In this document: piece by piece, positions 1 through 64,000 of the stretch
Position numbering within the stretch: the stretch's first letter is position 1
Layout of the letters: each line of letters opens with the position of its first letter
Assembly: GCF_004349105.1 (NCBI RefSeq)
Contig: NZ_SMLB01000010.1
Coordinates: 62,001-126,000, forward strand
Source of the DNA: Jiangella aurantiaca
Lineage (GTDB): Bacteria > Actinomycetota > Actinomycetes > Jiangellales > Jiangellaceae
Length of the DNA: 64,000 nt
Reading direction: 5' to 3'
Translations under genes and position numbers: made by a program
Notes under the pieces: model-generated
The model's database searches: none
What the model was told of the DNA's origin: nothing
What the model saw: the letters and a program-made list of their open reading frames with translations, nothing else

Positions 1-358
1 CGGCGGCCTTGCTGATGTCGAGGTTCGTGACGCCAGGCTCGACGACGGCACGCAGGTTGACCGGATCGACCTCCATGATGCGGCGCAGCCGCTGCAGCGA
101 GATGACGATGCCGTCGGCCACCGGCAGCGCGCCGCCGGACAGCCCGGTGCCGGCGCCGCGGGCGACGAACGGGACACCGTGCCGAGCGCAGACCCGCACG
201 GCGGCGGCGACCTCCCCGGCGGACCGGGGCAGCACCACCATCGCCGGCTGGACGCGATAGCCGGTGAGGCCGTCGCACTCATAGGTACGCAACCGGGCCG
301 GATCGGTGATGACGTTCTCGCGACCCAGCGCCTCTACCAGCTCGGCAGACCAGCTCAT
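1..358 (-). CDS. FAD-linked oxidase, glycolate oxidase GlcD type (5' part only)
   Basis: The first 119 codons are visible and the rest lies left of the window. Translation from the ATG at 358 gives the start of a PCMH-type FAD-binding domain. It contains RSAGEVAAAVRVCARHGVPFV and then the Gly-rich FAD-pyrophosphate loop ARGAGTGLSGGALP. This pattern is typical of GlcD and D-lactate dehydrogenases, which oxidise 2-hydroxyacids to 2-oxoacids with FAD. The gene is divergent from a GntR/FCD regulator, the usual partner of glycolate and lactate oxidation genes. The substrate cannot be decided from this fragment. The family is clear; the specific enzyme is not. Confidence 0.8.
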   Translation of the reverse strand, partial: MSWSAELVEALGRENVITDPARLRTYECDGLTGYRVQPAMVVLPRSAGEVAAAVRVCARHGVPFVARGAGTGLSGGALPVADGIVISLQRLRRIMEVDPVNLRAVVEPGVTNLDISKAA

Positions 359-463
359 ATTCCACGATCCGGAATACAACACCTCGCCATACGGATACCT
401 TAGGACCGCCCGATGGGCCGGTCAACCGGATCCATCGGGGCATCGTTCCGCCGCCGCCGCCGC

Positions 464-474
464 TCGTGGCACAA
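464..474. promoter_or_regulatory. Candidate FadR-type GntR operator
   Basis: TCGTGGCACAA matches the FadR-subfamily half-symmetric consensus TNGTNNNACNA at every fixed base. It lies in the 266-bp region between the GlcD-type gene and the divergent GntR/FCD regulator, where such a protein would act on both promoters. A short palindrome CCTATAGG (475-482) follows directly. Binding is inferred. Confidence 0.4.
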
Positions 475-624
475 CCTATAGGATCACCGCCGCGTTTCTG
501 TTGTGTTGCCTCGCCGTAAATCCGCTGGAACGGCACCTGATCTGCGTTGTTGTCCGTGCACGCGACTCGGAGTAGAGCGGTTGATCAGATAGGATCTCGC
601 TGTTCGCGCGGAGGGAGTTGCATC

Positions 625-1311
625 GTGTCCACGGGCGCCGTGACCACCGGCATCGCCGGCCTCGCACCGCTGAATCGCATGCAACGCGCCGGACGCACCG
701 CGCCGCACGTCCGCGACCTCCTGGAAGAGGCGATTCTGCAGGGTGTGCTGCTGCCCGGCGCCCACCTCAACGCCGACGGCCTGGCCAAGCAGCTCGGTAT
801 CAGCCACATCCCGGTCCGTGAGGCGCTGCGCGCCCTCGGCGTCGACGGGTGGATCGAGTTCCGGCCGCACCAGGGCGCGTTCGTCCGCGGCCGCAGCGAG
901 CAGGAGCTGGCCGACCTGTTCGAGAGCCGAACCTTCCTCGAGGCGCAGGCCGCCGCCCTGGCCGCTGAGCGGCGCACCGGCGAGCAACTCGCCATCCTCG
1001 ACGACATCCTCGCCCGGCAGCGGCAGTCCACCGACCCGATCGAGCTGGCCCGCATCAACGCGGAGTTCCACAGCGCCATGGCCGACTGCTCGCAGAACAA
1101 CCTCCTGGCCGGGTTCGTGCGCATGCTGAGCATGCGGGCGCGGTTCTACTTCTCGACGGTCCCGCCGCAACGGCAGGACACCTCTCGGCGCCAGCACGAG
1201 GCTTTGGTCGACGCGATCCGGCGGCGCGACAGCGCGGCGGCCGGCCAGCTGGCCCGCGACCACGTCGCCGCCACCCGCCGCGACGTGCGGGCGGAGCTGC
1301 TCGCTCCCTGA
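625..1311 (+). CDS. GntR family transcriptional regulator, FCD (FadR) subfamily
   Basis: This 228-residue DNA-binding regulator has an N-terminal winged helix (about residues 20-85, with DGLAKQLGISHIPVREALRAL) followed by an all-helical FCD ligand domain. FCD proteins usually sense small carboxylates through a metal-bound pocket. The GTG at 625 was chosen because AGGGAG lies ten bases upstream; an upstream in-frame start at 547 has no such site. Divergence from the GlcD-type oxidase suggests that it controls that gene in response to a hydroxyacid or its product. The effector is not known. Confidence 0.88.
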   Translation: MSTGAVTTGIAGLAPLNRMQRAGRTAPHVRDLLEEAILQGVLLPGAHLNADGLAKQLGISHIPVREALRALGVDGWIEFRPHQGAFVRGRSEQELADLFESRTFLEAQAAALAAERRTGEQLAILDDILARQRQSTDPIELARINAEFHSAMADCSQNNLLAGFVRMLSMRARFYFSTVPPQRQDTSRRQHEALVDAIRRRDSAAAGQLARDHVAATRRDVRAELLAP

Positions 1312-1384
1312 GCCCGGGCCCGACTGCGTCCCCCGGTGTGAACACGGCCAGAATGGGTCGCACCAGCACCGAGGAGAATCCACG

Positions 1385-1792
1385 ATGGCCAAGTACCTGC
1401 TGCTCAAGCACTACCGCGGCGCACCGGCGGCGGTCAACGACGTGCCGATGGACCAGTGGACGCCGGAGGAGATCTCCGCCCACGTGCAGTACATGCGCGA
1501 CTTCGCCGCCCGGCTCGAGGAGACCGGTGAGTTCGTCGACCACCTGGCGCTTTCGCCGGAGGGCACCTTCGTCCGCTACGACGGCGAGGGCCGCCCGCCG
1601 GTCACCGATGGCCCGTTCGCCGAGACCAAGGACCTCATCGCCGGCTGGACGGTCATCGACGTCGACAGCTACGAGCGGGCGCTCGAGCTGGCCGGCGAGC
1701 TGTCGGCCGCCCCCGGCGCGGGCGGGAAGCCGATCCACGAGTGGCTGGAGGTGCGTCCGTTCCTGGCCGTGCCGCCCACCATCGCCGAGTGA
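1385..1792 (+). CDS. DGPF (YCII-related) protein, partner of ECF42 sigma factor
   Basis: This 135-residue ferredoxin-like-fold protein carries the motif TDGPFAETKDLIAGW that names the DGPF family. The start follows GAGGAGAATCC closely. The stop overlaps the GTG of the next gene by four bases, so the two are translationally coupled. DGPF proteins are the conserved neighbours of ECF42 sigma factors in actinobacteria. They have not been shown to act as classical anti-sigma factors, and their biochemical role is unsettled. Pairing with the sigma gene is seen directly here; function beyond that is inference. Confidence 0.87.
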   Translation: MAKYLLLKHYRGAPAAVNDVPMDQWTPEEISAHVQYMRDFAARLEETGEFVDHLALSPEGTFVRYDGEGRPPVTDGPFAETKDLIAGWTVIDVDSYERALELAGELSAAPGAGGKPIHEWLEVRPFLAVPPTIAE

Positions 1793-2946
1793 CCACGCCG
1801 GTGGACGAGGTCCTGCTGCGCAGCCTCACGCCGAACGTGCTGGCGATCCTCGTTCGCCGCGGAGCCGACTTCGCGACGGCCGAGGACGCCGTACAGGAGG
1901 CGCTGGTCGAGGCTGTGCGCGTCTGGCCGGACGGCCCGCCGCGGGACCCGAAGGGCTGGCTGGTCACCGTCGCCTGGCGCAAGTTCCTCGACGCGACCAG
2001 GGCGGCGGCGGCCCGCCGCCGGCGCGAGGACCTCGTCCAGGAGGAGCCGGCTCCCGGGCCCGCGCCCGCGGTGGACGACACCCTCCAGCTCTACTTCCTG
2101 TGCGCCCACCCCTCGCTGACGCCGTCGTCCGCGGTCGCGCTCACGCTGCGCGCCGTCGGCGGGCTGACCACCCGCCAGATCGCCGCTGCCTACCTGGTGC
2201 CCGAGGCGACCATGGCGCAGCGCATCAGCCGGGCCAAACGCACAGTGTCGGGCGTGCGGTTCGACCAGCCCGGCGACGTCGCCACCGTCCTGCGCGTCCT
2301 GTACCTGGTCTTCAACGAGGGCTACTCCGGCGACGTCGACCTCGCCGCCGAGGCCATCCGGCTCACCCGTCAGCTGGCGGCGGCGATCGACCATCCCGAG
2401 GTGTCCGGGCTGCTCGCCCTCATGCTGCTGCACCACGCCCGGCGTGCCGCCCGGACCGCGCCGGACGGCAGCCTGGTCCCGCTCGCCGAACAGGACCGCG
2501 GCCGGTGGGACACCGAGTCGATCGCCGAGGGCGTCCAGATCCTGCAGGCGGCCCTCGCGCGCGACCGGCTGGGCGAGTTCCAGGCCCAGGCCGCCATCGC
2601 GGCACTCCACGCCGACGCGCCCACCGCCGAGGAGACCGACTGGGTGCAGATCGTCGAGTGGTACGACGAGCTCGCGCGCCTGACCGACAGCCCGGTCGTC
2701 CGGCTCAACCGCGCGGTGGCCGTCGGCGAGGCGGACGGACCGCGCGCCGGCCTCGCGGCGCTCGCGGAGCTGGACGACTCGCTCCCCCGGCACGCCGCGG
2801 TGGCGGCGTACCTCCACGAGCGCGACGGGGACCTGGCGACGGCGGCACGGCTGTACGCCGAGGCGGCGCAGAAGGCGCCCAACCTCGCCGAGCGCGCCCA
2901 CCTGACCCGTCAGGCCGCCCGGCTCAACGCCCGCCCGAGTTCTTGA
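1789..2946 (+). CDS. RNA polymerase sigma factor, ECF42 group, with C-terminal extension
   Basis: This 385-residue protein has a sigma-70 region 2 (about residues 5-75, with ATAEDAVQEALVEAVRVWP) and a region 4 helix-turn-helix (GLTTRQIAAAYLVPEATMAQRISRAK, about 122-147). An extension of roughly 200 residues follows, far longer than ordinary ECF factors. The extension holds TPR-like helical pairs (ALLSRD-type units such as RLNRAVAVGEADGPRAGLAAL) and is required for activity in studied ECF42 members. The GTG at 1789 overlaps the DGPF stop. No anti-sigma gene is adjacent, as expected for this group. Its target promoters are unknown. Confidence 0.9.
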   Translation: MTTPVDEVLLRSLTPNVLAILVRRGADFATAEDAVQEALVEAVRVWPDGPPRDPKGWLVTVAWRKFLDATRAAAARRRREDLVQEEPAPGPAPAVDDTLQLYFLCAHPSLTPSSAVALTLRAVGGLTTRQIAAAYLVPEATMAQRISRAKRTVSGVRFDQPGDVATVLRVLYLVFNEGYSGDVDLAAEAIRLTRQLAAAIDHPEVSGLLALMLLHHARRAARTAPDGSLVPLAEQDRGRWDTESIAEGVQILQAALARDRLGEFQAQAAIAALHADAPTAEETDWVQIVEWYDELARLTDSPVVRLNRAVAVGEADGPRAGLAALAELDDSLPRHAAVAAYLHERDGDLATAARLYAEAAQKAPNLAERAHLTRQAARLNARPSS

Positions 2947-2963
2947 CGGCCCGGAGACGACGA

Positions 2964-3001
2964 CGCGCCGCCGCGAACCCGGCGGGGGTCGCGGCGGCGC
3001 G
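2964..3001. terminator. Hairpin between convergent sigma factor and helicase genes
   Basis: A perfect 13-bp GC-rich inverted repeat (2964-2976 with 2989-3001) with a 12-nt loop lies between two converging stop codons. It has no T-run, which is common for terminators of GC-rich actinobacteria, and could serve both strands. Confidence 0.6.
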
Positions 3002-3022
3002 CCTCGTGTCTGGTGCGGGCCG

Positions 3023-4591
3023 TCAGTCGCGGCGGCGGTAACCCGACGGGCGGCCGCGTCCGGCGCCGCCGCCCTTGTACGGACGACCGGAGCGGTTCGG
3101 GCGGCTGCCGTTGCCCGACGACCGCGGCCGCTCGCGCTCCTGCGCCATCGCCGGAGCGTCGGCGAGCGCCGTCGGCGTGATGGGTCCCTCGACGGCGCGG
3201 GCGTCGACGTTCTTGGCGGTGACGCCCGCGCGGCGGAGCAGGTCGCCCAGCCCGCGCACCTGCCGCGGGGTCGCGACGGTGACGACGGCGCCCGTGGCGC
3301 CCGCGCGGGCCGTACGGCCCGAACGGTGCAGGTATGACTTGGGCTCGCCGGCCGGGTCGAAGTGCACGACCATGCCGACGCCGTCGACGTGGATGCCGCG
3401 GGCGGCGACGTCGGTGGCGACGACCACCTTCGCCCGGCCGGACTTGAACCGGTCGAGGTTGCGCTCGCGGACCCGCTGCGACAGGTCGCCGTGCAGGTCG
3501 ACCGCCGCGACGCCGGCGTCCTCGAGGTCCTCGGCCAGCCGGGTGGCGCCGTCCTTGGTGCGGGTGAAGACGATGCTGCGCGGGTTCGCCCGCATCAGCT
3601 CGGTCATGACGTCGAGCTTGTTGTGCGGGCCGACCACGAGCACGTGGTGGTCCATCGTCGTGACGGAGTTGGCGTCGGGGTCGATCTCGTGCTTGGCCGG
3701 GGCGTTGAGGTGCCGCCGGACCAGCTTGTCGACGTCGCCGTCGAGCGTGGCCGACAGCAGCATCCGCTGGCCGCCTGCGGGCGTGGCGGCGAGCAGCTCG
3801 TCGACGACCGGGAAGAACCCGAGGTCGCACAGGTGGTCGGCCTCGTCGAGCGCGACGACCTCGACGTCGTCGAGCTTGCACACGCCCTTCTCGATGAGGT
3901 CGCTGAGCCGGCCCGGGGTGGCGACGACGACGTCCGCGCCGCGGTCGAGCCGGCGGATCTGCCGGTCGTACGGCGCGCCGCCGTAGACGGTGACCATGCG
4001 CAGCCGCAGCGCCTCGGCCAGCGGCTCGAGCGCCGTGGTGACCTGGCCGGCCAGCTCGCGGGTCGGCACGACGATGAGCGCCCGCGGGCGGTTGGGCTCG
4101 CTGCGCGCGCCGTCGAGCCGGGCGAGGATCGGCAGGCCGAATGCCAGCGTCTTGCCGGAGCCCGTGCGGGCCCGGCCGAGCACGTCGCGGCCGGCGATGG
4201 CGTCGGGCATGACCGCCGCCTGGACGGGGGTCGGCTCGACGATGCCGTCGACGCCGAGGATCTTCACGACGCGGTCGGGCACCCCCATGCCGGAGAACGC
4301 CGAGCCGGCCGGGTCGAACGCCTCGATGGCGGCCCGGCGGGCGGGGTCGAAGGAGCGGCGGTCGTTGGGGCGGCCGCCCTGGCGGCGGTCGCCGCGGAAC
4401 GGCCGGCGGCCGTCGCCGTCGCGGCGGAAGCCACCCTCACGGCGGAACCCGCCGTCGCGGCGGAAGCCACCCTCACGCCGGTGGCCGCCGTCTTCGCGCG
4501 GACCACCGCTGCGGTCGGATCGCGGGCGGTAGCCGGAGGAGGAACGGGAATCGGTGCCGGTAGAACTGCCGGCAGGGTCGTACGAAGTCAC
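3023..4591 (-). CDS. DEAD-box RNA helicase
   Basis: This 522-residue ATP-dependent RNA helicase is of the RhlE/CsdA type. It has an Arg/Gly-rich N-terminal tail (about residues 1-85) with tandem RREGGFRRDGGF units, a Q motif near residues 99-125, Walker A ARTGSGKT, the motif DEAD (ALDEADHLCDLGF), the motif SAT and the motif HRSGRTARAG. The C-tail is again basic and Gly-rich, which helps non-specific RNA binding. Such enzymes unwind structured RNA in ribosome assembly, mRNA decay and cold adaptation. The GTG at 4591 has GGAG eight bases upstream and replaces a longer possible reading frame. Confidence 0.93.
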   Translation of the reverse strand: MTSYDPAGSSTGTDSRSSSGYRPRSDRSGGPREDGGHRREGGFRRDGGFRREGGFRRDGDGRRPFRGDRRQGGRPNDRRSFDPARRAAIEAFDPAGSAFSGMGVPDRVVKILGVDGIVEPTPVQAAVMPDAIAGRDVLGRARTGSGKTLAFGLPILARLDGARSEPNRPRALIVVPTRELAGQVTTALEPLAEALRLRMVTVYGGAPYDRQIRRLDRGADVVVATPGRLSDLIEKGVCKLDDVEVVALDEADHLCDLGFFPVVDELLAATPAGGQRMLLSATLDGDVDKLVRRHLNAPAKHEIDPDANSVTTMDHHVLVVGPHNKLDVMTELMRANPRSIVFTRTKDGATRLAEDLEDAGVAAVDLHGDLSQRVRERNLDRFKSGRAKVVVATDVAARGIHVDGVGMVVHFDPAGEPKSYLHRSGRTARAGATGAVVTVATPRQVRGLGDLLRRAGVTAKNVDARAVEGPITPTALADAPAMAQERERPRSSGNGSRPNRSGRPYKGGGAGRGRPSGYRRRD

Positions 4592-4864
4592 TGTGCTCCG
4601 AATCGGTAGAGCGCGGGGCGCGCACCCCAGCGCGTCCGCAAGCGGGCGGACGCACGGTGGGCCTTCGAGGGGCGCGGGGTACCCGACTTTCCCTCGACGT
4701 TCCACCGTCACAGAATTCGGGCACGAATCAGGCCCCGTAGATACACGAGGCCTTGGCTTGGTGTCAGTCTACCGGTTCGCGACCCGTCAGACACCTCGGA
4801 CGACGGAGATGCTCATCACTCGCCGCAGGAATGCGACCGGCGGTGAGGTGCGTTGGTCGCGGAC

Positions 4865-5284
4865 ATGAGCGACGACTCCCTCCGCAAGCTCCTCGCCGCG
4901 CACCGCCTGGGCGTGCTGGCGACCGTGAAGCGCGACGGCCGGCCGCAGGTGTCGGTGGTGACCTACGTGTACGACCTCGGCCCGGACCTGATCCGCGTCT
5001 CGATCCGCGACCCGCTGGCCAAGACCCGCAACCTGCGTCGCGACTCGCGGGCGACGCTGCAGGTGACGGCGCCGGGCGGCGGCTCGTGGGTGGCGGCGGA
5101 AGGGCTGGCGGAGCTCACGCCGGTGGCCCGCGATCCGCACGACGACACCGTCGAGGCGCTGGTGGAGCACTACCGCGACGCTCGCGGCGAGCACCCGGAC
5201 TGGGACGACTTCCGCGCCGCGATGGTTCGCGACGAGCGGGTGCTGCTGCGGCTGCCGGTCGATCATGTCTACGGCCGGGCCTGA
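4865..5284 (+). CDS. PPOX-class F420-dependent oxidoreductase-like protein
   Basis: This 139-residue split-barrel flavin/F420-binding protein is of the pyridoxamine 5'-phosphate oxidase-like fold. The opening LRKLLAAHRLGVLATVKRDGRPQVSVVTYVYD is the standard start of this family in actinobacteria. A central arginine-rich strand, LAKTRNLRRDSRATL, probably binds the cofactor phosphate. These enzymes reduce substrates with F420H2 or flavin; the substrate cannot be told. A TTG at 4853 in frame has a somewhat better Shine-Dalgarno and is an alternative start. The last 16 bp overlap the convergent PH-domain gene. Confidence 0.75.
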   Translation: MSDDSLRKLLAAHRLGVLATVKRDGRPQVSVVTYVYDLGPDLIRVSIRDPLAKTRNLRRDSRATLQVTAPGGGSWVAAEGLAELTPVARDPHDDTVEALVEHYRDARGEHPDWDDFRAAMVRDERVLLRLPVDHVYGRA

Positions 5285-6855
5285 GCCTCCACCGGCGCCG
5301 GGTCCGCGGCCGGAGCCGCCGCCGGCGCCGTCGACCGAAAGGCCGTGAGCAGCCCTGGCACCGCGCGGTCGGCGAGGTCGACCGCCTCGGCGGAGTCGAC
5401 GTCGATGGCCTCGTAGGCGCCGTATCCGGCCGCCGTCGTCACCTGGACGGTGGCCAGGCCGAGCCGTCGCTGCAGCAGCGACTGCCTGAACGTGACGCCG
5501 ACGACGGCGCGGCTCTGCAGCGCCGCGGTGCTGCGGCTCCAGGCGCCGGACCGCGTGACCAGGTAGCCGTCGGCGACGGTGTGCCCGAGCGACCGGTACG
5601 CCACCACGGCCAGCGCCAGCGTGATCGGCAGCAGCCCGAGCCCGGCCAGCCAGACGCCGTCCGGCATGGCGTCGATCAGCGTGGTGAGCCAGGCCAGCAG
5701 ACCGGTGACGATCGCCGTCGCGATGAGCGCCCAGCCGACGCGGCGGCGCAGCGCCCGGCGCGGGTGCGGCCGCAGCGAGCGGTCGAGCGGGCTCTGGCCG
5801 GTCTCGAGCACCCGGGCGGCCACCCGGCGGGCGACGGAGACCGGCCCGCGCGGCAGAATCTGTGCCGACGGCGTCAGGCTCCAGATGCTGAGGCCGGTGG
5901 AGATCACCGTGGTGTCGGCCATGCCCATCCACCGCCAGAGCAGTGGCTCGTCGATCTGCACGCCGCGCAGGCGGTTGTCGTCGCGGTTGACCTCGCGCGT
6001 CTTGAACAGGCCCTGGGTCGTGCGCAGGACGGTGCCACGGTCGCCGGGGACCCGGGCCAGCACGAACCGCCAGTTCTCGGTGAAGAAGTTGATCGCCAGT
6101 CCGACGACCCCGATGACGCCCACCGTCGCCACCGCGACGACCACCGTCGACGCCGTGCCGATGGCGTCCCAGTCGGCCAGGCCGCGGACGAACCCGGCCG
6201 GGTCCAGGCCGAACAGCTGCAGCGCCCAGTAGGTGCCCCATAGCAGGCCGGCCGCCATGAGGAACGCCCAGAAGCTGAACATGTTGTAGACGACCCAGGA
6301 CCGCTCCAGCCGGGCGAACACCTGCTCGTCGCGCGGCACCGGCGCCGCCTCGGCGACCACCTCGGGTTCCGCCGACCGCTCCGCCGGCCCGCCGGGGAGC
6401 AGCTCCTGCCGCAGCCTCTGCGCCGTCTCGACCCGGACTGCGTCGAGGGTAAGCGCCGCCTCGCCGGCGGCACTGTGCTGGCCGGCGCCGACCGTGATGA
6501 CGCGCAGCCCGGTCAGCCGATGCCGGAACTTCGCCGACGTGTCGACGCTGCGGATGCGGTCGCGCCGGATCGATCGGTGCTGCCGGACCAGCAGCCCGGT
6601 GCGCCGTTCGACGTACTCGTCGGTGATGCGGTAGCGCGTCTTGACCCAGCGCAGCAGGTCGGCCAGCCCACCGAGCACGCCGACGCCCGTCGCGACGAGG
6701 ATCGGGCCCATGGTGCCCCAGCTGATCTCGGCGTCGAAGAACGCGATGGCGACGCCGGCCGGGACCATCGACAGCACCGTCTTGGCGGAGTCGACCCAGA
6801 CGACCCGGGTGTCCAGGCGCTGCCACGGCACCTCGTCGAGGGGCTCGGTGCTCAT
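5269..6855 (-). CDS. Membrane protein with bacterial PH domains (YdbT-like)
   Basis: This 528-residue protein has several hydrophobic segments and at least two to three bPH2 (DUF304) domains, recognisable by repeats such as YRITDEYVERRTGLLVRQH and DGYLVTRSGAWSRSTAALQ. Family members are membrane proteins of unclear biochemical function, often found as a long plus short pair. Here the short partner precedes it with a 4-bp ATGA overlap, so the two probably form one complex. The whole operon begins with a TetR gene. No enzymatic motif is visible. Confidence 0.8.
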   Translation of the reverse strand: MSTEPLDEVPWQRLDTRVVWVDSAKTVLSMVPAGVAIAFFDAEISWGTMGPILVATGVGVLGGLADLLRWVKTRYRITDEYVERRTGLLVRQHRSIRRDRIRSVDTSAKFRHRLTGLRVITVGAGQHSAAGEAALTLDAVRVETAQRLRQELLPGGPAERSAEPEVVAEAAPVPRDEQVFARLERSWVVYNMFSFWAFLMAAGLLWGTYWALQLFGLDPAGFVRGLADWDAIGTASTVVVAVATVGVIGVVGLAINFFTENWRFVLARVPGDRGTVLRTTQGLFKTREVNRDDNRLRGVQIDEPLLWRWMGMADTTVISTGLSIWSLTPSAQILPRGPVSVARRVAARVLETGQSPLDRSLRPHPRRALRRRVGWALIATAIVTGLLAWLTTLIDAMPDGVWLAGLGLLPITLALAVVAYRSLGHTVADGYLVTRSGAWSRSTAALQSRAVVGVTFRQSLLQRRLGLATVQVTTAAGYGAYEAIDVDSAEAVDLADRAVPGLLTAFRSTAPAAAPAADPAPVEAQARP

Positions 6856-7349
6856 GTCGCGTCGCCTGGGGTGCGCTGGGTGATCCTGGCCAGCTCCGCG
6901 GCCACCTGAGCGGCGACCCTCGCGTCCATGCCGGGCACCTTGATCGGCCCGCGCGACGACGCCGTGGTCACCTCGAGCGTGGCAAGCTTCAGTGCCTGCT
7001 CGAGCGGGCCGCGGATGGTGTCGACGGTCTGGATGCGGGAGATCGGCGCCACCCGCCACTCGCGGACGACCCAGCCGGTGACGGCGTAGACGGCGTCCTC
7101 GGTGACCTCCCACCGGTGGACGGCGTAGCGCCACAGCGGCATGACCAGGGTGACGACGGCGCCCCAGATCGCGCCGACGAGGAGGATCGGGCCCAGCCAC
7201 GACCGGGCCGAGTCGAAGATCAGGTACGCCCCCGCGAGCAGGCCGGCGAGGATGCCGAAGCCGAGTGCCGACTGCAGCGCCCACAGGCCGACGGCCCGGC
7301 GCTCGACCCGGTGCTCGGGCGGCCGCAGGGCGATCGGCTGCTCAGCCAC
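6852..7349 (-). CDS. PH domain-containing membrane protein (YdbS-like)
   Basis: This 165-residue protein has two adjacent transmembrane helices (about residues 25-70) followed by one bPH2 domain (HRWEVTEDAVYAVTGWVVREWRVAPISRIQT in outline, with the conserved RIQTVDTIRGP loop). It overlaps the end of the TetR gene (8 bp) and the start of the larger PH protein (4 bp), so the three form one operon. The short and long partners probably assemble at the membrane. The precise role is unknown. Confidence 0.82.
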   Translation of the reverse strand: MAEQPIALRPPEHRVERRAVGLWALQSALGFGILAGLLAGAYLIFDSARSWLGPILLVGAIWGAVVTLVMPLWRYAVHRWEVTEDAVYAVTGWVVREWRVAPISRIQTVDTIRGPLEQALKLATLEVTTASSRGPIKVPGMDARVAAQVAAELARITQRTPGDAT

Positions 7350-7986
7350 GGCCGATCCGGCTCAGCCGGGACCGGCGCACGGCCAGGTCGTACGTCATGG
7401 ACAGCTCCTTCGCGTACGCGTCGACGTCGGTCTCAGGATGGGCGAACAGCTCGCTCGGGATCGCCTCCAGGCTGCCGAGCAGCGTGACCGCCATGAACCG
7501 CGGCGAGAAGTCGCGGAACTCGCCGTGCTCCTGGCCCTCGCGCAGCAGCTGCTCGATCTGGCCGACGGAGGTCTCGCGCTGCGACCGGACCAGCTCGCGG
7601 TTCTCCTGCCCGCCCACGCCGGCGAGCACCTGGCCCAGCGCGAGCACGTGCCGGCGGTGCGTGTCGCAGAACGTCACGAACCCCTCGATCAGCCGCCGCA
7701 ACGCCTCGCGGTAACTGGCGGCGTCACCGATGCGCTCGGTGAGCCAGGCGTCCATCAGCGCGTTGATGTCGGCCACGACCTGCTGGAAGAGCTCGGCCTT
7801 GTGGTCGAAGTGGTACGAGATGAGCCCAGCGCTGATGCCGGCCTGCTCGGCGATGCGTGCGAACGACGTCTTGGCATAACCGACGTCGGCCAGTGTCTCG
7901 ATGGCCGCGGCGACGATCTGGTCGCGGCGGGCGGCCTCGATGAAGGACCGGCTCCTCTGGTCGGTCGCCTCATTTCTTGGTCGCAT
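7342..7986 (-). CDS. TetR family transcriptional regulator
   Basis: This 214-residue repressor has an N-terminal helix-turn-helix (about residues 20-65: IVAAAIETLADVGYAKTSF then GISAGLISYHFDHKAELF). A helical ligand and dimerisation domain follows. I chose the ATG at 7986 over an upstream TTG at 7992. No Shine-Dalgarno is visible, but TAGAAT sits seven bases upstream, so the mRNA may be leaderless. A perfect palindrome lies across the start codon, which suggests autoregulation. The downstream PH-domain genes overlap it and should share its control. Confidence 0.9.
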   Translation of the reverse strand: MRPRNEATDQRSRSFIEAARRDQIVAAAIETLADVGYAKTSFARIAEQAGISAGLISYHFDHKAELFQQVVADINALMDAWLTERIGDAASYREALRRLIEGFVTFCDTHRRHVLALGQVLAGVGGQENRELVRSQRETSVGQIEQLLREGQEHGEFRDFSPRFMAVTLLGSLEAIPSELFAHPETDVDAYAKELSMTYDLAVRRSRLSRIGRG

Positions 7987-7992
7987 GACCAA
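7977..7992. promoter_or_regulatory. Candidate TetR operator over its own start codon
   Basis: TTGGTC-GCAT-GACCAA is a perfect 6+6 inverted repeat covering the start codon. The putative -10 hexamer TAGAAT is just upstream on the minus strand. A dimeric TetR repressor here would block its own transcription start. Confidence 0.55.
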
Positions 7993-8116
7993 AATTCTAG
8001 CGACACCTTCAGAAGTCGGCTAAGCGGCGAGCCACAGATGAGGCTCTTCGCCGGGGACGCAAGCGTTGGCGGGAGTCCACGTGGTGAGATCTGCCGGTGA
8101 TTCGGGGGCCATCACC

Positions 8117-8170
8117 AGGACTTCTCCCGCATCACGAGGCCTGCATGCCTGGTGAAGCGGGAGAAGTCCT
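8117..8170. repeat. Palindromic intergenic element, family A copy 1
   Basis: A 54-nt near-perfect hairpin. A 14-bp outer stem (8117-8130 with 8157-8170), TCAC/GTGA and AGGC/GCCT inner stems separated by single mismatches, and a 6-nt loop CTGCAT are all visible. It matches copy 2 in inverse orientation. No gene lies in it. It could end transcription of the Trx-NHL gene but has no T-run. Confidence 0.75.
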
Positions 8171-8261
8171 AGTGAGGTACGCGATCGCCCCGTCCCCTTG
8201 AACCGACGCGACCGGCCCACGGATCGGATCGAAGAGCCGAAAATGAGCACGTGAAGTAGGG

Positions 8262-8307
8262 GTGCACCCGCTCCACCAGGCATGCATTCCTCGGGAAGCG
8301 GGAGCAC
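8262..8307. repeat. Palindromic intergenic element, family A copy 2 (inverted)
   Basis: Read on the minus strand, the element shares the core TGCATGCCTGGTG and flanking CCCGC/GCGGG with copy 1. Its outer stem is different but still paired (GTGC, one mismatch, CCCGCT with AGCGGG, one mismatch, GCAC). Different sequence with kept pairing points to selection on structure. With copy 1 it fills most of the 354-bp gap 7987-8340, where I see no gene. Confidence 0.7.
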
Positions 8308-8340
8308 GCCTTTCCCGCGACGCTCGGAGACACGCTCGTC

Positions 8341-10176
8341 TCAGCCGGACAACACGAGCTCGATACGGCTGGTGCCGCCCTCGGCCAGGCGGACCGGGAT
8401 GCCCCAGTCCTGCTGGTGGATGTGGCAGGCGGCGTTCTCGCCACCGTCGTCGCAGGACGCGGCCATGGCTGCGACGTGTAGCACGCCGGCGCCGGCGACG
8501 TCCGCCGCGATCGTCAGCCGGCGGGTGAGGGCTGTGTCCCGGCCCGCGCCGTCGGCCAGCAGCGGCGCCGGCGTCGACGACACCGTCAGCCGGGTGGCCG
8601 GGCCGTACCGCTCGTCCAGCTTCTGCCCCGGCGGCGGCTCGAACACGACGACCAGTTCGACCTCGCCCGGCGCGATGTCGAGGGCCGGCCGCTGGGTCCG
8701 GTGCGCCGAGCCGGACGCCGTCGCCGCCGCTCCCAGTGGGATGCGGGTGAGCCGGTGCGCGCCGGACTCGACCACCACCAGGTGCTGACCGTCGACGACC
8801 GCGCCGCTGGGCTCGCGCAGGCCGGTGGCGAGCGTGCTCACCGCGCCGGTCGCGGGGTCGTAGCGGCGGACGGCGTTGTTGTAGGTGTCGCTGATCGCGA
8901 CCGAGCCGTCGGGCAGCGCCGTCACGCCGAGCGGGTGCTGCAGCAGTGCCTGCCCGGCCGGGCCATCGCGGAAGCCGAAGTCGAACAGCCCGGTGCCGAC
9001 GGCCGTCTCGACGACGCCGTCGCGGATCGCCCGCAGGGCCGACGTCTCGGAGTCGGCCAGCCAGAGCGTGCGGTCCGCCGTCACCGTCAGCCCGGAGGTC
9101 TGCGCGAACCAGGCGTCCCGCAGCTTGCCGTCGACCAGCCCCTCGTTCGTGGTGCCGGCGAGCAGCCGGATGGACGGCTCGTTCGGGTCGAACGCCCAGA
9201 GCTGGTGGATGCCCGCCATCGCGACGACGACGGTCAGCAGCTCGGGCGACCAGACGACGTCCCATGGCGACGACATCGGGATCGCGCGCGGGTCGCCGCT
9301 GACGTCGTCGCCGTTGGGGTCGCCCTGCATCCACGGCGTGCCGGTGCCGGCGACGGTGGTGACGTGGCCGTCGGCCAGGCGGACCCCCCGCAGCACGTGG
9401 TTGACGCTGTCGGCGACCACCACGTCGTAGCCGACGTGCGGGCGCAGCTCCAGCGGCAGCAGCGTCAGGCCCTGCGGCTCGTTGAAGCGAGCCTCGCCCG
9501 GGCCGCCGTCGGCCAGACCGCGCTCGCCGGTGCCGATGCGTCGCACCACCGTCTCGAGGTCGTCGGCCAGCTCGACCAGGCTGTGGTTGCCGCTGTCGCT
9601 GACCAGGAACGTGCCGCCGGGCAGCGCGATCGCCTTGCCGGGGAATCGCAGCGTGGTGGGCTCCGGCTCCGGCGGGACGTAAGGCCCGTCGCCGCGGCGC
9701 AGCGTGCCCTTGGCCTCGTGCACCGGTATCAGCTCGTCGAGGATCGCGGTGAGTGCGTGCGCGTGCCCCTCGCCGGAGAACTGCGCCGCGATGTACCCCT
9801 CCGGATCCACCAGCGTCAGCGTCGGCCAGGCTCGGACGGCGTAGTTCTGCCACGTCGTCAGCTCGGGGTCGTCGAGGACCGGGTGGTGCACGCCGTAGCG
9901 CTCCACCGCCGCGACGACCGCCTCGTGGTCGGCCTCGTGCACGAACTTCGGCGAGTGCACCCCGACCACCGTCAGCACATCGCCGTAGCGCTCTTCGAGC
10001 GGCCGCAGCTCGTCGAGGACGTGCAGGCAGTTGATGCAGCAGAAGGTCCAGAAGTCGAGCAGCACGAAGCGGCCACGCAGCTCGGCGAGCGTCGGCGAGT
10101 TGTCGCCGGTGTTGAGCCAGCCGCCGCGTCCCACCAGCTCGGGGGCGCGGACCCGGGCCCGTCCAGTCGATGCCAT
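8341..10176 (-). CDS. Thioredoxin-like / NHL-repeat protein (NHLRC2-like)
   Basis: This 611-residue protein starts with a thioredoxin fold (about residues 15-150) whose active site reads WTFCCINCLHVLDEL, a CxxC within CCINC. A six-bladed NHL beta-propeller follows (about 175-470; units such as GGTFLVSDSGNHSLVEL and DGSVAISDTYNNAVRRYD), and then a small C-terminal beta domain. This arrangement matches the NHLRC2 family, thought to act in redox handling. No signal peptide is seen, so it is probably cytoplasmic. Both flanks are unrelated genes, so it appears to be its own transcription unit. Confidence 0.88.
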   Translation of the reverse strand: MASTGRARVRAPELVGRGGWLNTGDNSPTLAELRGRFVLLDFWTFCCINCLHVLDELRPLEERYGDVLTVVGVHSPKFVHEADHEAVVAAVERYGVHHPVLDDPELTTWQNYAVRAWPTLTLVDPEGYIAAQFSGEGHAHALTAILDELIPVHEAKGTLRRGDGPYVPPEPEPTTLRFPGKAIALPGGTFLVSDSGNHSLVELADDLETVVRRIGTGERGLADGGPGEARFNEPQGLTLLPLELRPHVGYDVVVADSVNHVLRGVRLADGHVTTVAGTGTPWMQGDPNGDDVSGDPRAIPMSSPWDVVWSPELLTVVVAMAGIHQLWAFDPNEPSIRLLAGTTNEGLVDGKLRDAWFAQTSGLTVTADRTLWLADSETSALRAIRDGVVETAVGTGLFDFGFRDGPAGQALLQHPLGVTALPDGSVAISDTYNNAVRRYDPATGAVSTLATGLREPSGAVVDGQHLVVVESGAHRLTRIPLGAAATASGSAHRTQRPALDIAPGEVELVVVFEPPPGQKLDERYGPATRLTVSSTPAPLLADGAGRDTALTRRLTIAADVAGAGVLHVAAMAASCDDGGENAACHIHQQDWGIPVRLAEGGTSRIELVLSG

Positions 10177-10263
10177 GGGTCAATTCTGCGCGCTGAGGGT
10201 TGCGGGCCGGGTGAGAGCCTTGGCACACAACAGAGCCCCGGCCCCGTCGTGCGTCGCGGACGT

Positions 10264-10296
10264 CTTCACAGGAGCGTCGGGCGGGCGTCACCGGAC
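10264..10296 (+). promoter_or_regulatory. Possible PHO box (three 11-bp units)
   Basis: Three direct units in an 11-bp register (starting near 10264, 10275 and 10286: CTTCACAGGAG, CGTCGGGCGGG, CGTCACCGGAC) resemble the actinobacterial PhoP repeat GKTCAYYYR. They lie about 70 bp upstream of two exported phosphate-ester hydrolases. The middle unit is poor, so this is tentative. Confidence 0.3.
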
Positions 10297-10363
10297 GGCC
10301 CCTTGCCGCACACCTTGCCTCCCGAGAGTGGGTGGTTCACCCCCACCCATCAGGGAGCACCCC

Positions 10364-11821
10364 ATGCCCAGCACCTGGAGGACGACGGCGGTCACAACGG
10401 CCGCCGTCGCGCTGACGGTGGCCGGCTTCGTCCGCACGGACGACCAAGCACCGCCGCCGAGCACTCCCGAGCAGACCGCCGCCCAGCCGCGCGACCCCGT
10501 CCGCGGGATCGACGCGATCCACGAGATGTACCTCGACCACGGGCCGGACGCCGGCGTCATGGTCATCGCGCACCGCGGCTACTGGCGCGGCGCGCCGGAG
10601 AACTCGATCGCCGCCATCGAGCAGGGCATCGAGCGCGGCGCGCACGTCGTCGAGATCGACGTGCAGCGGACGGCGGACGGCCACCTCGTGCTCATGCACG
10701 ACACCACCGTGGACCGCACCACGAACGGCACCGGCGCGGTGTCGTCGCTCACCCTCGACCAGATCAAGGCGCTGCGGCTGAAGGAGCACCTCGGCGGCGC
10801 GCAGGCAGCCCTCACCGACCACCAGGTGCCGACCCTGGAGGAAGCGCTCGCGGTCGTGAAGGACCGGGCGATGGTGAACCTCGACAAGGGCTGGCCGTTC
10901 CGTGACCAGGAGTACGAGCTGCTGGTCGAGACCGGCACGCTGCGCAACGCGATCTTCAAGAGCAGCGCCCCGGTCGCCGAGGTCGAGCAGTTCCTGGCCC
11001 GTGACCCGGAGATCCTGTACACGCATGTCGTCAACGACGGCAACGCGTCATCGATCGGCGCGTTCACGGACGACGACGACCGGCCGCAGGCCTACGAGCT
11101 GGTCTTCGACCGGCTGACCGATCCGCAGATCCAGCCGGCCACGGTCGCGAACATCCGCGAGGACGCCCGGGTGTGGGTCAACACCATGTGGTACGGCCTG
11201 GCCGCCGGGTACACCGACGAGCGGTCGCTGCTCGACCCGGCCGGCGGCTGGCAGTCGGTCGTCGACCGGCACGGCGCCTCGATGATCCAGACCGACGACC
11301 AGGACGAGCTGGTCGACTGGCTGGCCGCGCGCGACGCCGGGCGCGACTGGCCGGTGTTTCCCCGCGACGTGCTGCGCGTCGAGGCCGAGGACTACTCGAT
11401 CGACGGGCTCGGCGTCGGCTACTCCGACCAGGACGTCGAGAACCGCGGCGGCGCCGACCGCGAGTACGAGGGCGTCGACGTCTGCGACAACGGCGGCGCG
11501 ATCGTCGTCTGCTGGATCCGCGGCGGCGAGTGGATCCGCTACTCCGTCGACGTGCGGGTGCCGGGCCGGTACGCCGTCACCGCGCGGGTGTCGTCGCCGT
11601 ACCGCCCGGCCGGCCGGTTCACGCTCGAGTTCGGCGACGGCGACCGCCTGGGCCCGGTGGACGTGCGGACGACGACCGGCCACAACATCTTCATGACCCA
11701 GCCGGTCGGCGAGGTCGTGCTCGACCGAGGCACGCACCACTTCACGTTCCGGGTCGACCCGAACGCCTACCAGAACTTCAACCTCGACCGGATCGACGTC
11801 GAGCGAATCGGGAGCCGCTGA
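10364..11821 (+). CDS. Exported glycerophosphodiester phosphodiesterase with C-terminal CBM6-like domain
   Basis: This 485-residue protein opens with a secretion signal (about residues 1-25; hydrophobic TTAAVALTVAG). The GDPD TIM barrel follows with IAHRGYWRGAPENS, the ExD pair in VVEIDVQRTADG and HDTTVDRTTNGTG, the metal and catalytic residues of the family. It hydrolyses glycerophosphodiesters to glycerol 3-phosphate and an alcohol. From about residue 345 a beta-sandwich of CBM6/35 type (VEAEDYS, then GEWIRYSVDVRVPGRYAVTARV) would bind glycans. The start has GGGAG eight bases upstream. It ends one base into the next gene (TGATG), so the two are coupled. Confidence 0.88.
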   Translation: MPSTWRTTAVTTAAVALTVAGFVRTDDQAPPPSTPEQTAAQPRDPVRGIDAIHEMYLDHGPDAGVMVIAHRGYWRGAPENSIAAIEQGIERGAHVVEIDVQRTADGHLVLMHDTTVDRTTNGTGAVSSLTLDQIKALRLKEHLGGAQAALTDHQVPTLEEALAVVKDRAMVNLDKGWPFRDQEYELLVETGTLRNAIFKSSAPVAEVEQFLARDPEILYTHVVNDGNASSIGAFTDDDDRPQAYELVFDRLTDPQIQPATVANIREDARVWVNTMWYGLAAGYTDERSLLDPAGGWQSVVDRHGASMIQTDDQDELVDWLAARDAGRDWPVFPRDVLRVEAEDYSIDGLGVGYSDQDVENRGGADREYEGVDVCDNGGAIVVCWIRGGEWIRYSVDVRVPGRYAVTARVSSPYRPAGRFTLEFGDGDRLGPVDVRTTTGHNIFMTQPVGEVVLDRGTHHFTFRVDPNAYQNFNLDRIDVERIGSR

Positions 11822-13596
11822 TGCGCCGTCACACCGTCCTCACCGCGGCCGCCGCCGCCCTCGTCCTGGCGGGGTCGGCCGCGCCGGCCGCGACCGCGGA
11901 CCATGCCGCTGCGGACACCGTCCCCGTCCAGTTGCTGTCGATCACCGACCTGCACGGCTACTTCGGCGAGTACACCGCGACCATCAGCGGCGCGCACGCC
12001 GGCGACCCGGCCCAGCGGGTCGGCGGCGGTGCATACCTCGCGACGCACCTGAAGCAGCTGGCCGCGGGCCAGCCGAACTCGATCCTGTTCTCCGCCGGCG
12101 ACGACTTCTCCGGCTGGCCGGACGAGACCGAGTTCTTCTGGAACGAGCCGACCATCGAGTACCTCGACGCCATCGGGCTGGAGTTCAGCACCGTCGGCAA
12201 CCACGAGATGGACCGCGGGTTCGCGTTCCTCGACCACATGATGAACGGCACCTGCGAGGGCCGCCCGGACGACGACCTGTGCTTCACCGACTCGACCGGG
12301 CGGGTCTTCGACGGCGCGGAGTTCGACTACTACTCGGCGAACCTCGTCGATCTCGCCACCGGCGAGCCCGCGCTGTCGCCGTCGCACATCGAGTACGTCG
12401 ACGACGGCGCCGGCGGCACGCTGCCGATCGGGTTCGTGCACGCGACGACCTCGCTGACGTCGAGCGAGCAGATGTCGTACACCCCGGCGGGCTACGACTA
12501 CGCGCCTGAGGTCGCCGCGATCAACGCCGCGACGGCGGAGCTGCGGGATCATGGCGTCGAGGCGATCGTCGTCGTGCTGCACGAGGGGTTCTCGCAGCAG
12601 GCGGGCACCGGCTACAACGACTGCGTCGCGCCGTTCGGCCCGGCCGTCGACTTCAACCGGGAGATCGACGGAGAGGTCGACGCGATCGTGACCGGGCACT
12701 GGCACGGCATGGTCAACTGCTTCCTGCCCGGTCCCGACGGCGTGCCGCGGCCGATCGTCCAGGGCGGCAACCACGGCCACCTGATCAGCGAGATCGGCCT
12801 CCAGCTGGACCCGGCCACCGGCGACGTCGTCCGCGACCGCACCACCTCGGTCCTGCACCCGAACACGCAGGACGTCGCGCCGGACCCGGAGGCGGCCCGG
12901 ATCGCCGCCTACTGGCGGGCCGAGGTGGCCGAGCGCAACGCCACCGAGGTCGCCACCGTCTCTGGCGACATCCGGCGGGCGCCCGGCGACGCCGCCGAGT
13001 CGCCGGCCTACAACCTCGCCGCCGACGCGTTCCTGTGGGCGGCCAACCGGGACGGTCAGGCCGACCTCGCGGTGGCGATGCCCGGCATCCTGCGGGCCGA
13101 CCTGAGCTACGCGCCGAACGCCGCGTTGACGGGTGACGCGCCCGGCCGGGTGCTGTTCCCGGAGCTCGCGGTCGGCCTCGTCTACGACTCCGGCATCGGC
13201 ATCGGGCTCGTCCGCGGCACGGTCACTGGGCAGGACGTGCTCGACCTGCTGGAGAGCCAGTGGCAGGCGGGCCCGAACGGGACGGTCACGTTCCGGTCGA
13301 TGGCGGTGTCGGGCAACGTGACGTACGCCTACGACACGGACCGGCCGGTCGGCCGGCGGATCGTGCCGGGCAGCGTCCGGATCGACGGCAGGCCGCTGCG
13401 GCCCGGCAGGGACTATCGGGTGGCGACGCTGGCGAACAACTTCTTCGCCAAGAACGCCACCCCCGGCTTCACCGCCCTGTTCGACGCCCGCGACCAGGAC
13501 CGCAGCCTCTACAACGGCGGCGACGCGCTCTGGCGGTACGTCGAAGCGCACTCGCCGCTCGCCCCGCCCGCGGTAGGCAGGGCGAGCGCACGATGA
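11821..13596 (+). CDS. Exported 5'-nucleotidase / 2',3'-cyclic phosphodiesterase family protein
   Basis: This 591-residue protein has a Sec signal peptide (residues 1-28, cleavage near ATADHA). Its N-terminal calcineurin-like metallophosphatase domain carries SITDLHGYFGEY, SAGDDFSGW, VGNHEMDRG and GHWHGMVN, all metal ligands. The C-terminal 5'-nucleotidase domain (about 385-590) contains YNLAADAFLWAAN and the substrate-binding NNFFAKNATPGF. It releases phosphate from nucleotides outside the cell. With the GDPD gene it makes a two-gene phosphate-scavenging operon. No LPXTG or lipobox is seen, so it is probably soluble. Confidence 0.9.
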   Translation: MRRHTVLTAAAAALVLAGSAAPAATADHAAADTVPVQLLSITDLHGYFGEYTATISGAHAGDPAQRVGGGAYLATHLKQLAAGQPNSILFSAGDDFSGWPDETEFFWNEPTIEYLDAIGLEFSTVGNHEMDRGFAFLDHMMNGTCEGRPDDDLCFTDSTGRVFDGAEFDYYSANLVDLATGEPALSPSHIEYVDDGAGGTLPIGFVHATTSLTSSEQMSYTPAGYDYAPEVAAINAATAELRDHGVEAIVVVLHEGFSQQAGTGYNDCVAPFGPAVDFNREIDGEVDAIVTGHWHGMVNCFLPGPDGVPRPIVQGGNHGHLISEIGLQLDPATGDVVRDRTTSVLHPNTQDVAPDPEAARIAAYWRAEVAERNATEVATVSGDIRRAPGDAAESPAYNLAADAFLWAANRDGQADLAVAMPGILRADLSYAPNAALTGDAPGRVLFPELAVGLVYDSGIGIGLVRGTVTGQDVLDLLESQWQAGPNGTVTFRSMAVSGNVTYAYDTDRPVGRRIVPGSVRIDGRPLRPGRDYRVATLANNFFAKNATPGFTALFDARDQDRSLYNGGDALWRYVEAHSPLAPPAVGRASAR

Positions 13597-13604
13597 CGAA
13601 CGGG

Positions 13605-13637
13605 GACGCCGGCGGTCAGACCAGGATCGCCGGCGTC
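13605..13637. terminator. Hairpin between convergent 5'-nucleotidase and S9 peptidase genes
   Basis: The perfect stem GACGCCGGCG (13605-13614) with CGCCGGCGTC (13628-13637) has a 13-nt loop. It overlaps the last codons of the peptidase gene and lies 8 bp after the nucleotidase stop. It is probably bidirectional. Confidence 0.55.
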
Positions 13638-15679
13638 TCCCAGTCCTTGCCGAGCACGTTGTGCGCCAGGAACGCGAACACCGTCTGGTACCAGACCTTC
13701 GCGTGCTGCGGGGTGAGGATCCAGTGGTTCTCGTCAGGGAAGTAGAGGAACTTGTGCGGGATCTCGCCGTCCTCGGCCTCGGCCCGGGAGGCGATCTCGA
13801 ACCAGAGCCGCAGCGCCTCGCCGATGGGCACCCGGTAGTCGCGGTCGCCGTGGATGACCAGCATCGGCGTGGTGATGGAGTCGACGTGGTTGTGCGGCGA
13901 GTTGGCCGCCGCCATCTCGGCCGACATCTCCTTGACCCAGTAGAACGCGGCGTCGGTGGTCGGGCCGAACTGGTCCAGTGCCCAGAGGCTGGCGTGGGTG
14001 ACGATGGCGCCGAAGCGGTCGGTGTTGCCGGCCACCCAGTTCGCCATGTAGCCGCCGAACGAGCCGCCCATGGCCGCGGTGCGGGTCTCGTCGATGTCGT
14101 CGCGGGCGACGGCGGCGTCGGTGATCGCCATGAGGTCGGTGAACGGCGCCTTGCCCCACGCGCCCCAGCCGCGGCGGATGAAGTCGAGGCCGTAGCCGGT
14201 CGACAGCGCCGGGTCGGGCAGCAGGACGGCGTAGCCCTGCGCGACCGCGAGCCACGGGTTCCACCGCCACGACCACGCGTTCCAGGAGCCGAGCGGGCCG
14301 CCGTGGATCCACAGCAGCAGCGGCGCCGGGCTGGTGGCCGACGCGCCGTCCGGCAGCGCGAGCCAGGCCCGCACGCGGACGCCGTCGGCCGCCGTCGTGT
14401 CGAGCTCGGTGAGGGTGCCGGGCAGGTTGGGCACCGGCGCCGGCGCCGGCAGCGGCTGCGACTCCTGCCGGGCGGTGATCGCGGACAGCCGGACCGGCCG
14501 AGGCGGCTCGAGGTACGACGTGCGCAGTGCGTAGACGGTCTGGCCGTCGGGCGAGACGACGAGGTCGGAGTAGGCGTAGTCGTCGGCGGTGAGCCGGGTG
14601 ATCTCGCCGCTGGCGAGGTCGGCCCGGAAGACCGGGGAGCGGCCGTCGTCGTCGGCGGCGAAGAGGACCGCCGAGCCGTCCGGCGTCCACACCGGCGACC
14701 CCGGCCAGCGGTCCCAGTCGGCGGTGAGCGACCGGGTGGCGCCGTCGGCCACTGAGATGACCACCAGCTCCTGGTCGATCGGCTCGGTCGGCGTGGACCG
14801 CCGGCCCTTGATGGCCGCGACGCTGGCGCCGTCGGGGGCGAACTTCGGCGCCTCGAACTCGTAGTCAGGGTCGTCGGCCAGCACGCGCCGCTCGCCGGTG
14901 GCGACGTCGACCAGCATCAGCGACTGGCGGAATCCGCCGCGCTCGGGCAGGTTCCACACCGCGACGACGGCCGAGCCGTCGGGGCTGACGTCGAACGAGG
15001 TGGAGTCCAGCGAGCGGCCGGCGTCAGGGGTGAGGTCGCGCAGCTCGACCGCGGGGTCGTCGAGCGGCGACTCACCGTCCTGCAGCGCGCCGGCGAACAG
15101 CCGCGGCGCGTCGGGACCGAGGTCGTGGTCCCAGTACCGCACCGGGTAGCGCTCGTGCAGGATCGCGGCGACCTTGCGCTCCTTGCGCTCCTTGCGCTTC
15201 TTCTCCTCGGACTCCAGATCGGTCGACGAGGGGAAGGTGCTGGAGGCGACCACGATGGTCCCGGACTCGCGTGCGACGACCACGCCGCCCACGCCGCCGG
15301 GCCGCTTGGCGACGACGCGGGCCTCACCGCCCTCGGCCGGGAGCAGCCAGAGCAGCGGGACCTCGTCGTCCTCCTTCGCGGCCGGGTCGGGGCGGGCCGA
15401 GCCGAACAGCAGCGAGCCGTCGGGCAGGAACGCGGCGCCGCTCTCGCCCTTGGCGCTGCGGGTCAGCCGGCGGGCCGGACGCTGGCCGGCGGGGTCGACC
15501 TCCCAGAGCGCGGTGACGTACTTGGTGCTGTCGGGGCTCAGCGTGGACACGGCGGTCACCAGGCGGGTGCCGTCAGGTGACAGCGTCAACCCGCCGGTGC
15601 GCGGCAGTGCCACGTAGGCGTCCAGGTCGTGGAACGGAGTGGGTGGAATGTCCGGCGTCTCCGGCGTGGTGTCTGTCAC
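13616..15679 (-). CDS. S9 family prolyl oligopeptidase-type peptidase
   Basis: This 687-residue serine peptidase has an N-terminal beta-propeller (about residues 20-400; TolB-like units such as LSPDGTRLVTAVS and WTPDGSAVLFAADDDG) that filters substrates. A C-terminal alpha/beta-hydrolase follows with LWIHGGPLGSW, the nucleophile in AMGGSFGGYMANW, the Asp in VIHGDRDYRVP and the His in PDENHWI. It cleaves short peptides, often acyl-aminoacyl or prolyl ones. There is no signal peptide, so it is cytoplasmic. It follows the LacI gene by 37 bp on the same strand and may be read through from it, but nothing links it to sugar use. Confidence 0.92.
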   Translation of the reverse strand: MTDTTPETPDIPPTPFHDLDAYVALPRTGGLTLSPDGTRLVTAVSTLSPDSTKYVTALWEVDPAGQRPARRLTRSAKGESGAAFLPDGSLLFGSARPDPAAKEDDEVPLLWLLPAEGGEARVVAKRPGGVGGVVVARESGTIVVASSTFPSSTDLESEEKKRKERKERKVAAILHERYPVRYWDHDLGPDAPRLFAGALQDGESPLDDPAVELRDLTPDAGRSLDSTSFDVSPDGSAVVAVWNLPERGGFRQSLMLVDVATGERRVLADDPDYEFEAPKFAPDGASVAAIKGRRSTPTEPIDQELVVISVADGATRSLTADWDRWPGSPVWTPDGSAVLFAADDDGRSPVFRADLASGEITRLTADDYAYSDLVVSPDGQTVYALRTSYLEPPRPVRLSAITARQESQPLPAPAPVPNLPGTLTELDTTAADGVRVRAWLALPDGASATSPAPLLLWIHGGPLGSWNAWSWRWNPWLAVAQGYAVLLPDPALSTGYGLDFIRRGWGAWGKAPFTDLMAITDAAVARDDIDETRTAAMGGSFGGYMANWVAGNTDRFGAIVTHASLWALDQFGPTTDAAFYWVKEMSAEMAAANSPHNHVDSITTPMLVIHGDRDYRVPIGEALRLWFEIASRAEAEDGEIPHKFLYFPDENHWILTPQHAKVWYQTVFAFLAHNVLGKDWETPAILV

Positions 15680-15716
15680 GGTTTCTTACCTATCACGCGA
15701 ACCAGACGACCGACGC

Positions 15717-16724
15717 TCAGCGGGGCGGTGCGGTACTGGTCCGGGCGATCAGCTCGGTCGGGACGGTGGTGATCGACGGCTCGGTGTCGATGCCGGAGCG
15801 CAGCCGCTCGACCAGGGCCATCGCCGCGAGGCGGCCCTCTTCGCGGACGTCCTGGGCGACGGTGCTGAGGCCGAACAGCCAGGACATGTCGTGGTCGTCG
15901 ACGCCGATGACGGAGAGGTCCTCGGGCACCCGGACGCCGCGCTGCCGGGCCGCGTACATGACGCCCATGGCGACCTCGTCGGAGACCGCGAACAACGCCG
16001 TCGGCCGGACGTCGCGGGAGGCCAGCTCCTCGTATGCGGCGATGCCCGCCTCGACGGTGAACTTGGCCGGCACCGTGAGCCGCGGGTCGGGCTCGACGCC
16101 GGCCTCGCGGAGCACCTCGGCGTACCCGAGCCGGCGGTCCGGCGAGACCGGGAAGCCGAGGTGGTCGTCGGGGTCGCCGCCGGCGAAGGCGACGCTGCGG
16201 TGGCCCAGCTCGACGAGGTGCCGGGTCGCCTGCCGGCCCACCTCGACGTCGTCGACGCGGATGGTGGGGATGCCCGGCACGATCGGCCCGACCACCATGA
16301 CCGGACGGTGCATGGCGTGCAGCGCCGCGACCTCGTCGGCGTCCAGCGGCAGGCTCATGATGAGCAGGCCGTCGGCCCGCTTGCGCAGCAGCTGGGTGTC
16401 GAAGACCTTGCGCCGGTTGGTCTCGACCTCGGACAGGTCGTATCGCAGGACGTCGTACCCGTGCTGCGCCAGCACCTCCTGCGCGCCCTCGAGCACCGCG
16501 GTGAAGTACCAGCCGCGGGCGATCGGCGACACGACGGCGACGGCGCCGGTGCGGCCGGTGGGCAGGCCGGCCGCGCTGGGCGACGCGACGTAGCCGAGCT
16601 CGGCCGCGATGTCCTGCACGAGCTGCCGGGTGGCGGCGGACACCCCCGGCAGCCCGCGCAGCGCCCGCGACACGGTCGCCACCGAGACCCCGGCCCGGGC
16701 GGCGACATCGACGATTCCGGTCAT
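15717..16724 (-). CDS. LacI family transcriptional regulator
   Basis: This 335-residue repressor has the LacI helix-turn-helix IVDVAARAGVSVATVSRALRG at residues 4-24 and a hinge near residue 55. A periplasmic-binding-protein-like sensor domain ends in VIGVDDHDMSWLFGLSTVAQD. The ATG at 16724 is preferred over one three codons upstream because GAAGAG is then nine bases away. It is the last gene after the two permeases of a sugar importer. A LacI-type operator lies in front of the binding-protein gene, so it probably represses this operon until an oligosaccharide or glucoside binds. Confidence 0.93.
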   Translation of the reverse strand: MTGIVDVAARAGVSVATVSRALRGLPGVSAATRQLVQDIAAELGYVASPSAAGLPTGRTGAVAVVSPIARGWYFTAVLEGAQEVLAQHGYDVLRYDLSEVETNRRKVFDTQLLRKRADGLLIMSLPLDADEVAALHAMHRPVMVVGPIVPGIPTIRVDDVEVGRQATRHLVELGHRSVAFAGGDPDDHLGFPVSPDRRLGYAEVLREAGVEPDPRLTVPAKFTVEAGIAAYEELASRDVRPTALFAVSDEVAMGVMYAARQRGVRVPEDLSVIGVDDHDMSWLFGLSTVAQDVREEGRLAAMALVERLRSGIDTEPSITTVPTELIARTSTAPPR

Positions 16725-16756
16725 CGGACGCATCTCTTCGTCGGCGGTCCCGGGCG

Positions 16757-17671
16757 TCACCCCTTGACGCTGCCTGCGAGCAATCCGCGGACGAAGTAGC
16801 GCTGCAGGAACAAGAACACGATCACCGGGACCACGATCGACACGAACGCACCGGCGGACAGCAGGTGCCACGTGCTGCCACGGCTGCCGGACAGCTCGGC
16901 CAGCCGAGCCGTGAGCGGCTGGACGTCCTGGGCACCGGGCGTCATCGAGATGGCGACCAGCAGGTCGTTCCAGACCCAGAGGAACTGGAAGATCGTGAAC
17001 GCGGCGATCGCCGGAGTGACCAGTGGCAGCATGATCCGCAGGAAGATCGTCACGTGGCCGGCGCCGTCGACCCGCGCCGCCTCCATCAGCTCGCCGGGAA
17101 CCTCCTTGAAGAAGTTGTGCAGCAGGAAGATCGCCAGCGGCAGCGCGAAGATCGTGTGCGAGATCCACAGCGGCCAGAACGTCCCAGCGAGGTCCGCGTC
17201 GACGAACATCCGCAGCAGCGGTAACAGCGCCACCTGCAGCGGCACGATCTGCAGCGCGAACACCGCGACGAACAGCGTGTCGCGGAACGGGAACTTCATC
17301 CACGCGAACGCGTACGACGCCAGGCACGCGATGGACACCGGGATGACCACGGACGGAACCGTGATCACCAGCGAGTTGACGAAGTACGTGGACAACGACG
17401 TGCCGCCGTACAGCACCTCGTCGTAGTTGGCCAGCGTCAGCTCGGGGTCGCTGAACCAGTTCCACCAGCCGGAGGTCCGGATGTCCAGCTCGGGGCGGAA
17501 CGACGTCAGCAGCAGGCCGAACGTCGGCAGCGTCCACAGCACGGCGATGATCAGCGCGATGAGTGACGCCCAGCGCGACGTGAGCCGCTTGCGGGTCCGG
17601 CCGGTGATGGTGGCCGGGGTGACGGTCGCCAGCTCCTCCTGGAGCGCGGGGGTGGGAATCGCGGCGGTCAT
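16757..17671 (-). CDS. Sugar ABC transporter permease (MalG/AglG-like)
   Basis: This 304-residue inner-membrane permease has six predicted helices. The EAA loop (ELMEAARVDGAGHVTIFLRIMLP, about residues 190-212) docks the ATPase. The sequence resembles alpha-glucoside permeases (AglG). Its start overlaps the end of the other permease by four bases. No ATP-binding gene is in the operon. As in Streptomyces sugar importers, a shared MsiK-type ATPase encoded elsewhere is expected. Confidence 0.9.
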   Translation of the reverse strand: MTAAIPTPALQEELATVTPATITGRTRKRLTSRWASLIALIIAVLWTLPTFGLLLTSFRPELDIRTSGWWNWFSDPELTLANYDEVLYGGTSLSTYFVNSLVITVPSVVIPVSIACLASYAFAWMKFPFRDTLFVAVFALQIVPLQVALLPLLRMFVDADLAGTFWPLWISHTIFALPLAIFLLHNFFKEVPGELMEAARVDGAGHVTIFLRIMLPLVTPAIAAFTIFQFLWVWNDLLVAISMTPGAQDVQPLTARLAELSGSRGSTWHLLSAGAFVSIVVPVIVFLFLQRYFVRGLLAGSVKG

Positions 17672-18633
17672 CGCAGTTCCGCCTTTCGCAGCTGTCGGAT
17701 GTTGTAGGCCACGATCGGGATCACCAGGATGAACAGGAGCACCGCGAGCGCGGACGCCAGACCCGTGTCACCCAGCTGGAAGCCCTGGGTGTAGAACTCG
17801 TTCGCGACGACGCTGGTGTCGAAGTTGCCGCCGGTCATGGTCCGGACGATGTCGAACACCTTGAGCGTGCCGATCGAGATGGTCGTCAGCACCACCACGA
17901 GCGCCGGCCTGATGCTCGGCACCGTGATGTAGCGGAACATCCGCACGCCGGTGAGGCCGTCGAGCTGGGCCGCCTCGGTGATGTCGGACGGGATGGCCTT
18001 GATGGCCGCCGCGAGCACGGTCATGGCGAACCCGGCCTGCACCCAGACCATGATGACGATGAGGAACAGCGTGTTCAGCGGCGAGTCGACGAGGAAGTGC
18101 CGCGGCTCCAGACCGATCCACACCAGCACCTGGTTCAACAGGCCCACCTGCTCGATGTTCTGCTGGTCCGGCCGGTACTCGTAGACGTAGCGCCAGATGA
18201 TCGATGCGCCGACCAGCGAGATGGCCATCGGCATGAAGATGACCGCCTTGGCGAATGCCTCAACACGGGAGCGGTCGACCAGCACCGCGTACACCAGCCC
18301 GATGAACGTCGCCACCACCGGCGTCAGGATCACCCAGATCGCGGTGTTGCGCAGCACCGTCAGCATGTCGGAGTTCGTGAAGATCTCGGTGAAGTTGTCG
18401 ATGCCGACGAACTCGTCGCTCGTGCGGTCGAAGAACGATAGGTACATCGTCCGGATGGCGGGATAGATCAGCCCGACGGCCAGCAGGAGCAACGCCGGCA
18501 GGACGAACGCGAGCGACTGCCACAGGTCGGCGCGCCGCCGGGCCCGGCCCACCACCAGCAGGATCGCGCCCATGACGCCGACGAACAGCGCCACGGCCAG
18601 CGCCATCTGCCCGAACTTCTCGAAAGTGTCCAC
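17668..18633 (-). CDS. Sugar ABC transporter permease (MalF/AglF-like)
   Basis: This 321-residue permease has an extra N-terminal helix (about residues 8-28) before the six-helix core, as MalF-type subunits do. The EAA motif DITEAAQLDGLTGVRMFRYITVP lies near residues 218-240. It forms the translocation heterodimer with the downstream MalG-like protein. A stable stem-loop separates it from the binding-protein gene upstream, a common way to keep the binding protein in excess. Confidence 0.9.
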   Translation of the reverse strand: MDTFEKFGQMALAVALFVGVMGAILLVVGRARRRADLWQSLAFVLPALLLLAVGLIYPAIRTMYLSFFDRTSDEFVGIDNFTEIFTNSDMLTVLRNTAIWVILTPVVATFIGLVYAVLVDRSRVEAFAKAVIFMPMAISLVGASIIWRYVYEYRPDQQNIEQVGLLNQVLVWIGLEPRHFLVDSPLNTLFLIVIMVWVQAGFAMTVLAAAIKAIPSDITEAAQLDGLTGVRMFRYITVPSIRPALVVVLTTISIGTLKVFDIVRTMTGGNFDTSVVANEFYTQGFQLGDTGLASALAVLLFILVIPIVAYNIRQLRKAELR

Positions 18634-18665
18634 GTCTCACCACCTAGGAGAGCGGAGCAGGGTGA

Positions 18666-18700
18666 GGTGGGGATGGCCGGAGGTCCCGATCATCCCCACC
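18666..18700 (-). terminator. Stem-loop between binding-protein and permease genes
   Basis: GGTGGGGATG (18666-18675) pairs perfectly with CATCCCCACC (18691-18700) across a 15-nt loop in the 74-bp spacer. It has no T-run and lies within an operon, so it is probably an mRNA stabiliser or a partial terminator. Confidence 0.5.
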
Positions 18701-18707
18701 GTCTGCC

Positions 18708-20075
18708 CTACTGCGGCCAGGCCGCCTCGATCGCGTCGACGGTCTCCTGTGTCTCCGCACCGGTGACCCAGTCGACCATCCCCGTCCAGAACGCGACGGT
18801 CCCGACCTCGGCCGGCATCAGGTCCGACGCGTCGAACCGGAACACCGCCTCGGGGTCCTGAATGATCTCCGCCGAGAGCTGGTTGACCGGGCTCTCGTAG
18901 GCGTCGATCGGGACGGTCCGGTTGGCCGACACGAAGTTGCCGTGGCTGGCCCTCTCGGCGTGCCAGTGGTCGCTCGACAGGTACGTCTGGAAGGCCTGGA
19001 CCTCCGGACGCTCGGCGAACGCGGCCACGAACTCGCCACCGCCGAGGACCGGGTTGCCGTGCTCCTCCTCGATGCCGGGGAGGTAGAACGCGAACACGTC
19101 GCCGTCCTCCGCGACCTCGACGCCCTCGCCCCAGTTGGCCTGGTAGAACGACGCCTGGTGGTGCATCCAGCAGTTGCCGTCGAGGATCGGCAGGCCGGCG
19201 TCCTCGAACCGCGTGGTGGCGATGCTGGCGACGTCGCCGAGGCCACCGTTGACGTACTCGTCGTTCTTCAGAATCTCGCCGACCGTGTCGAACGCCTCGA
19301 CCACCTGTGGGTCGTTGAACGGGATCTCGTGCGAGAACCACTGGTCGTAGACGTCGGGACCGGCGGTGCGGAGCATGACCTCCTCGACCCAGTCGGTGCC
19401 CGGCCAGCCGGTGGCGTCACCGGAGCCGAAGCCGGCGCACCACGGGATGCTGCCGTCCTCGACGATCTGGTCCGAGAGCGCGATGAGGTCGTCCCACGTC
19501 TCCGGCACCTCGTAGCCGGCGCCCTCGAACGCCGACGGCGAGTACCAGACGAACGACTTCACGTTCGCGCCGAAGGGTGTGCCGTAATAGGTGCCGTCGA
19601 CAGTGCCGTACTCGATCCACGACGGGTCGAAGGACGCCTCGACGTTGGCCCGGGCCTCGTCGGGCACCGGGATGACCGCGTCGTGGTCGCGCACCAGCGT
19701 GGCCAGCAGACCGGGCTGCGGGATGATCGCGAGGTCGGGCGGCGAACCCGCCTGGATGCGGATGGGCAGCTGGGCCTCGAACTCGTCGGAACCCTCGTAG
19801 TCCACCGTGACTCCGGTGCACTCCTCGAACTTGTCGAATGAGGCCTCCAGAGGTGCGTCCTCCGGCGGCACGATCGTGCTGTAGGCCGTCACCGTGCTGC
19901 CGCTGAGATCGCCGTAATCGGCTGCGAACTCGCAGTCGGTGTCGCCGCCCCCAGTCTCGCCGCCCCCCGCGGTCTCGTCGTCGCCGTCATCGCCACCGCA
20001 TGCGGCAAGGACGAGCGACACGCTGGCAGCGAGGCCGACAGCTGCCCAGCCCCTGCGGGCGCTGCTCTTCGCCAT
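18708..20075 (-). CDS. Sugar ABC transporter substrate-binding lipoprotein
   Basis: This 455-residue extracellular solute-binding protein (family 1) has a lipoprotein signal: the lipobox LVLAAC puts the acylated Cys near residue 25. A Gly/Asp/Glu-rich linker and a two-lobe binding fold follow. Blocks such as AGSPPDLAIIPQPG, YGTPFGANVKSFVWYSP and LPGIEEEHGNPVLGGGEF resemble AglE-type alpha-glucoside binders. GGGAGGGAGA precedes the ATG at 20075; a longer frame upstream lacks a plausible signal. It is first in the importer operon and downstream of the LacI-type operator. Confidence 0.92.
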   Translation of the reverse strand: MAKSSARRGWAAVGLAASVSLVLAACGGDDGDDETAGGGETGGGDTDCEFAADYGDLSGSTVTAYSTIVPPEDAPLEASFDKFEECTGVTVDYEGSDEFEAQLPIRIQAGSPPDLAIIPQPGLLATLVRDHDAVIPVPDEARANVEASFDPSWIEYGTVDGTYYGTPFGANVKSFVWYSPSAFEGAGYEVPETWDDLIALSDQIVEDGSIPWCAGFGSGDATGWPGTDWVEEVMLRTAGPDVYDQWFSHEIPFNDPQVVEAFDTVGEILKNDEYVNGGLGDVASIATTRFEDAGLPILDGNCWMHHQASFYQANWGEGVEVAEDGDVFAFYLPGIEEEHGNPVLGGGEFVAAFAERPEVQAFQTYLSSDHWHAERASHGNFVSANRTVPIDAYESPVNQLSAEIIQDPEAVFRFDASDLMPAEVGTVAFWTGMVDWVTGAETQETVDAIEAAWPQ

Positions 20076-20140
20076 GTGTCTGTCTCCCTCCCAGAAGGGA
20101 TCGGTCCGAGCACCTGCCGCTCGAATCCCAGTGCATGAAC

Positions 20141-20152
20141 GAAAACGTTTAC
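20141..20152. promoter_or_regulatory. LacI-family operator upstream of the sugar importer
   Basis: GAAAACGTTTAC contains the symmetric core AAACGTTT typical of LacI/GalR operators. It lies 66 bp upstream of the binding-protein start, in the promoter region of the operon that includes a LacI regulator. Confidence 0.65.
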
Positions 20153-20241
20153 GCTCGAAAATTGCAAGAGCCCATCGGCAACTTCGCCGTAACGATTGCG
20201 TCACGCCGTTCGGCGCATGTGAGATGTCACACGGGACCGGC

Positions 20242-21921
20242 TCAGGTGTGCCTCCGTGCGGCCACCACCCGGAACCGCGAAGCCACGAACGCGGCGTCGG
20301 TGAGGCACGCGTTCGCGGCCGGGTTGGCGCCGCTGCCGTGGAAGTCAGAGAACGCCGCCGACTGGTTGACGAAGACCCCGCCGGTCAGGTTGATCGACAG
20401 CGGGACGCCGGCCTCGACAGCGGCCTGCTCGGCGGCGTCCAGCACGGCCGGATCAGTGGAGTAGACCGACGCCGTCATGCCGCCGTGCTCGCGGACGGAC
20501 GACGCGAACCGGTCCAGCGCCTGCGCGGTCGAGTCGGCGGCGATGAGGAACGACACCGGGCCGAAGCACTCGGCCGAGTAGCGGTCCTCGTCGGCGATGT
20601 CGACGGCGACGACGGCGGGCGTGCGGATGGTCGCGTCCGGCCAGGCCGGGTGCCGGATCGTGCGCGCGGCGAGGACGGTGCCGCCGTCGCCGGCGAGCGC
20701 GTCGACGCGGTCGCGGACGCCGTCGTTGACCACGGCGCCCAGGATCTCGACCGCCCGGGCGTCGTCGCCGAGCAGCTTGTCGATGGCGCCCGCGAGCGCC
20801 GCGCCGAACTCGTCGAACGTCACCCTGCCCTGGTCGGTGAGCACGCCGTCGCGCGGGACGAACACGTTCTGCGGCGCCGTGCACATCTGGCCGGTGTAGA
20901 GGCTGAGCGAGAACGCGAGGTTGTTCACCAGGCCCTGCAGGTCGTCGGTGGAGTCGACGACGACGGTGTTCAGCCCGGACTTCTCGGTGAACACGACGGC
21001 CTGGCGCGCGTGCTCCTCGAGCCAGGAGCCGAACGCCGTCGAGCCGGTGAAGTCGACGATGCGCACCTCGGGGCGGACGGCCAGCACGGCGGCCAGCCCG
21101 TCGGCCGGGTCCTCGGCCGCGAGCGTGACGAGGTCGGGGTCGAAGCCGTACTCGCCGAGCACCTCGCGGATCGTCTGCACGGTCATGGCCAGCGGCAGGA
21201 CGGCCTTCGGGTGCGGCTTGACGACGACGGCGTTGCCGGTGGACAGCGACGCGAACAGACCCGGCCAGGAGTTCCAGGTCGGGAACGTGTTGCAGCCGAC
21301 GACCAGCGCGACGCCGCAGGGCACCACGTGGAACGTCTTCGTCATGCGCAGTGGCGCGCCCTTTGCCGGCTTCTCCCACAGCACCTCGCCGGGGATCCGG
21401 GCCTGCTCGGCGTGCGCGTACGCGACCGCCTCGAGCGCGCGGTCCAGCGCGTGCGCGCCGCCGGCCTGGAAGGCCATGACGAACGCCTGGCCGGAGGTGT
21501 GCATGACCGCCTGAGCCAGCTCGAAGATGCGCCCGTGCAGCCGCGCCAGGACCTCGAGGCAGACCGCGGCGCGGCCGTCGGCACCGGCGTCGCGCCAGGC
21601 CGGGATGGCCGCCTGGGCCGCGGCCAGCAGGGCCGTGACCGCCTCGTCGGTGGCCGGCACCCGCGGGTAGCGAACGCCGAGCTCGGGCCCGAACGGGCTG
21701 GTCTCGGTGGCGACGGTGCCGTCGGCGCCGGGCGTCTCGAGGGGGAAGTCCGCGCCGAGGTGCGCCTCGTACGCGGCCTGGCCCTCGGCGGCGGCCGTGT
21801 CGCCGTAGACGCGCGGGCTGGGTGACTCCGGGTAGGCGGAGAAGTAGGTCCGCTCGCCGATGGCCGCCTCGGCCCGGCCGAGAAGGTCGCGGTGCCGATC
21901 GATCAGACTGCCCAGCGCCAT
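20242..21921 (-). CDS. paaN: Phenylacetic acid degradation protein PaaN (aldehyde dehydrogenase family)
   Basis: This 559-residue protein is of the PaaN2/PaaN type: an aldehyde dehydrogenase fold without a fused hydratase domain. Visible marks are GCNTFPTWNSWPGLFASL, the Glu region FTEKSGLNTVV, and the catalytic Cys in TGQMCTAPQNVF. In the phenylacetyl-CoA pathway it is placed at the oxidation step after ring opening, although its exact partner reaction differs between organisms. The ATG at 21921 has GGAGG seven bases upstream. It is divergent from a paaH-paaI fusion and paaJ; the ring-epoxidase genes are not in this window. Confidence 0.88.
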   Translation of the reverse strand: MALGSLIDRHRDLLGRAEAAIGERTYFSAYPESPSPRVYGDTAAAEGQAAYEAHLGADFPLETPGADGTVATETSPFGPELGVRYPRVPATDEAVTALLAAAQAAIPAWRDAGADGRAAVCLEVLARLHGRIFELAQAVMHTSGQAFVMAFQAGGAHALDRALEAVAYAHAEQARIPGEVLWEKPAKGAPLRMTKTFHVVPCGVALVVGCNTFPTWNSWPGLFASLSTGNAVVVKPHPKAVLPLAMTVQTIREVLGEYGFDPDLVTLAAEDPADGLAAVLAVRPEVRIVDFTGSTAFGSWLEEHARQAVVFTEKSGLNTVVVDSTDDLQGLVNNLAFSLSLYTGQMCTAPQNVFVPRDGVLTDQGRVTFDEFGAALAGAIDKLLGDDARAVEILGAVVNDGVRDRVDALAGDGGTVLAARTIRHPAWPDATIRTPAVVAVDIADEDRYSAECFGPVSFLIAADSTAQALDRFASSVREHGGMTASVYSTDPAVLDAAEQAAVEAGVPLSINLTGGVFVNQSAAFSDFHGSGANPAANACLTDAAFVASRFRVVAARRHT

Positions 21922-21947
21922 CGCGGGACCTCCACTGGTCTTCTTTC

Positions 21948-21990
21948 CCTTGTGGGCTCGCCGCCGCTTGGGACCTCGCGGTCGGCCGCG
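21948..21990. repeat. Intergenic repeat family B, copy 1
   Basis: It shares the core TGGGACCTCGCGGTCGGC (21969-21986) exactly with copies at 22061-22110 (inverted) and 48799-48857. The left flank, a pyrimidine tract then GTGGGNCTCGCCGCCGC, is also shared. It lies in the paaN/paaH divergent promoter region. Confidence 0.7.
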
Positions 21991-22060
21991 GCAGGTGTAT
22001 GACACACTAGCGCACAGTTGGCTCCACTCTGTCACAATGACCCGCCGCCCGTCCATGAGG

Positions 22061-22110
22061 GGAGGGACCAGCCCCACGCCGACCGCGAGGTCCCAGCCGC
22101 GGCGAGTCCC
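22061..22110. repeat. Intergenic repeat family B, copy 2 (inverted)
   Basis: The reverse complement contains GGGACTCGCCGCGGC, the shared 18-nt core and TGGGGCTGGTCCC. With copy 1 it forms an 18-bp perfect inverted repeat (21969-21986 with 22078-22095) around the region where both paa promoters must lie. Confidence 0.7.
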
Positions 22111-22133
22111 GGAAGCGAGAGGAAAATCGGACC

Positions 22134-24089
22134 ATGGAGGCGATCGCTCGTTCGGTGCCGGTCGGCGTTGTCGGCGCCGGGACCATGGGCGCCGGCATCG
22201 CCCAGGTCGCCGCGGCCGCCGGGCACGAGGTGCGGGTGTACGACGCGGCCGATGGCGCCGCCGCGGCCGCCGTCGAGGCGATCTACCAGCGGCTGGCCCG
22301 CGCGGTCGACAAGGGCCGGCTGCTCGCGGAGGAGGCCGAGGACGCCGCCACCCGGCTGCACGCCGTCGCCGCGCTCGAGGACCTGGCCGGCTGCGGTCTG
22401 GTGATCGAGGCCGTCGTCGAGGACCTGGAGGTCAAGCGGGCGCTGTTCGCCGGGCTGGAGGCGGTCTGCGGTCCCGACGCGGTGCTCGCCACCAACACGT
22501 CGTCGCTGTCCGTCGACGCGATCGCCGGCGAGCTCGCGCAGGCGGGCCGGGTCGCGGGCCTGCACTTCTTCAACCCGGCGCCGGTGCTGCCGCTGGTCGA
22601 GGTGGTCAGCGGCGCACACACCGACGCCGCGGTCGCCGACCTGCTGGTGGCGACGGCTGCGGCCTGGGGCAAGACCCCGGTCCGCGCGGCGTCGACGCCC
22701 GGCTTCATCGTCAACCGGGTGGCCCGGCCGTTCTACGGCGAGGCGTTCCGGCTGCTGGAGTCCGGCCGGGTCGACGCCGCCACCGTCGACGCGCTGCTGT
22801 GCGAGTCCGGCGGGTTCCGCATGGGCGCGTTCGAACTGGCCGACCTCATCGGCCACGACGTCAACCTCGCGGTGAGCCGGTCGGTGTGGGAGGCGTTCGG
22901 CCGCGACCCGCGGTTCACACCGTCGGTGCTGCAGGAACGGCTGGTCGCCGACGGCCGGCTGGGCCGCAAGAGCGGCGGCGGCATCTACGCCGCGGACGCG
23001 CCCCGCCCGGAGCCGGCGACGGCCGACCCGACCGAGGCCAACCTGGGCCACTGGCTCGGCAGCGGCGACGGCGACGGCCCGCTGACGCGGGCGGGAGCGG
23101 CCGGGCGACCGTCCGGCACGGTGCACTGGCGGATCGACTCCGACGAGGTCTCGCTGCGGCCGACCGACGGCCGGACGGCGGCCCAGCACACCGGCGGCGG
23201 GCCGCGGACCGTCGTGCTGGTCGACCTCGCGCTGGACTATGCCAGCGCGACCCGGGTCGGCATCGCGGCGCCGGAGCACGCCCCGAAGGAGCACGTCGAA
23301 GCGGCGGTCGGGTTCCTGCAGGGGCTCGGGTACGTGGTGACGGTGCTGCCGGACCTCCCCGGCCTGGTGGTGGCCCGGACGGTGGCGACGCTCGCCGCAA
23401 CGGCCGCCGACGCCGTCGACTCCGGCGTCGCGACGGCCGACGACGTCGACACCGCGATGCGCCTCGGCACGAGCTACCCGCGCGGCCCGTACGAGTGGGG
23501 AGCGGCGCTGGGCTGGAACTGGGTGACCGGCGTGCTCGACGCGCTGGCCGCCGCCGAGGACGCCGGCCGCTACCGGGTCTCGCGGCAGCTCCGGGAGCGT
23601 GCCGAGACCGACGACGGGTGGCGCGAGGACGACGAGGTGGCCGATCGCGACGACCTGGCCCGCCGTGCGTCCGAGGCGATGTGGGCGGCGGATACCGCGT
23701 CGCGGGCCCTCGGCATGACGATCGAGCAGGTCTCACCCGGCACCGCGGTGGTGAGCATGCGGGTCCGGCCTGACATGGTGAACGGTCACGGCGTGTGCCA
23801 CGGCGGCCTGGTCTTCGCCCTGGCCGACAGCGCGTTCGCCGTCGCGGGCAACACCCACAACCGGCGCACGGTCGCGCAGGGCGCGGACATCACCTTCGTC
23901 GCGCCGGCCCGCGAGGGTGACCGGCTGCTCGCCGTCGCCCACGAGAAGTTCCGTGGCGGCCGGTCGGGCATCTGCGACGTCACCGTGTACCGCGACGACG
24001 ACCGGGCCGGGCGCGCGACCATCGCGTTGTTCCGCGGCCGGTCGCGGGAGATCCCCGGCACTCTGGTGCCGGACGAGGAGGAGACATGA
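22134..24089 (+). CDS. Fused 3-hydroxyacyl-CoA dehydrogenase and thioesterase (PaaH-PaaI)
   Basis: This is one uninterrupted 651-codon frame. Residues 1 to about 495 are a PaaH-type 3-hydroxyadipyl-CoA dehydrogenase: the NAD loop [20 protein letters not shown], catalytic [15 protein letters not shown], and two 3HCDH C-domains. From about 511 a complete PaaI hotdog thioesterase follows, with [22 protein letters not shown] and the catalytic Asp in ALADS. PaaH oxidises 3-hydroxyadipyl-CoA. PaaI hydrolyses ring-hydroxylated or stalled CoA thioesters to free CoA. The two are normally separate genes. The stop overlaps paaJ by four bases (ATGA). No start or ribosome site is evident at the junction. 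Confidence 0.9.
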
Positions 24090-25285
24090 GCGAGGCGTTC
24101 CTGGTCGGCGGTGTGCGGACGCCGATCGGGCGGTACGGCGGCGTGCTGTCGGCCATGCGGCCCGATGACCTCGCCGCGCACGTGCTGCGCGAACTGCTGG
24201 TCCGCCATCCGCAGGTGCCGGCCGACGCCGTCGAGGAGGTCGTGCTGGGGTGCGCCAACCAGGCCGGCGAGGACAACCGCGACGTCGCCCGGATGGCCGT
24301 CCTGCTGGCCGGCTACCCGGCGTCGGTGCCGGGGGTGACGGTGAACCGGCTGTGCGGCTCCGGGCTGGACGCGCTGGCGTACGGCGCCCGGGCGGTGCGC
24401 ACCGGCGAGGCCGACGTCGTCGTCGCGGGCGGGGTCGAGTCGATGTCGCGGGCGCCGCTGGTCATGCCGAAGGCGCAGACCGCGTTCGACCGCGGGCAGG
24501 CGCAGGTGTACGACTCCACCATCGGCTGGCGGTTCGTGAACCCGGCGCTGGCGGCGGCGTACGGCACCGACTCGATGCCGGAGACGGCGGAGAACGTCGC
24601 CGCTGAGCACGGGGTCAGCCGGGCCGACCAGGACGCGTTCGCACTGCGCAGCCAGCAGCGGGCGGCCGCCCGGCACAAGGAACTGGCGGCGGAGATCGTC
24701 CCCGCCACCGTGCCCCGTGAGCGGGGCGAGCCCGACGTCGTCGACACCGACGAACACCCCCGCGAGACCTCGCTCGAGGCGCTGGCGAGGCTACGGCCGA
24801 TCGTCCGGCCGGACGGCACCGTCACTGCCGGCAATGCGTCCGGCGTCAACGACGGCGCCGCCGCGCTGCTGGTGATGAGCGCGGCCGCCGTCGACCGGTA
24901 CGGCGTCGAGCCACTGGCCCGGGTCACCGGCGCGGCCACCGCCGGCGTCGAACCACGGGTCATGGGCCTCGGGCCGGTGCCGGCGACGCGCAAGCTGCTC
25001 ACCCGGACCGGCGTCGCGCTGGCCGACGTCGGGAACGTCGAGCTCAACGAGGCGTTCGCCGCCCAGGCACTGGCGTGCCTGCGGCTGCTCGGCCTGCCCG
25101 ACGACGCCGAGCACGTGAATCCGTGCGGCGGCGCGATCGCGCTCGGCCATCCGCTGGGCATGAGCGGCGCCCGGCTGGCGCTGTCGGCCGCGCTGGAGCT
25201 GCAGCGACGCGGGTCGCGGCACGCGCTGGCCACCATGTGCATCGGAGTGGGCCAGGGAATCGCGGTGCTGCTCTCGCGCCCGTAG
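24086..25285 (+). CDS. paaJ: 3-oxoadipyl-CoA thiolase (acetyl-CoA acyltransferase)
   Basis: This 399-residue thiolase has the acyl-accepting Cys in [14 protein letters not shown] (near residue 90), the block [16 protein letters not shown], the His in [16 protein letters not shown] and the second Cys in [10 protein letters not shown]. The length is normal. It cleaves 3-oxoadipyl-CoA to succinyl-CoA and acetyl-CoA. Coupled directly to the PaaH-PaaI fusion, it completes the last two pathway steps, so assignment to phenylacetate rather than general fatty acid use rests on context. A closely related PcaF role cannot be excluded. Confidence 0.87.
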
Positions 25286-25334
25286 CCGTGCTCGGGTCCC
25301 CGACCACAGGTATCCACAAGCGGCGCCCAGCAGG

Positions 25335-26702
25335 TCAACCCCAGACCAGGGCGTTGCCCGGGTCCTCGAGCAGCGCCGCGAGGTCGGCGAGGAACCGCGA
25401 CCCCTGCTCGCCGTCGACCAGCCGGTGGTCGAACGACAGCGCCAGCGTGGTGACCCAGCGCGGCTTCACCTTGCCCTTGTGCACCCACGGCTGCCGGCGC
25501 ACGGCGCCGAACGCGACGATCGCCGCCTCGCCGGGCGGCAGGATCGGCGTGCCGGTGTCGACGCCGAAGACGCCGACGTTGGTGATGGAGATGGTGCCGC
25601 CGAGCATGTCCTCGGGCGGCGTCTTCCCCTCGCGCGCCGTCGCGGCCAGCCGGTTGATCGCGACCGCCAGCTCGCGCAGCGGCAGCCGGTCGGCGTCCTT
25701 GACGTTCGGCACGACCAGCCCGCGCGGGGTGGCCGCGGCGATGCCGAGGTTCACGTAGCGCTGCACGACGATCTCGCCGGCGGCGTCGTCCCAGCGGGCG
25801 TTGACATCGGGCGTGCGACGGGCTGCGATGCAGACCGCCTTCGCCAGCACGGCCAGCGGCGACAGCTTGACGTCGCGGAACTCGCGGGAGTCGCGCAGCC
25901 GGTCGACCAGCTTCATCGTGCGGGTGACGTCGACGGTGACGAACTCGGTGACGTGCGGCGCGGTGAACGCCGACTTGGTCACCGCCTGTGCCGTGGCCTT
26001 CCGGACCGACCGGATCGCGACGCGCTCCTGCCGCGGCAGGCCGTCCCAGCCGGTGCCGGTCGGCGTCGCGGCGGGCGCCGCGGGCACGGCGGCGGGCGCG
26101 GCGGCCGCTGCCTGGACGTCGTCGCGGGTGATGGTGCCGTTGGGGCCGGTCGGGGTGACGGTGGCGAGGTCGACGCCGAGGTCCTTGGCGAGCTTGCGCA
26201 CCGGGGGCTTGGCGAGCACCGACACCCGGGCGAGGGGTGCCTCGACGGCCGGCTCCGCGACCGGCGGAGCCGGCTCCGCGGCGACCTTGCGCTGCCGGCG
26301 CTTCGCCGCTGTCGTCCGCGGGCCGTACCCGACGAGAACGGCCTGCCGCTCCGCCTCGGGCACGGCCGCCGGAGCCGGCGGTGTGGGCACCATGTCCTCC
26401 GTCGGGCCACCGACCACTCCGGCCGACCCGGGAGCCGGCGACGACGGCGCGGCGGTGCCCTCCCCCGTCCGCACCGCGATGATCGGGGTGCCGACGTCGA
26501 CCGTCTGACCCTCCTCGACCAGCAGCGTCTCGACCACGCCGGCGAACGGGCAGGGCAGCTCGACCAGGGACTTGGCCGTCTCGATCTCGACGATGACGTC
26601 GTTGACCTTCACGGCGTCACCGGGCTTGACCTTCCACGACACGATCTCCGCCTCGGTCAGCCCTTCGCCGACGTCGGGGAGGTTGAACTGCGACACGCTC
26701 AT
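25335..26702 (-). CDS. 2-oxoacid dehydrogenase E2, dihydrolipoyl acyltransferase
   Basis: This 455-residue protein has one lipoyl domain at residues 1-80 with the lipoylated Lys in [13 protein letters not shown] Pro/Ala-rich linker, a peripheral-subunit-binding domain ([29 protein letters not shown]) and a catalytic domain ending in [17 protein letters not shown], with the active-site HxxxD, follow. The ATG at 26702 follows GAGGAGG. It carries the acyl group between E1 and CoA. The upstream E1 genes point to a branched-chain 2-oxoacid complex (bkd). No E3 gene is nearby, so lipoamide dehydrogenase must come from elsewhere. Confidence 0.9.
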
Positions 26703-26713
26703 GCAGACCCTCC

Positions 26714-27691
26714 TCAGTAGGCGAACGTGCGGTCGACGGCGTCGAGCACGCGGTCGAGGTCGGGCAGGTACTCCTCCTCGACCCGGGCCGGCGGGTACGG
26801 GGTGTCGTAACCGGTGACCCGCTGGACCGGCGCCTCCAGCGAGTAGAAGCACTCCTCGGTGACCCGCGCGGCCACCTCGGCGCCGACGCCGAGCGTGCGG
26901 TGCGCCTCGTGGACGACGACCAGCCGGCCGGTGCGCCGGACGGAGTCGTAGACCGCGCGCAGGTCCAGCGGCGACAGCGAGCGCAGGTCGATGACCTCGA
27001 GCGACCGGCCGTCGTCGGAAGCGGCCGCGGCGGCGTCGAGGCAGGTCTTCACCATGGGGCCGTACGCCGCGACCGTCGCGTCGGTGCCCGGCAACGCCAC
27101 CCTGGCCGACTCCAGCGGCAGGTCCGGCTCGCCGTCGACGTCGACCTCGGCCTTCTCGTAGTAGCGGCGCTTGGGCTCGAAGAACACCACCGGGTCGTCG
27201 AGCTGGATGGCCTGCTGGATCATCCAGTACGCGTCGAGCGGGTTGGAACAGGTGACCACCTTGAGGCCCGGGATGTGGGCGAAGGTCGCCTCCGGGCTCT
27301 CGCTGTGGTGCTCGACGGCGCCGATGCTGCCGCCGTAGGGGATGCGAATGACGATCGGCAAACGCAGCCGGCCGCCGGAGCGGAAGTGCATCTTCGCGAC
27401 CTGGTTCACGATCTGGTCGTAGCCGGGGAAGACGAACCCGTCGAACTGGATCTCGCACACCGGGCGGTAGCCGCGCAGCGCCAGGCCGACGGCGGTGCCG
27501 ATGATGCCCGACTCGGCCAGCGGGGTGTCGATGACGCGGTCCTCGCCGAAGTCCTTCTGCAGGCCGTCGGTGACCCGGAAGACGCCGCCGAGCTTGCCGA
27601 CGTCCTCGCCCATGACCAGCACCTTGGCGTCGCTTTCCATGGACCGCCGCAGCCCGGCGTTGATCGCCTTGGTGATGTTGAGCGCCGTCAT
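26714..27691 (-). CDS. 2-oxoacid dehydrogenase E1 beta subunit
   Basis: This 325-residue transketolase-like pyrimidine-binding subunit has MGEDVGKLGGVFRVTDGL, TPLAESGIIGTAVGLALRG, the conserved EIQFDGFVFPGYDQIVNQVAK and a C-terminal YDTPYPPARVEEEYLPD. The last of these is characteristic of 2-oxoisovalerate dehydrogenases and related acetoin/pyruvate forms. It joins E1 alpha to bind thiamin diphosphate at the interface. It overlaps the alpha gene by four bases and precedes E2 by 11 bp. Confidence 0.9.
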   Translation of the reverse strand: MTALNITKAINAGLRRSMESDAKVLVMGEDVGKLGGVFRVTDGLQKDFGEDRVIDTPLAESGIIGTAVGLALRGYRPVCEIQFDGFVFPGYDQIVNQVAKMHFRSGGRLRLPIVIRIPYGGSIGAVEHHSESPEATFAHIPGLKVVTCSNPLDAYWMIQQAIQLDDPVVFFEPKRRYYEKAEVDVDGEPDLPLESARVALPGTDATVAAYGPMVKTCLDAAAAASDDGRSLEVIDLRSLSPLDLRAVYDSVRRTGRLVVVHEAHRTLGVGAEVAARVTEECFYSLEAPVQRVTGYDTPYPPARVEEEYLPDLDRVLDAVDRTFAY

Positions 27692-28827
27692 CGGGCCACC
27701 TCCTCGGCGAAGCTGTCGAGGTACGTCGTCATCGCCTCGCGCTGGGCGACGAGGTCCGGCGTCGGTTCGACGTAGACGTGGTCGAAGATCGACGTCGGCG
27801 CGGGGTCGGGCAGCGCGCGGCAGGCCGCCCGCAGGTTCACGGCCAGCTCCTCGGCATCCTGCTCGACGCTGTCGAAGAACGCCTGGTCGGCGAGGTCGCT
27901 GCGGACCATATGGGCCTTCACCCGCTCGATCGGGTCCTTGAGCTTCCAGTGCTCCAGTTCCGCGTTGAGGCGGTATCGGGTGGGGTCGTCGGTGGTGGTG
28001 TGCGCGCCCATGCGGTAGGTGAACGCCTCGACCAGCGTGGGCCCCTCGCCGTCACGGGCCCGTTGCAGCGCCTCGCGGCTGACGGCCAGGCAGGCGAGCA
28101 CGTCGTTGCCGTCGACGCGGACGCCGGGGAAGCCGAATCCGGCGGCGCGGCGGTACAGCGGCACGCGGGTCTGCCGCTCCAGCGGCTCGGAGATGGCCCA
28201 CTGGTTGTTCTGGCAGAAGAACACGACCGGGGCGTTGACGACGCTGGCCCAGATGAACGCCTCGTTGACGTCGCCCTGGCTGGTGGCACCGTCGCCGAAG
28301 TAGGCGATGACGGCGGTGTCGCGGTCGGGGTCGCCGGTGCCGATGGCGCCGTCGCGCTGGACGCCCATCGCGTAGCCGGTGGCGTGCAAGGTCTGTGCGC
28401 CGATGACGATCGTGTAGAGGTGGAACCGGGTCTCGTCGGGGTCCCAGCTGCCCTGGTCGACGCCGCGGAACAGCGCCAGCAGCTTCACCGGGTCGACGCC
28501 GCGGCACAGCGCGACCGCGTGCTCGCGGTAGGTCGGGAAGACGTGGTCCTGGGCGCGCAGCGCGCGGGCGGAACCGACCTGGGCGGCCTCCTGGCCCAGC
28601 AGGCTCGCCCACAGACCCAGCTCGCCCTGCCGCTGCAGCGCGACGGCCTCGCCGTCGACGCGCCGGCCCAGCACCAGGTCGCGGTACATGGCGCGGATGT
28701 CGTCGCCGGTGACGTCGGCGATGAGGGAGTCGTAGTGCTCGTGTGGAACCCGCTCGCCCTCGGGCGTGAGCAGCTGGACGAGCTCGGGTTCGGGCGGAGT
28801 CGCCTCGGCCGCCGTCTCGACAGTCAT
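27688..28827 (-). CDS. 2-oxoacid dehydrogenase E1 alpha subunit
   Basis: This 379-residue thiamin-diphosphate-binding subunit carries the metal/ThDP motif FGDGATSQGDVNEAF followed by FFCQNNQWAIS. The region TYRMGAHTTTDDPTRYR matches branched-chain 2-oxoacid E1 alpha proteins more than pyruvate ones. It decarboxylates the 2-oxoacid and hands the acyl group to lipoyl-E2. This gene leads the operon E1a-E1b-E2. In actinobacteria such complexes feed branched fatty acid starters and amino-acid breakdown. Confidence 0.9.
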   Translation of the reverse strand: MTVETAAEATPPEPELVQLLTPEGERVPHEHYDSLIADVTGDDIRAMYRDLVLGRRVDGEAVALQRQGELGLWASLLGQEAAQVGSARALRAQDHVFPTYREHAVALCRGVDPVKLLALFRGVDQGSWDPDETRFHLYTIVIGAQTLHATGYAMGVQRDGAIGTGDPDRDTAVIAYFGDGATSQGDVNEAFIWASVVNAPVVFFCQNNQWAISEPLERQTRVPLYRRAAGFGFPGVRVDGNDVLACLAVSREALQRARDGEGPTLVEAFTYRMGAHTTTDDPTRYRLNAELEHWKLKDPIERVKAHMVRSDLADQAFFDSVEQDAEELAVNLRAACRALPDPAPTSIFDHVYVEPTPDLVAQREAMTTYLDSFAEEVAR

Positions 28828-28942
28828 GTGTCTCCTTCACGTCGTCGGCTCCGCAGGATTGCCGCGGGAGCTTGCTCCTCGTGACCACCGGCGGCGTGGG
28901 GAGGACTATGGGTGGGTCCTCGCCCTCGCCGCGGTGCATGAC

Positions 28943-28958
28943 CGTGACCGGAGTCACG
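28943..28958. promoter_or_regulatory. Palindrome upstream of the 2-oxoacid dehydrogenase operon
   Basis: CGTGAC-CGGA-GTCACG is a perfect 6+6 inverted repeat 116 bp upstream of the E1 alpha start. It is operator-like; the regulator is unknown. The gap 28828-29226 otherwise shows no gene. Confidence 0.35.
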
Positions 28959-29170
28959 ACCTCGCTACCGCCACGGTACCCAGATCCGGGGTCGGACGGG
29001 TGCACCGAGGCGGCAGGTGGGGCTTCATCCTGCAGCACCTGGTGTCAGCCTGCCCGCTGGGGATCCCCCGAAGGGTCGTCGTTCCGGACAAACTTCCTCG
29101 CCGGGACGCTGCACTGACCACACAATTCCTCTGTCGTCCGACTAACCGCCGTCGCGGGCCAGGAACGACG

Positions 29171-29214
29171 CGAAGCCACGCGGTGCGCCCGTCCGGACGC
29201 TCCGCGCGGCTTCG
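29171..29214 (-). terminator. Hairpin after the thioester-domain protein gene
   Basis: CGAAGCC (29171-29177) pairs with GGCTTCG (29208-29214). The GC-rich interior allows further pairing. It lies just downstream of the minus-strand stop at 29227. Confidence 0.45.
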
Positions 29215-29226
29215 GGTGTGGCCGCC

Positions 29227-30477
29227 CTACTCGGCGGCTCCGGCGAACCGGCGGCGCAGCAGGAACGCGGCCGCGGCCACCAGGCCCAGGCCGACCGCCA
29301 GCAGCAGCGTCGGCGAGGCGCCGGTGTCCGGCAGCTCCTCGTCCGGCGTCTCACTCGGCGACGGCGTCGGGCTCTCGCTCGGCGTCTCCGACGGGGTGTC
29401 GGACGGCGTCGGCGTGGGCGTCTCGGACGGGGTGTCGCTCGGTGTCGGCGTGGGCGACTCCGACGGCGTCTCGCTCGGCGTCGGGGTGGGCGTCTCGGCC
29501 GGCTCGGCGGTCCAGTCGACTGTGCCCTCGACGGATACCTCGACCTCATCGGAGTGGGCCAGGATCAGTGACTGCGACTTGTGCTTGTCGTAGTCGGCGG
29601 CGATGAACAGCCGGCCCGCGCTCAGGGACGCCTCGGCGGTCAGCTCGAACGAGCCGCCGCCGGCCGCCGCGTCGGCCGGCACGTCAACGCTGAACGTCGA
29701 GCCGTCGGTGATCTGGGCCGGCAGCGTCGTGCCCTCGGAGTCGACCAGCTCGACGCCCTCGGGCAGGTCGGCCGTCACGTCGACGACGTCCGCCGTGGTG
29801 GACACCTCGAAAGGCCCGATGACCGTGCCCGCCTCACCCGAGAGCGACGCCGGGGTCAGGCTCAGCTCCGGCTCGGGCTGGTCGCCGATGCCGACGTTCG
29901 CCTCGCCGGTGAGGTAGGTGTAGAGGGCCGCGGCGTCCTGCTCGGACTCGCTCCCCGCTTCCATGTATGCCACGTTCAGCGGCAGCTCGTCGCTCAGCAG
30001 CCAGATGGCCGCCTGAGTCCCGCCGATCGCCTCCTCGACGGACAGGCCGTCGTTGAACTCCCCGCCGGCGGCCGTCTCGACCTCGTTCAGGTCGAGCACG
30101 GGGTACGAGTTCTGCAGGATCCAGTGGATCTCGTCGCGGTTCTCGTGGAACGGCGAGTCAGGATCCGGGTACTCGTTCCACGGCACCTCGACCATCTGGG
30201 GCTCGTCGTAGTTGAGCGGCTCGAAGAACTGGACACAGTAGGCCCACAGGGCGGCGCCGTCGTCCTCGAGCCCGACCAGCCGGGTCTCGGTGCCGCTCGG
30301 AGGGACGTCCCGCTCGAGCATGACGTCGAGGCCGTCGACGTCGTTGGCCTGGTTCAGCTCGGCCCGCGGCGACACCGGCACGCCGGCCAGCGCGAACGCC
30401 GTCGCTGGGCCGAGCACCAGCAGGCCGGCCGCCAGCGCGCCGGCACCGAGACGGCGCCGGGTCGGATGAATGGACAT
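29227..30477 (-). CDS. Cell-wall-anchored thioester-domain (TQXA) surface protein
   Basis: This 416-residue exported protein has a signal peptide (residues 1-30, RRRLGAGALAAGLLVLG). The thioester domain has Cys81 in AYCVQFF and Gln155 in GGTQAAIW, the pair that forms an internal Cys-Gln thioester able to bond covalently to amines. A beta-rich middle domain is followed by a Ser/Thr/Pro/Glu repeat stalk (PTPTPSETPSES units), the sortase signal LPDTG, a transmembrane helix and the basic tail RRRFAG. It is probably an adhesin linked to peptidoglycan. AAGGAG precedes the start. No sortase gene is in the window. Confidence 0.9.
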   Translation of the reverse strand: MSIHPTRRRLGAGALAAGLLVLGPATAFALAGVPVSPRAELNQANDVDGLDVMLERDVPPSGTETRLVGLEDDGAALWAYCVQFFEPLNYDEPQMVEVPWNEYPDPDSPFHENRDEIHWILQNSYPVLDLNEVETAAGGEFNDGLSVEEAIGGTQAAIWLLSDELPLNVAYMEAGSESEQDAAALYTYLTGEANVGIGDQPEPELSLTPASLSGEAGTVIGPFEVSTTADVVDVTADLPEGVELVDSEGTTLPAQITDGSTFSVDVPADAAAGGGSFELTAEASLSAGRLFIAADYDKHKSQSLILAHSDEVEVSVEGTVDWTAEPAETPTPTPSETPSESPTPTPSDTPSETPTPTPSDTPSETPSESPTPSPSETPDEELPDTGASPTLLLAVGLGLVAAAAFLLRRRFAGAAE

Positions 30478-30666
30478 GGATCTCCTTAGAGAATGTCAAT
30501 GCTCACAGATGAGCGCGCCGATACGACAGCGCGAAATAGTCTCGAATCCACAAAAGCCCCCCAACGCGGGCATCCTAGTGGAAACGCCCATTCATCGGGA
30601 AGCTCGGACAATCACGACCTGCCGCCCCCTGTCGGTGCCAGGCGGAGTCGCATAGGGTCTTGACCC

Positions 30667-31464
30667 GTGCCTGACTTCGACGAAGCGTCGGCAACGCGCC
30701 GGGTGTCCCCCGGGCGGCACGAGGTCGACATCGACGGAACCTGGTCGGTCGGCGAGGTGCCGAACGGGGGCTACCTGCTGGCCCTGGTGCTGCGCGCCGT
30801 GCTGGCCGAGTCGACCCACCCGCATCCGGTGAGCACCGACGCGCACTTCGTGACCCCGCCCACCAGCGGCCCGGCGCACGTACAGGTCGATGTCGTGCGC
30901 ACCGGGCGGACCATCGAGACGCTGCGGGCCACGCTGGTCCAGGAGGACGAGCCGAGGGTCGAGGCGACGGTCACCACCAGCAAACTGTCGCGTACCTCGC
31001 CGGTGGAGTGGGTCGGGCCGCCGCCGGAGCCGGTGGCGCCGGTCGACGAGTGCATCCGCGCGGTGGTCGACCTCCCCGACGGCACCCACGTCGGCCTGCT
31101 CGAACACGTCGATCTACGGCTGGATCCGCAGACCCTGGGCTGGTTTTCCGGCCGACCGGCCGGACAGCTGTCCATGCGCGGGCACGTGCGGCTGGCCGAC
31201 GGCACCCAGCCCGACCCGGTCGTGCTGGCGCTGGCGGTCGACTCCCTGCCGCCGACGGTGTTCGGTCTGGGCCGGCTCGGCTGGGCGCCCACCGTCCAGC
31301 TGACAGTGCTGACGCGCAGCCTGCCCGCGCCGGGCTGGCTGACGGTGCACCTGCGCGGCCGGCTGGTCCGCGACGGCTGGTTCGACGAGGAGGCCGAGGT
31401 CTACGACGCCGACGGCGCCCTGGTCGCGCAGTCGCGGCAGCTGGCCCGGGTCCGGGTGACCTGA
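30667..31464 (+). CDS. Acyl-CoA thioesterase, double-hotdog (TesB-like)
   Basis: This 265-residue double-hotdog thioesterase starts with GTWSVGEVPNGGYLLALVLRA, which carries the conserved P-N-GGY segment of actinobacterial TesB-like proteins. The second half ends in YDADGALVAQSRQLARV, the usual closing strand of the family with the catalytic Gln region. It hydrolyses acyl-CoA to free acid and CoA; chain-length preference cannot be read. It starts with GTG at 30667 and lies 17 bp ahead of a histidine kinase gene, possibly co-transcribed. Confidence 0.82.
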   Translation: MPDFDEASATRRVSPGRHEVDIDGTWSVGEVPNGGYLLALVLRAVLAESTHPHPVSTDAHFVTPPTSGPAHVQVDVVRTGRTIETLRATLVQEDEPRVEATVTTSKLSRTSPVEWVGPPPEPVAPVDECIRAVVDLPDGTHVGLLEHVDLRLDPQTLGWFSGRPAGQLSMRGHVRLADGTQPDPVVLALAVDSLPPTVFGLGRLGWAPTVQLTVLTRSLPAPGWLTVHLRGRLVRDGWFDEEAEVYDADGALVAQSRQLARVRVT

Positions 31465-31481
31465 GCGGCGGGTACCGTCCC

Positions 31482-32636
31482 GTGAGCGCCATTGACTCCG
31501 CCGGCTCCGACCGACGGCTGCGCCGGGCCCGCTGGGTGGTGCTGCTGTTCGCGCTGGGCGCGGCCGTGGCGACGGCGTTCGTCGGCGGCGGCGTCGGGGT
31601 GCTGAGGGAGGACGACCCGGCCCGCGCCGTGCTGGGCGCACTCGGCGTTGCGCTGTTCTGCGCGACGCAGGCCGGCGCCCTGCACGCGGTGCTGACACCG
31701 TCGGTCGGCGAGCCGGCCCGGCGACGCTGGCTGGTCGCGTTTCTGCTCGCGGCGGCCGCGTCGGTGCCGCTGGCCGGGCCGGCCGACGGCGCCGAGTGGG
31801 AGACGTGGGCGTGGCTCGGCGGGCCGCTGGCCGGGGCGGCGCCGCTGCTGCTCGGCCGGGTCCCCGGCGTCGCGCTGGCCGCCCTCGCGGTCGGCGTCTC
31901 CGTGCTGGTCGGCTGGTGGGCCGGCGGATCGGTGCCGACGTACCTGCTGCTCACACTGATCAACGCGGTCATGGTCGCGTTGCTGTGCGGCGTGCCGATG
32001 TGGCTGTGGGACCTGCTGGTCGAGGCGCGGGAGGGCCGGCTTGCGCAAGCCCGGCTGGCCGCTACGGAGGAGCGGCTGCGGTTCGCCCGGGACGTGCACG
32101 ACCTGCTCGGACACAACCTCTCGGTGATCGCGCTGAAGACCGAGTTGGCCGCCCGGCTGGCGACGGTGGACGGCGAGCGGGCCGGCCGCGAGGCGGAGGA
32201 GGCGCGCGCTCTCGCCGCGTCGGCGCTGACCGAGATGCGCCAGGTGGTGCACGGCTACCGGACGGTCGACCTCGCCGGCCAGCTGGACGCGGTCCGGCGG
32301 GTGCTGGAGTCGTCCGGCGTCCGCTGCGCAGTCACCGGACCGGCCGCGCCGCTGCCCGAGCAGGCGAGCGCGCTGCTGATCCCCGTCCTGCGCGAGGCGA
32401 GCACGAACGTGCTGCGGCACAGCCGGGCCCGATGGTGCACCATCGACATCGGGCGGGAGGGCGACAAGGTGCGCATGACAGTGGTCAACGACGGCGCGAC
32501 GGGCGACGGCCCCGACGCGCACAGCTCCGGCCTGCGCGGCCTCGCCGACCGGCTGGCCGAGGCGGGCGGCACGCTGCGCTCGGGCCGCGACGGCGACACG
32601 TTCACCCTCGCGGTCACGCTGGCGGTGCGGCCGTGA
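31482..32636 (+). CDS. Sensor histidine kinase, NarL/DesK type (HisKA_3)
   Basis: This 384-residue membrane kinase has five to six transmembrane helices in the first 175 residues and no large extracellular sensor. The dimerisation and phosphoacceptor helix RFARDVHDLLGHNLSVIALK has the phosphorylated His at position 206. The ATPase domain keeps the N box (LREASTNVLRHSRA) and G box (SSGLRGLADRLAEAGG). It phosphorylates the response regulator encoded next, whose GTG start overlaps this stop. The signal is unknown; membrane-embedded sensing, as in DesK, is plausible. The GTG at 31482 lacks a strong ribosome site, so the exact start is less sure. Confidence 0.9.
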   Translation: MSAIDSAGSDRRLRRARWVVLLFALGAAVATAFVGGGVGVLREDDPARAVLGALGVALFCATQAGALHAVLTPSVGEPARRRWLVAFLLAAAASVPLAGPADGAEWETWAWLGGPLAGAAPLLLGRVPGVALAALAVGVSVLVGWWAGGSVPTYLLLTLINAVMVALLCGVPMWLWDLLVEAREGRLAQARLAATEERLRFARDVHDLLGHNLSVIALKTELAARLATVDGERAGREAEEARALAASALTEMRQVVHGYRTVDLAGQLDAVRRVLESSGVRCAVTGPAAPLPEQASALLIPVLREASTNVLRHSRARWCTIDIGREGDKVRMTVVNDGATGDGPDAHSSGLRGLADRLAEAGGTLRSGRDGDTFTLAVTLAVRP

Positions 32637-33238
32637 TCCGGGTGCTGCTGGCCGACGACGAGGAGCTGATCCGCACCGCCGTCGCCGCACTGCTGGACCT
32701 CGAGCCCGACCTCGAGGTGGTCGCGCAGGCGCCGGACGGCCGGGCCGCCGTCGACGCCGCCCTGGCGCACCGTCCCGACGTCGTCGTCGCCGACCTCGAG
32801 ATGCCCGAGCTGACCGGCATGGAGCTGGCGGCCGAGCTGGCCACGGCGCTGCCGTCGTGCGTCGTCGTCATCCTCACCGGCCACGGCCGCCCGCCGCACC
32901 TGCAGCGCGCGCTGACGGCGGGCGCGAAGGGCTTCCTCCCGAAGGGGTCGCCGGGCGGGGCGCTGGCCGACGTCATCCGGCGCGTACATCGCGGCGAGCG
33001 GTACGTCGACCCGGCGCTTGCCGCCGACGCGCTGACCGCCCCGGTCAACCCGCTGACGCCGCGCGAGCTGGAGGTGCTGCGGCTGGCCGGCTACGACACC
33101 CCGGTGGCCGTCATCGCCCGGCGCACCCACCTGTCACCCGGAACCGTCCGCAACTACGTGGCCGCGGCCATCGCCAAGCTGGGCGCGTCGAGCCGGGCCG
33201 ACGCCGTACGGATCGCCGACGAGAACGGCTGGCTCTGA
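32633..33238 (+). CDS. LuxR/NarL family response regulator
   Basis: This 201-residue regulator has a receiver domain with acidic pocket ADDEE and phosphoacceptor Asp54 in VVVADLEMPE, and the Lys in GFLPKGSP. The C-terminal LuxR helix-turn-helix reads NPLTPRELEVLRLAGYDTPVAVIARRTHLS in outline, with SPGTVRNYVAAAIAKLGA as recognition region. It starts with GTG within the kinase stop. It probably acts on genes near this locus or on membrane-related genes; no target site was found. It ends three bases from the converging mntH gene. Confidence 0.93.
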   Translation: MIRVLLADDEELIRTAVAALLDLEPDLEVVAQAPDGRAAVDAALAHRPDVVVADLEMPELTGMELAAELATALPSCVVVILTGHGRPPHLQRALTAGAKGFLPKGSPGGALADVIRRVHRGERYVDPALAADALTAPVNPLTPRELEVLRLAGYDTPVAVIARRTHLSPGTVRNYVAAAIAKLGASSRADAVRIADENGWL

Positions 33239-33241
33239 GCG

Positions 33242-34504
33242 CTACCCCATGATGGTCAGCGTCAGCAGCGCGACGTTGAGGCTGACGACCACGACGCTGA
33301 CCAGCACCGCGAGGGTCGTGGTCAGCCGCGAGTTGGCCCACCGGCCCATGATCGACGACTTCGCCGTGACGGCGACCAGCGGGATGATCGCGAACGGGAT
33401 ACCGAACGACAGCACCACCTGCGAGAGCACCAGCAGCCACGTCGGCTCCGCACCCGTCGTCAGGATCGCGACCGCCGGCACCAGCGTGACCAGCCGCCGG
33501 ACCAGCAGCGGGATCCGCCGCAGCAGCAGGCCCTCCATGATCACCGCGCCCGCGTAGCAGCCCACCGACGTCGACGCCAGGCCGGACACCAGCAGGCCGA
33601 CCGCGAACAGCGCACCGATCGCCGTCCCCAGTCCGGACTCGACGGCGGCGTGCGCTCCGGCGATGGTGTCGGTGCCGTCGACACCGCGCAGCGCGGCCGC
33701 CGCGACCAGCAGTAGCGCGATGTTCACGCTGCCGGCCACCAGCATCGCGACACCGACGTCGGCCCGGGTCGCGCGGAGCAGCCGGCCGACCAGGCCGGGC
33801 TCCGGCGTCGCACCGAACCGGTCGCGGGCGAGCGCCGAGTGCAGGTAGACCACGTGCGGCATGACCGTGGCGCCGAACATGCCGGCCGCCAGCAGCACCG
33901 TTTCCGTCCCGTCGAACCGCGGCACCAGCCCGTCGGCGATGCCGGCCGGGGACGGCGGCTGCACGAACAGCCCGGCGACGAACCCGACCGCGATGACCAG
34001 CAGCGCCGTCGTGACCACCCGCTCGAAGGCCCGCTGCCCGCGGCCGTTCTGCACCGTCAGCAGCGCCATCGACGCGACGCCGGTGATGATGCCGCCGAGC
34101 CACAGCGGGAGGCCGAACAGCAGGTTCAGCGCGATGGCGCCGCCGACCACCTCGGCGATGTCGGTGGCCATCGCGACCACCTCGGCCTGCAGCCAGTACG
34201 CCAGGCGGCCGCCGCGAGGCAGCCGGTCGCGCAGCACCTCGGGCAGCGACGAGCCGGTCACCACGCCCAACTTCGCCGACAGGTACTGCACCAGTCCGGC
34301 CATCGCCGTCGCCATGACCAGCACCCACACCAGCAGGTAGCCGTAGCCGGCGCCGGCCGAAAGGTTCGTGGCGACGTTGCCGGGGTCGACGTACGCCACG
34401 GCCGCGACGAACGCCGGACCCAGCAGGCCGAGACCGGCCCCGGGCAGCCGAGGCGCCGGCCCGTCCAGTCGCTCGGGACGGCGCCGGCGCACCCGTACGT
34501 ACAT
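33242..34504 (-). CDS. mntH: Nramp family divalent metal transporter
   Basis: This 420-residue integral membrane protein of about eleven helices carries the two Nramp signatures: AYVDPGNVATN in helix 1 (metal-binding Asp and Asn) and GATVMPHVVYLHSAL in helix 6 (Met-Pro-His). It imports Mn(II), or other divalent metals, with protons. It lies next to and on the same strand as nrdB. This is of interest because that R2 subunit may use a manganese-containing cofactor. No MntR gene is adjacent. Confidence 0.93.
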   Translation of the reverse strand: MYVRVRRRRPERLDGPAPRLPGAGLGLLGPAFVAAVAYVDPGNVATNLSAGAGYGYLLVWVLVMATAMAGLVQYLSAKLGVVTGSSLPEVLRDRLPRGGRLAYWLQAEVVAMATDIAEVVGGAIALNLLFGLPLWLGGIITGVASMALLTVQNGRGQRAFERVVTTALLVIAVGFVAGLFVQPPSPAGIADGLVPRFDGTETVLLAAGMFGATVMPHVVYLHSALARDRFGATPEPGLVGRLLRATRADVGVAMLVAGSVNIALLLVAAAALRGVDGTDTIAGAHAAVESGLGTAIGALFAVGLLVSGLASTSVGCYAGAVIMEGLLLRRIPLLVRRLVTLVPAVAILTTGAEPTWLLVLSQVVLSFGIPFAIIPLVAVTAKSSIMGRWANSRLTTTLAVLVSVVVVSLNVALLTLTIMG

Positions 34505-34515
34505 CCGCTGCTCTC

Positions 34516-35502
34516 CTACCCGCCGCCGGCTCGGGCGTCGACCTCGTAGCTGGTGTTGATGGACTCGAAGAAGTTCACCAGTTGCAGGGTGTCATTGGCA
34601 GTCGCCATCCACTTCGCGGGATTCGCCACACGATAGTGCGGCTCGAAGCCGAGCTCCTCCAGGCGCCGGTCGGCCAGGTACTTCACGTACTGGTTGATGT
34701 AGTCGGCGTTCATGCCCAGGATGCCGGTGGGCAGCAGGTCGCGGTTGTACTGCTCCTCCATAGCGACGCCGTCGATGATCATCTGCTCGATCTCGGCGGC
34801 GAACTCCGGCGTCTGCAGCTCCGGGTTCTCGTCCAGTACGGTGAGTACGAGGTTGATGCCGAACTTCAGGTGCAGGCTCTCGTCGCGCACGATCCAGTCG
34901 ATCAGCGACGCGAAGTTGCGCAGCAGGTTCCGCTGCCGGAAGCTCAGCGCCACCATGAACCCGCTGTAGAACCAGATGCCCTCCAGCACGATGTTGTAGG
35001 CGACCAGGTTCCGGACGAAGTCCTGCTTGCCCTCGACGGTGGTGACGTCCAGCGTCTGCTCGGTCATCCGCTTGATGTAGCGGACCTCGAACTCCTCCTT
35101 CGCCACCATCGACGGGACGGTGACGTGGGCGGCGTAGGCCTGCCCGCGGTCGATGGGGAACGTCTCGAGGACGTACTCGAAGGCCATCACGTGGTTGGCC
35201 TCCTCCCACATCTGCTTGGCGAGGTACAGATGCGCCTCGGCCGCGCTCAGGTACGGGTACACGCCGAACGCCAGCGCCTTGTTCACCAGCAGCTCGTTCG
35301 GGTTGAAGTAGCTCATCAGGAACGTCAGCGCGTGCCGCTCCTCGTCGGACATCTTCTTGAAGTCGGCCATGTCCTCGCCGAGTTGCACCTCGTGCGGGAA
35401 CCAGGTGTTCGCGACGGCCTGGTTGTACAGCTCGTAGGCCCAGGGGTAGCGGACCGGCTTGAGCAGCAGGCCCTCCTGGATGCCGGTGCCGAGAATGCCC
35501 AT
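34516..35502 (-). CDS. nrdB: Ribonucleotide reductase beta (R2) subunit with Phe at the radical site
   Basis: This 328-residue R2 protein provides the radical or metal oxidant for the alpha subunit. Aligned from memory with E. coli NrdB, the metal ligands are Glu70 (where E. coli has Asp84), Glu101, His104 (EANH), Glu174 (LEGIWFY), Glu208 and His211 (RDESLHL). Position 108, four residues after His104, is Phe where E. coli has radical Tyr122. Both changes, Asp to Glu and Tyr to Phe, are the marks of class Ic R2 proteins such as that of Chlamydia, which use a Mn/Fe centre. The ATG at 35502 has GAGGAG upstream and lies 20 bp after nrdA. Confidence 0.9.
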   Translation of the reverse strand: MGILGTGIQEGLLLKPVRYPWAYELYNQAVANTWFPHEVQLGEDMADFKKMSDEERHALTFLMSYFNPNELLVNKALAFGVYPYLSAAEAHLYLAKQMWEEANHVMAFEYVLETFPIDRGQAYAAHVTVPSMVAKEEFEVRYIKRMTEQTLDVTTVEGKQDFVRNLVAYNIVLEGIWFYSGFMVALSFRQRNLLRNFASLIDWIVRDESLHLKFGINLVLTVLDENPELQTPEFAAEIEQMIIDGVAMEEQYNRDLLPTGILGMNADYINQYVKYLADRRLEELGFEPHYRVANPAKWMATANDTLQLVNFFESINTSYEVDARAGGG

Positions 35503-35522
35503 CGAGGTTCGCTCCTCTCCGG

Positions 35523-38066
35523 TCACTGGCAGGACTCGCACTGCAGCCGCTCCTGGGGATCGACGGGGCAGGCGACCGTCTCCTCACCGGTGTCGACCAC
35601 GTCGAGTTCGACGACGGCCACGGGAGCCGGCTCGGTCGCCGGTGCCGGAGCCGGGGCCGGCTTGACGCCCGCCCGGGCCGCGCCGAAGCCGCGCCGCGGG
35701 CCGCCGCTCGCCGAGGCCCCGGAGCCTGCCAGCGACTCGGCCTTGTTCACCCGGACGGTGCTCTGCTCGGCGGTGTGCCGCGGCTTGACGTGCAAGTAGT
35801 AGGTGGTCTTGACGCCCTTCGACCAGGCCGCCGAGTAGACGTCGACCATGTCGTCGATGTCGCGCGTCTCGAGGTACATGTTGCGACTGATCGCCTGGTC
35901 GATCCACTTCTGCGCCCGTGCCGCGACCTCGATGAACGCGTACGGCGAGAGCTGGAACGAGGTCTTGTAGATCGCCTTGAGGTCGGCCGGGACGGTGTCC
36001 AGCGCGGACACGTCGCCCTGCGCGCGCAGCAGGTCGTCGCGGACCTGCTCCCACAGCCTGCGCTCCTTGAGGTCGCTCACCAGGTTGCGGTTGACCTCGA
36101 GGAACTTGCCGGAGCTGGTAGCCCGGCTGAACAGCTGGGAGAACTGCGGGTCCAGGCCCGGCGTGGTGCCCGCGACCAGGCCGATGGACGCCGTCGGGGC
36201 GATGGCCATCAGGGTGGCGTTGCGCATGCCGCCCCGGACCTTGTCGCGCAGCACGTCCCAGTCCAGGCGGCTGGCCCGCGAGACGGTGATCGGCACGCCG
36301 CGGTCGCGCTCCGCGCGGTCGACGGTGTCGATCGGGACCAGGCCGCGGCTCCAGCCGGAGCCCTCGAAGTTGGGGTAGGCGCCGCGGTCGCGGGCGAGGT
36401 CGGCGCTCTGGTCGATGGCGTGGTAGCTGATGAACTCCATCAGCCGGTCGATGAGGTCGTAGGCCTGCTCGCTCTCGTACGACCAGCCCAGCCGCTCGAC
36501 CACGTCCGTGAAGCCCATGACGCCGAGGCCGACGGCGCGGTTGAGCTCGTTGGACCGCTCGGACGCCGGCACCGACGAGACGGTGATGTCGATGAGGTTG
36601 TCGAGCTGGCGGACCGCGAGCCGGACGCTCTCGCGCAGCCGGTCCCACTCGATCCGGCCATCGACCAGGTGCGCGGACAGGTTGATCGACGCGAGGTTGC
36701 AGACGGCGATGTTGTCGCGGTCCTGCGGCAGCGTGATCTCGGTGCACAGGTTGGACAGGTGGATGGTGCCGGTGTTGTCGTTCAGCGCCCGGTTGTTGAT
36801 GGTGTCCTTCCACGTCAGCCAGGGGTGTGACGTGGTCTGCAGGGCGACCAGGATGGCCCGGAACTGCTCCCGCGCCTTGATCCTGGTGAACGTCCGCAGC
36901 TCGCCGGCCTCGGCCGCGGCCACGTACTGCGCGTACCGCCGGCTGAACGCGGCGCCGTACAGCTCGGGCAGGTCGGGGACCTCGAGCGGGTCGAACAGGT
37001 ACCAGTCGTCGTCGTTCGCGACCCGGGTCATGAACTCGTCGGAGATCCAGACCGCGGTGTTGGCGGTGCGCACCCGGCGGTACGGGTCGCCGGCGTTCTG
37101 CTTGAGGTCGAGGAACTGCGGGAAGTCGAGGTGCCAGTTCTCGATGTAGAAGGCCAGGGCGCCGAACTTCTTGCCGCCGCGCGACACCGCCCGCAGCGTC
37201 GAGTCGATCGTGTGCATGAACGGGATCGGGCCGGTCGAGACGGTGTTGTTGCTGCGGATCGGCGAGCCCTCGGCGCGCAGCTTCGTCACCGACAGCCCGA
37301 TGCCGCCGGTCCCCTTGGTCAGCCACATGACATCGCGCACGCTCTTGGCGATGTGCTCGATGTCGTCCTGCATCTCCATGACGAAGCAGTTCGACAGCTG
37401 GGAGTACGCCGTTCCCGCGTTGACCAGGGTCGATCCGGCGGCCAGGTAGTCCAGTCTGGACATCTTGTCGTAGAACCCGATCGCCGCCGACGTCGGGTCG
37501 GCCTCGTTCAGCGACAGGCCCATCGAGACGCGCATCCAGAAGAACTGCGGCACCTCCAACCGGTGACCGTCGCGGTCGTTGATCATGTACCGGTTGCTCA
37601 TGGTGACCGCGCCGATGTACCGCAGCAGGTCGTCGCGCGACGGGTCCAGCGCCCGCGCCAGCCGGTCGAGGTCGAAGTGGGTCGCGAGCCGTTCGTCGAG
37701 AAGCCCGGCGGCCACGCCCTCCGCCACGTAGCCGGGGAACCTCTCGCGATGCAGCTCGGCCAGCTGGTCCGGGGTCTCGTAGTCACCCAGCACCCGCTTG
37801 TACACCGTCTTCAGTAGCACCCGCGCCGCGACGGTGTCGAACGCGGGATCGTCGCGGACGTTCTGCAGGGCCACCTGGATGACAGCCTCGTCGAGCTGCT
37901 GGCTGGTGATGCCGTCGAACAAGGTGATCTCGAGTTCGGACTGCAGCTGCGTGACCCGGGCGACCTGGTTGTCCAGGCCCACGCTGGCGGCCTCGATGGC
38001 CCGGGCGATCTTGTAGCCGTCGTAGGGCTCCACCGACCCGTCGCGCTTGACGACGTTGACGCTCAT
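35523..38066 (-). CDS. nrdA: Ribonucleotide reductase alpha subunit, class I
   Basis: This 847-residue catalytic subunit has an N-terminal ATP cone (VVKRDGSVEPYDGYKIARAI, residues 5-24 onward) for overall activity control. The active-site cysteines lie in QLSNCFVME, HLSNLCTEITLP and AVCNLASINL. The finger-loop region contains ATLMAIAPTASIGL, and the C-terminal redox pair is LQCESCQ. It reduces ribonucleoside diphosphates. A Pro/Ala/Gly-rich linker precedes the swinging tail. The ATG at 38066 follows GAGGAGAGAGC; a longer open frame upstream is only the riboswitch region. The gene heads the nrdAB operon. Confidence 0.95.
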   Translation of the reverse strand: MSVNVVKRDGSVEPYDGYKIARAIEAASVGLDNQVARVTQLQSELEITLFDGITSQQLDEAVIQVALQNVRDDPAFDTVAARVLLKTVYKRVLGDYETPDQLAELHRERFPGYVAEGVAAGLLDERLATHFDLDRLARALDPSRDDLLRYIGAVTMSNRYMINDRDGHRLEVPQFFWMRVSMGLSLNEADPTSAAIGFYDKMSRLDYLAAGSTLVNAGTAYSQLSNCFVMEMQDDIEHIAKSVRDVMWLTKGTGGIGLSVTKLRAEGSPIRSNNTVSTGPIPFMHTIDSTLRAVSRGGKKFGALAFYIENWHLDFPQFLDLKQNAGDPYRRVRTANTAVWISDEFMTRVANDDDWYLFDPLEVPDLPELYGAAFSRRYAQYVAAAEAGELRTFTRIKAREQFRAILVALQTTSHPWLTWKDTINNRALNDNTGTIHLSNLCTEITLPQDRDNIAVCNLASINLSAHLVDGRIEWDRLRESVRLAVRQLDNLIDITVSSVPASERSNELNRAVGLGVMGFTDVVERLGWSYESEQAYDLIDRLMEFISYHAIDQSADLARDRGAYPNFEGSGWSRGLVPIDTVDRAERDRGVPITVSRASRLDWDVLRDKVRGGMRNATLMAIAPTASIGLVAGTTPGLDPQFSQLFSRATSSGKFLEVNRNLVSDLKERRLWEQVRDDLLRAQGDVSALDTVPADLKAIYKTSFQLSPYAFIEVAARAQKWIDQAISRNMYLETRDIDDMVDVYSAAWSKGVKTTYYLHVKPRHTAEQSTVRVNKAESLAGSGASASGGPRRGFGAARAGVKPAPAPAPATEPAPVAVVELDVVDTGEETVACPVDPQERLQCESCQ

Positions 38067-38221
38067 GCTCTCTCCTCGCGAGCTCGGCTGGCTCGGCCCG
38101 CGGCACTGAGGTGGAGGCAAGGAGAGATGCGTCGCCGGCACCGCGCCGGTGGTACGCCCTGGTCGCGGCGGTGAGTACGTCGCCGTATCGTCCCCTGGCC
38201 CCTCCCTCGGGAGCCGCGGAC

Positions 38222-38246
38222 CACCGCACGCGTAGGGCGTGCGGTG
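38222..38246 (-). terminator. Hairpin just after the B12 aptamer, likely expression platform
   Basis: CACCGCACGC and GCGTGCGGTG form a perfect 10-bp stem with a 5-nt loop, two bases past the 3' end of the cobalamin aptamer in the direction of nrdA. There is no T-run. It could terminate transcription when B12 is bound. Confidence 0.5.
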
Positions 38247-38247
38247 C

Positions 38248-38452
38248 GCTGGCAGGTCTTCGGACTCACGGGCGCGGAAGGCCACCTGGCTGGTGGCGTT
38301 CCATCTACTGGCCGTCGCTTCCCAGGCCTTCTCGCGGAAGGCCCAGTGCTTCGTTGACGGCGGTCGTTCCCGTTCACCGCTGCGGGGCAGTCCCGGACTC
38401 ACACCGGGTTCCCTGTTGCCTCCACCGGTCTGGCTGACCGGTGGAACCAGCT
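38248..38452 (-). promoter_or_regulatory. Cobalamin (B12) riboswitch upstream of nrdAB
   Basis: On the minus strand the region reads, in order, GGTTCCACCGG, AACAGGGAACCCGGTG, the junction GGGACTGCCCCGCAGCGGTGA, later GCCAGTAGATGG, and finally GAGTCCGAAGACCTGCC at 38250-38270. These are the conserved segments of the AdoCbl aptamer (B12 box at the 3' end). In Streptomyces a B12 riboswitch represses the class I nrdABS operon when a B12-dependent class II reductase can serve, so the same logic is expected. The leader 38067-38221 between the platform hairpin and nrdA shows no gene. Confidence 0.93.
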
Positions 38453-38461
38453 GCATGAGCC

Positions 38462-38507
38462 ACACTATCTGGTAGTTACAAAGATGCAAGTCATCTACAT
38501 CTAGTGT
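38462..38507 (-). promoter_or_regulatory. nrdAB promoter with two NrdR-like boxes
   Basis: On the minus strand, TTGCAT (38484-38489), a 16-bp spacer and TAGTGT (38462-38467) make a plausible promoter whose start would fall just before the riboswitch. Two imperfect NrdR-box-like sites (ACACTATCTGGTAGTT at 38462-38477 and CATCTACATCTAGTGT at 38492-38507) are centred 30 bp apart, three helical turns, as NrdR pairs are. The matches to the consensus are partial. Confidence 0.5.
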
Positions 38508-38651
38508 CTCGCCAGTCGGTCGTCCACACCGGGACATATGCCCGCGCCGGCCTTGTCGCGATATCGCAGCGACCTGGCCGAAAGTCGCTGTCGCTCGTTG
38601 CCGGCGATCCGCCACAATGGGGCCCGTCAGTACTGATAGAGGGAGACACTC

Positions 38652-39617
38652 GTGACCCACGCTCCTGCGCGGCCGGCGATGATCTGGGCCGCGCTGATCG
38701 TCGTCTACGTGGTGTGGGGCTCGACGTATCTGGCCATCCGGGTGGTGGTCGAGGCCGACATCCCGCCGTTCCTCGGCATGGGGCTGCGCTTCCTGGTCGC
38801 CGGACTGCTCCTGCTCGGCTTCCTGCGGCTGCGGCACGGCCGCGAGCGGATCCGGGTGGGACGGCGGGAGCTGCGCGGCGCGGCGGTCATGGGGCTGCTG
38901 CTGCTGGTGCTCGGCAACGGAATGGTCGCGGTCGCGGAGCAGACGGTCCCCAGCGGCCTGGCCGCGCTGATCGTCGGCGCGATCTCACTGTGGTTCGTGC
39001 TCCTGCAGGTGGCCGGCGGAATCCGGCCGCCCGCGCTGACATGGGCCGGCGTCCTGATCGGCCTGGCCGGCGTCGCCGTCATCAGTCTGCCCCGCGGCGG
39101 CATCGAGGGCGTCGAGGCGTGGGGTGTGGGGATCCTGCTGCTCGCCACCATCTCGTGGGCGTTCGGGTCCTATTTCTCCCCGCGGCTGGGGCTGCCACGC
39201 AACGCGCTTGTGGCGTCGGCATACGAGATGCTGGCCGGCGGCGTGATGCTGCTGGTCATCTCCGCGGCGAGCGGGGAGCTCGGCCACGTCGACCCGGCGG
39301 CGGTGCCGGCCAGGGGCTGGCTGGCGCTGGCGTACCTCATCCTGCTGGGCTCGCTGCTGGGGTACACGGCGTACGGGTACCTGCTGGCGAACGCGCCTCT
39401 GTCGTTGATCGGGACCTACGCCTACGTGAACCCGGTGGTCGCGGTGATCCTCGGCTGGGCGATTCTCTCCGAGCCGGTGACCTCGATCATGATGATCGGT
39501 GGTGCGCTGGTCGTCGGCGGTGTCGTGCTGGTGGTCAACGGCGAACGCACGAGCGCGAAGAAGGAGCGCACCGAGGACTCCGCCGACCTCGCCCCGGACG
39601 AAGCCCTGGCCGGATGA
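38652..39617 (+). CDS. EamA/DMT family transporter
   Basis: This 321-residue membrane protein has ten predicted helices made of two EamA repeats. The first begins AALIVVYVVWGSTYLAIRV and the second ATISWAFGSYFSPRLGLP, with GTYAYVNPVVAVILGWAILSEP closing the second unit. It resembles YedA-type drug/metabolite exporters; the substrate is unknown. GTG at 38652 has GGGAGA eight bases upstream. The charged C-tail is probably cytoplasmic. It converges on the HTH-TPR regulator with a strong terminator between. Confidence 0.87.
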   Translation: MTHAPARPAMIWAALIVVYVVWGSTYLAIRVVVEADIPPFLGMGLRFLVAGLLLLGFLRLRHGRERIRVGRRELRGAAVMGLLLLVLGNGMVAVAEQTVPSGLAALIVGAISLWFVLLQVAGGIRPPALTWAGVLIGLAGVAVISLPRGGIEGVEAWGVGILLLATISWAFGSYFSPRLGLPRNALVASAYEMLAGGVMLLVISAASGELGHVDPAAVPARGWLALAYLILLGSLLGYTAYGYLLANAPLSLIGTYAYVNPVVAVILGWAILSEPVTSIMMIGGALVVGGVVLVVNGERTSAKKERTEDSADLAPDEALAG

Positions 39618-39676
39618 CTCCAAGACCATCACTCAGTCGCGCCGCGATGGGCGCGTGCGGCGGCCGACCCTGGACA

Positions 39677-39720
39677 TCGCGAAGGCGTGAGCGGCGACGT
39701 TGCCGCTCACGCCTTCGCGA
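39677..39720. terminator. Strong bidirectional terminator
   Basis: A perfect 19-bp inverted repeat, TCGCGAAGGCGTGAGCGGC at 39677-39695 with its complement at 39702-39720, has a 6-nt loop. It sits between the converging EamA and HTH-TPR genes. Confidence 0.8.
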
Positions 39721-39734
39721 CGTGCGCGAGTGCG

Positions 39735-41138
39735 TCAGGCGCCGGCCAGGGCCGAGCCGTTGGCGTTGATGCTGTCGCCGAGCATCTCGTCGACCAGGCC
39801 GACGCTGGCGCGCGGGACGACGCGGACCGAGCGGAGCGCGTTGTCGTACGCGTCGAGCGCCTCGTTGGTGCGGCCGAGGTCGCGGTAGAGGTCGGCCAGC
39901 TCGCGCCAGGCCGCCGCGGCGACCCGGGAGGCGCCCATGGACTCCAGCGCGGACGCGGCCAGCGCGGCCTCGCGGATGCTCTGGTCGAGGTCGCCCTGCG
40001 CTCGCAGGATGCGGGCCAGCGTGAGCCGGGCGTCGGCGCCACCGACGCGCGGCTGGTCGCCGACGTGGCGCAGAGCCTCCTGGACGGCGGCATGCGCGTC
40101 GTCGAGCCGGCCGAGCCGCAGCAGGGCCTGGGCCCGCTTGTTGTGGAAGCTCGCGATGTCGGTGGCGCTGCCGTGCTGGTTGATGGCGGCCTCGACGCCG
40201 TCGAGGATGTCCAGCGCCTCCTGCGCCCGGGGCTCGCTGCCCTGCAGCAGCAGCCAGGCATGCGCCAGCCTCAGCCGGGCGAGGTTGCGGAGGTCGTCGC
40301 CCTCGCCGAACATCGCCAGCGCGCGGTCGACCAGGTTCAGCGCCAGCGCCAGCTCGCCGCGGGACTCCGCGATGAGTGAGGCGTTCCAGTACGCCGCGCC
40401 GCGGGTGTGCGGCGTGCCGATGCGGTCGGCGGCGGCCACCAGCTCCCCCGCGAGCGCCTTGGACCGGACCATGTCGCCGCGGCCGGAGTAGGCGCCGAGC
40501 ACCGTGCAGCCGAGGCGGATGTACTCGTCGGTGCTCTCCAGGCCGAGGTCGAAGGCCGCACGACGGGCCTCCTCGCCGATCTGGATGGCCATGTCGAAGT
40601 CGCCGGCGCGGTCGTAGCACCGGGTCAGCGCGATGGCGACGTCGAGCCAGGACTGCACCGCGGGCGTCTGCCGCGCCTCGTCGGCCAGCTCGCTGAGGAT
40701 CTCGATGGCGCCCTCGAGGTCGCCCGTGCGCTCGCGCGCCAGCGCCCGGCCCAGCCGGGCAGCGCGGCTCTGCTCGTCGTTCAGACCAGGGTCCCCGACC
40801 AGCTCGGTGAACTGCTGGTACGCCTCTTCAGCCCGGCCCTCGCGCAGCGCCATCTCGGCGCGGCCCAGGGCGAGGCGAGCCTTGGTGCGGACGGACGCGT
40901 CGACGCCGTCGCGCAGATACTCGACGTCGATGCGCAGCCGCTCGGCGATGTGCGCGAGCGCCGAGGCGGCCGGCTGCCGGCGACCGCTCTCGACGAGCGA
41001 GACGTAGCTGGGGGACAGCATGCCCTCTGCGATCTCGGCCTGAGAGAGGCCGAGCTCCAACCGGCGGGATCGGATACGCTGCCCGACGGGCGTCGGAAGC
41101 GGCGCCTCGTCCACTGTTGCTGGCTGGTCTTCTGTCAT
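39735..41138 (-). CDS. XRE helix-turn-helix regulator with TPR domain (RRNPP-like architecture)
   Basis: This 467-residue protein has an XRE/Cro helix-turn-helix at residues 18-75 (GLSQAEIAEGMLSPSYVSLVESGRRQ) and then about 370 residues of TPR-like helical pairs (for example RLALGRAEMALREGRAEEAYQ and AWRELADLYRDLGRTNEALDAY). The same order is found in RRNPP receptors of Firmicutes (PlcR, NprR, Rgg), which bind re-imported peptides in the TPR groove. It is divergent from a tiny secreted-peptide gene only 67 bp away. A perfect palindrome covers its start codon and the mRNA may be leaderless. The fold is clear; peptide sensing is inferred from context. Confidence 0.85.
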   Translation of the reverse strand: MTEDQPATVDEAPLPTPVGQRIRSRRLELGLSQAEIAEGMLSPSYVSLVESGRRQPAASALAHIAERLRIDVEYLRDGVDASVRTKARLALGRAEMALREGRAEEAYQQFTELVGDPGLNDEQSRAARLGRALARERTGDLEGAIEILSELADEARQTPAVQSWLDVAIALTRCYDRAGDFDMAIQIGEEARRAAFDLGLESTDEYIRLGCTVLGAYSGRGDMVRSKALAGELVAAADRIGTPHTRGAAYWNASLIAESRGELALALNLVDRALAMFGEGDDLRNLARLRLAHAWLLLQGSEPRAQEALDILDGVEAAINQHGSATDIASFHNKRAQALLRLGRLDDAHAAVQEALRHVGDQPRVGGADARLTLARILRAQGDLDQSIREAALAASALESMGASRVAAAAWRELADLYRDLGRTNEALDAYDNALRSVRVVPRASVGLVDEMLGDSINANGSALAGA

Positions 41139-41143
41139 GACAG
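41132..41143. promoter_or_regulatory. Palindrome over the start codon of the HTH-TPR gene
   Basis: CTGTCATGACAG is a perfect 12-bp palindrome that includes the ATG. Together with TGTAGT eleven bases upstream of that ATG on the minus strand it suggests a leaderless, self-controlled transcript. Confidence 0.45.
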
Positions 41144-41145
41144 TA

Positions 41146-41179
41146 TTGGACTACAGTCAGTCACATTTTGCCAGTCCAA
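41146..41179. promoter_or_regulatory. Inverted repeat in the regulator/peptide intergenic region
   Basis: TTGGACT (41146-41152) and AGTCCAA (41173-41179) are perfect inverted half-sites with a 20-bp spacer containing CAGTCAGTCA. The right half also gives a TTGGAC -35-like hexamer on the minus strand, 18 bp from TGTAGT. The site is placed to control both divergent genes. Confidence 0.45.
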
Positions 41180-41205
41180 ATGCCGACTTTAGGAGTTCGA
41201 TCTAG

Positions 41206-41328
41206 ATGGGGCGTGCCAAGCGAGTTGTGATCGCGGTTGTCGCATCGTTCGCACTCATGTTCACGGTGAGCACACCCGCGGTTGCCGCTTTCGCGCCGAC
41301 TGCGAGCCCTGGAGATTTCTGCTGCTGA
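41206..41328 (+). CDS. Small secreted peptide gene next to HTH-TPR regulator (candidate signal precursor)
   Basis: This 40-codon frame starts at ATG 41206, with AGGAG ten bases upstream, and stops with TGA at 41326-41328. Its product has a basic start (MGRAKR), a hydrophobic core (VVIAVVASFALMFTV) and an AxA cleavage region (TPAVAA). The remaining mature peptide of about 13 residues is AFAPTASPGDFCC. It is too short for usual gene callers. A 15-bp terminator hairpin with a short T-rich tail lies 17 bp after the stop, and an operator-like inverted repeat lies before the start. I recognise no known family. A role as an exported signal for the divergent regulator is inference. Confidence 0.72.
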   Translation: MGRAKRVVIAVVASFALMFTVSTPAVAAFAPTASPGDFCC

Positions 41329-41345
41329 CGCAGTAGCCATAGACC

Positions 41346-41397
41346 GCACGGACGGCGTCCGGCGTCTCGCCCCCCGAACGCAGGACGCCGTCCGTGC
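41346..41397 (+). terminator. Terminator of the small peptide gene
   Basis: GCACGGACGGCGTCC (41346-41360) pairs perfectly with 41383-41397 across a 22-nt loop. TTGTT follows on the plus strand. It separates the peptide gene from the converging aminotransferase. Confidence 0.72.
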
Positions 41398-41438
41398 TTG
41401 TTCCCCAGCAACCGGGGATTCGTGCGCTGAGGCGGGCG

Positions 41439-42566
41439 TCAGCCTGCTCTCCATTCGCCGGCCAGTCGAATCAGCCTGTCGTTGGCCTCCGGCTCGGCGA
41501 TCGTGACCCTGCAGCCCTCGCCGGCGAAAGGCCGCACGACCAGCCCCGCGGTCTCGCAGAAGCCGGCGAAGTCGAGAGTCCGCTCGCCCAGCGCGAGCCA
41601 CACGAAGTTCGCCTCCGTGTGAGGAATCTCCCATCCCTGCGCCACCAGCGCGTCATATACTCGCGCCCGCTCGCCCACCAGGGCCTCGACCCGCTCGAGC
41701 AGCTCCGCCTCGCGGGCCAACGACTCGACAGCGGCCCTCTGGGCGACGCCGGAGACGCCGAAGGGCACCGCGGTCTTGCGCAGGGCGTCGGCCACTTCGT
41801 CGTGCGCGATCGCGAAGCCGACCCGCAGTCCGGCCAGGCCGTACGCCTTCGAGAACGTCCGCAGCACGCACACGTTGCGGTGCCGGCGGTAGAAGTCGAT
41901 GCCCTCAACGGCCTCCGGGTCGCGGACGAACTCGCGGTACGCCTCGTCGACGACCACCAGGACGTCCTCGGGCACCCGGCGCAGGAACGCGGCCAGTTCG
42001 TCGCGCCGCACGACCGCGCCGGTCGGGTTGTTCGGCGTGCACACGAACACCAGGCGGGTGCGGTCGGTGATCGCCTCGGCCATGGCGGGCAGGTCGTGCC
42101 GCGCGCCGGGCGCCAGCGGCACCTGAACCGCCGTCGCACCGGAGATGCCCACCACGATGGGGTAGGCCTCGAACGACCGCCACGCGTAGACCACCTCGTC
42201 GCCCTCGGCGGCGGTGGCCTGAACGATCTGCTGCAGCACGCCGACGCTGCCGGTGCCGGTGGCCACGTGCGCCGGCGGGACGTCGAAGCGGTCGGCCAGG
42301 GCCGCCACGAGGCCGGTGGCGAACATGTCCGGGTAACGGTTCATCGTCCCCGCGGTCGCCGTGACGGCCTCGAGCACGCCGGGCAGCGGCGGGTAGGGGT
42401 TCTCGTTCGAGGAGATCTTGAACGCCTGCTCCGCACCCGGCGCCGGCGCGGCCGGACGGCCCGGGCGGTAGGACGGCAGGCCGTCCAGGGCCTTGCGGAT
42501 GCGCACCGGGCCGCCTTCGGCCGCGGGCGTCCGATCACCACTCCGACTCTGCTCCGTCGCGCTCAT
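41439..42566 (-). CDS. Histidinol-phosphate / aromatic aminotransferase (Pat/HisC family)
   Basis: This 375-residue fold-type I PLP aminotransferase has [15 protein letters not shown] at the N-terminus, the PLP-phosphate region [13 protein letters not shown], the Asn and Asp of [12 protein letters not shown] and [11 protein letters not shown], and the Schiff-base Lys in [16 protein letters not shown]. Closest in style to actinobacterial Pat, it probably transaminates phenylpyruvate or histidinol phosphate. It stands alone rather than in a his operon, which favours Pat. The first 20 residues are a variable tail. Confidence 0.85.
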
Positions 42567-42664
42567 GTTCGCACCTTCTCCTCGGAGACTGACGTCAGGC
42601 CACGCGGCCGGCTACCACGCTAGCCGCTCCCGCGGAGGGCCCTCGATGTGTACGCTCGGCAGCC

Positions 42665-43039
42665 GTGACGTCCTTCATCGTTCGGCTGCTCGTCAACGGT
42701 TTCGCCCTGTGGGTGGCGACCCGGATCGTCGACGGCGTGACCATCAGCTCTGACAGCACGTCAAGCGAGATCCTGACCTTGCTTGTCGTCGCCCTGATCT
42801 TCGGTCTCGTCAACGCGTTCATCAAACCAGTGGTCCAGTTGTTGTCGCTGCCGCTGCTGATCTTGACGCTCGGCCTGTTCACCTTGATCGTCAACGCGCT
42901 GATGTTCTGGCTGACCTCGTGGATCGCCGACGGACTGGACGTGCCCTTCCACGTCGACTCGTTCTTCTGGGCGGCGGTGCTCGGCGCGCTGGTGGTCTCG
43001 TTCGTCAGCTGGGTTTTGAATCTGTTGTTGCCGAACTGA
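42665..43039 (+). CDS. Small membrane protein, phage holin family 4-like (DUF360)
   Basis: This 124-residue protein has four hydrophobic helices; ALIFGLVNAFIKPVVQLLSLPL is the hallmark segment of the PF04020 family. The Pfam name refers to holins, but chromosomal members are widespread single genes of unknown role, and no lysis or phage gene is nearby. The start is GTG at 42665 with a weak ribosome site. Confidence 0.85.
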   Translation: MTSFIVRLLVNGFALWVATRIVDGVTISSDSTSSEILTLLVVALIFGLVNAFIKPVVQLLSLPLLILTLGLFTLIVNALMFWLTSWIADGLDVPFHVDSFFWAAVLGALVVSFVSWVLNLLLPN

Positions 43040-43234
43040 CGAACGGCGTAGTGACGGTCGTCCATCCGTCGTCGCGGCGTGGGCCCAAAGGCCACCTTGA
43101 TCCGGCCTTCTTCCGCTGAGCCGATGTTTGACGTACCTTTGGCCTAGCATCCTCTGCACGACGGATAGGTGCCGTTTCCGGCGGCGCCACGGGGGTTCGT
43201 TGTGCCCTGAACTCAGTGTGGGCATGGTGAACAT

Positions 43235-43672
43235 ATGACGATCGGCTACGGCCCCGTCGGTTCGGTTCTGACCGAGCAACCTCCTTCGGGCCATCAGCGC
43301 GCCCGGCACCCGGAACGCGGCACGTCTCCGTCGCGGCCGGTACCTCTCGCGGTCACCACACCGCCCGGGTACCCGGAACCCGACACCAACCGGCACGCGC
43401 TGGTGGGCTCGATGGTCTACGAGGTCGTCTACGACGATCCGAACGGCAATCCGATGCTCGCCTTCGCCGACGGCCAGTGGTTCGACGTCACGTCCTTCGC
43501 GCCGCGCCCCGTGTCGGTCCGGCACGCGCTGCGCCGCGACCCTGCTTGGTCCGGTGCCGTCGTGCAGACCATCTGCCTGTGGATGCGCAGCAACCCCAAC
43601 CACGAGCGGTCCTTCGATCTGGCCACCGAGCTCGCGTTGGCCGTCGGGGAGCTCGCGCGCCAGCGCCGCTGA
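43235..43672 (+). CDS. Uncharacterised protein upstream of deglycation pair
   Basis: I do not recognise this 145-residue protein. The first 55 residues are Pro/Ser/Arg-rich and probably disordered. From about residue 56 a compact domain follows, with VGSMVYEVVYDDPNGNPMLAFADGQ, WFDVTSF and AVVQTICLWMRSNPNHERSFDLATELALAVGEL in outline. It has no signal peptide or membrane helix. It lies 12 bp before the LMW phosphatase gene, so co-transcription is likely and a shared role possible. Confidence 0.6.
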   Translation: MTIGYGPVGSVLTEQPPSGHQRARHPERGTSPSRPVPLAVTTPPGYPEPDTNRHALVGSMVYEVVYDDPNGNPMLAFADGQWFDVTSFAPRPVSVRHALRRDPAWSGAVVQTICLWMRSNPNHERSFDLATELALAVGELARQRR

Positions 43673-43684
43673 GGCGCGCGAGCC

Positions 43685-44221
43685 GTGACCGACCCGAGCA
43701 CCCCGTACCGCGTCTGCGTCGTCTGCGCCGGGAACATCTGCCGGTCGCCCATCGCCGAGTTCGTGCTGCGCCGGCGCCTCGAGGAGGCCGGCCTCGATGA
43801 GCTGGTCACCGTCGACTCCGCGGGCACCGGCGGCTGGCACGCCGGCCAGCAGGCCGACCCGCGCGCGCTCACCGCGCTGCTCGACCACGGCTACGACGGC
43901 AGCAGCCACCTGGCCCGGCAGTTCCGTCGCGAGTGGTTCGACGACGTCGACCTGGTGCTGGCCCTCGACCGCGAGAACTTCGCCGACCTCAGCATGCTGG
44001 CACCCGACGACGAAGCCCGCGCCAAGGTGCAGCTGCTGCGCAGCTACGACGCCGAGGCCGTGGCCGGCGACGACACCGATGTGCCCGACCCCTACTACGG
44101 CGACGGCGCGTCGTTCGAGCAGGTGCTGCTCATGATCGAGCGGGCCGCCGACGGCTTCGTCGCGGCGGTGCGCGAGGAGATCGAGCTGGACGTGCCGGGC
44201 GGTGAGCCCAGTCGACAGTGA
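43685..44221 (+). CDS. Low-molecular-weight phosphotyrosine-protein phosphatase family
   Basis: This 178-residue phosphatase has the P-loop VCAGNICRSPIAE (CX5R; Cys nucleophile and Arg) near the N-terminus and the general-acid loop DVPDPYYGDG. It dephosphorylates phosphotyrosine or small phosphoesters. It overlaps the following fructosamine-kinase-like gene by 20 bp. LMW-PTP-A enzymes of plants and bacteria dephosphorylate protein-bound ribulosamine 5-phosphates to supply that kinase, so this enzyme may do the same here. Confidence 0.9.
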   Translation: MTDPSTPYRVCVVCAGNICRSPIAEFVLRRRLEEAGLDELVTVDSAGTGGWHAGQQADPRALTALLDHGYDGSSHLARQFRREWFDDVDLVLALDRENFADLSMLAPDDEARAKVQLLRSYDAEAVAGDDTDVPDPYYGDGASFEQVLLMIERAADGFVAAVREEIELDVPGGEPSRQ

Positions 44222-45068
44222 GCATCTGCACACGCTGCTGGGTACCGCCGTCGAATCGTTCACCCCGGTCGGCGGCGGTTCCATCTGCGAGGCGCGCCGG
44301 GCGAGGCTCGACGACGGCCGCACCGTCTTCGTCAAGACCCGCGCCGGAGCGCCGCCCGGCTTCTTCCGAGCCGAGGCGATCGGCCTGGAACGGCTGGCGG
44401 CGGCCGGCGACGGCGTCCCAGTCCCGCAGGTGCTCGCGCACGACGAGCGCTGCCTGGTCCTCGAGTGGGTCACGACGGGCGTCCCGTCGGCGGCGGCCGC
44501 CGAGCGGTTCGGCCGGGCCCTCGCCGCCACGCACCGCGAGGGCGCCGACGTGTTCGGCTCGGCCGACGGCCCCGGCTGGATCGGCAGCCTCGACCTGCCG
44601 CAGGGGCCGTGGGAGCACTGGCCGGACCTGTGGGCGTACGGACGGCTGGAGCCGTACCTGCGCGCGGCCCGCAAGGCCGGCACCGTCGACAAGCGCACCG
44701 TCGCCGACGTCGAGAAGGTCATCGCCGAGCTGCCCCGGCTGGCCGGCCCGGCCGAGCCGCCCGCGCTGATCCACGGCGACCTCTGGGCCGGCAACGTGCT
44801 CTGGACCGAGACCGGCGCCTACCTCGTCGATCCCGCCGCGCACGGCGGGCACCGCGAGACCGACCTCGCCATGCTCACCCTGTTCGGGCTGCCGCACCTC
44901 GACCGCGTGCTCGCCGCGTACGACGAGGCCTGGCCGCTCGCGCCGGGCTGGCGCGAGCGGCTGCCGCTGCACCAGCTGCACCCGGTGCTCGTCCACGCAG
45001 TGCTGTTCGGCGGCTCGTACGGCGCCCAGGCCGGCCAGCTGGCCCGCCAGGCGCTGCGGCTGGCGTGA
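44202..45068 (+). CDS. Fructosamine kinase family protein (ribulosamine/erythrulosamine 3-kinase type)
   Basis: This 288-residue kinase has an aminoglycoside-phosphotransferase-like fold: VFVKTRAGAPPGFFRAEAIGLERL (nucleotide Lys and Glu), LVLEWV hinge, catalytic LIHGDLWAGNVLW and metal-binding LVDPAAHGGHRETDLAML. Family members phosphorylate the third carbon of ketoamine-modified lysines so that the adduct falls off, which repairs glycated protein. The GTG at 44202 lies inside the end of the phosphatase gene, evidence of coupling. Confidence 0.88.
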   Translation: MSPVDSEHLHTLLGTAVESFTPVGGGSICEARRARLDDGRTVFVKTRAGAPPGFFRAEAIGLERLAAAGDGVPVPQVLAHDERCLVLEWVTTGVPSAAAAERFGRALAATHREGADVFGSADGPGWIGSLDLPQGPWEHWPDLWAYGRLEPYLRAARKAGTVDKRTVADVEKVIAELPRLAGPAEPPALIHGDLWAGNVLWTETGAYLVDPAAHGGHRETDLAMLTLFGLPHLDRVLAAYDEAWPLAPGWRERLPLHQLHPVLVHAVLFGGSYGAQAGQLARQALRLA

Positions 45069-45191
45069 GCCGAGCCGGTTTGCCCTACTTGCCCTCCTCC
45101 TGAGGTCGGACACGCACGTTCGGCACCGCGAATGAGCTGGTCCCGGACCGCGACCCGATAGGTTCGCAGCGACCGACCACCCGGGAGAAGC

Positions 45192-46229
45192 ATGATCACG
45201 GCTCGAGGGCTCTACAAGCGATACGGCGCGAAGGTCGCCGTCGACCATCTGTCGTTCGAGGTGCGGCCGGGCATGGTGACCGGCTTCCTCGGACCCAACG
45301 GCGCCGGCAAGTCCACCACGATGCGGCTGATGCTCGACCTGGACAACGGCGGCGGCGAGACGCTGTTCGACGGGCGCAAGTTCGGCACCATCCACCACCC
45401 GATGCGCGAGATCGGCGCGGTGCTGGAGGCCAAGGCGTTCCACCCGACCCGCACCGCGCGCAACCACCTGCGCATGCTGGCCGCCGGCAGCGGCATCCCG
45501 TTCTCCCGCGCCGACGAGGTGCTCGAGTTCGTGGGCCTGTCCGAGGTGAAGACCAAGAAGCCGAAGAGCTTCTCCCTCGGCATGGCGCAGCGACTCGGCC
45601 TGGCCCAGGCGCTGCTCGGCGACCCGACGACGCTGATCCTCGACGAGCCCGCCAACGGCCTGGACCCGCACGGCATCCACTGGCTGCGCGACGTGCTCAA
45701 GTCGCTGGCCCGCGAGGGCCGCACCATCTTCGTCTCCAGCCACCTGCTGTCGGAGATGTCGCTGATGGCCGACCAGCTGGTGGTCATCGGCCGCGGCACG
45801 ATGATCTACAACGGCGACGTCGACGGCTTCGTCCAGCGGTTCACCCAGTCGAGCGTGCTGGTGCGCAGCCCGCAGGCCGCCCAGCTGGCCGAGGTGCTGC
45901 GCCGGGTCGACGGCGTCGCCGTCAGCCAGGCGCCGCAGGACGGGGCGCTGCAGGTCTCCGGCATCGCGACCGCCACGGTCGGCGAGCTCGCGTTCCAGCA
46001 CAACGTCATGCTGCACGAGCTGGCCACCCAGACAGCGTCGCTCGAGGCTGCGTTCATGTCCGCCACCGGCGAGTCCGAGGAGTACGTCGCCCGCGAGCTG
46101 CTCGGCCCGCCCGGCGGCGAGCCCGCCCTCCAGCCCGGTGCGCCCGCCGAGCCCTCGGCCGGACCACCGGCGGCGCCACCCGTCCCGCCGTCCCAGCCCG
46201 GCGACACCACCCCCGGAGGTGCCGAATGA
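45192..46229 (+). CDS. ABC transporter ATP-binding protein (ABC-2 export type)
   Basis: This 345-residue ATPase has Walker A LGPNGAGKST, signature SFSLGMAQRLGLAQALLGDP, Walker B TLILDEPANGLDP and the H-loop SSHLLSEM. The C-terminal tail after residue 310 is Pro/Ala-rich and probably disordered. The type matches drug- or antibiotic-export ATPases with an ABC-2 permease, which is encoded next with a 4-bp overlap. GGGAGAAGC precedes the ATG. The substrate is unknown. Confidence 0.92.
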   Translation: MITARGLYKRYGAKVAVDHLSFEVRPGMVTGFLGPNGAGKSTTMRLMLDLDNGGGETLFDGRKFGTIHHPMREIGAVLEAKAFHPTRTARNHLRMLAAGSGIPFSRADEVLEFVGLSEVKTKKPKSFSLGMAQRLGLAQALLGDPTTLILDEPANGLDPHGIHWLRDVLKSLAREGRTIFVSSHLLSEMSLMADQLVVIGRGTMIYNGDVDGFVQRFTQSSVLVRSPQAAQLAEVLRRVDGVAVSQAPQDGALQVSGIATATVGELAFQHNVMLHELATQTASLEAAFMSATGESEEYVARELLGPPGGEPALQPGAPAEPSAGPPAAPPVPPSQPGDTTPGGAE

Positions 46230-47005
46230 GCAGCGCCCTGCGCTTCGAGTGGGTGCGCCTGCGCACCCTGCGGTCGACCTACTGGCTGATCGGCCTCGGC
46301 CTGTTGCTCACGGCGGCCATCGCGTTCGGCGTGTCGTTCGCCACCCGCAACGACATCGTCACCGCCGAGGATGCCGGCATCATCGTCACCGGCGGTGCCG
46401 AGCTGGCGCCGTTCCTGGCGATCTTCCTGGCCATCATCGGGATCTTCGCCACCGGCCACGAGTACCGGCACGGCACCATCCAGCCGACGCTCACGGCCAT
46501 CCCGCAGCGCAGCCAGCTGCTGCTGGCGAAGGTGCTCATGGTGGCGCTGACCGCGGCGGTCATCGCCGTCGTCTCGATGGCCATCAACATCGGCATCGGC
46601 AGCCTGTACTGGGGGTCGGGGCCCGACCTGGGCGCGGAGCCGCTGAACGAGGTGCTGCCCGGCTACGTCGTCTTCGTGGTGCTGTACGCCGTGCTGGGCG
46701 CCGCCCTCGGCCAGCTCTTCCGTGGCGTCCCGTCGGCGCTGGTCATCCTTCTGGTCACGCCGCTGATCGTCGAGACGCTGATCGCCGCGCTGTCGCTGTG
46801 GTCGGCCCTCGACTGGCTGCAGCCCGCGCTGAAGTTCCTGCCGTTCAGCGCCGGTGGACGGCTCATCGCCACCACGCCGTACGAGGCCAGCGGCGGCCCC
46901 GAGTTCGACTTCTTCGACCGCTGGGCCTCCGGCGGGGTGTTCGCGGCGTTCGTCGCGATCATCCTGGTCGTCGCCTGGTCGCTGTTCAAGAAGCGCGACG
47001 CCTGA
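46226..47005 (+). CDS. ABC-2 type transporter permease
   Basis: This 259-residue membrane protein has six predicted helices and the ABC-2 segment FATGHEYRHGTIQPTLTAIPQRSQLLLAK, in which the EYRHGT turn contacts the ATPase. It forms the channel of the export complex with the preceding ATPase. The C-terminal helix ends in a short basic tail (FKKRDA). The converging SIMPL gene ends 12 bp away. Confidence 0.88.
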   Translation: MSSALRFEWVRLRTLRSTYWLIGLGLLLTAAIAFGVSFATRNDIVTAEDAGIIVTGGAELAPFLAIFLAIIGIFATGHEYRHGTIQPTLTAIPQRSQLLLAKVLMVALTAAVIAVVSMAINIGIGSLYWGSGPDLGAEPLNEVLPGYVVFVVLYAVLGAALGQLFRGVPSALVILLVTPLIVETLIAALSLWSALDWLQPALKFLPFSAGGRLIATTPYEASGGPEFDFFDRWASGGVFAAFVAIILVVAWSLFKKRDA

Positions 47006-47017
47006 TCGGCGCGGTGG

Positions 47018-47680
47018 TCAGGCGGCGGTGAAGTCGGCGGTGACGGTCGCCGTCACCTCGATCTGCTCCGGGCGCATCGAGACGACGGGGCCGCCGCCGG
47101 AGAGGTCGACCGAGGCCGGGCGAGCGAACCGGACCACTCCGCCGCCCTCGAAGCCCTGCTCGTGCCGCCGCAGCCCGGGCTCGTACAGCGCGGTGACGGT
47201 GACGCCGGACAGGCCGAGGGCGGCGGCGTAGACGGCCGCGCGGTCCTGGGCGTCGCGCACGGCCTCGGCCCGCACCTCCCGCTCGACCTCGCGACGGTGC
47301 GCCTCGGTGAGCTCCCACTCGACGCCGTCGACGACCACGCCGTCGATGGTGCCCACCTCGGTGACCCAGGCCGACAGGGCGCCGAAGTCGGAGAACCGCA
47401 CGGCCACGCCGGCCGCCGCCACCTGGAACGTCTCGCTGACGTCGGAGTCGCGCACGTACCGCTGGACGGTGGACACATACAGCTGGTCGGCCGACCACCG
47501 AGTGGCCGCTCCCGCCGTCACGTGCCGTTCGGCGTCGGCGGACAGCCGCGCGTGCAGCTCGGCGACCAGCGGGACGACGTCGGCGGACCGGCGCGCCTCG
47601 CGAGCGGCCCGCAGGTGGACGGTGCCGCGTTCGGCGGGCAGGAACCGCTGCGCCGTCCCGGCGACGGTGATGGTGACCAT
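47018..47680 (-). CDS. SIMPL domain (DUF541) protein
   Basis: This 220-residue protein begins MVTITVAGTAQRFLPAERG, the usual first strand of SIMPL proteins, and keeps the RDAQDRAAVYAAALGLSGVTV helix and the final PEQIEVTATVTADF strand. Homologues form oligomeric ring assemblies and are often exported. This one has no visible signal peptide, as is common in actinobacteria. Role unknown. It follows a VOC gene by 5 bp on the same strand. Confidence 0.8.
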   Translation of the reverse strand: MVTITVAGTAQRFLPAERGTVHLRAAREARRSADVVPLVAELHARLSADAERHVTAGAATRWSADQLYVSTVQRYVRDSDVSETFQVAAAGVAVRFSDFGALSAWVTEVGTIDGVVVDGVEWELTEAHRREVEREVRAEAVRDAQDRAAVYAAALGLSGVTVTALYEPGLRRHEQGFEGGGVVRFARPASVDLSGGGPVVSMRPEQIEVTATVTADFTAA

Positions 47681-47685
47681 GGGGC

Positions 47686-48321
47686 TCAGACCGTGACCTC
47701 TCCGTGGTCGGTACGGAAGCGCACCGACCGCACGCCCGGGCCGCCGTTGGGCGGCAGCCAGCGCACGTCGACATCGTCGAGCGGGTGGTCCTCGGGCTCG
47801 CCCAGCCAGGCGGTGACGAAGTGCGGGTCGCCGGCGATGTCGAGGCTGAGCAACACGACGTCGTGGCCGCCCTTTGACGGGTGCTCGGCGGGGTTGGACT
47901 CCCAGTGGACGAAGAACGGCAACTGCGGGTCGTTCATCAGGCCCATGACGCCGATCTGCTTCCACACGAGGTCGAAGCCGTCGGGCCGCAGCCGGTGACC
48001 GTCGACGGCGGGGCGGCCCAGCCGCTCCTCGATGGGCGCGAGGTCGTCGACGGCGACCACCCAGCCGAGCCAGCCGCCGCCGGCCGCGGACCGGGCCTTG
48101 ACCGCCTGCCCGAACGGCACCTTGTCGGCGGCGGGATGGTCCAGTGCCGCCACCACCTCGAGGTAGTGCCCACCGGCCAGCGGGAGCACCCGGTTGCGGG
48201 TGCCGAACCGTGGATGGATCCCTCCGTCGACGAGCTCCACTCCGAGCTCTGCGGCCAGCCGCTCCGCAGTGGCGTCGAGTCCGTCCGGTCCTGCGGCGTA
48301 CGAGACGTGGTCCAGGCGCAT
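47686..48321 (-). CDS. VOC/glyoxalase-like domain protein
   Basis: This 211-residue protein of the Glyoxalase_3 (PF13468) type starts MRLDHVSYAAGPDGL, with HVSYA as first metal-ligand strand. Later it contains GGHYLEVVAAL and FFVHWES, other ligand positions of the vicinal-oxygen-chelate fold. A divalent-metal enzyme or binding role is likely but the substrate is unknown. It may be co-transcribed with the SIMPL gene. Confidence 0.78.
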   Translation of the reverse strand: MRLDHVSYAAGPDGLDATAERLAAELGVELVDGGIHPRFGTRNRVLPLAGGHYLEVVAALDHPAADKVPFGQAVKARSAAGGGWLGWVVAVDDLAPIEERLGRPAVDGHRLRPDGFDLVWKQIGVMGLMNDPQLPFFVHWESNPAEHPSKGGHDVVLLSLDIAGDPHFVTAWLGEPEDHPLDDVDVRWLPPNGGPGVRSVRFRTDHGEVTV

Positions 48322-48511
48322 TCGTGCATCGTGGCAGCCTCCGGACCGGTTTGGCGAGCTGAGCCCGTTCGGCCCGGCCGGCGGTGCGTTACGGTTGCAG
48401 ATCGGTGATCACTGCGAATCGGGAAGATCGGCACGAAGGGTCACCGGCACCGGTAGAAATGATCAAGCACCATCTGTGGCATCGATCCAGCACCCCTGGA
48501 GGCGACTGCGC

Positions 48512-48787
48512 GTGAGCATCGAGATCACCAGGACCGCCCGCAGCTACGCCGCCTACCTGGACGGAATCCGGGTCGGCGAACTCATCTACACCCGCCGCGA
48601 CCGCGAGATCGTGGCCCTGCACACCGTGGTCGAAGAGGCGGCCGAGGGCAAGGGGGTCGGCGGCGCGCTGGCTCGTGCCCTGCTCGACGACGCCCGCGAA
48701 GGCGGCCTGAAGGTCGTCGCACAGTGCCCGTTCGTGGCCGGCTTCCTCGACCGGCACCCCGAGTACGCAGACCTGCGGGCCGGCTGA
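48512..48787 (+). CDS. GNAT family N-acetyltransferase, short YjdJ/NATD1-like
   Basis: This 91-residue minimal acetyltransferase (PF14542) has ELIYTRRDREIVALHTVVEEAAEGKGVGGALARALLDDAR in outline, where GKGVGGAL is the acetyl-CoA pyrophosphate loop, and ends VVAQCPFVAGFLDRHPEY, the conserved C-terminal block. The GTG at 48512 has GGAGG ten bases upstream; the longer open frame lacks support. Substrate unknown. Confidence 0.87.
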   Translation: MSIEITRTARSYAAYLDGIRVGELIYTRRDREIVALHTVVEEAAEGKGVGGALARALLDDAREGGLKVVAQCPFVAGFLDRHPEYADLRAG

Positions 48788-48798
48788 TCTCCCCTCCC

Positions 48799-48857
48799 TC
48801 GTGGGACTCACCGCCGCCTGGGACCTCGCGGTCGGCGTTGGGCTGAGCTAGTCCCCC
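48799..48857. repeat. Intergenic repeat family B, copy 3
   Basis: It shares GTGGGACTCRCCGCCGC, the 18-nt core TGGGACCTCGCGGTCGGC and TTGGGCTG with the copies near 22 kb. Terminal GGGACT (48803-48808) and AGTCCC (48850-48855) can pair. It lies between convergent genes and overlaps the thiE stop codon. Confidence 0.68.
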
Positions 48858-49516
48858 AGCGCCGCCCTCAGACGGCGGGCGGCGCGCTGCGGGTCGGCCG
48901 CGGCGGTGATGGCCCGGACGACGACCACCCGGCGGGCGCCCGCGTCGACCACCTCGGCGACGGTGCGCTCGTCGATGCCGCCGATGGCGAACCACGGCGT
49001 GGCCGGCGCGGCCTCGGCGACCGCCCGGACGGTGTGGACGCCGACCGCCGGCCGGCCCTGCTTGGTGGGGGTCGGCCAGACCGGCCCGACGCAGAAGTAG
49101 TCGACGTCGGGGTCGGCCTCGGCGACCGCGGCCTGCTCGACGGAGTGCGTCGACCGTCCGAGCAGCACGTCCGGGCCGAGCAGCCGCCGGCTTGCCGCGA
49201 CCGGGAGGTCCTCCTGGCCGGTGTGCAGGATCGCCGAGCCGGCCAGCTCCGCGAGATCGGCGCGGTCGTTGACGGCCACCAGGGCGCCGTAGTCCGCCGC
49301 GACCTTCGCCATGAGCGGCTGCAGCTCCAGCTCGGTCCGCGCGTCCAGCGTCTTGTCACGCAGTTGGACGATGTCGACGCCGCCGGACAGCGCCGCGTGC
49401 AGGAACCGCTCCAGGTCGCCGCGGTCGCGCCGGGCGTCTGTGCACAGGTACAGCCGGGCGTCGGCCAGCCGCCGGCGCCGCCGCGCCGCCGTCGTCGCAT
49501 CGGGTGCCGTGGTCAC
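48848..49516 (-). CDS. thiE: Thiamine-phosphate synthase
   Basis: This 222-residue TIM-barrel enzyme joins HMP pyrophosphate and THZ phosphate to make thiamin phosphate. Visible motifs are [37 protein letters not shown] (pyrophosphate and Mg binding), GRSTHS and [15 protein letters not shown], then WFAIGGID and the phosphate loop VVVVRAI. The GTG start at 49516 avoids an unlikely N-terminal extension over the riboswitch. It is divergent from thiO-thiS-thiG and does not lie behind the TPP riboswitch. Confidence 0.93.
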
Positions 49517-49556
49517 AGCCGGAGTCTGCCACGGCCCGCTCAAGGTCGAGGAGTAC

Positions 49557-49647
49557 GGTGGAGGGTGCACGGGAGCCCTGGCGGCAGGGCTGAGAGGGCC
49601 AGCAGGCCGACCGTAGAACCTGAACTGGGTCATGCCAGCGGAGGGAG
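49557..49647 (+). promoter_or_regulatory. TPP (THI box) riboswitch upstream of thiOSG
   Basis: The aptamer shows GGAGGGTGC, GGGCTGAGAGGG and GTAGAACCTGAACTGGGTCATGCCAGCGGAGGGA in outline. These are the conserved pyrimidine- and pyrophosphate-sensing segments. The terminal GGAGGGA at 49640-49646 is also the ribosome binding site of thiO, seven bases before its GTG. TPP binding should therefore hide the site and stop translation. Confidence 0.95.
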
Positions 49648-49653
49648 CGCATC

Positions 49654-50807
49654 GTGAGTGTGGACGTGGCCGTGGTCGGCTGCGGCATCATCGGCGCCGC
49701 GGTCGCCTGGCGCCTGTCGCAGCTCGGCCTGACGGTCGTGTGTCTCGACCCGGCGCCGGGCGACGGCGCCACGTACGCGGCCGCGGGCATGCTGGCCGAC
49801 GTCACCGAGGCGGAGTTCGGCGAAGACCACCTGACGGCGCTGAACGTTGCCTCGGCGCGGGCCTGGCCGGGCTTCGCCGCCGAGCTGAGCCTCGCCTCGG
49901 GCATGGACCTGGCGTTCCGCCGCACCGGCACGCTGACCGTCGCCTACGACTCCGGCGACCGGCAGCAGCTGCGCCGGCTGCTCGAGCTGCGCCGCGGCCT
50001 CGGGCTGCCGATCGAGGAGATCACGGTCGACGACGCCCGCGGGCTGGAGCCGCTGCTCGGCCCGCGGATCGCCGCCGCCACATGGACGCCGGACGAGCAC
50101 CAGACCGACCCGCGCCGGGTGCACGCGGCGCTGCTGTCCGTCCTGGCGGACCGGGGCGTGGCGGTGGCCCACCGGCGGGTCGCCGAGCTGAGCCTCACCC
50201 CGTCGGGCACCGTCGACGGGGTGGTGGACGATCACGGCACCCGGCACCGCACCGGGTCGGTGGTGCTGGCGGCCGGCTGGGCCAGCCGCGAGCTGGCCCG
50301 CGCGCTGCCGGGCCTCGGCGGGGCCCCGACCCGGCCGGTCAAGGGGCAGGTGCTGCGGCTGGACGCGTCCGGACAACCGGGGTTCAGCCTGGGCCGGGTG
50401 GTCCGCGGCTTCGTGCAGGCCCGGCCGGTCTATCTCGTGCCGCGGCCGGACGGCGAGGTCGTCGTCGGCGCCACCAGCGAGGAGCAGCCCGACGACCGGC
50501 GGGTCACCGCGGGCGGGACGTTCGCGATCCTGCGCGACGCGCGGGCGCTGATCCCCGGCATCGACGAGCTGCCACTGACCGAGCTGACCGCGCGGGCCCG
50601 GCCGGGCAGCCCGGACAACCTGCCGCTGATCGGCGATTCCGGCATTCCGGGCCTGCTGCTGGCCACCGGCCACTACCGCAACGGCATCCTGCTCGCGCCG
50701 CTCACCGCGTCTGCGCTCGCCGCTCGGTACGGTGCGGGAACGGTGCCCGAGTGGGCGGCGGCCGCCGACCCACGCCGGTTCGCCGCGACTGTGACGGGAG
50801 GACCCAC

Positions 50808-50811
<4 letters not shown>
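49654..50811 (+). CDS. thiO: Glycine oxidase ThiO
   Basis: This 385-residue FAD amine oxidase has the dinucleotide fold [21 protein letters not shown] at the N-terminus and the [14 protein letters not shown] segment. Later it contains [26 protein letters not shown] and [14 protein letters not shown], all standard in ThiO. It oxidises glycine to the imine used for the thiazole ring. GTG start; the last base pairs overlap the thiS ATG (ATGA). Confidence 0.94.
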
Positions 50812-51822
<1,011 letters not shown>

Positions 51823-51883
51823 CCGTCCCGGGGGTCGGAGTCCGGCTGTCGCCGGATGATCGTTCCTGGCACGATTCGTCCTC

Positions 51884-52474
51884 ATGGGTCTGATCGACGT
51901 GCTCCTGCTCGACCTCGACGGCGTGGTACGCCACTACGAGCCCGCGGCGACGGAGGCGATCGAGAGGCGCTGCGGACTGCCACCGGGGAAACTGCACGAG
52001 ACGGCGTTCGAGCCGCGGTTGCTCCAGTCGGTCGTCACCGGCGGCTTCACCCGCGCGCAGTGGGTCGACCGCGTCGCCCAGACCGTCGGCCCGGTCGCCG
52101 CCACCGCCTGGGCGACGCAGCGCCCGTCCGTCGACCGCGAGGTGCTCGGCCTCGTGCGCAGGCTGCGGGTGGCGGGCGTCCGAGTCGGCCTGCTCACCAA
52201 CGGCACCGACCGCATCGCCGCCGAACTGGCCGAACTGCGCATCGCCGACGACTTCGACCAGGTGTTCAACTCCGCGCAGATCGGCGTGGCCAAACCCGAC
52301 CTGCGAATCTTCATGCACGTGCTGCGCGTGCTGGGCGTCGAGCGGTCGTCCGTCCTGTTCCTCGACGACTCCGCGGCGAACGTGCGCGGGGCGGGGGCGG
52401 TGGGCATGCGGGCGCACCTGTTCACGTCGGCGAGCGACCTCACCGACGCCTGCAAGATGTATCGGCTGATCTGA
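51884..52474 (+). CDS. HAD-superfamily hydrolase
   Basis: This 196-residue protein carries motif I LLLDLDGVV (nucleophile Asp), motif II LLTNGTD, the Lys in IGVAKPDLRIF and motif III FLDDSAANVRGA, so it is a catalytically complete haloacid-dehalogenase fold enzyme with a helical cap. It is probably a phosphatase for a small metabolite. It may be a separate unit, 61 bp after thiG. A small hairpin, TCCGGC-TGTC-GCCGGA (51841-51856), lies in that gap. Confidence 0.87.
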   Translation: MGLIDVLLLDLDGVVRHYEPAATEAIERRCGLPPGKLHETAFEPRLLQSVVTGGFTRAQWVDRVAQTVGPVAATAWATQRPSVDREVLGLVRRLRVAGVRVGLLTNGTDRIAAELAELRIADDFDQVFNSAQIGVAKPDLRIFMHVLRVLGVERSSVLFLDDSAANVRGAGAVGMRAHLFTSASDLTDACKMYRLI

Positions 52475-52525
52475 CCGCCGGTGTCGGTGGTGTCCGCTAC
52501 GGTCTGACGCACGGGGGTGAGGCCC

Positions 52526-53044
52526 ATGACAGACATCGACGGGGTGGTGCCGCTGACGCGGGTCGAGCCGCCGCTGCGGGCAGCCGAGAAGGACGCGCTG
52601 GTGCTGCGGCTGGACTTCCTGCGCGAGACGGTGGTCAACAAGGTGGCCGGGCTGAGCACCGCGCAGGCCACTACGGCCTCCGTCCCGCCGAGCACGCTCA
52701 CCCCGGCCGGCATCGTCCGCCATCTCATGTGCGTGGAGCGGTGGTGGTTCGCGATCGACTTCGCCGCTCTGCCCGACGTGCCGGGGCCCTGGGGCGAGCA
52801 CGACGCCGGGGGCTTCGACCTCGAGCCCGGCGAGACGCTGGCGTCGGTCGTTCGCACCTATCTCGCCGAGTGCGCCCGGTCCAACGAGGTCATCGCCGCC
52901 CACTCCTTCGACGACGTCGCGCGTGGCGAGGGCATGGACTTCGACCTGCGCTACGCCGTCGTCCACCTCATCGAGGAGACCGGGCGGCACTGCGGCCACC
53001 TCGACCTCCTCCGCGAGGCCATCGACGGTGCCGTCGGCGAGTGA
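52526..53044 (+). CDS. DinB family protein (DUF664-type)
   Basis: This 172-residue four-helix-bundle protein has the helix KDALVLRLDFLRETVVNKVAGLS, then IVRHLMCVERWWF and VVHLIEETGRHCGHLDLLREAIDG. The three histidines in these helices are the usual metal ligands. DinB-like proteins include mycothiol- or bacillithiol-dependent enzymes; this subgroup (DUF664) is untested. The ATG at 52526 was chosen over a GTG three codons upstream. Confidence 0.85.
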   Translation: MTDIDGVVPLTRVEPPLRAAEKDALVLRLDFLRETVVNKVAGLSTAQATTASVPPSTLTPAGIVRHLMCVERWWFAIDFAALPDVPGPWGEHDAGGFDLEPGETLASVVRTYLAECARSNEVIAAHSFDDVARGEGMDFDLRYAVVHLIEETGRHCGHLDLLREAIDGAVGE

Positions 53045-53110
53045 CCGTCAGCCCATGCCTAGATGTCCTGACACCGCCGAGGCGTAACCGACAGGTGTGT
53101 CGGTGACAGA

Positions 53111-53848
53111 TCAGTCGACGAGCTTGAGGCGGATGCGGCGGAAGCCGCGGCCCTTGTTCTCGACCTTGGCCACCTCGATACGGCCGATCTGCTTGGTCGA
53201 CGCGACGTGGGTGCCGCCGTCGGCCTGCAGGTCGAGGCCGCGGATGTCGACCAGGCGGATGTCCTGGAGGTCGGGCGGCAGCAGGTCGGTCGCCGTCTTG
53301 ACGATGGGGCCGAGGGCGTAGGCCTCGGCGCGGGGCAGCACGCGGACGTCGATGACGCGGTCGGCGGCCACCTCGGCGTTGAGCTTCTCCGTCAGGCTGT
53401 CCTTGAACCCGGCCGGCACCTCGGCGAGGTCGAAGTCGAGACGAGCCTGGCCGGGCTCCATGTTGCCGCCGGTCACCGGCACCCCGAAGTCGCGGGCCAT
53501 GACGCCGCAGAGCACGTGCAGCCCGGAGTGGGTGCGCATCAGCAGGCTGCGCCGCTCGTCGTCCACAGCGCCGCGGACCTGCGTCCCGAGCGGCGGCAGC
53601 GGGTCGTCCGGGTCGGGAACGAGCCACAGGTCGTCCCGCGGCCGGACGCCGACGATGCGGGTCCGGACGCCGCCCCAGATCAGGACGCCCTGGTCCGGCG
53701 GCTGGCCGCCGCCGCCCGGGTAGAAGGCGGACCGGTCGAGGACCAGGCCCTCCTCCGGATCGCTGGCGAGGACCGTGCAGTCCCACTCGCGCAGCGTCTG
53801 GTCGTCGAGCTCGAGCCGGTGAGTACGGCCGTGGTGATCGTGTCGCAC
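53111..53848 (-). CDS. Alanyl-tRNA editing protein, AlaX type
   Basis: This 245-residue free-standing editing domain of the alanyl-tRNA synthetase family hydrolyses Ser-tRNA(Ala) or Gly-tRNA(Ala). The N-terminal part has DRSAFYPGGGGQPPDQGVL. The zinc ligands lie in MRTHSGLHVL (HxxxH) and the later RGLDLQADGGTHV. Start GTG at 53848. It stands alone between a DinB gene and the duplicated end of an aldehyde dehydrogenase gene. Confidence 0.9.
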   Translation of the reverse strand: MRHDHHGRTHRLELDDQTLREWDCTVLASDPEEGLVLDRSAFYPGGGGQPPDQGVLIWGGVRTRIVGVRPRDDLWLVPDPDDPLPPLGTQVRGAVDDERRSLLMRTHSGLHVLCGVMARDFGVPVTGGNMEPGQARLDFDLAEVPAGFKDSLTEKLNAEVAADRVIDVRVLPRAEAYALGPIVKTATDLLPPDLQDIRLVDIRGLDLQADGGTHVASTKQIGRIEVAKVENKGRGFRRIRLKLVD

Positions 53849-53867
53849 CTTCGCGACCGTACTCCCA

Positions 53868-53954
53868 GCTCCGGACGTCAGGGAAGGCTGATCGCCACGT
53901 ACTTGGTCTCGAGATACTCCTCGATCCCCTCGGCGCCGCCCTCGCGGCCGAAGC
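53868..53954. repeat. 87-bp direct repeat, copy 1
   Basis: It is identical to 54158-54244 except for one base (C at 53920, T at 54210). It contains the last 25 codons and 10 bases past the stop of the aldehyde dehydrogenase gene. The two copies are offset by exactly 290 bp and flank a long palindrome. Confidence 0.95.
53878..53954 (-). pseudogene. Duplicated 3' fragment of the succinate-semialdehyde dehydrogenase gene
   Basis: It encodes the same C-terminal residues as the intact gene (GGAEGIEEYLETKYVAISLP, then stop) but is cut off upstream and followed by unrelated sequence (53955-54054). It has no start and is not expected to be functional. Confidence 0.85.
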
Positions 53955-54060
53955 GGGCCTCAGAACTCGCGCGGAATGGGCGAGGCAGGCGTCGGCCCAG
54001 AGTCGTTGCACGGTTGCCTGCTGTGACAAGCGCGCTGGAGGTCGTGCGGCCCCGCCCCTT

Positions 54061-54134
54061 CGTTGATCTTGGAGTTGTTCGGCCATCTATCGGACATATC
54101 GCCCCGCAATGGCCGAACAACTCCAAGATCAACG
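54061..54134. repeat. Long palindrome (26-bp perfect arms) in the duplicated region
   Basis: The arms 54061-54086 and 54109-54134 are perfectly complementary (inner sequence GGAGTTGTTCGGCCAT and its complement) around a 22-nt loop. The arms are unusually AT-rich for this region (TTGATCTTGGAGTTGTT). It has no gene. It is probably a mobile or dispersed palindromic element; it could also terminate transcription. It lies in the 319-bp gap 53849-54167. Confidence 0.85.
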
Positions 54135-54157
54135 GGGCGAGAGCGTGCAGCTCGCCG

Positions 54158-54244
54158 GCTCCGGACGTCAGGGAAGGCTGATCGCCACGTACTTGGTCTC
54201 GAGATACTCTTCGATCCCCTCGGCGCCGCCCTCGCGGCCGAAGC
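54158..54244. repeat. 87-bp direct repeat, copy 2 (within the intact gene end)
   Basis: This is the partner of 53868-53954 with 86 of 87 bases identical. It includes the true stop codon of the dehydrogenase gene. Confidence 0.95.
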
Positions 54245-55634
54245 CGCTGGCCTTGACCCCGCCGAACGGGGCCGCCGGGTTCGAGACGATGCCGGCGTTG
54301 AGGCCGACCATGCCGGCCTCGAGGCCCTCGCTGACCCGCAGCGCCCGCTGCAGGTCGCGGGTGAACACGTAGGCGACCAGCCCGTACTCGGTGGCGTTGG
54401 CGCGCGCGACGGCCTCCTCGTCGGTGCGGAACGCGGCGACGGGCGCGACCGGGCCGAAGATCTCCTCGGCCAGCAGCCGGGCGTCGTCGGGGACGGCGGC
54501 GAGCACGGTGGGCTGGTAGAAGTAGCCGGCGTCGCCGGTGCGGCCGCCGCCAGTGACCACCTTCGCGCCGCGGTCGACGGCGTCGGCGACCAGCTCCTCG
54601 ACGGTGCCGCGCTGTTTCGCACTGACCAGCGGGCCGACGTCGACGCCGTCGTCGGTGCCGCGGCCGACACGGAGGGCGGCCATGCGTTCGGCCAACCGGT
54701 CGGTGAACTCGGCGGCGACGGACTCGTGGACGTGGAAGCGGTTGGCCGCGGTGCACGCCTCGCCGACGTTGCGCATCTTGGCCAGCATGGCGCCGTCGAC
54801 GGCGGCGTCGAGGTCGGCGTCCTCGAAGACCAGGAACGGCGCGTTACCGCCCAGCTCCATCGAGACGCGGAGCACCTGCTGCGCGGACTGCTCGATGAGC
54901 GTGCGGCCGACCGCGGTGGAGCCGGTGAACGAGAGCTTGCGCAGCCGCGGGTCGCGGATGATCGGCTCGGACACCTTGCCGCTGGAGGTGGTCGGGATGA
55001 CGTTGAGGACGCCGTCGGGCAGGCCGGCCTCGCGCAGGATCTGCGCCAGCGCCAGCATCGACAGCGGCGTCTCGTGCGCCGGCTTGACGACCATGGTGCA
55101 GCCGGCCGCGATGGCCGGGGCGATCTTGCGCGTCCCCATGGCCATCGGGAAGTTCCACGGCGTGATGAAGAACGACGGCCCGACCGGCTGCTTCATGGTG
55201 AGCAACCGGCTGCCGCCCGCGGGCGCGACGGAGTAGCCGCCGCTGATGCGCACGGCCTCCTCGGAGAACCAGCGCAGGAACTCCGCGGCGTAGAGGATCT
55301 CGGCCTTGGACTCCTTGACCGCCTTGCCCATCTCCAGCGTCATGAGCAGCGCGAGGTCGTCGGCGCGCTGCGTGACGAGCTCGAACGCGCGGCGCAACAG
55401 TTCGCCGCGCTCGCGCGGCGGGGTGGCCGCCCACGAGGCCTGTGCCTCGGCGGCCGCCGCCAGCGCCGCCTGGCCGTCGTCGACGGTGGCGTCGGCGACG
55501 GTGGTGACGACCTCACCCGTGGACGGGTCCTCGACGTCGAACCGCTCGACGGACGACGCGGCCCGCCACTCGCCGCCGATCAGCAGGTCGGTCGGGACCT
55601 CGGACACCACGGCACGCTCTCTGTCCGCACTCAT
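54168..55634 (-). CDS. gabD: NAD(P)-dependent succinate-semialdehyde dehydrogenase
   Basis: This 488-residue aldehyde dehydrogenase has the cofactor block FFITPWNFPMAMGTRKIAPAIAAG in outline, KPAHETPLSMLAL, SFTGSTAVGR, the general-base Glu in MELGGNAPFLVFEDAD, the catalytic Cys in GEACTAANRF and EEIFGPVAPV. The ATRK-type Arg-Lys after the cofactor block is typical of GabD. It oxidises succinate semialdehyde to succinate. Start ATG 55634. Its 3' end is duplicated downstream, but the gene itself is complete. No gabT is adjacent. Confidence 0.88.
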   Translation of the reverse strand: MSADRERAVVSEVPTDLLIGGEWRAASSVERFDVEDPSTGEVVTTVADATVDDGQAALAAAAEAQASWAATPPRERGELLRRAFELVTQRADDLALLMTLEMGKAVKESKAEILYAAEFLRWFSEEAVRISGGYSVAPAGGSRLLTMKQPVGPSFFITPWNFPMAMGTRKIAPAIAAGCTMVVKPAHETPLSMLALAQILREAGLPDGVLNVIPTTSSGKVSEPIIRDPRLRKLSFTGSTAVGRTLIEQSAQQVLRVSMELGGNAPFLVFEDADLDAAVDGAMLAKMRNVGEACTAANRFHVHESVAAEFTDRLAERMAALRVGRGTDDGVDVGPLVSAKQRGTVEELVADAVDRGAKVVTGGGRTGDAGYFYQPTVLAAVPDDARLLAEEIFGPVAPVAAFRTDEEAVARANATEYGLVAYVFTRDLQRALRVSEGLEAGMVGLNAGIVSNPAAPFGGVKASGFGREGGAEGIEEYLETKYVAISLP

Positions 55635-55700
55635 GCCTCCATTCCTACCCCGCGGACCGTGCCATGTCGCGGGTCGCGCACAGGTTGCCGCCATTGACGG

Positions 55701-56672
55701 CTACCCGACGGCGTGCGCCGCCCGGTACGCCGTCGGCGTGAGCCCGGTGTGCCGGCGGAAATGCTGCCGCAGGTTGGCGGCGGTGCCGAAGCCGGCCGCG
55801 CGCGCGACCTCGGCGACGTCCAGGCCGGTGGTCTCCAGCAGCGACCGGGCGTGGTCGATGCGCTCGTGGTGCAGCCAGCGCAGCGGGGTGGTGCCGGTTT
55901 CAGCGAGGAACCGGCGGTGGAACGTGCTCGGGCTCATCGCCGCCCGGCCCGCGAGCTGGGCGACGGTGAGCGGGCAGCCCAGGTGCGTGGACGCCCAGTC
56001 GAGCACGCCGGCCAGCGTCGCCTCGTCGGGCCGCGGCACGGGGCGCTCGATGAACTGCTGCTGGCCGCCCTCGCGGTGCGCGGGGAACACCAGCCGGCGG
56101 CTGACGGCGCTCGCGACGGCCGCGCCGTGGTCAGACCGGATGATGTGCAGGCACAGGTCCATCGCCGCCGCGCTGCCGGCCGCCGTCAGCACCTGGCCGT
56201 CGTCGACGAACAGCACGTTCGGCCGCAGGTCGACGGCCGGGAAGCGGCGGCGGAACCGGTCGGCCCAGCGCCAGTGGGTGGTGACGGTGTGCCCGTCGAG
56301 CACGCCGGCCTCGGCCAGGGTGAACGCGCCGGTGCAGAAGCTGACCATGCGTGCGCCGTTCGCGGCGGCGGCGCGCAGGGCGTGGAGGGTCTGGTCGCCG
56401 AAGCCCTGCTCCGGGTCTGGGCGGTTCGGCGCGATGACCGTGTCCGCCGTGGCGACGTCGTCGAGCGTGCCGGGGCAGCGCATCGTGAACAGGCCCTCGC
56501 GGACCTCGAGATTCTCGCCGGCGGAGCAGACCACGAGGTCGTACCAGTCGACGTCGAGGTCGGGACGGGCGATGCCGAAGAGCTCCATGCCGATCGCCAT
56601 CTCCAGCGGGTTCGAGCCCGGCCCCACGACGAGGGCGACCCGGTGTCGTCGTTGAGAGGATCCTTGCGCCAT
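55701..56672 (-). CDS. GlxA family transcriptional regulator (DJ-1/PfpI plus AraC)
   Basis: This 323-residue regulator has an N-terminal class I amidotransferase-like domain (RVALVVGPGSNPLEMAIGMELFG, then VSFCTGAFTLAEAGVLDGHTVTTHW in outline) that senses a ligand. Two C-terminal AraC helix-turn-helix motifs follow (LTVAQLAGRAAMSPSTFHRRF and LDVAEVARAAGFGTAANLRQHF). Related proteins respond to amines, betaines or other small nitrogen compounds. Start ATG 56672. Its 5' end and leader are imperfectly repeated ahead of the cupin gene at 60302. Confidence 0.9.
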   Translation of the reverse strand: MAQGSSQRRHRVALVVGPGSNPLEMAIGMELFGIARPDLDVDWYDLVVCSAGENLEVREGLFTMRCPGTLDDVATADTVIAPNRPDPEQGFGDQTLHALRAAAANGARMVSFCTGAFTLAEAGVLDGHTVTTHWRWADRFRRRFPAVDLRPNVLFVDDGQVLTAAGSAAAMDLCLHIIRSDHGAAVASAVSRRLVFPAHREGGQQQFIERPVPRPDEATLAGVLDWASTHLGCPLTVAQLAGRAAMSPSTFHRRFLAETGTTPLRWLHHERIDHARSLLETTGLDVAEVARAAGFGTAANLRQHFRRHTGLTPTAYRAAHAVG

Positions 56673-56690
56673 GAGCCATTTCTACTCCTC
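56656..56690. repeat. 35-bp imperfect direct repeat, copy 1 (glxA-like gene start)
   Basis: GAGGATCCTTGCG, CAT, GCCATTTCT and CTC blocks recur at 60302-60336 with 30 of 35 identical bases. This copy covers the start codon and ribosome site of the GlxA-family gene. Confidence 0.75.
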
Positions 56691-56801
56691 GCTCGACCTG
56701 GCGCTCCGACGGCCCGAAGTCTTTCCGGCCGGCCGCCCGGGTGAGACACTCGTCACAGATCAGTGACACGGAGCCGGCCAGCGAAGGAAGTGGTGGCGGC
56801 G

Positions 56802-57035
56802 ATGACGGTCACACGCACCAGATTCACCGAGCGGCGCGCACCATGCGGAAAGCTGCGGGGCGGTGAACACTACGAAACCCGGGACGACCAGGGCCTGACC
56901 AGCGACCAGATGCTGTTCGACTGCGGGTGCAAGGTCAGCCGCGAGGAGTATCACGACGGCAGCGTCGAGCACATCGCGGTCAGGCACGACGGCAGGCTGG
57001 TGAGCCACGAGACCATCGGCGAGCACGGGGCCTGA
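56802..57035 (+). CDS. Small uncharacterised protein at head of frd operon
   Basis: This 77-residue protein of unknown family reads [20 protein letters not shown] at the start. It then has [20 protein letters not shown], a short cysteine pair (DCGCKVS) and [20 protein letters not shown]. No signal peptide or membrane helix is visible. Three Cys (one near residue 15 and the CGC pair) could bind metal. A GTG at 56763 would add 13 residues; AAGGAAG favours the ATG. It lies 17 bp ahead of frdA on the same strand, so it is probably part of that operon. Confidence 0.6.
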
Positions 57036-57052
57036 CGTCACAGGGAGGCCCG

Positions 57053-58792
57053 ATGACCACGGCGCACGATGTCGTTATCGTCGGTGGCGGCGGCGCCGGA
57101 CTCCGTGCTGCGATCGCGATTGCCGAGGAGCACCCGGGTCTCGATGTCGCGATCGTGTCGAAGGTCTACCCGATGCGCAGCCACACCGTGTCGGCCGAGG
57201 GCGGCGCGGCCGGCGTCATCGGCGCTGACGACAGCGTCGACGAGCATGCTTACGACACAGTCTCCGGCAGCGACTGGCTCGCCGACCAGGACGCGGTCGA
57301 GCTGTTCGTTCACGAGGCACCACGCGAACTGCTCCGCCTCGAGCACTGGGGCTGCCCGTGGAGCCGCGAGCCCGACGGCCGCATCGCCGTCCGGTCGTTC
57401 GGCGGCATGAAGAAGAAGCGCACCTGGTTCGCCGCCGACAAGACCGGTTTCCACCTCCTCCACACGCTGTTCCAGACCTCGTTGAAGTACCCGGCCGTCC
57501 ATCGCCACGACGAGTGGTTCGCGACGAAGCTATTGGTCGATGACGGCCGGGTGCAGGGCCTTGTCGCCATCGAGCTGGCGACCGGCCGGATCGAGACCGT
57601 GACCGCCAAGGCCGTGATCCTCGCCACCGGCGGCTGCGGGCGGGTCTTTCCGTTCACCACGAACGCCGCCATCAAGACCGGTGACGGCATGGCGCTGGCG
57701 TACCGCGCGGGCGCCGCGCTCAAGGACATGGAGTTCGTGCAGTACCACCCGACCGGGCTACCGTTCACCGGCATCCTGATCACGGAGGCCGCCCGCGCCG
57801 AAGGCGGCTGGCTGCTCAACGCCGACGGGTACAGATATCTGCAGGACTATGACCTCGGCAAGCCGGAGCCCACGCCGGTCCTGCGCAGCATGGAGCTCGG
57901 GCCGCGCGACCGGCTGTCGCAGGCGTTCGTCCATGAGGTGGAGAAGGGCCGCGCCATCGACACCCCGTACGGGCCGGTGGTCAACCTCGACCTGCGACAC
58001 CTGGGGCCGAAGCTCATCGACACCAAGATCCCATTCGTTCGTGAGCTCTGCCGCAAGTATCAGAACGTCGACCCGGCGACCGATCTCGTCCAGGTCCGGC
58101 CCGTCGTCCACTACATGATGGGCGGCGTGCACACGGACCTTGACGGAGCAACGTCCGTGCGCGGGCTGTTCGCCGCCGGAGAGGTGGCGTGCGTGAGCAT
58201 CAACGGCGCCAACCGGCTCGGCTCGAACTCGCTGCCGGAGCTGCTGGTCTTCGGCGCCCGAGCGGGACGGACGGCGGCCGAGTACGCCACGACCACGCCG
58301 GGGCCCACCCGCGCCGGTCTCGCCCAGGCTGACGACGAGCACAGGCGGATCTGGCGCGAGCTGCGGCGGCGCGAAGCCGGCACCGAACGGATCTCGGCGA
58401 TCCGGGAGGAGATGCAGCACACGATGGAGGGCTCCGCCGGGATCTACCGATCCGGCGACTCGCTGACCAAGGCTGTGGACACGCTGCGCGGGCTGCAGGA
58501 CCGGATGCGGCTGGTCACCCTCGAAGATCGCAGCCAGACGTTCAACACCGAGCTGCCGGCGTTCCTCGAGCTGTCCGCCATGCTCGATGTCGCGGAGGCG
58601 ATCGTCCAGTCCGCACTGTGCCGCGAGGAGTCACGCGGCGCCCATCAGCGCACGGACTTCCCGGCGCGGGATGATGACCGCTTCCTGGCGCACTCCCTCG
58701 CCCGGCGGGCGGCCGACGGCTCGTGCGAGATCGACTACCTTCCCGTCACCATCAGGCGGTGGCCGGCGGGTGAACGCGTCTACGGGAGGTGA
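57053..58792 (+). CDS. frdA: Fumarate reductase / succinate dehydrogenase flavoprotein subunit
   Basis: This 579-residue flavoprotein has the FAD fold [22 protein letters not shown], the covalent-flavin His in [14 protein letters not shown], substrate residues in [23 protein letters not shown] in outline and [10 protein letters not shown], and [18 protein letters not shown]. Length and the order A-B-C-D with two short membrane subunits match mycobacterial frdABCD (menaquinol:fumarate reductase) rather than the four-gene sdhCDAB. It interconverts fumarate and succinate on the cytoplasmic face. CAGGGAGG precedes the ATG. Confidence 0.93.
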
Positions 58793-58801
58793 CGGACGAC
58801 G

Positions 58802-59539
58802 ATGGCCGACACCATGACGATGCGGGTCACGCGCTACGAACCCGACCTCGACCACGAGCCGCGGACACAGGACTTCAGCATCCCACTGCGTGACAACTGG
58901 GTGGTGCTGGACGGCCTCAACTACATCAAGGACCAGCTGGACGGGACGCTGTCCTACCGCTGGTCGTGCCGGATGGGGATCTGCGGCAGCTGCGGCATGA
59001 TGGTCGACGACGAACCCGTGTTGACTTGTGCGACGTTCCTCGTCGACTACGCGCCGGGGCCCATCCGCGTCGAACCGCTGGCCAACTTCCCAGTGGTTCG
59101 CGACCTCGTCGTCGACATCAGCGACTTCATCGAGAGGCTGCCGCGCGTCTCGCCGTGGCTCGTCCGGCACGAGGACGAGCCGGTCGACGATGGCGAGTAT
59201 CTGCAGACGCCGGGCGAACTGGCCGAGTACGAGCAGTACAGCATGTGCATCAACTGCATGCTCTGCTACTCGGCGTGCCCGGTCTACGGGCTGGACCCCG
59301 GCTTCATCGGGCCCGCTGCGATCGCACTCGCGCAGCGGTACAACCTCGACTCGCGGGACCAGGGCGCGGCCGACCGGCTGGACGTCTTGATCCACCCGGA
59401 CGGGTTGTGGGGATGCACGTTCGTGGGCGAGTGCACCACAGCGTGCCCGAAGGACGTCGATCCGGCCGGCGCCATCCAGCGCTACAAGCTGACAGCCGCC
59501 ATCGAGACGCTCAAGTCCTACGTGGAGGGCCCGTCGTGA
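58802..59539 (+). CDS. frdB: Fumarate reductase iron-sulfur subunit
   Basis: This 245-residue electron-transfer subunit has the [2Fe-2S] site [12 protein letters not shown] plus a distal Cys in PVLTCATF. The cluster-binding C-domain holds [15 protein letters not shown] and [17 protein letters not shown] for the [4Fe-4S] and [3Fe-4S] centres. It passes electrons between FrdA flavin and menaquinone at FrdCD. It starts 9 bp after frdA and overlaps frdC by four bases. Confidence 0.95.
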
Positions 59540-59937
59540 CCGGCCCGGGTGCGCTGCCGCGGACTTATCGGCCGCGACCGTCGATCTGGTGGTGGGTCCG
59601 CAAGCGGTCCTACCTGTTGTTCGTCCTCCGTGAACTCTCCAGCGTCTTCGTCGCCTGGTTCGTGGCGCTCACCCTGGCGCTGGTGTGGTCGGTTGAGCGC
59701 GGGGCGGAACAGTACGAGCGACTCCTCGATGTCCTATCCAACCCGTTCGCCGTCGCGCTGAATGTGGTCGCCCTGGCCTTTCTGCTGCTCCACACGATCA
59801 CCTGGTTCAACCTGACTCCGAAGGCGATGCCGATCCGGCTGTTCGGGGCTCGTGTGCCGCCCGTGGCCATCGTGGCCGCGCAGTGGGCGGCGTTCGCGGC
59901 AGTGTCCGCGTTCGTCATCTGGCTGGTGGTGGGATAG
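59536..59937 (+). CDS. frdC: Fumarate reductase membrane subunit C
   Basis: This 133-residue protein has three transmembrane helices and the FrdC opening [20 protein letters not shown], followed by [18 protein letters not shown] and [20 protein letters not shown] (quinone-site and anchor helix). It closely resembles the M. tuberculosis FrdC pattern. With FrdD it anchors FrdAB and binds menaquinol. GTG start within the frdB stop. Confidence 0.92.
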
Positions 59938-60288
59938 ATGCCGCACCGCTCGGCCGAACCTCTCGCCTGGCTGGCCTTCAGCGCCGGCGGGGTGCTCGCA
60001 GCGGTGTTCGCCCCCGTCGTCCTGTTTCTGGCCGGGCTGGCGTTGCCGCTCGGTTGGATCTCGGCGGACCATGCGCACCTGGACGACGTCCTGAGCCACC
60101 TGCTGACCCGGATCGTGCTGCTCGGCATCTGCGTAGCGGCGCTCTTCCACTTCGCGCACCGGTTCCGGTACACGCTCTACGACGGGCTGCAACTCGCCCG
60201 ATACGGCACTGTGATCACCGCGGGTTGCTACGGGCTGGCCATGCTCGGCTCGGCCGCCGCTGCGGCTGTTCTTCTGCTCAACCGCTAG
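59938..60288 (+). CDS. frdD: Fumarate reductase membrane subunit D
   Basis: This 116-residue protein has three transmembrane helices and the signature HFAHRFRYTLYDGLQLARYG between helices 2 and 3, as in mycobacterial FrdD. It starts on the base after the frdC stop. It completes the four-subunit complex. A 35-bp repeat of the upstream regulator leader begins 14 bp after its stop. Confidence 0.92.
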   Translation: MPHRSAEPLAWLAFSAGGVLAAVFAPVVLFLAGLALPLGWISADHAHLDDVLSHLLTRIVLLGICVAALFHFAHRFRYTLYDGLQLARYGTVITAGCYGLAMLGSAAAAAVLLLNR

Positions 60289-60301
60289 CCGCGCCGAATG
60301 C

Positions 60302-60336
60302 GAGGATCCTTGCGGCATATGCCATTTCTCCTACTC
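60302..60336. repeat. 35-bp imperfect direct repeat, copy 2
   Basis: It matches 56656-56690 (30 of 35). On the minus strand it still reads like the beginning of the GlxA-type gene (AGGAGAAATGG, then ATGCCGCAAGGATCC), so it looks like a remnant or a shared operator ahead of the cupin gene. Confidence 0.7.
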
Positions 60337-60370
60337 ACGGTCGTGCGCCATCCCGGGTGAGGCTGGTGCC

Positions 60371-60763
60371 ATGACCCATGACGCCGTCAATCTCGACGCC
60401 GCTCTTGCCTCGTTCGACGACTTCTGGAGCCCGCGCATCGTCACGCGGGTCAACGACTACGACGTCCGGATCGCCAAGGTGGCCGGCGAGTTCGTCTGGC
60501 ACGCGCACGAGGGCACCGACGAGTTCTTCCTGGCGCTGGACGGTGAACTCACGATCGCGCTGCGGGACGCCGCCGGGGCGGAGTCCACGGTGGTGCTGCG
60601 CCGCGGCGATGTCTTCGTCGTCCCCCGCGGGATGCAGCACCGCCCGTCGTCCGCCGACGGCGCGTCGATCCTCATGTTCGAGCCGACCGGCACTGTCAAC
60701 ACCGGCGACCATGAGAGCGACGTGCCCGCGCACATCACCCGCACCACGGGCCGTTCGTTGTAG
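60371..60763 (+). CDS. Cupin domain protein
   Basis: This 130-residue single cupin barrel has first metal motif FVWHAHEGTDEFFLALDGEL and second motif GDVFVVPRGMQHRPSS, giving the usual His/Glu ligands. The metal-dependent activity or sensor role is unknown. Ahead of it lies a repeat of the GlxA-family gene leader, so the two may share control. Its 3' end overlaps the converging nitroreductase gene by 29 bp. Confidence 0.87.
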   Translation: MTHDAVNLDAALASFDDFWSPRIVTRVNDYDVRIAKVAGEFVWHAHEGTDEFFLALDGELTIALRDAAGAESTVVLRRGDVFVVPRGMQHRPSSADGASILMFEPTGTVNTGDHESDVPAHITRTTGRSL

Positions 60764-61415
60764 GGCGTCGGGGAACGAGCGGCGTGCCCCAGCGGTCGAG
60801 GTAGCTGAGCTCCTCGACCGGCTGGCGGGTGCCGGGCTTGAAGTCCTGCGTCGTCGTGTAGGCGATCGGCAGCAGCCCGACCTGTGTGACGTCGTCGGGG
60901 ATGCCGAGGATGCGGGCTGCCTCGGCCTCCTTCACCAGGTGGTACGACGTCAGCGTGGAGCCGAGCCCGCGGGAGCGCAGCGCCAGCTGGAAGCTCCACA
61001 CCGCCGGGAAGATGCCGCCGTAGAACACCGAGTCGGCCGCGTTGTCGCCGTGCGGCCGGCCCTGCACGCACGGTATGACGAAGACCGGCACCCGCTCGAT
61101 GACGTCGACGAGGTGCTGGCCGGACTCGAGGATCCGCTTCATCGGCTGCTGCTCGGCGGCCGGGCCGGCGGCCTCGCGGCGGCGGCGCATGTACTCGGAG
61201 CCGACCTCGCGGAAGATCGCGCCGAGCTGGTTGCGCAGCTCCTGGTCGCGCACGACCAGCCAGCGCCAGCTCTGCGCCGCACCCGGCGTGGGCGCCTGGA
61301 CGGCGAGGCGCAGGCACTCGGTGATGACCTCGGGCTCCACCTCGCGGTCGAGGTCGAGCTTGCGCCGGACCGCGCGGGTCGTGCTGAGCAGGTGGTCGGT
61401 GACGGCGGTGTCCAT
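60735..61415 (-). CDS. Nitroreductase family protein
   Basis: This 226-residue FMN enzyme starts with TTRAVRRKLDLDREVEPEVI (FMN phosphate Arg), then QAPTPGAAQSWRWLVV. The NAADSVFYGGIFPAVWSFQLALRSRGLGST segment in outline is typical of the family. It ends with IPDDVTQVGLLPIAY and a proline-containing tail. It reduces nitro or quinone compounds with NAD(P)H; the natural substrate is not known. The ATG at 61415 has AGGAGG nine bases upstream. The stop lies inside the end of the cupin gene on the other strand. Confidence 0.87.
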   Translation of the reverse strand: MDTAVTDHLLSTTRAVRRKLDLDREVEPEVITECLRLAVQAPTPGAAQSWRWLVVRDQELRNQLGAIFREVGSEYMRRRREAAGPAAEQQPMKRILESGQHLVDVIERVPVFVIPCVQGRPHGDNAADSVFYGGIFPAVWSFQLALRSRGLGSTLTSYHLVKEAEAARILGIPDDVTQVGLLPIAYTTTQDFKPGTRQPVEELSYLDRWGTPLVPRRPTTNGPWCG

Positions 61416-61428
61416 CGGTGGGTGCCTC

Positions 61429-64000
61429 CTAGCTGACGGTGGCACCATCGTGCCGCGAGCCGTGCGAGGCGAACTCGATCAGGCGGCACAGCGTGTTGAC
61501 GCCCTGGACCTGGTCGAGGCTGCGCACCGGCGCGCTCAGCAGGGCCGGGCTGCCGACCAGCACGGCCAGCGACCGGGACCGCGACACGGCGACGTTGAGG
61601 CGGTTGCGGTTGGCGACGAAGTCGACGCCGCGGGGGGCGTCGGCCGCCGAGGACGTGGTGAGGGAGACGATGACCACCGGCGCCTCCTGACCCTGGAACT
61701 TGTCGACCGTGCCGACCCGGGCCTGGCCGTCGAGCGCGCCGAGCAGCTGCCCGACCTGCGCGTTGTACGGCGCGACCACCAGGATGTCGGCCGGCCCGAG
61801 CACCTGGGTCGAGCCGTCGGCCGCCGTCCAGGTGCGCCCGGTCAGCGAATCGACGAGCTCGGCGACGACGGCGACCTCGGCGTCGCTGCGCACCGAACAG
61901 CCGGCGTGCTCGACCGGCACCCAGCGCACGCCGGCGCCGGCCAGCTCATCGTCGCCGCCGACCAGCTGCCGCTCCAGGCCTGTCCGCGGCACCAGCAGGG
62001 AGTCGTAGGACAGCTCGGACACCGGCGCGCACACGTCCGGATGCATGCGCCACGTGGTGTCGAGGAACAGGCCGCGCTCCGGCGGGACGGTGTCGTGCTC
62101 GCCCAGCACGTGGTCGAGCGCGGAGACGCCGGCGCCCTCGGGGTGGTTGCCCTTGGCCGGCTGCGGCAGCTGGCGGGGATCGCCGAGCAGGATGACGGAG
62201 TCGGCGGCGGCCCCGGCGGCGACGGTGTTGGCCAGCGAGAACTGCCCGGCCTCGTCGACCACGAGCACGTCGACGCGGATGTCGGGCCGGGCGAACAGCC
62301 AGCCGGTCCCGGCCACGAGATTGACGGTGCCGGCCGCGATGGCCGCCTCGACGTCGTCGTTGGAAGTCGTGACTGTGACCGCCGGGTGCCGGCTGGCGTT
62401 GCCGTCGTCGGCCTTCTGGATCGCCCGCACCAGCCGCCCGCCGAGCCGCAGGCCGTCGCCGTCATCGCCGGCAGCCCGCAGGATCGCGTCGAGCAGATGC
62501 GTGATGACCCGGTGGCTGAGCGCGGTGATGCCGACGGTCTTGCCCGCACGCAGCAGTTCGACGACCGCCTGCGAGCCGGCGTACGTCTTGCCCGCGCCCG
62601 GCGGACCCTGGACCGGCAGCGCGCCGCGGAGCGCCGGCGCCACCCGGCGCAGCGCGTCGGACCCGGACTCGCCGGCCAGCCGCAGCGGGACGCCGTCGGT
62701 CAGTCGCGGCGACCGGCCGGACAGCAGGTCGCGTACGCCCCGGAACGGGCCGTCGGCATCGAACCCGTGCTCGGCGACCCAGCCGCCGACCCGGACCAGC
62801 GCCTTCTCCTGAACGCCGGCTGGGATCGGGTCGGGTGGCAGCAGGGCGACCGGGTGCGGCTGCTCCTTGGCCAGCGCCCGCTTCAGCTCGACGACGCCGT
62901 TCTCGAGGTCGAGCCGCACGATCTTGCTGGTGCCGCCGTCGGGGCCGGCGTGACCGCACTGGTCGCCGGGGCGCAGCCGGCTCTCCTGCGGCGGGATGGC
63001 GTACCGCCACACGCCGGACCGCTTCTCGGTGCGCAGCAGCTCCGGCGAGTGCAGCCCGCCGAGCGTCGCGGGGTCGTCGACCAGCTCGTCGACGGCGAGC
63101 CGGCGGACCCGGAAGTACTCCCACCACTCAGCCCGGTTCTCGCGCCGGTGCCACTCCAGCAGGCCGGCCAGCAGCGCGTTGGCGCGCTGCGCCGGCGTGC
63201 GCGCCGCGGGGTCGGCCGGGATACCGTCGAGCAGCCGCGCCTCGATGGCGACCAGCTCGGGGTCGCGCTCCTTGAGGTGCTCCGCCTGCTCGTCGCCGAT
63301 GTCGTCGGGCCGGGAGACGGCGTGCCCGGCGGCCACTGCCTCGGACCGGCGGTCCTCCAGCCAGTCGCGCAGCTGCCGGGTGCTGACGCAGTCGTCGCGG
63401 TTGTAGGCCTCGATGTCGTCGAGGATCTGCTGGTCGCGCTCGGCCAGCCAGCGCTCGTACTCGACGATGCTGGACCCGGCGTCCTTGACCGCGGCACCGG
63501 CCCGGCCGCCGGGCGAGTAGAACCGCTCCAGCGCCTTGATGGAGTACGACTCGGTCCCGATGAGCAGGCCCTGCTTGACGACGGCGTAGAGGTCGACGAG
63601 CCGTTCGCCCCGCAGCAGCGCGTCGACCTCGTCGACCCGGGTGCCGTACCGCTGCGACAGCCCCTTGAGCCGGCTCGGCTCGTACGGCGCGTAGTGGTAG
63701 ACGTGCATGCCGGGCCGGGCCCGCCAGGCCGCCATGATGTGGTCGACGACCTGCTCGAACGCGCGCCGCTCGGCCGGCGGGTCGTGCGCCCACCAGGACG
63801 TGAACCCGTCGCGCGCGTCGGACACGCCCCACAGGTACTCCAGGCCGTGGTCGCCGAAGAACGGGTCGCCCTCGAGGTCGAGGAAGAGGTCGCCGTCGTC
63901 GGGCTCGGGCAGCAGCGCCAGCCCGCGGCGCACCTCGATCGGCGTGACCAGCTCGTACGGCGGCAGCTCCTGCGACCGCGCCCCGACCTGCAGCCGGGCC
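61429..64000 (-). CDS. TM0106-family RecB-like nuclease fused to superfamily 1 helicase (5' end missing)
   Basis: 856 residues are visible; the frame stays open past the right edge, so the true start is outside. The first part is a nuclease-like domain: DLFLDLEGDPFF, GMHVYHYAPYEPSRLKGL, LVDLYAVVKQGLL and the basic/acidic NRDDCVSTRQLRDWL resemble the DnaQ/RNase H-like domain that follows RecB in TM0106 proteins. The second part is a Dna2/Upf1-like ATPase with VQGPPGAGKTYAGSQAV, VVDEAGQFSLAN, DTTWRMHPDVC and VDKFQGQEAPVVIVSL. It is probably an ATP-driven nuclease acting on DNA; its physiological role is unknown. Confidence 0.87.
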   Translation of the reverse strand, partial: ARLQVGARSQELPPYELVTPIEVRRGLALLPEPDDGDLFLDLEGDPFFGDHGLEYLWGVSDARDGFTSWWAHDPPAERRAFEQVVDHIMAAWRARPGMHVYHYAPYEPSRLKGLSQRYGTRVDEVDALLRGERLVDLYAVVKQGLLIGTESYSIKALERFYSPGGRAGAAVKDAGSSIVEYERWLAERDQQILDDIEAYNRDDCVSTRQLRDWLEDRRSEAVAAGHAVSRPDDIGDEQAEHLKERDPELVAIEARLLDGIPADPAARTPAQRANALLAGLLEWHRRENRAEWWEYFRVRRLAVDELVDDPATLGGLHSPELLRTEKRSGVWRYAIPPQESRLRPGDQCGHAGPDGGTSKIVRLDLENGVVELKRALAKEQPHPVALLPPDPIPAGVQEKALVRVGGWVAEHGFDADGPFRGVRDLLSGRSPRLTDGVPLRLAGESGSDALRRVAPALRGALPVQGPPGAGKTYAGSQAVVELLRAGKTVGITALSHRVITHLLDAILRAAGDDGDGLRLGGRLVRAIQKADDGNASRHPAVTVTTSNDDVEAAIAAGTVNLVAGTGWLFARPDIRVDVLVVDEAGQFSLANTVAAGAAADSVILLGDPRQLPQPAKGNHPEGAGVSALDHVLGEHDTVPPERGLFLDTTWRMHPDVCAPVSELSYDSLLVPRTGLERQLVGGDDELAGAGVRWVPVEHAGCSVRSDAEVAVVAELVDSLTGRTWTAADGSTQVLGPADILVVAPYNAQVGQLLGALDGQARVGTVDKFQGQEAPVVIVSLTTSSAADAPRGVDFVANRNRLNVAVSRSRSLAVLVGSPALLSAPVRSLDQVQGVNTLCRLIEFASHGSRHDGATVS

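Follow-up and report, generated by a model that had tools for sequence, protein, structure and literature searches.

A dispersed REP-like palindrome of Jiangella and the probable nested insertion of an ISL3-type miniature element beside it

The locus and its two hairpins

The window, i.e., the whole stretch of 64,000 nucleotides that was analyzed, corresponds to positions 62001 to 126000 of contig C4 in the 6.6-Mb genome of Jiangella aurantiaca (G000). Genes encoding a TetR-family regulator and an NHL-repeat/thioredoxin-like protein, both on the minus strand, border a gap free of genes (Table 1). Its length of 354 bp, given in a first-pass annotation of the sequence, was borne out, the gap running from the start of the regulator gene at 7986 to the stop codon at 8341. 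Two hairpins, e1 and e2, lie in this gap, the latter 29 bp from the stop codon of the NHL-repeat/thioredoxin-like gene.

Table 1. Features of the gap and of its borders, in window coordinates
Feature	Position	Strand	Basis and remarks
TetR-family regulator gene	7342..7986	-	Open reading frame; Pfam TetR_N, 1.4e-13; borders the gap by its 5' end
ACAGATGA, possible left copy of a target duplication	8034..8041		5/8 identical to 8239-8246
Element T, shortened ISL3-type miniature element (probable)	about 8042..8238		Ends GGCTCTTC...GAAGAGCC; contains e1
Inner part of T, carrying e1	8065..8187	+	T positions 24-146 match 120-242 of the T element of locus L055; 23-146 match 458-335 of that of locus L076
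Hairpin e1	8117..8170	+	Unbroken 14-bp outer stem; 88% identity to its own reverse complement over 57 bases
Right terminal repeat of T	8206..8238	-	Reads GGCTCTTCGATCCGATCCGTGGGCC on the minus strand
GAAAATGA, possible right copy of a target duplication	8239..8246		5/8 identical to 8034-8041
Foot of e2, ATGAGCACGTGAAGT	8243..8257	+	Commonest form elsewhere ATGATCACGTTGAGT
Hairpin e2, free-standing palindrome	8258..8311	+	Folding, shared core, and profile sites
NHL-repeat/thioredoxin-like protein gene	8341..10134	-	Open reading frame; Pfam NHL, 1e-19, and Thioredoxin_8, 2.3e-9

The first-pass annotation had reported a pair of inverted hairpins sharing about 30 of 46 bases. The pair is present, with 36 of 46 bases shared in opposite orientation without gaps, the best of 5,000 mononucleotide shuffles reaching 25 of 46. 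The bounds of the first hairpin were retained, whereas the second was slightly longer than described and encloses the interval 8262-8307 that had been assigned to it. RNA folding, evaluated relative to dinucleotide shuffles, gave -43.6 kcal/mol (z -9.4) for 8117-8175 and -29.5 kcal/mol (z -3.5) for 8255-8312, with z scores of -9.0 and -4.4 for the opposite strands of e1 and e2, respectively. DNA folding gave -24.9 (z -8.6) for e1 and -16.1 (z -3.4) for e2. Both hairpins therefore exceed shuffled sequences, and both belong to a dispersed family, in agreement with the initial observation. The foot of e2 is of the TGATCACG type. The octamer GAAAATGA is also the outer end of e2, and other copies of e2 often end in GGAAATGATCACG.

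Dispersal in Jiangella and related genera

The palindrome belongs to a genuine repeat family. With up to one mismatch, the pattern CACCAGGCATGCA had 27 + 29 matches in the J. aurantiaca genome versus 1 + 3 for the reversed pattern, and a 60-base query gave 58 BLAST matches in the same genome, both strands counted. These counts, the former far above its control, indicate that the similarity between e1 and e2 is not due to chance. Family copies were gathered by similarity to the window copy. An iterated profile applied to the window and to fetched stretches, which make up part of the J. aurantiaca genome, returned 59 sites at an E value of 0.01, including 49 with at least 28 bits.

From 40 J. 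aurantiaca copies, a covariance model was built and applied to this and other genomes; the resulting counts are matches on both strands rather than loci, and 150 is a floor value, no more than 150 candidates being scored. J. aurantiaca itself had 117 matches. Within the genus, at least 150 were found in each of G007 and G003, followed by 96 in G005, 84 in G011, 80 in G006, 37 in G001, and 34 in G002; few were found in G008 (6), G010 (2), G009 (2), and G004 (1). Other genera of the family had 139 (G014), 92 (G018), 34 (G016), 32 (G015), 2 (G012), 2 (G013), and 1 (G017) matches, G015 and G017 representing one genus and G016 and G018 another. Among 12 genomes of other families, eight had no match and four had between 1 and 12. 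These counts per genome indicate that the distribution is patchy even inside the genus, from 1 to at least 150 matches. When part of e2 was searched for as an exact sequence among named genomes, a set from which records of the J. aurantiaca genome may have been excluded, J. endophytica KE2-3 alone was retrieved, with eight stretches. The further copies that the first-pass annotation predicted thus occur both in the genome of origin and in relatives.

Six closely similar copies in G007 (L216 to L221) form a longer element of ~200 bp around the same hairpin core and seem to have expanded recently in J. endophytica. At two other loci of this species (L135 and L136), the outer arm is repeated in tandem (AGGCGTCCGTTCGCTTCA...) behind copies of e2. 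One 81-base stretch from G007 had no match in plasmids and phages at an E value of 0.01. In Rfam, positions 7900-8500 of the window and eight further loci had no match above the gathering score; of six matches below it, five were to microRNA models and one was to a snoRNA model.

Placement relative to genes

The palindromes are located at the 3' ends of genes. Genes were called with a simple codon-usage finder trained on 86 open reading frames. Among the 49 strong J. aurantiaca sites (those with at least 28 bits), 46 were classified, as 20 convergent, 25 tandem, and 1 divergent; of the other three, one was inside a predicted gene and two were unplaced. As a baseline, 205 kb of this genome contained 13 convergent, 41 tandem, and 25 divergent spacers with lengths between 70 and 800 bp. 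Divergent spacers were avoided (Fisher P = 2.7e-5) and convergent spacers were enriched (P = 0.0015), in tests that treat copies as independent, a few of which share a spacer, and with a finder threshold of 12 for the copies versus 25 for the baseline; several of the classified loci comprised only ~300 bases of sequence on each side. The median distance of the strong copies was 38 bp to a 3' end and 170 bp to a 5' end. Weak sites of the same genome were 4 convergent, 4 tandem, and 2 unplaced. Similar placements were found for copies in G007 (8 convergent, 6 tandem, 0 divergent, 10 unplaced), and G003 (7 convergent, 11 tandem, 0 divergent). Those in G005 were 4 convergent and 1 tandem, and the single G011 copy was divergent. 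At locus L222, the AAATGA of the foot provides the stop codon of the upstream gene, as read directly from the sequence.

Positions 7900-8500 contain no terminator-like site, defined as a GC-rich hairpin with a run of T behind it, and no T-tract follows e1 or e2. Canonical intrinsic terminators were therefore ruled out for e1 and e2, and termination, if it occurs, would be T-poor or would involve Rho.

The locus in relatives

Comparison of the locus in relatives, which the first-pass annotation had suggested, revealed that the two flanks nearly adjoin and that the insert of ~300 bp is absent in 9 of 11 congeners (G001, G003, G004, G005, G007, G008, G009, G010, and G011). In the remaining two, the sequence stops at a contig edge with another repeat (G002) or the upstream flank was unmatched (G006). 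The unaligned spacer was 22 to 36 bp in the four congeners compared versus 321 to 333 bp in the window.

Two polymorphic palindromes were found in contig C10 of J. aurantiaca, one of them between convergent genes at C10:21209-21328. At a site between convergent genes of G007, the spacers vary among the other species, a palindrome being present in some and missing from others, and spacers therefore seem to turn over as wholes. A target duplication of e2 could not be read by eye at the polymorphic sites examined.

Other intergenic elements were observed in these comparisons. An insertion of ~125 bp (L092, 3857-3983, in contig C10 of J. aurantiaca) is missing in four relatives at that place, and many similar places exist elsewhere in G008. 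Spacers of G004, G008, and G010, species that have few copies of e1 or e2, contain a different hairpin, CTTTGCAATGAGCACC...GGTGCTCATTGCAAAG (e.g., G008a 62069-62149), which may represent a family that replaces them at equivalent positions. Miniature elements with GGGGTGTCTGACGG- or CCGTCAGACACCCC-type ends and near-clean empty sites were seen at G004a 63717-63881 and G001b 41711-41781.

Pairing of the stems

Pairing was evaluated in two alignments against 500 shuffles. Alignment A1 comprised 40 J. aurantiaca copies. Alignment A2 comprised 43 copies from G007, G003, G005, and G011, omitting five G007 copies near L216 (L217 to L221); most of its rows are the top of the covariance-model ranking, which favors paired copies. 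In A1, 79.2% of the cells were paired versus 77.6% in shuffles, a value reached by 2 of 500. For changes on both sides, the number of pairs was reached by 206 shuffles and the number of cells by 28, and the covariation score was reached by 44. In A2, 86.8% of the cells were paired, and 12 pairs and 53 cells had changed on both sides, numbers attained by one shuffle and by none, respectively. Splitting the copies by origin gave, for the percentage paired, the pairs, and the cells, in that order, 0, 0, and 0 of 500 shuffles for 19 G007 copies; 34, 14, and 26 for 18 G003 copies; 17, 111, and 82 for 11 copies from regions chosen by BLAST; 4, 63, and 12 for 19 J. aurantiaca copies from the same ranking; and 89, 385, and 156 for the remaining 21 J. 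aurantiaca copies. Matched arms are thus clear in the J. endophytica (G007) copies only. The covariation of stems put forward from the window itself holds for that species, whereas the copies of the window's own genome are barely above shuffles and the signal is weak in G003. Recently spread palindromes might be the matched ones and older ones the decayed ones.

These data bear on the proposal that the hairpins are functional RNA structures of transcript 3' ends, maintained by selection on RNA and similar to each other by convergence or gene conversion rather than by transposition. We consider this unlikely. The strength of the hairpins, their location at 3' ends, the clear covariation in G007, and the fact that two species have copies adjacent to the same gene (L024 and L207) are as expected from such selection, whereas covariation is weak in J. 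aurantiaca and G003, and presence or absence between close species, together with patchy copy numbers, resembles mobility. In addition, selection on one strand predicts an excess of G-U pairs over the strand-mirrored A-C mismatches, and the former hardly exceeded the latter (53 versus 49 in A1; 34 versus 25 in A2). This near-equality fits better with arm matching at the DNA level, or with symmetric use of the strands, and RNA-level selection as the sole cause of matched arms is not favored.

Search for a mobilizing enzyme

The search for a REP-associated transposase (RAYT) gene, also suggested by the first-pass annotation, yielded no match to the Y1 transposase domain (Y1_Tnp) in any of the 12 genus genomes, the control search being positive in 5 of 14 well-known genomes. 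An all-against-all comparison of 441 predicted proteins encoded around copies in several genomes did not reveal any recognizable recurrent transposase, and the largest groups resembled, by eye, transporter and regulator genes. Two IS110-family transposase genes are present in the J. aurantiaca genome (C10:121709-122170 and C91:64647-65063).

The attC sites of integrons carry the motif GTTRRRY. The GTTGAGT of the foot fits this motif, but the two boxes are the wrong way round, as judged by eye, and an integron attC was rejected.

In a strict REP/BIME, the two hairpins would be inverted REPs mobilized by a RAYT, a Y1 HUH transposase acting on the folded single strand. Intergenic palindromes at 3' ends, two of them in opposite orientation, the GTAG that some e2 copies have at the foot of the stem, and the same placement as that of published REPs in the main text of PMC3733652 are in keeping with this scheme. 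It is nevertheless strongly disfavored, and in our view very improbable, since Y1_Tnp had no match in any of the 12 genomes, GTAG is partly paired and is missing from e1 and from the G003 copies, the hairpins are 54 nt long, and e1 sits within another element. The first-pass reading of the locus is accordingly retained in part: the repeat is structured, dispersed, intergenic, and REP-like, and a non-autonomous element is involved, whereas the lack of a RAYT match and of a constant tag, and the excessive length, do not fit a strict REP/BIME.

The element that carries e1

The second element, T, is assigned as a shortened ISL3-type miniature element. Its right 33 bp share 88% identity with the end of the 447-bp T element of L055, and its inner part is 73 to 76% identical to the interiors of the T elements of L055 and L076. 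The left end is poorly kept, and the putative duplication ACAGATGA / GAAAATGA matches at 5/8 positions, which is expected by chance with a probability of ~0.04 and is weak evidence alone.

Elements of this type form a family. The T-end pattern had 36 matches in the whole J. aurantiaca genome versus 0 for the reversed control, and several e2 copies are adjoined by an end of the form GGCTCTTC...CCGTGGGT. At loci fetched because of the palindromes that they hold, the duplication was TCATTTCC/TCATTTCC, matching at 8/8 positions, for the 470-bp T element of L007, and matched at 7/8 for those of L055 (447 bp) and L076 (814 bp); the match was 2/8 at L003. Thirty of the 36 ends were examined, the partner being taken as the best of the candidates. 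Fifteen had a partner, with a duplication matching at 8/8 for six ends (four distinct elements), at 7/8 for one, and at 5/8 or less for eight; no partner was found for the remaining 15. The flanks of the 30 ends included 8 AAATGA-like and 7 TCATTTCC-like octamers, and five of these ends, one of them degenerate, abut a TGA-TCATTTCC-like e2 end in which the TGA completes the end of e2. Counting L007, five distinct elements have 8/8 duplications. All of their octamers end in ATGA when read from one side, with TCA beyond it in four of the five, indicating that T elements insert at the motif delimiting e2.

The order of e2 followed by a T element with an internal palindrome recurs in L055 and L076. 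The T elements of L007 and L038 have a different interior that they share with each other, and the palindrome is thus not carried by every T element. An inverted repeat with CCGTCCCCCTG-type ends was seen inside or beside several T elements, in T interiors and at positions 1-150 of L062 (G002).

Target duplications of 8 bp are usual for ISL3. Fragments of the ISL3 transposase domain (PF01610) are present in 3 of the 12 genus genomes and lie beside T-like ends of the GGCTCTTC type in G003, in G006, and at one of two G009 loci; the G003 fragment has an e2-type palindrome on each side. PF01610 had no match in the J. aurantiaca genome, and all of the PF01610 loci are remnants, none of them an intact ISL3-type IS. 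An 8-bp duplication with an ISL3-family element at one end is mentioned in a passage of PMC11702846.

Despite the inverted orientation and similar cores of e1 and e2, it is hardly credible that they are the ends of a single foldback transposon with a body at 8171-8257, since the cores are single at most of the loci inspected, the ISL3-type terminal repeat stops between the hairpins, at 8238, e1 and e2 have flanks that match different repeat sets, and other close pairs (e.g., C14:193084/193165, C8:53294/53491, L211, and L240) never have the spacing of 140 observed in the window.

Proposed history of the locus

Our preferred reading, which we hold to be rather probable as a whole, is that the gap contains two elements of different kinds with a common palindromic core, namely, a REP-like 3'-end palindrome, e2, and a nested ISL3-type element, T, that carries e1. 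Since e2 is free-standing and e1 lies inside an ISL3-type miniature element set against e2, the pair does not resemble a BIME of two equivalent units. In this proposal, e2 with its foot (8243-8311) would be one copy of the REP-like palindrome that is dispersed between genes in Jiangella and related genera. Most plausibly, it would fold at transcript 3' ends, being tolerated at this position and insulating or terminating from either side, and its hairpin is probably of help in ending or protecting the transcripts that arrive from both sides. Matched arms could arise by copying of one arm from the other at the DNA level.

The nested insertion is probable. T (8042-8238) would have inserted beside e2, within its AAATGA end, would have brought the second palindrome, e1, and may then have shrunk. 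It would be an ISL3-dependent passenger that uses the end of e2 as a landing site, as a member of the part of the T family that carries the palindrome. Observations that count against this reading are the 5/8 duplication and poorly kept left end of T in the window, the eight of 15 partnered T ends with duplications of 5/8 or less, and the divergent placement of one J. aurantiaca copy and one G011 copy.

A broader and bolder hypothesis, to which we give little credence, is that the e2-type, TGATCA-footed palindrome is a mobile bidirectional 3'-end insulator that has spread without an HUH transposase, its arms being re-matched by mutual copying. It would coevolve with an ISL3-type element for which it is a safe place to land and which is able to carry copies of it, the ISL3 machinery being, or having been, the vehicle.

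Comparison with known systems

In the accessible text of open-licence papers, we found no account of Jiangella palindromes or of ISL3 elements at REPs; the available text of PMC5292007 uses 'palindrom' in CRISPR contexts only. The term 'actinob' is absent from the main text of PMC3733652, and 'ISL3' from that of PMC1525189.

Similar to REP/BIME systems, the palindromes exist as many dispersed intergenic copies near the 3' ends of genes. According to the main text of Di Nocera et al. (2013, PMC3733652), REPs of the GTAG and CGTC superfamilies are found chiefly between genes that converge or run in one direction, and they are often no more than 20 bp from a 3' end. The same text reports that REP termini can provide a stop codon, as does AAATGA in L222, and that the CGTC repeats likewise have no dedicated transposase. 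Unlike REPs, which span 20 to 40 nt, the palindromes described here are 54-nt hairpins with a foot, ATGATCACG; they lack a constant unpaired GTAG or CGTC tag, GTAG being found, partly paired, in part of the e2 copies; and a RAYT was not found in the genus.

According to the main text of Tobes and Pareja (2006, PMC1525189), IS elements of the IS3, IS110, IS4, IS256, and IS5 families target REP sequences. The T family is similar in that its IS-type elements land in extragenic palindromes and are bordered by short target duplications. It differs from the elements described there in being of the ISL3 type, with duplications of 8 bp and landing at the TGATCA end of the palindrome. The T family resembles miniature elements of the ISL3 family by its GGCTCTTC-type ends, its 8-bp duplications, and the PF01610 fragments beside such ends in relatives, and differs from them in that the J. 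aurantiaca genome has no PF01610 match and that part of the family has an internal palindrome.

Together, these comparisons describe a REP-like system of actinobacteria with high GC content, for which no RAYT was detected, suggesting that REP-like placement and spread may not need this enzyme, and add the probable case of an ISL3-type element landing at the end of a REP-like palindrome. Pairs of species with and without a copy at the same locus make both the mobility of the palindrome and its effect on 3' ends testable.
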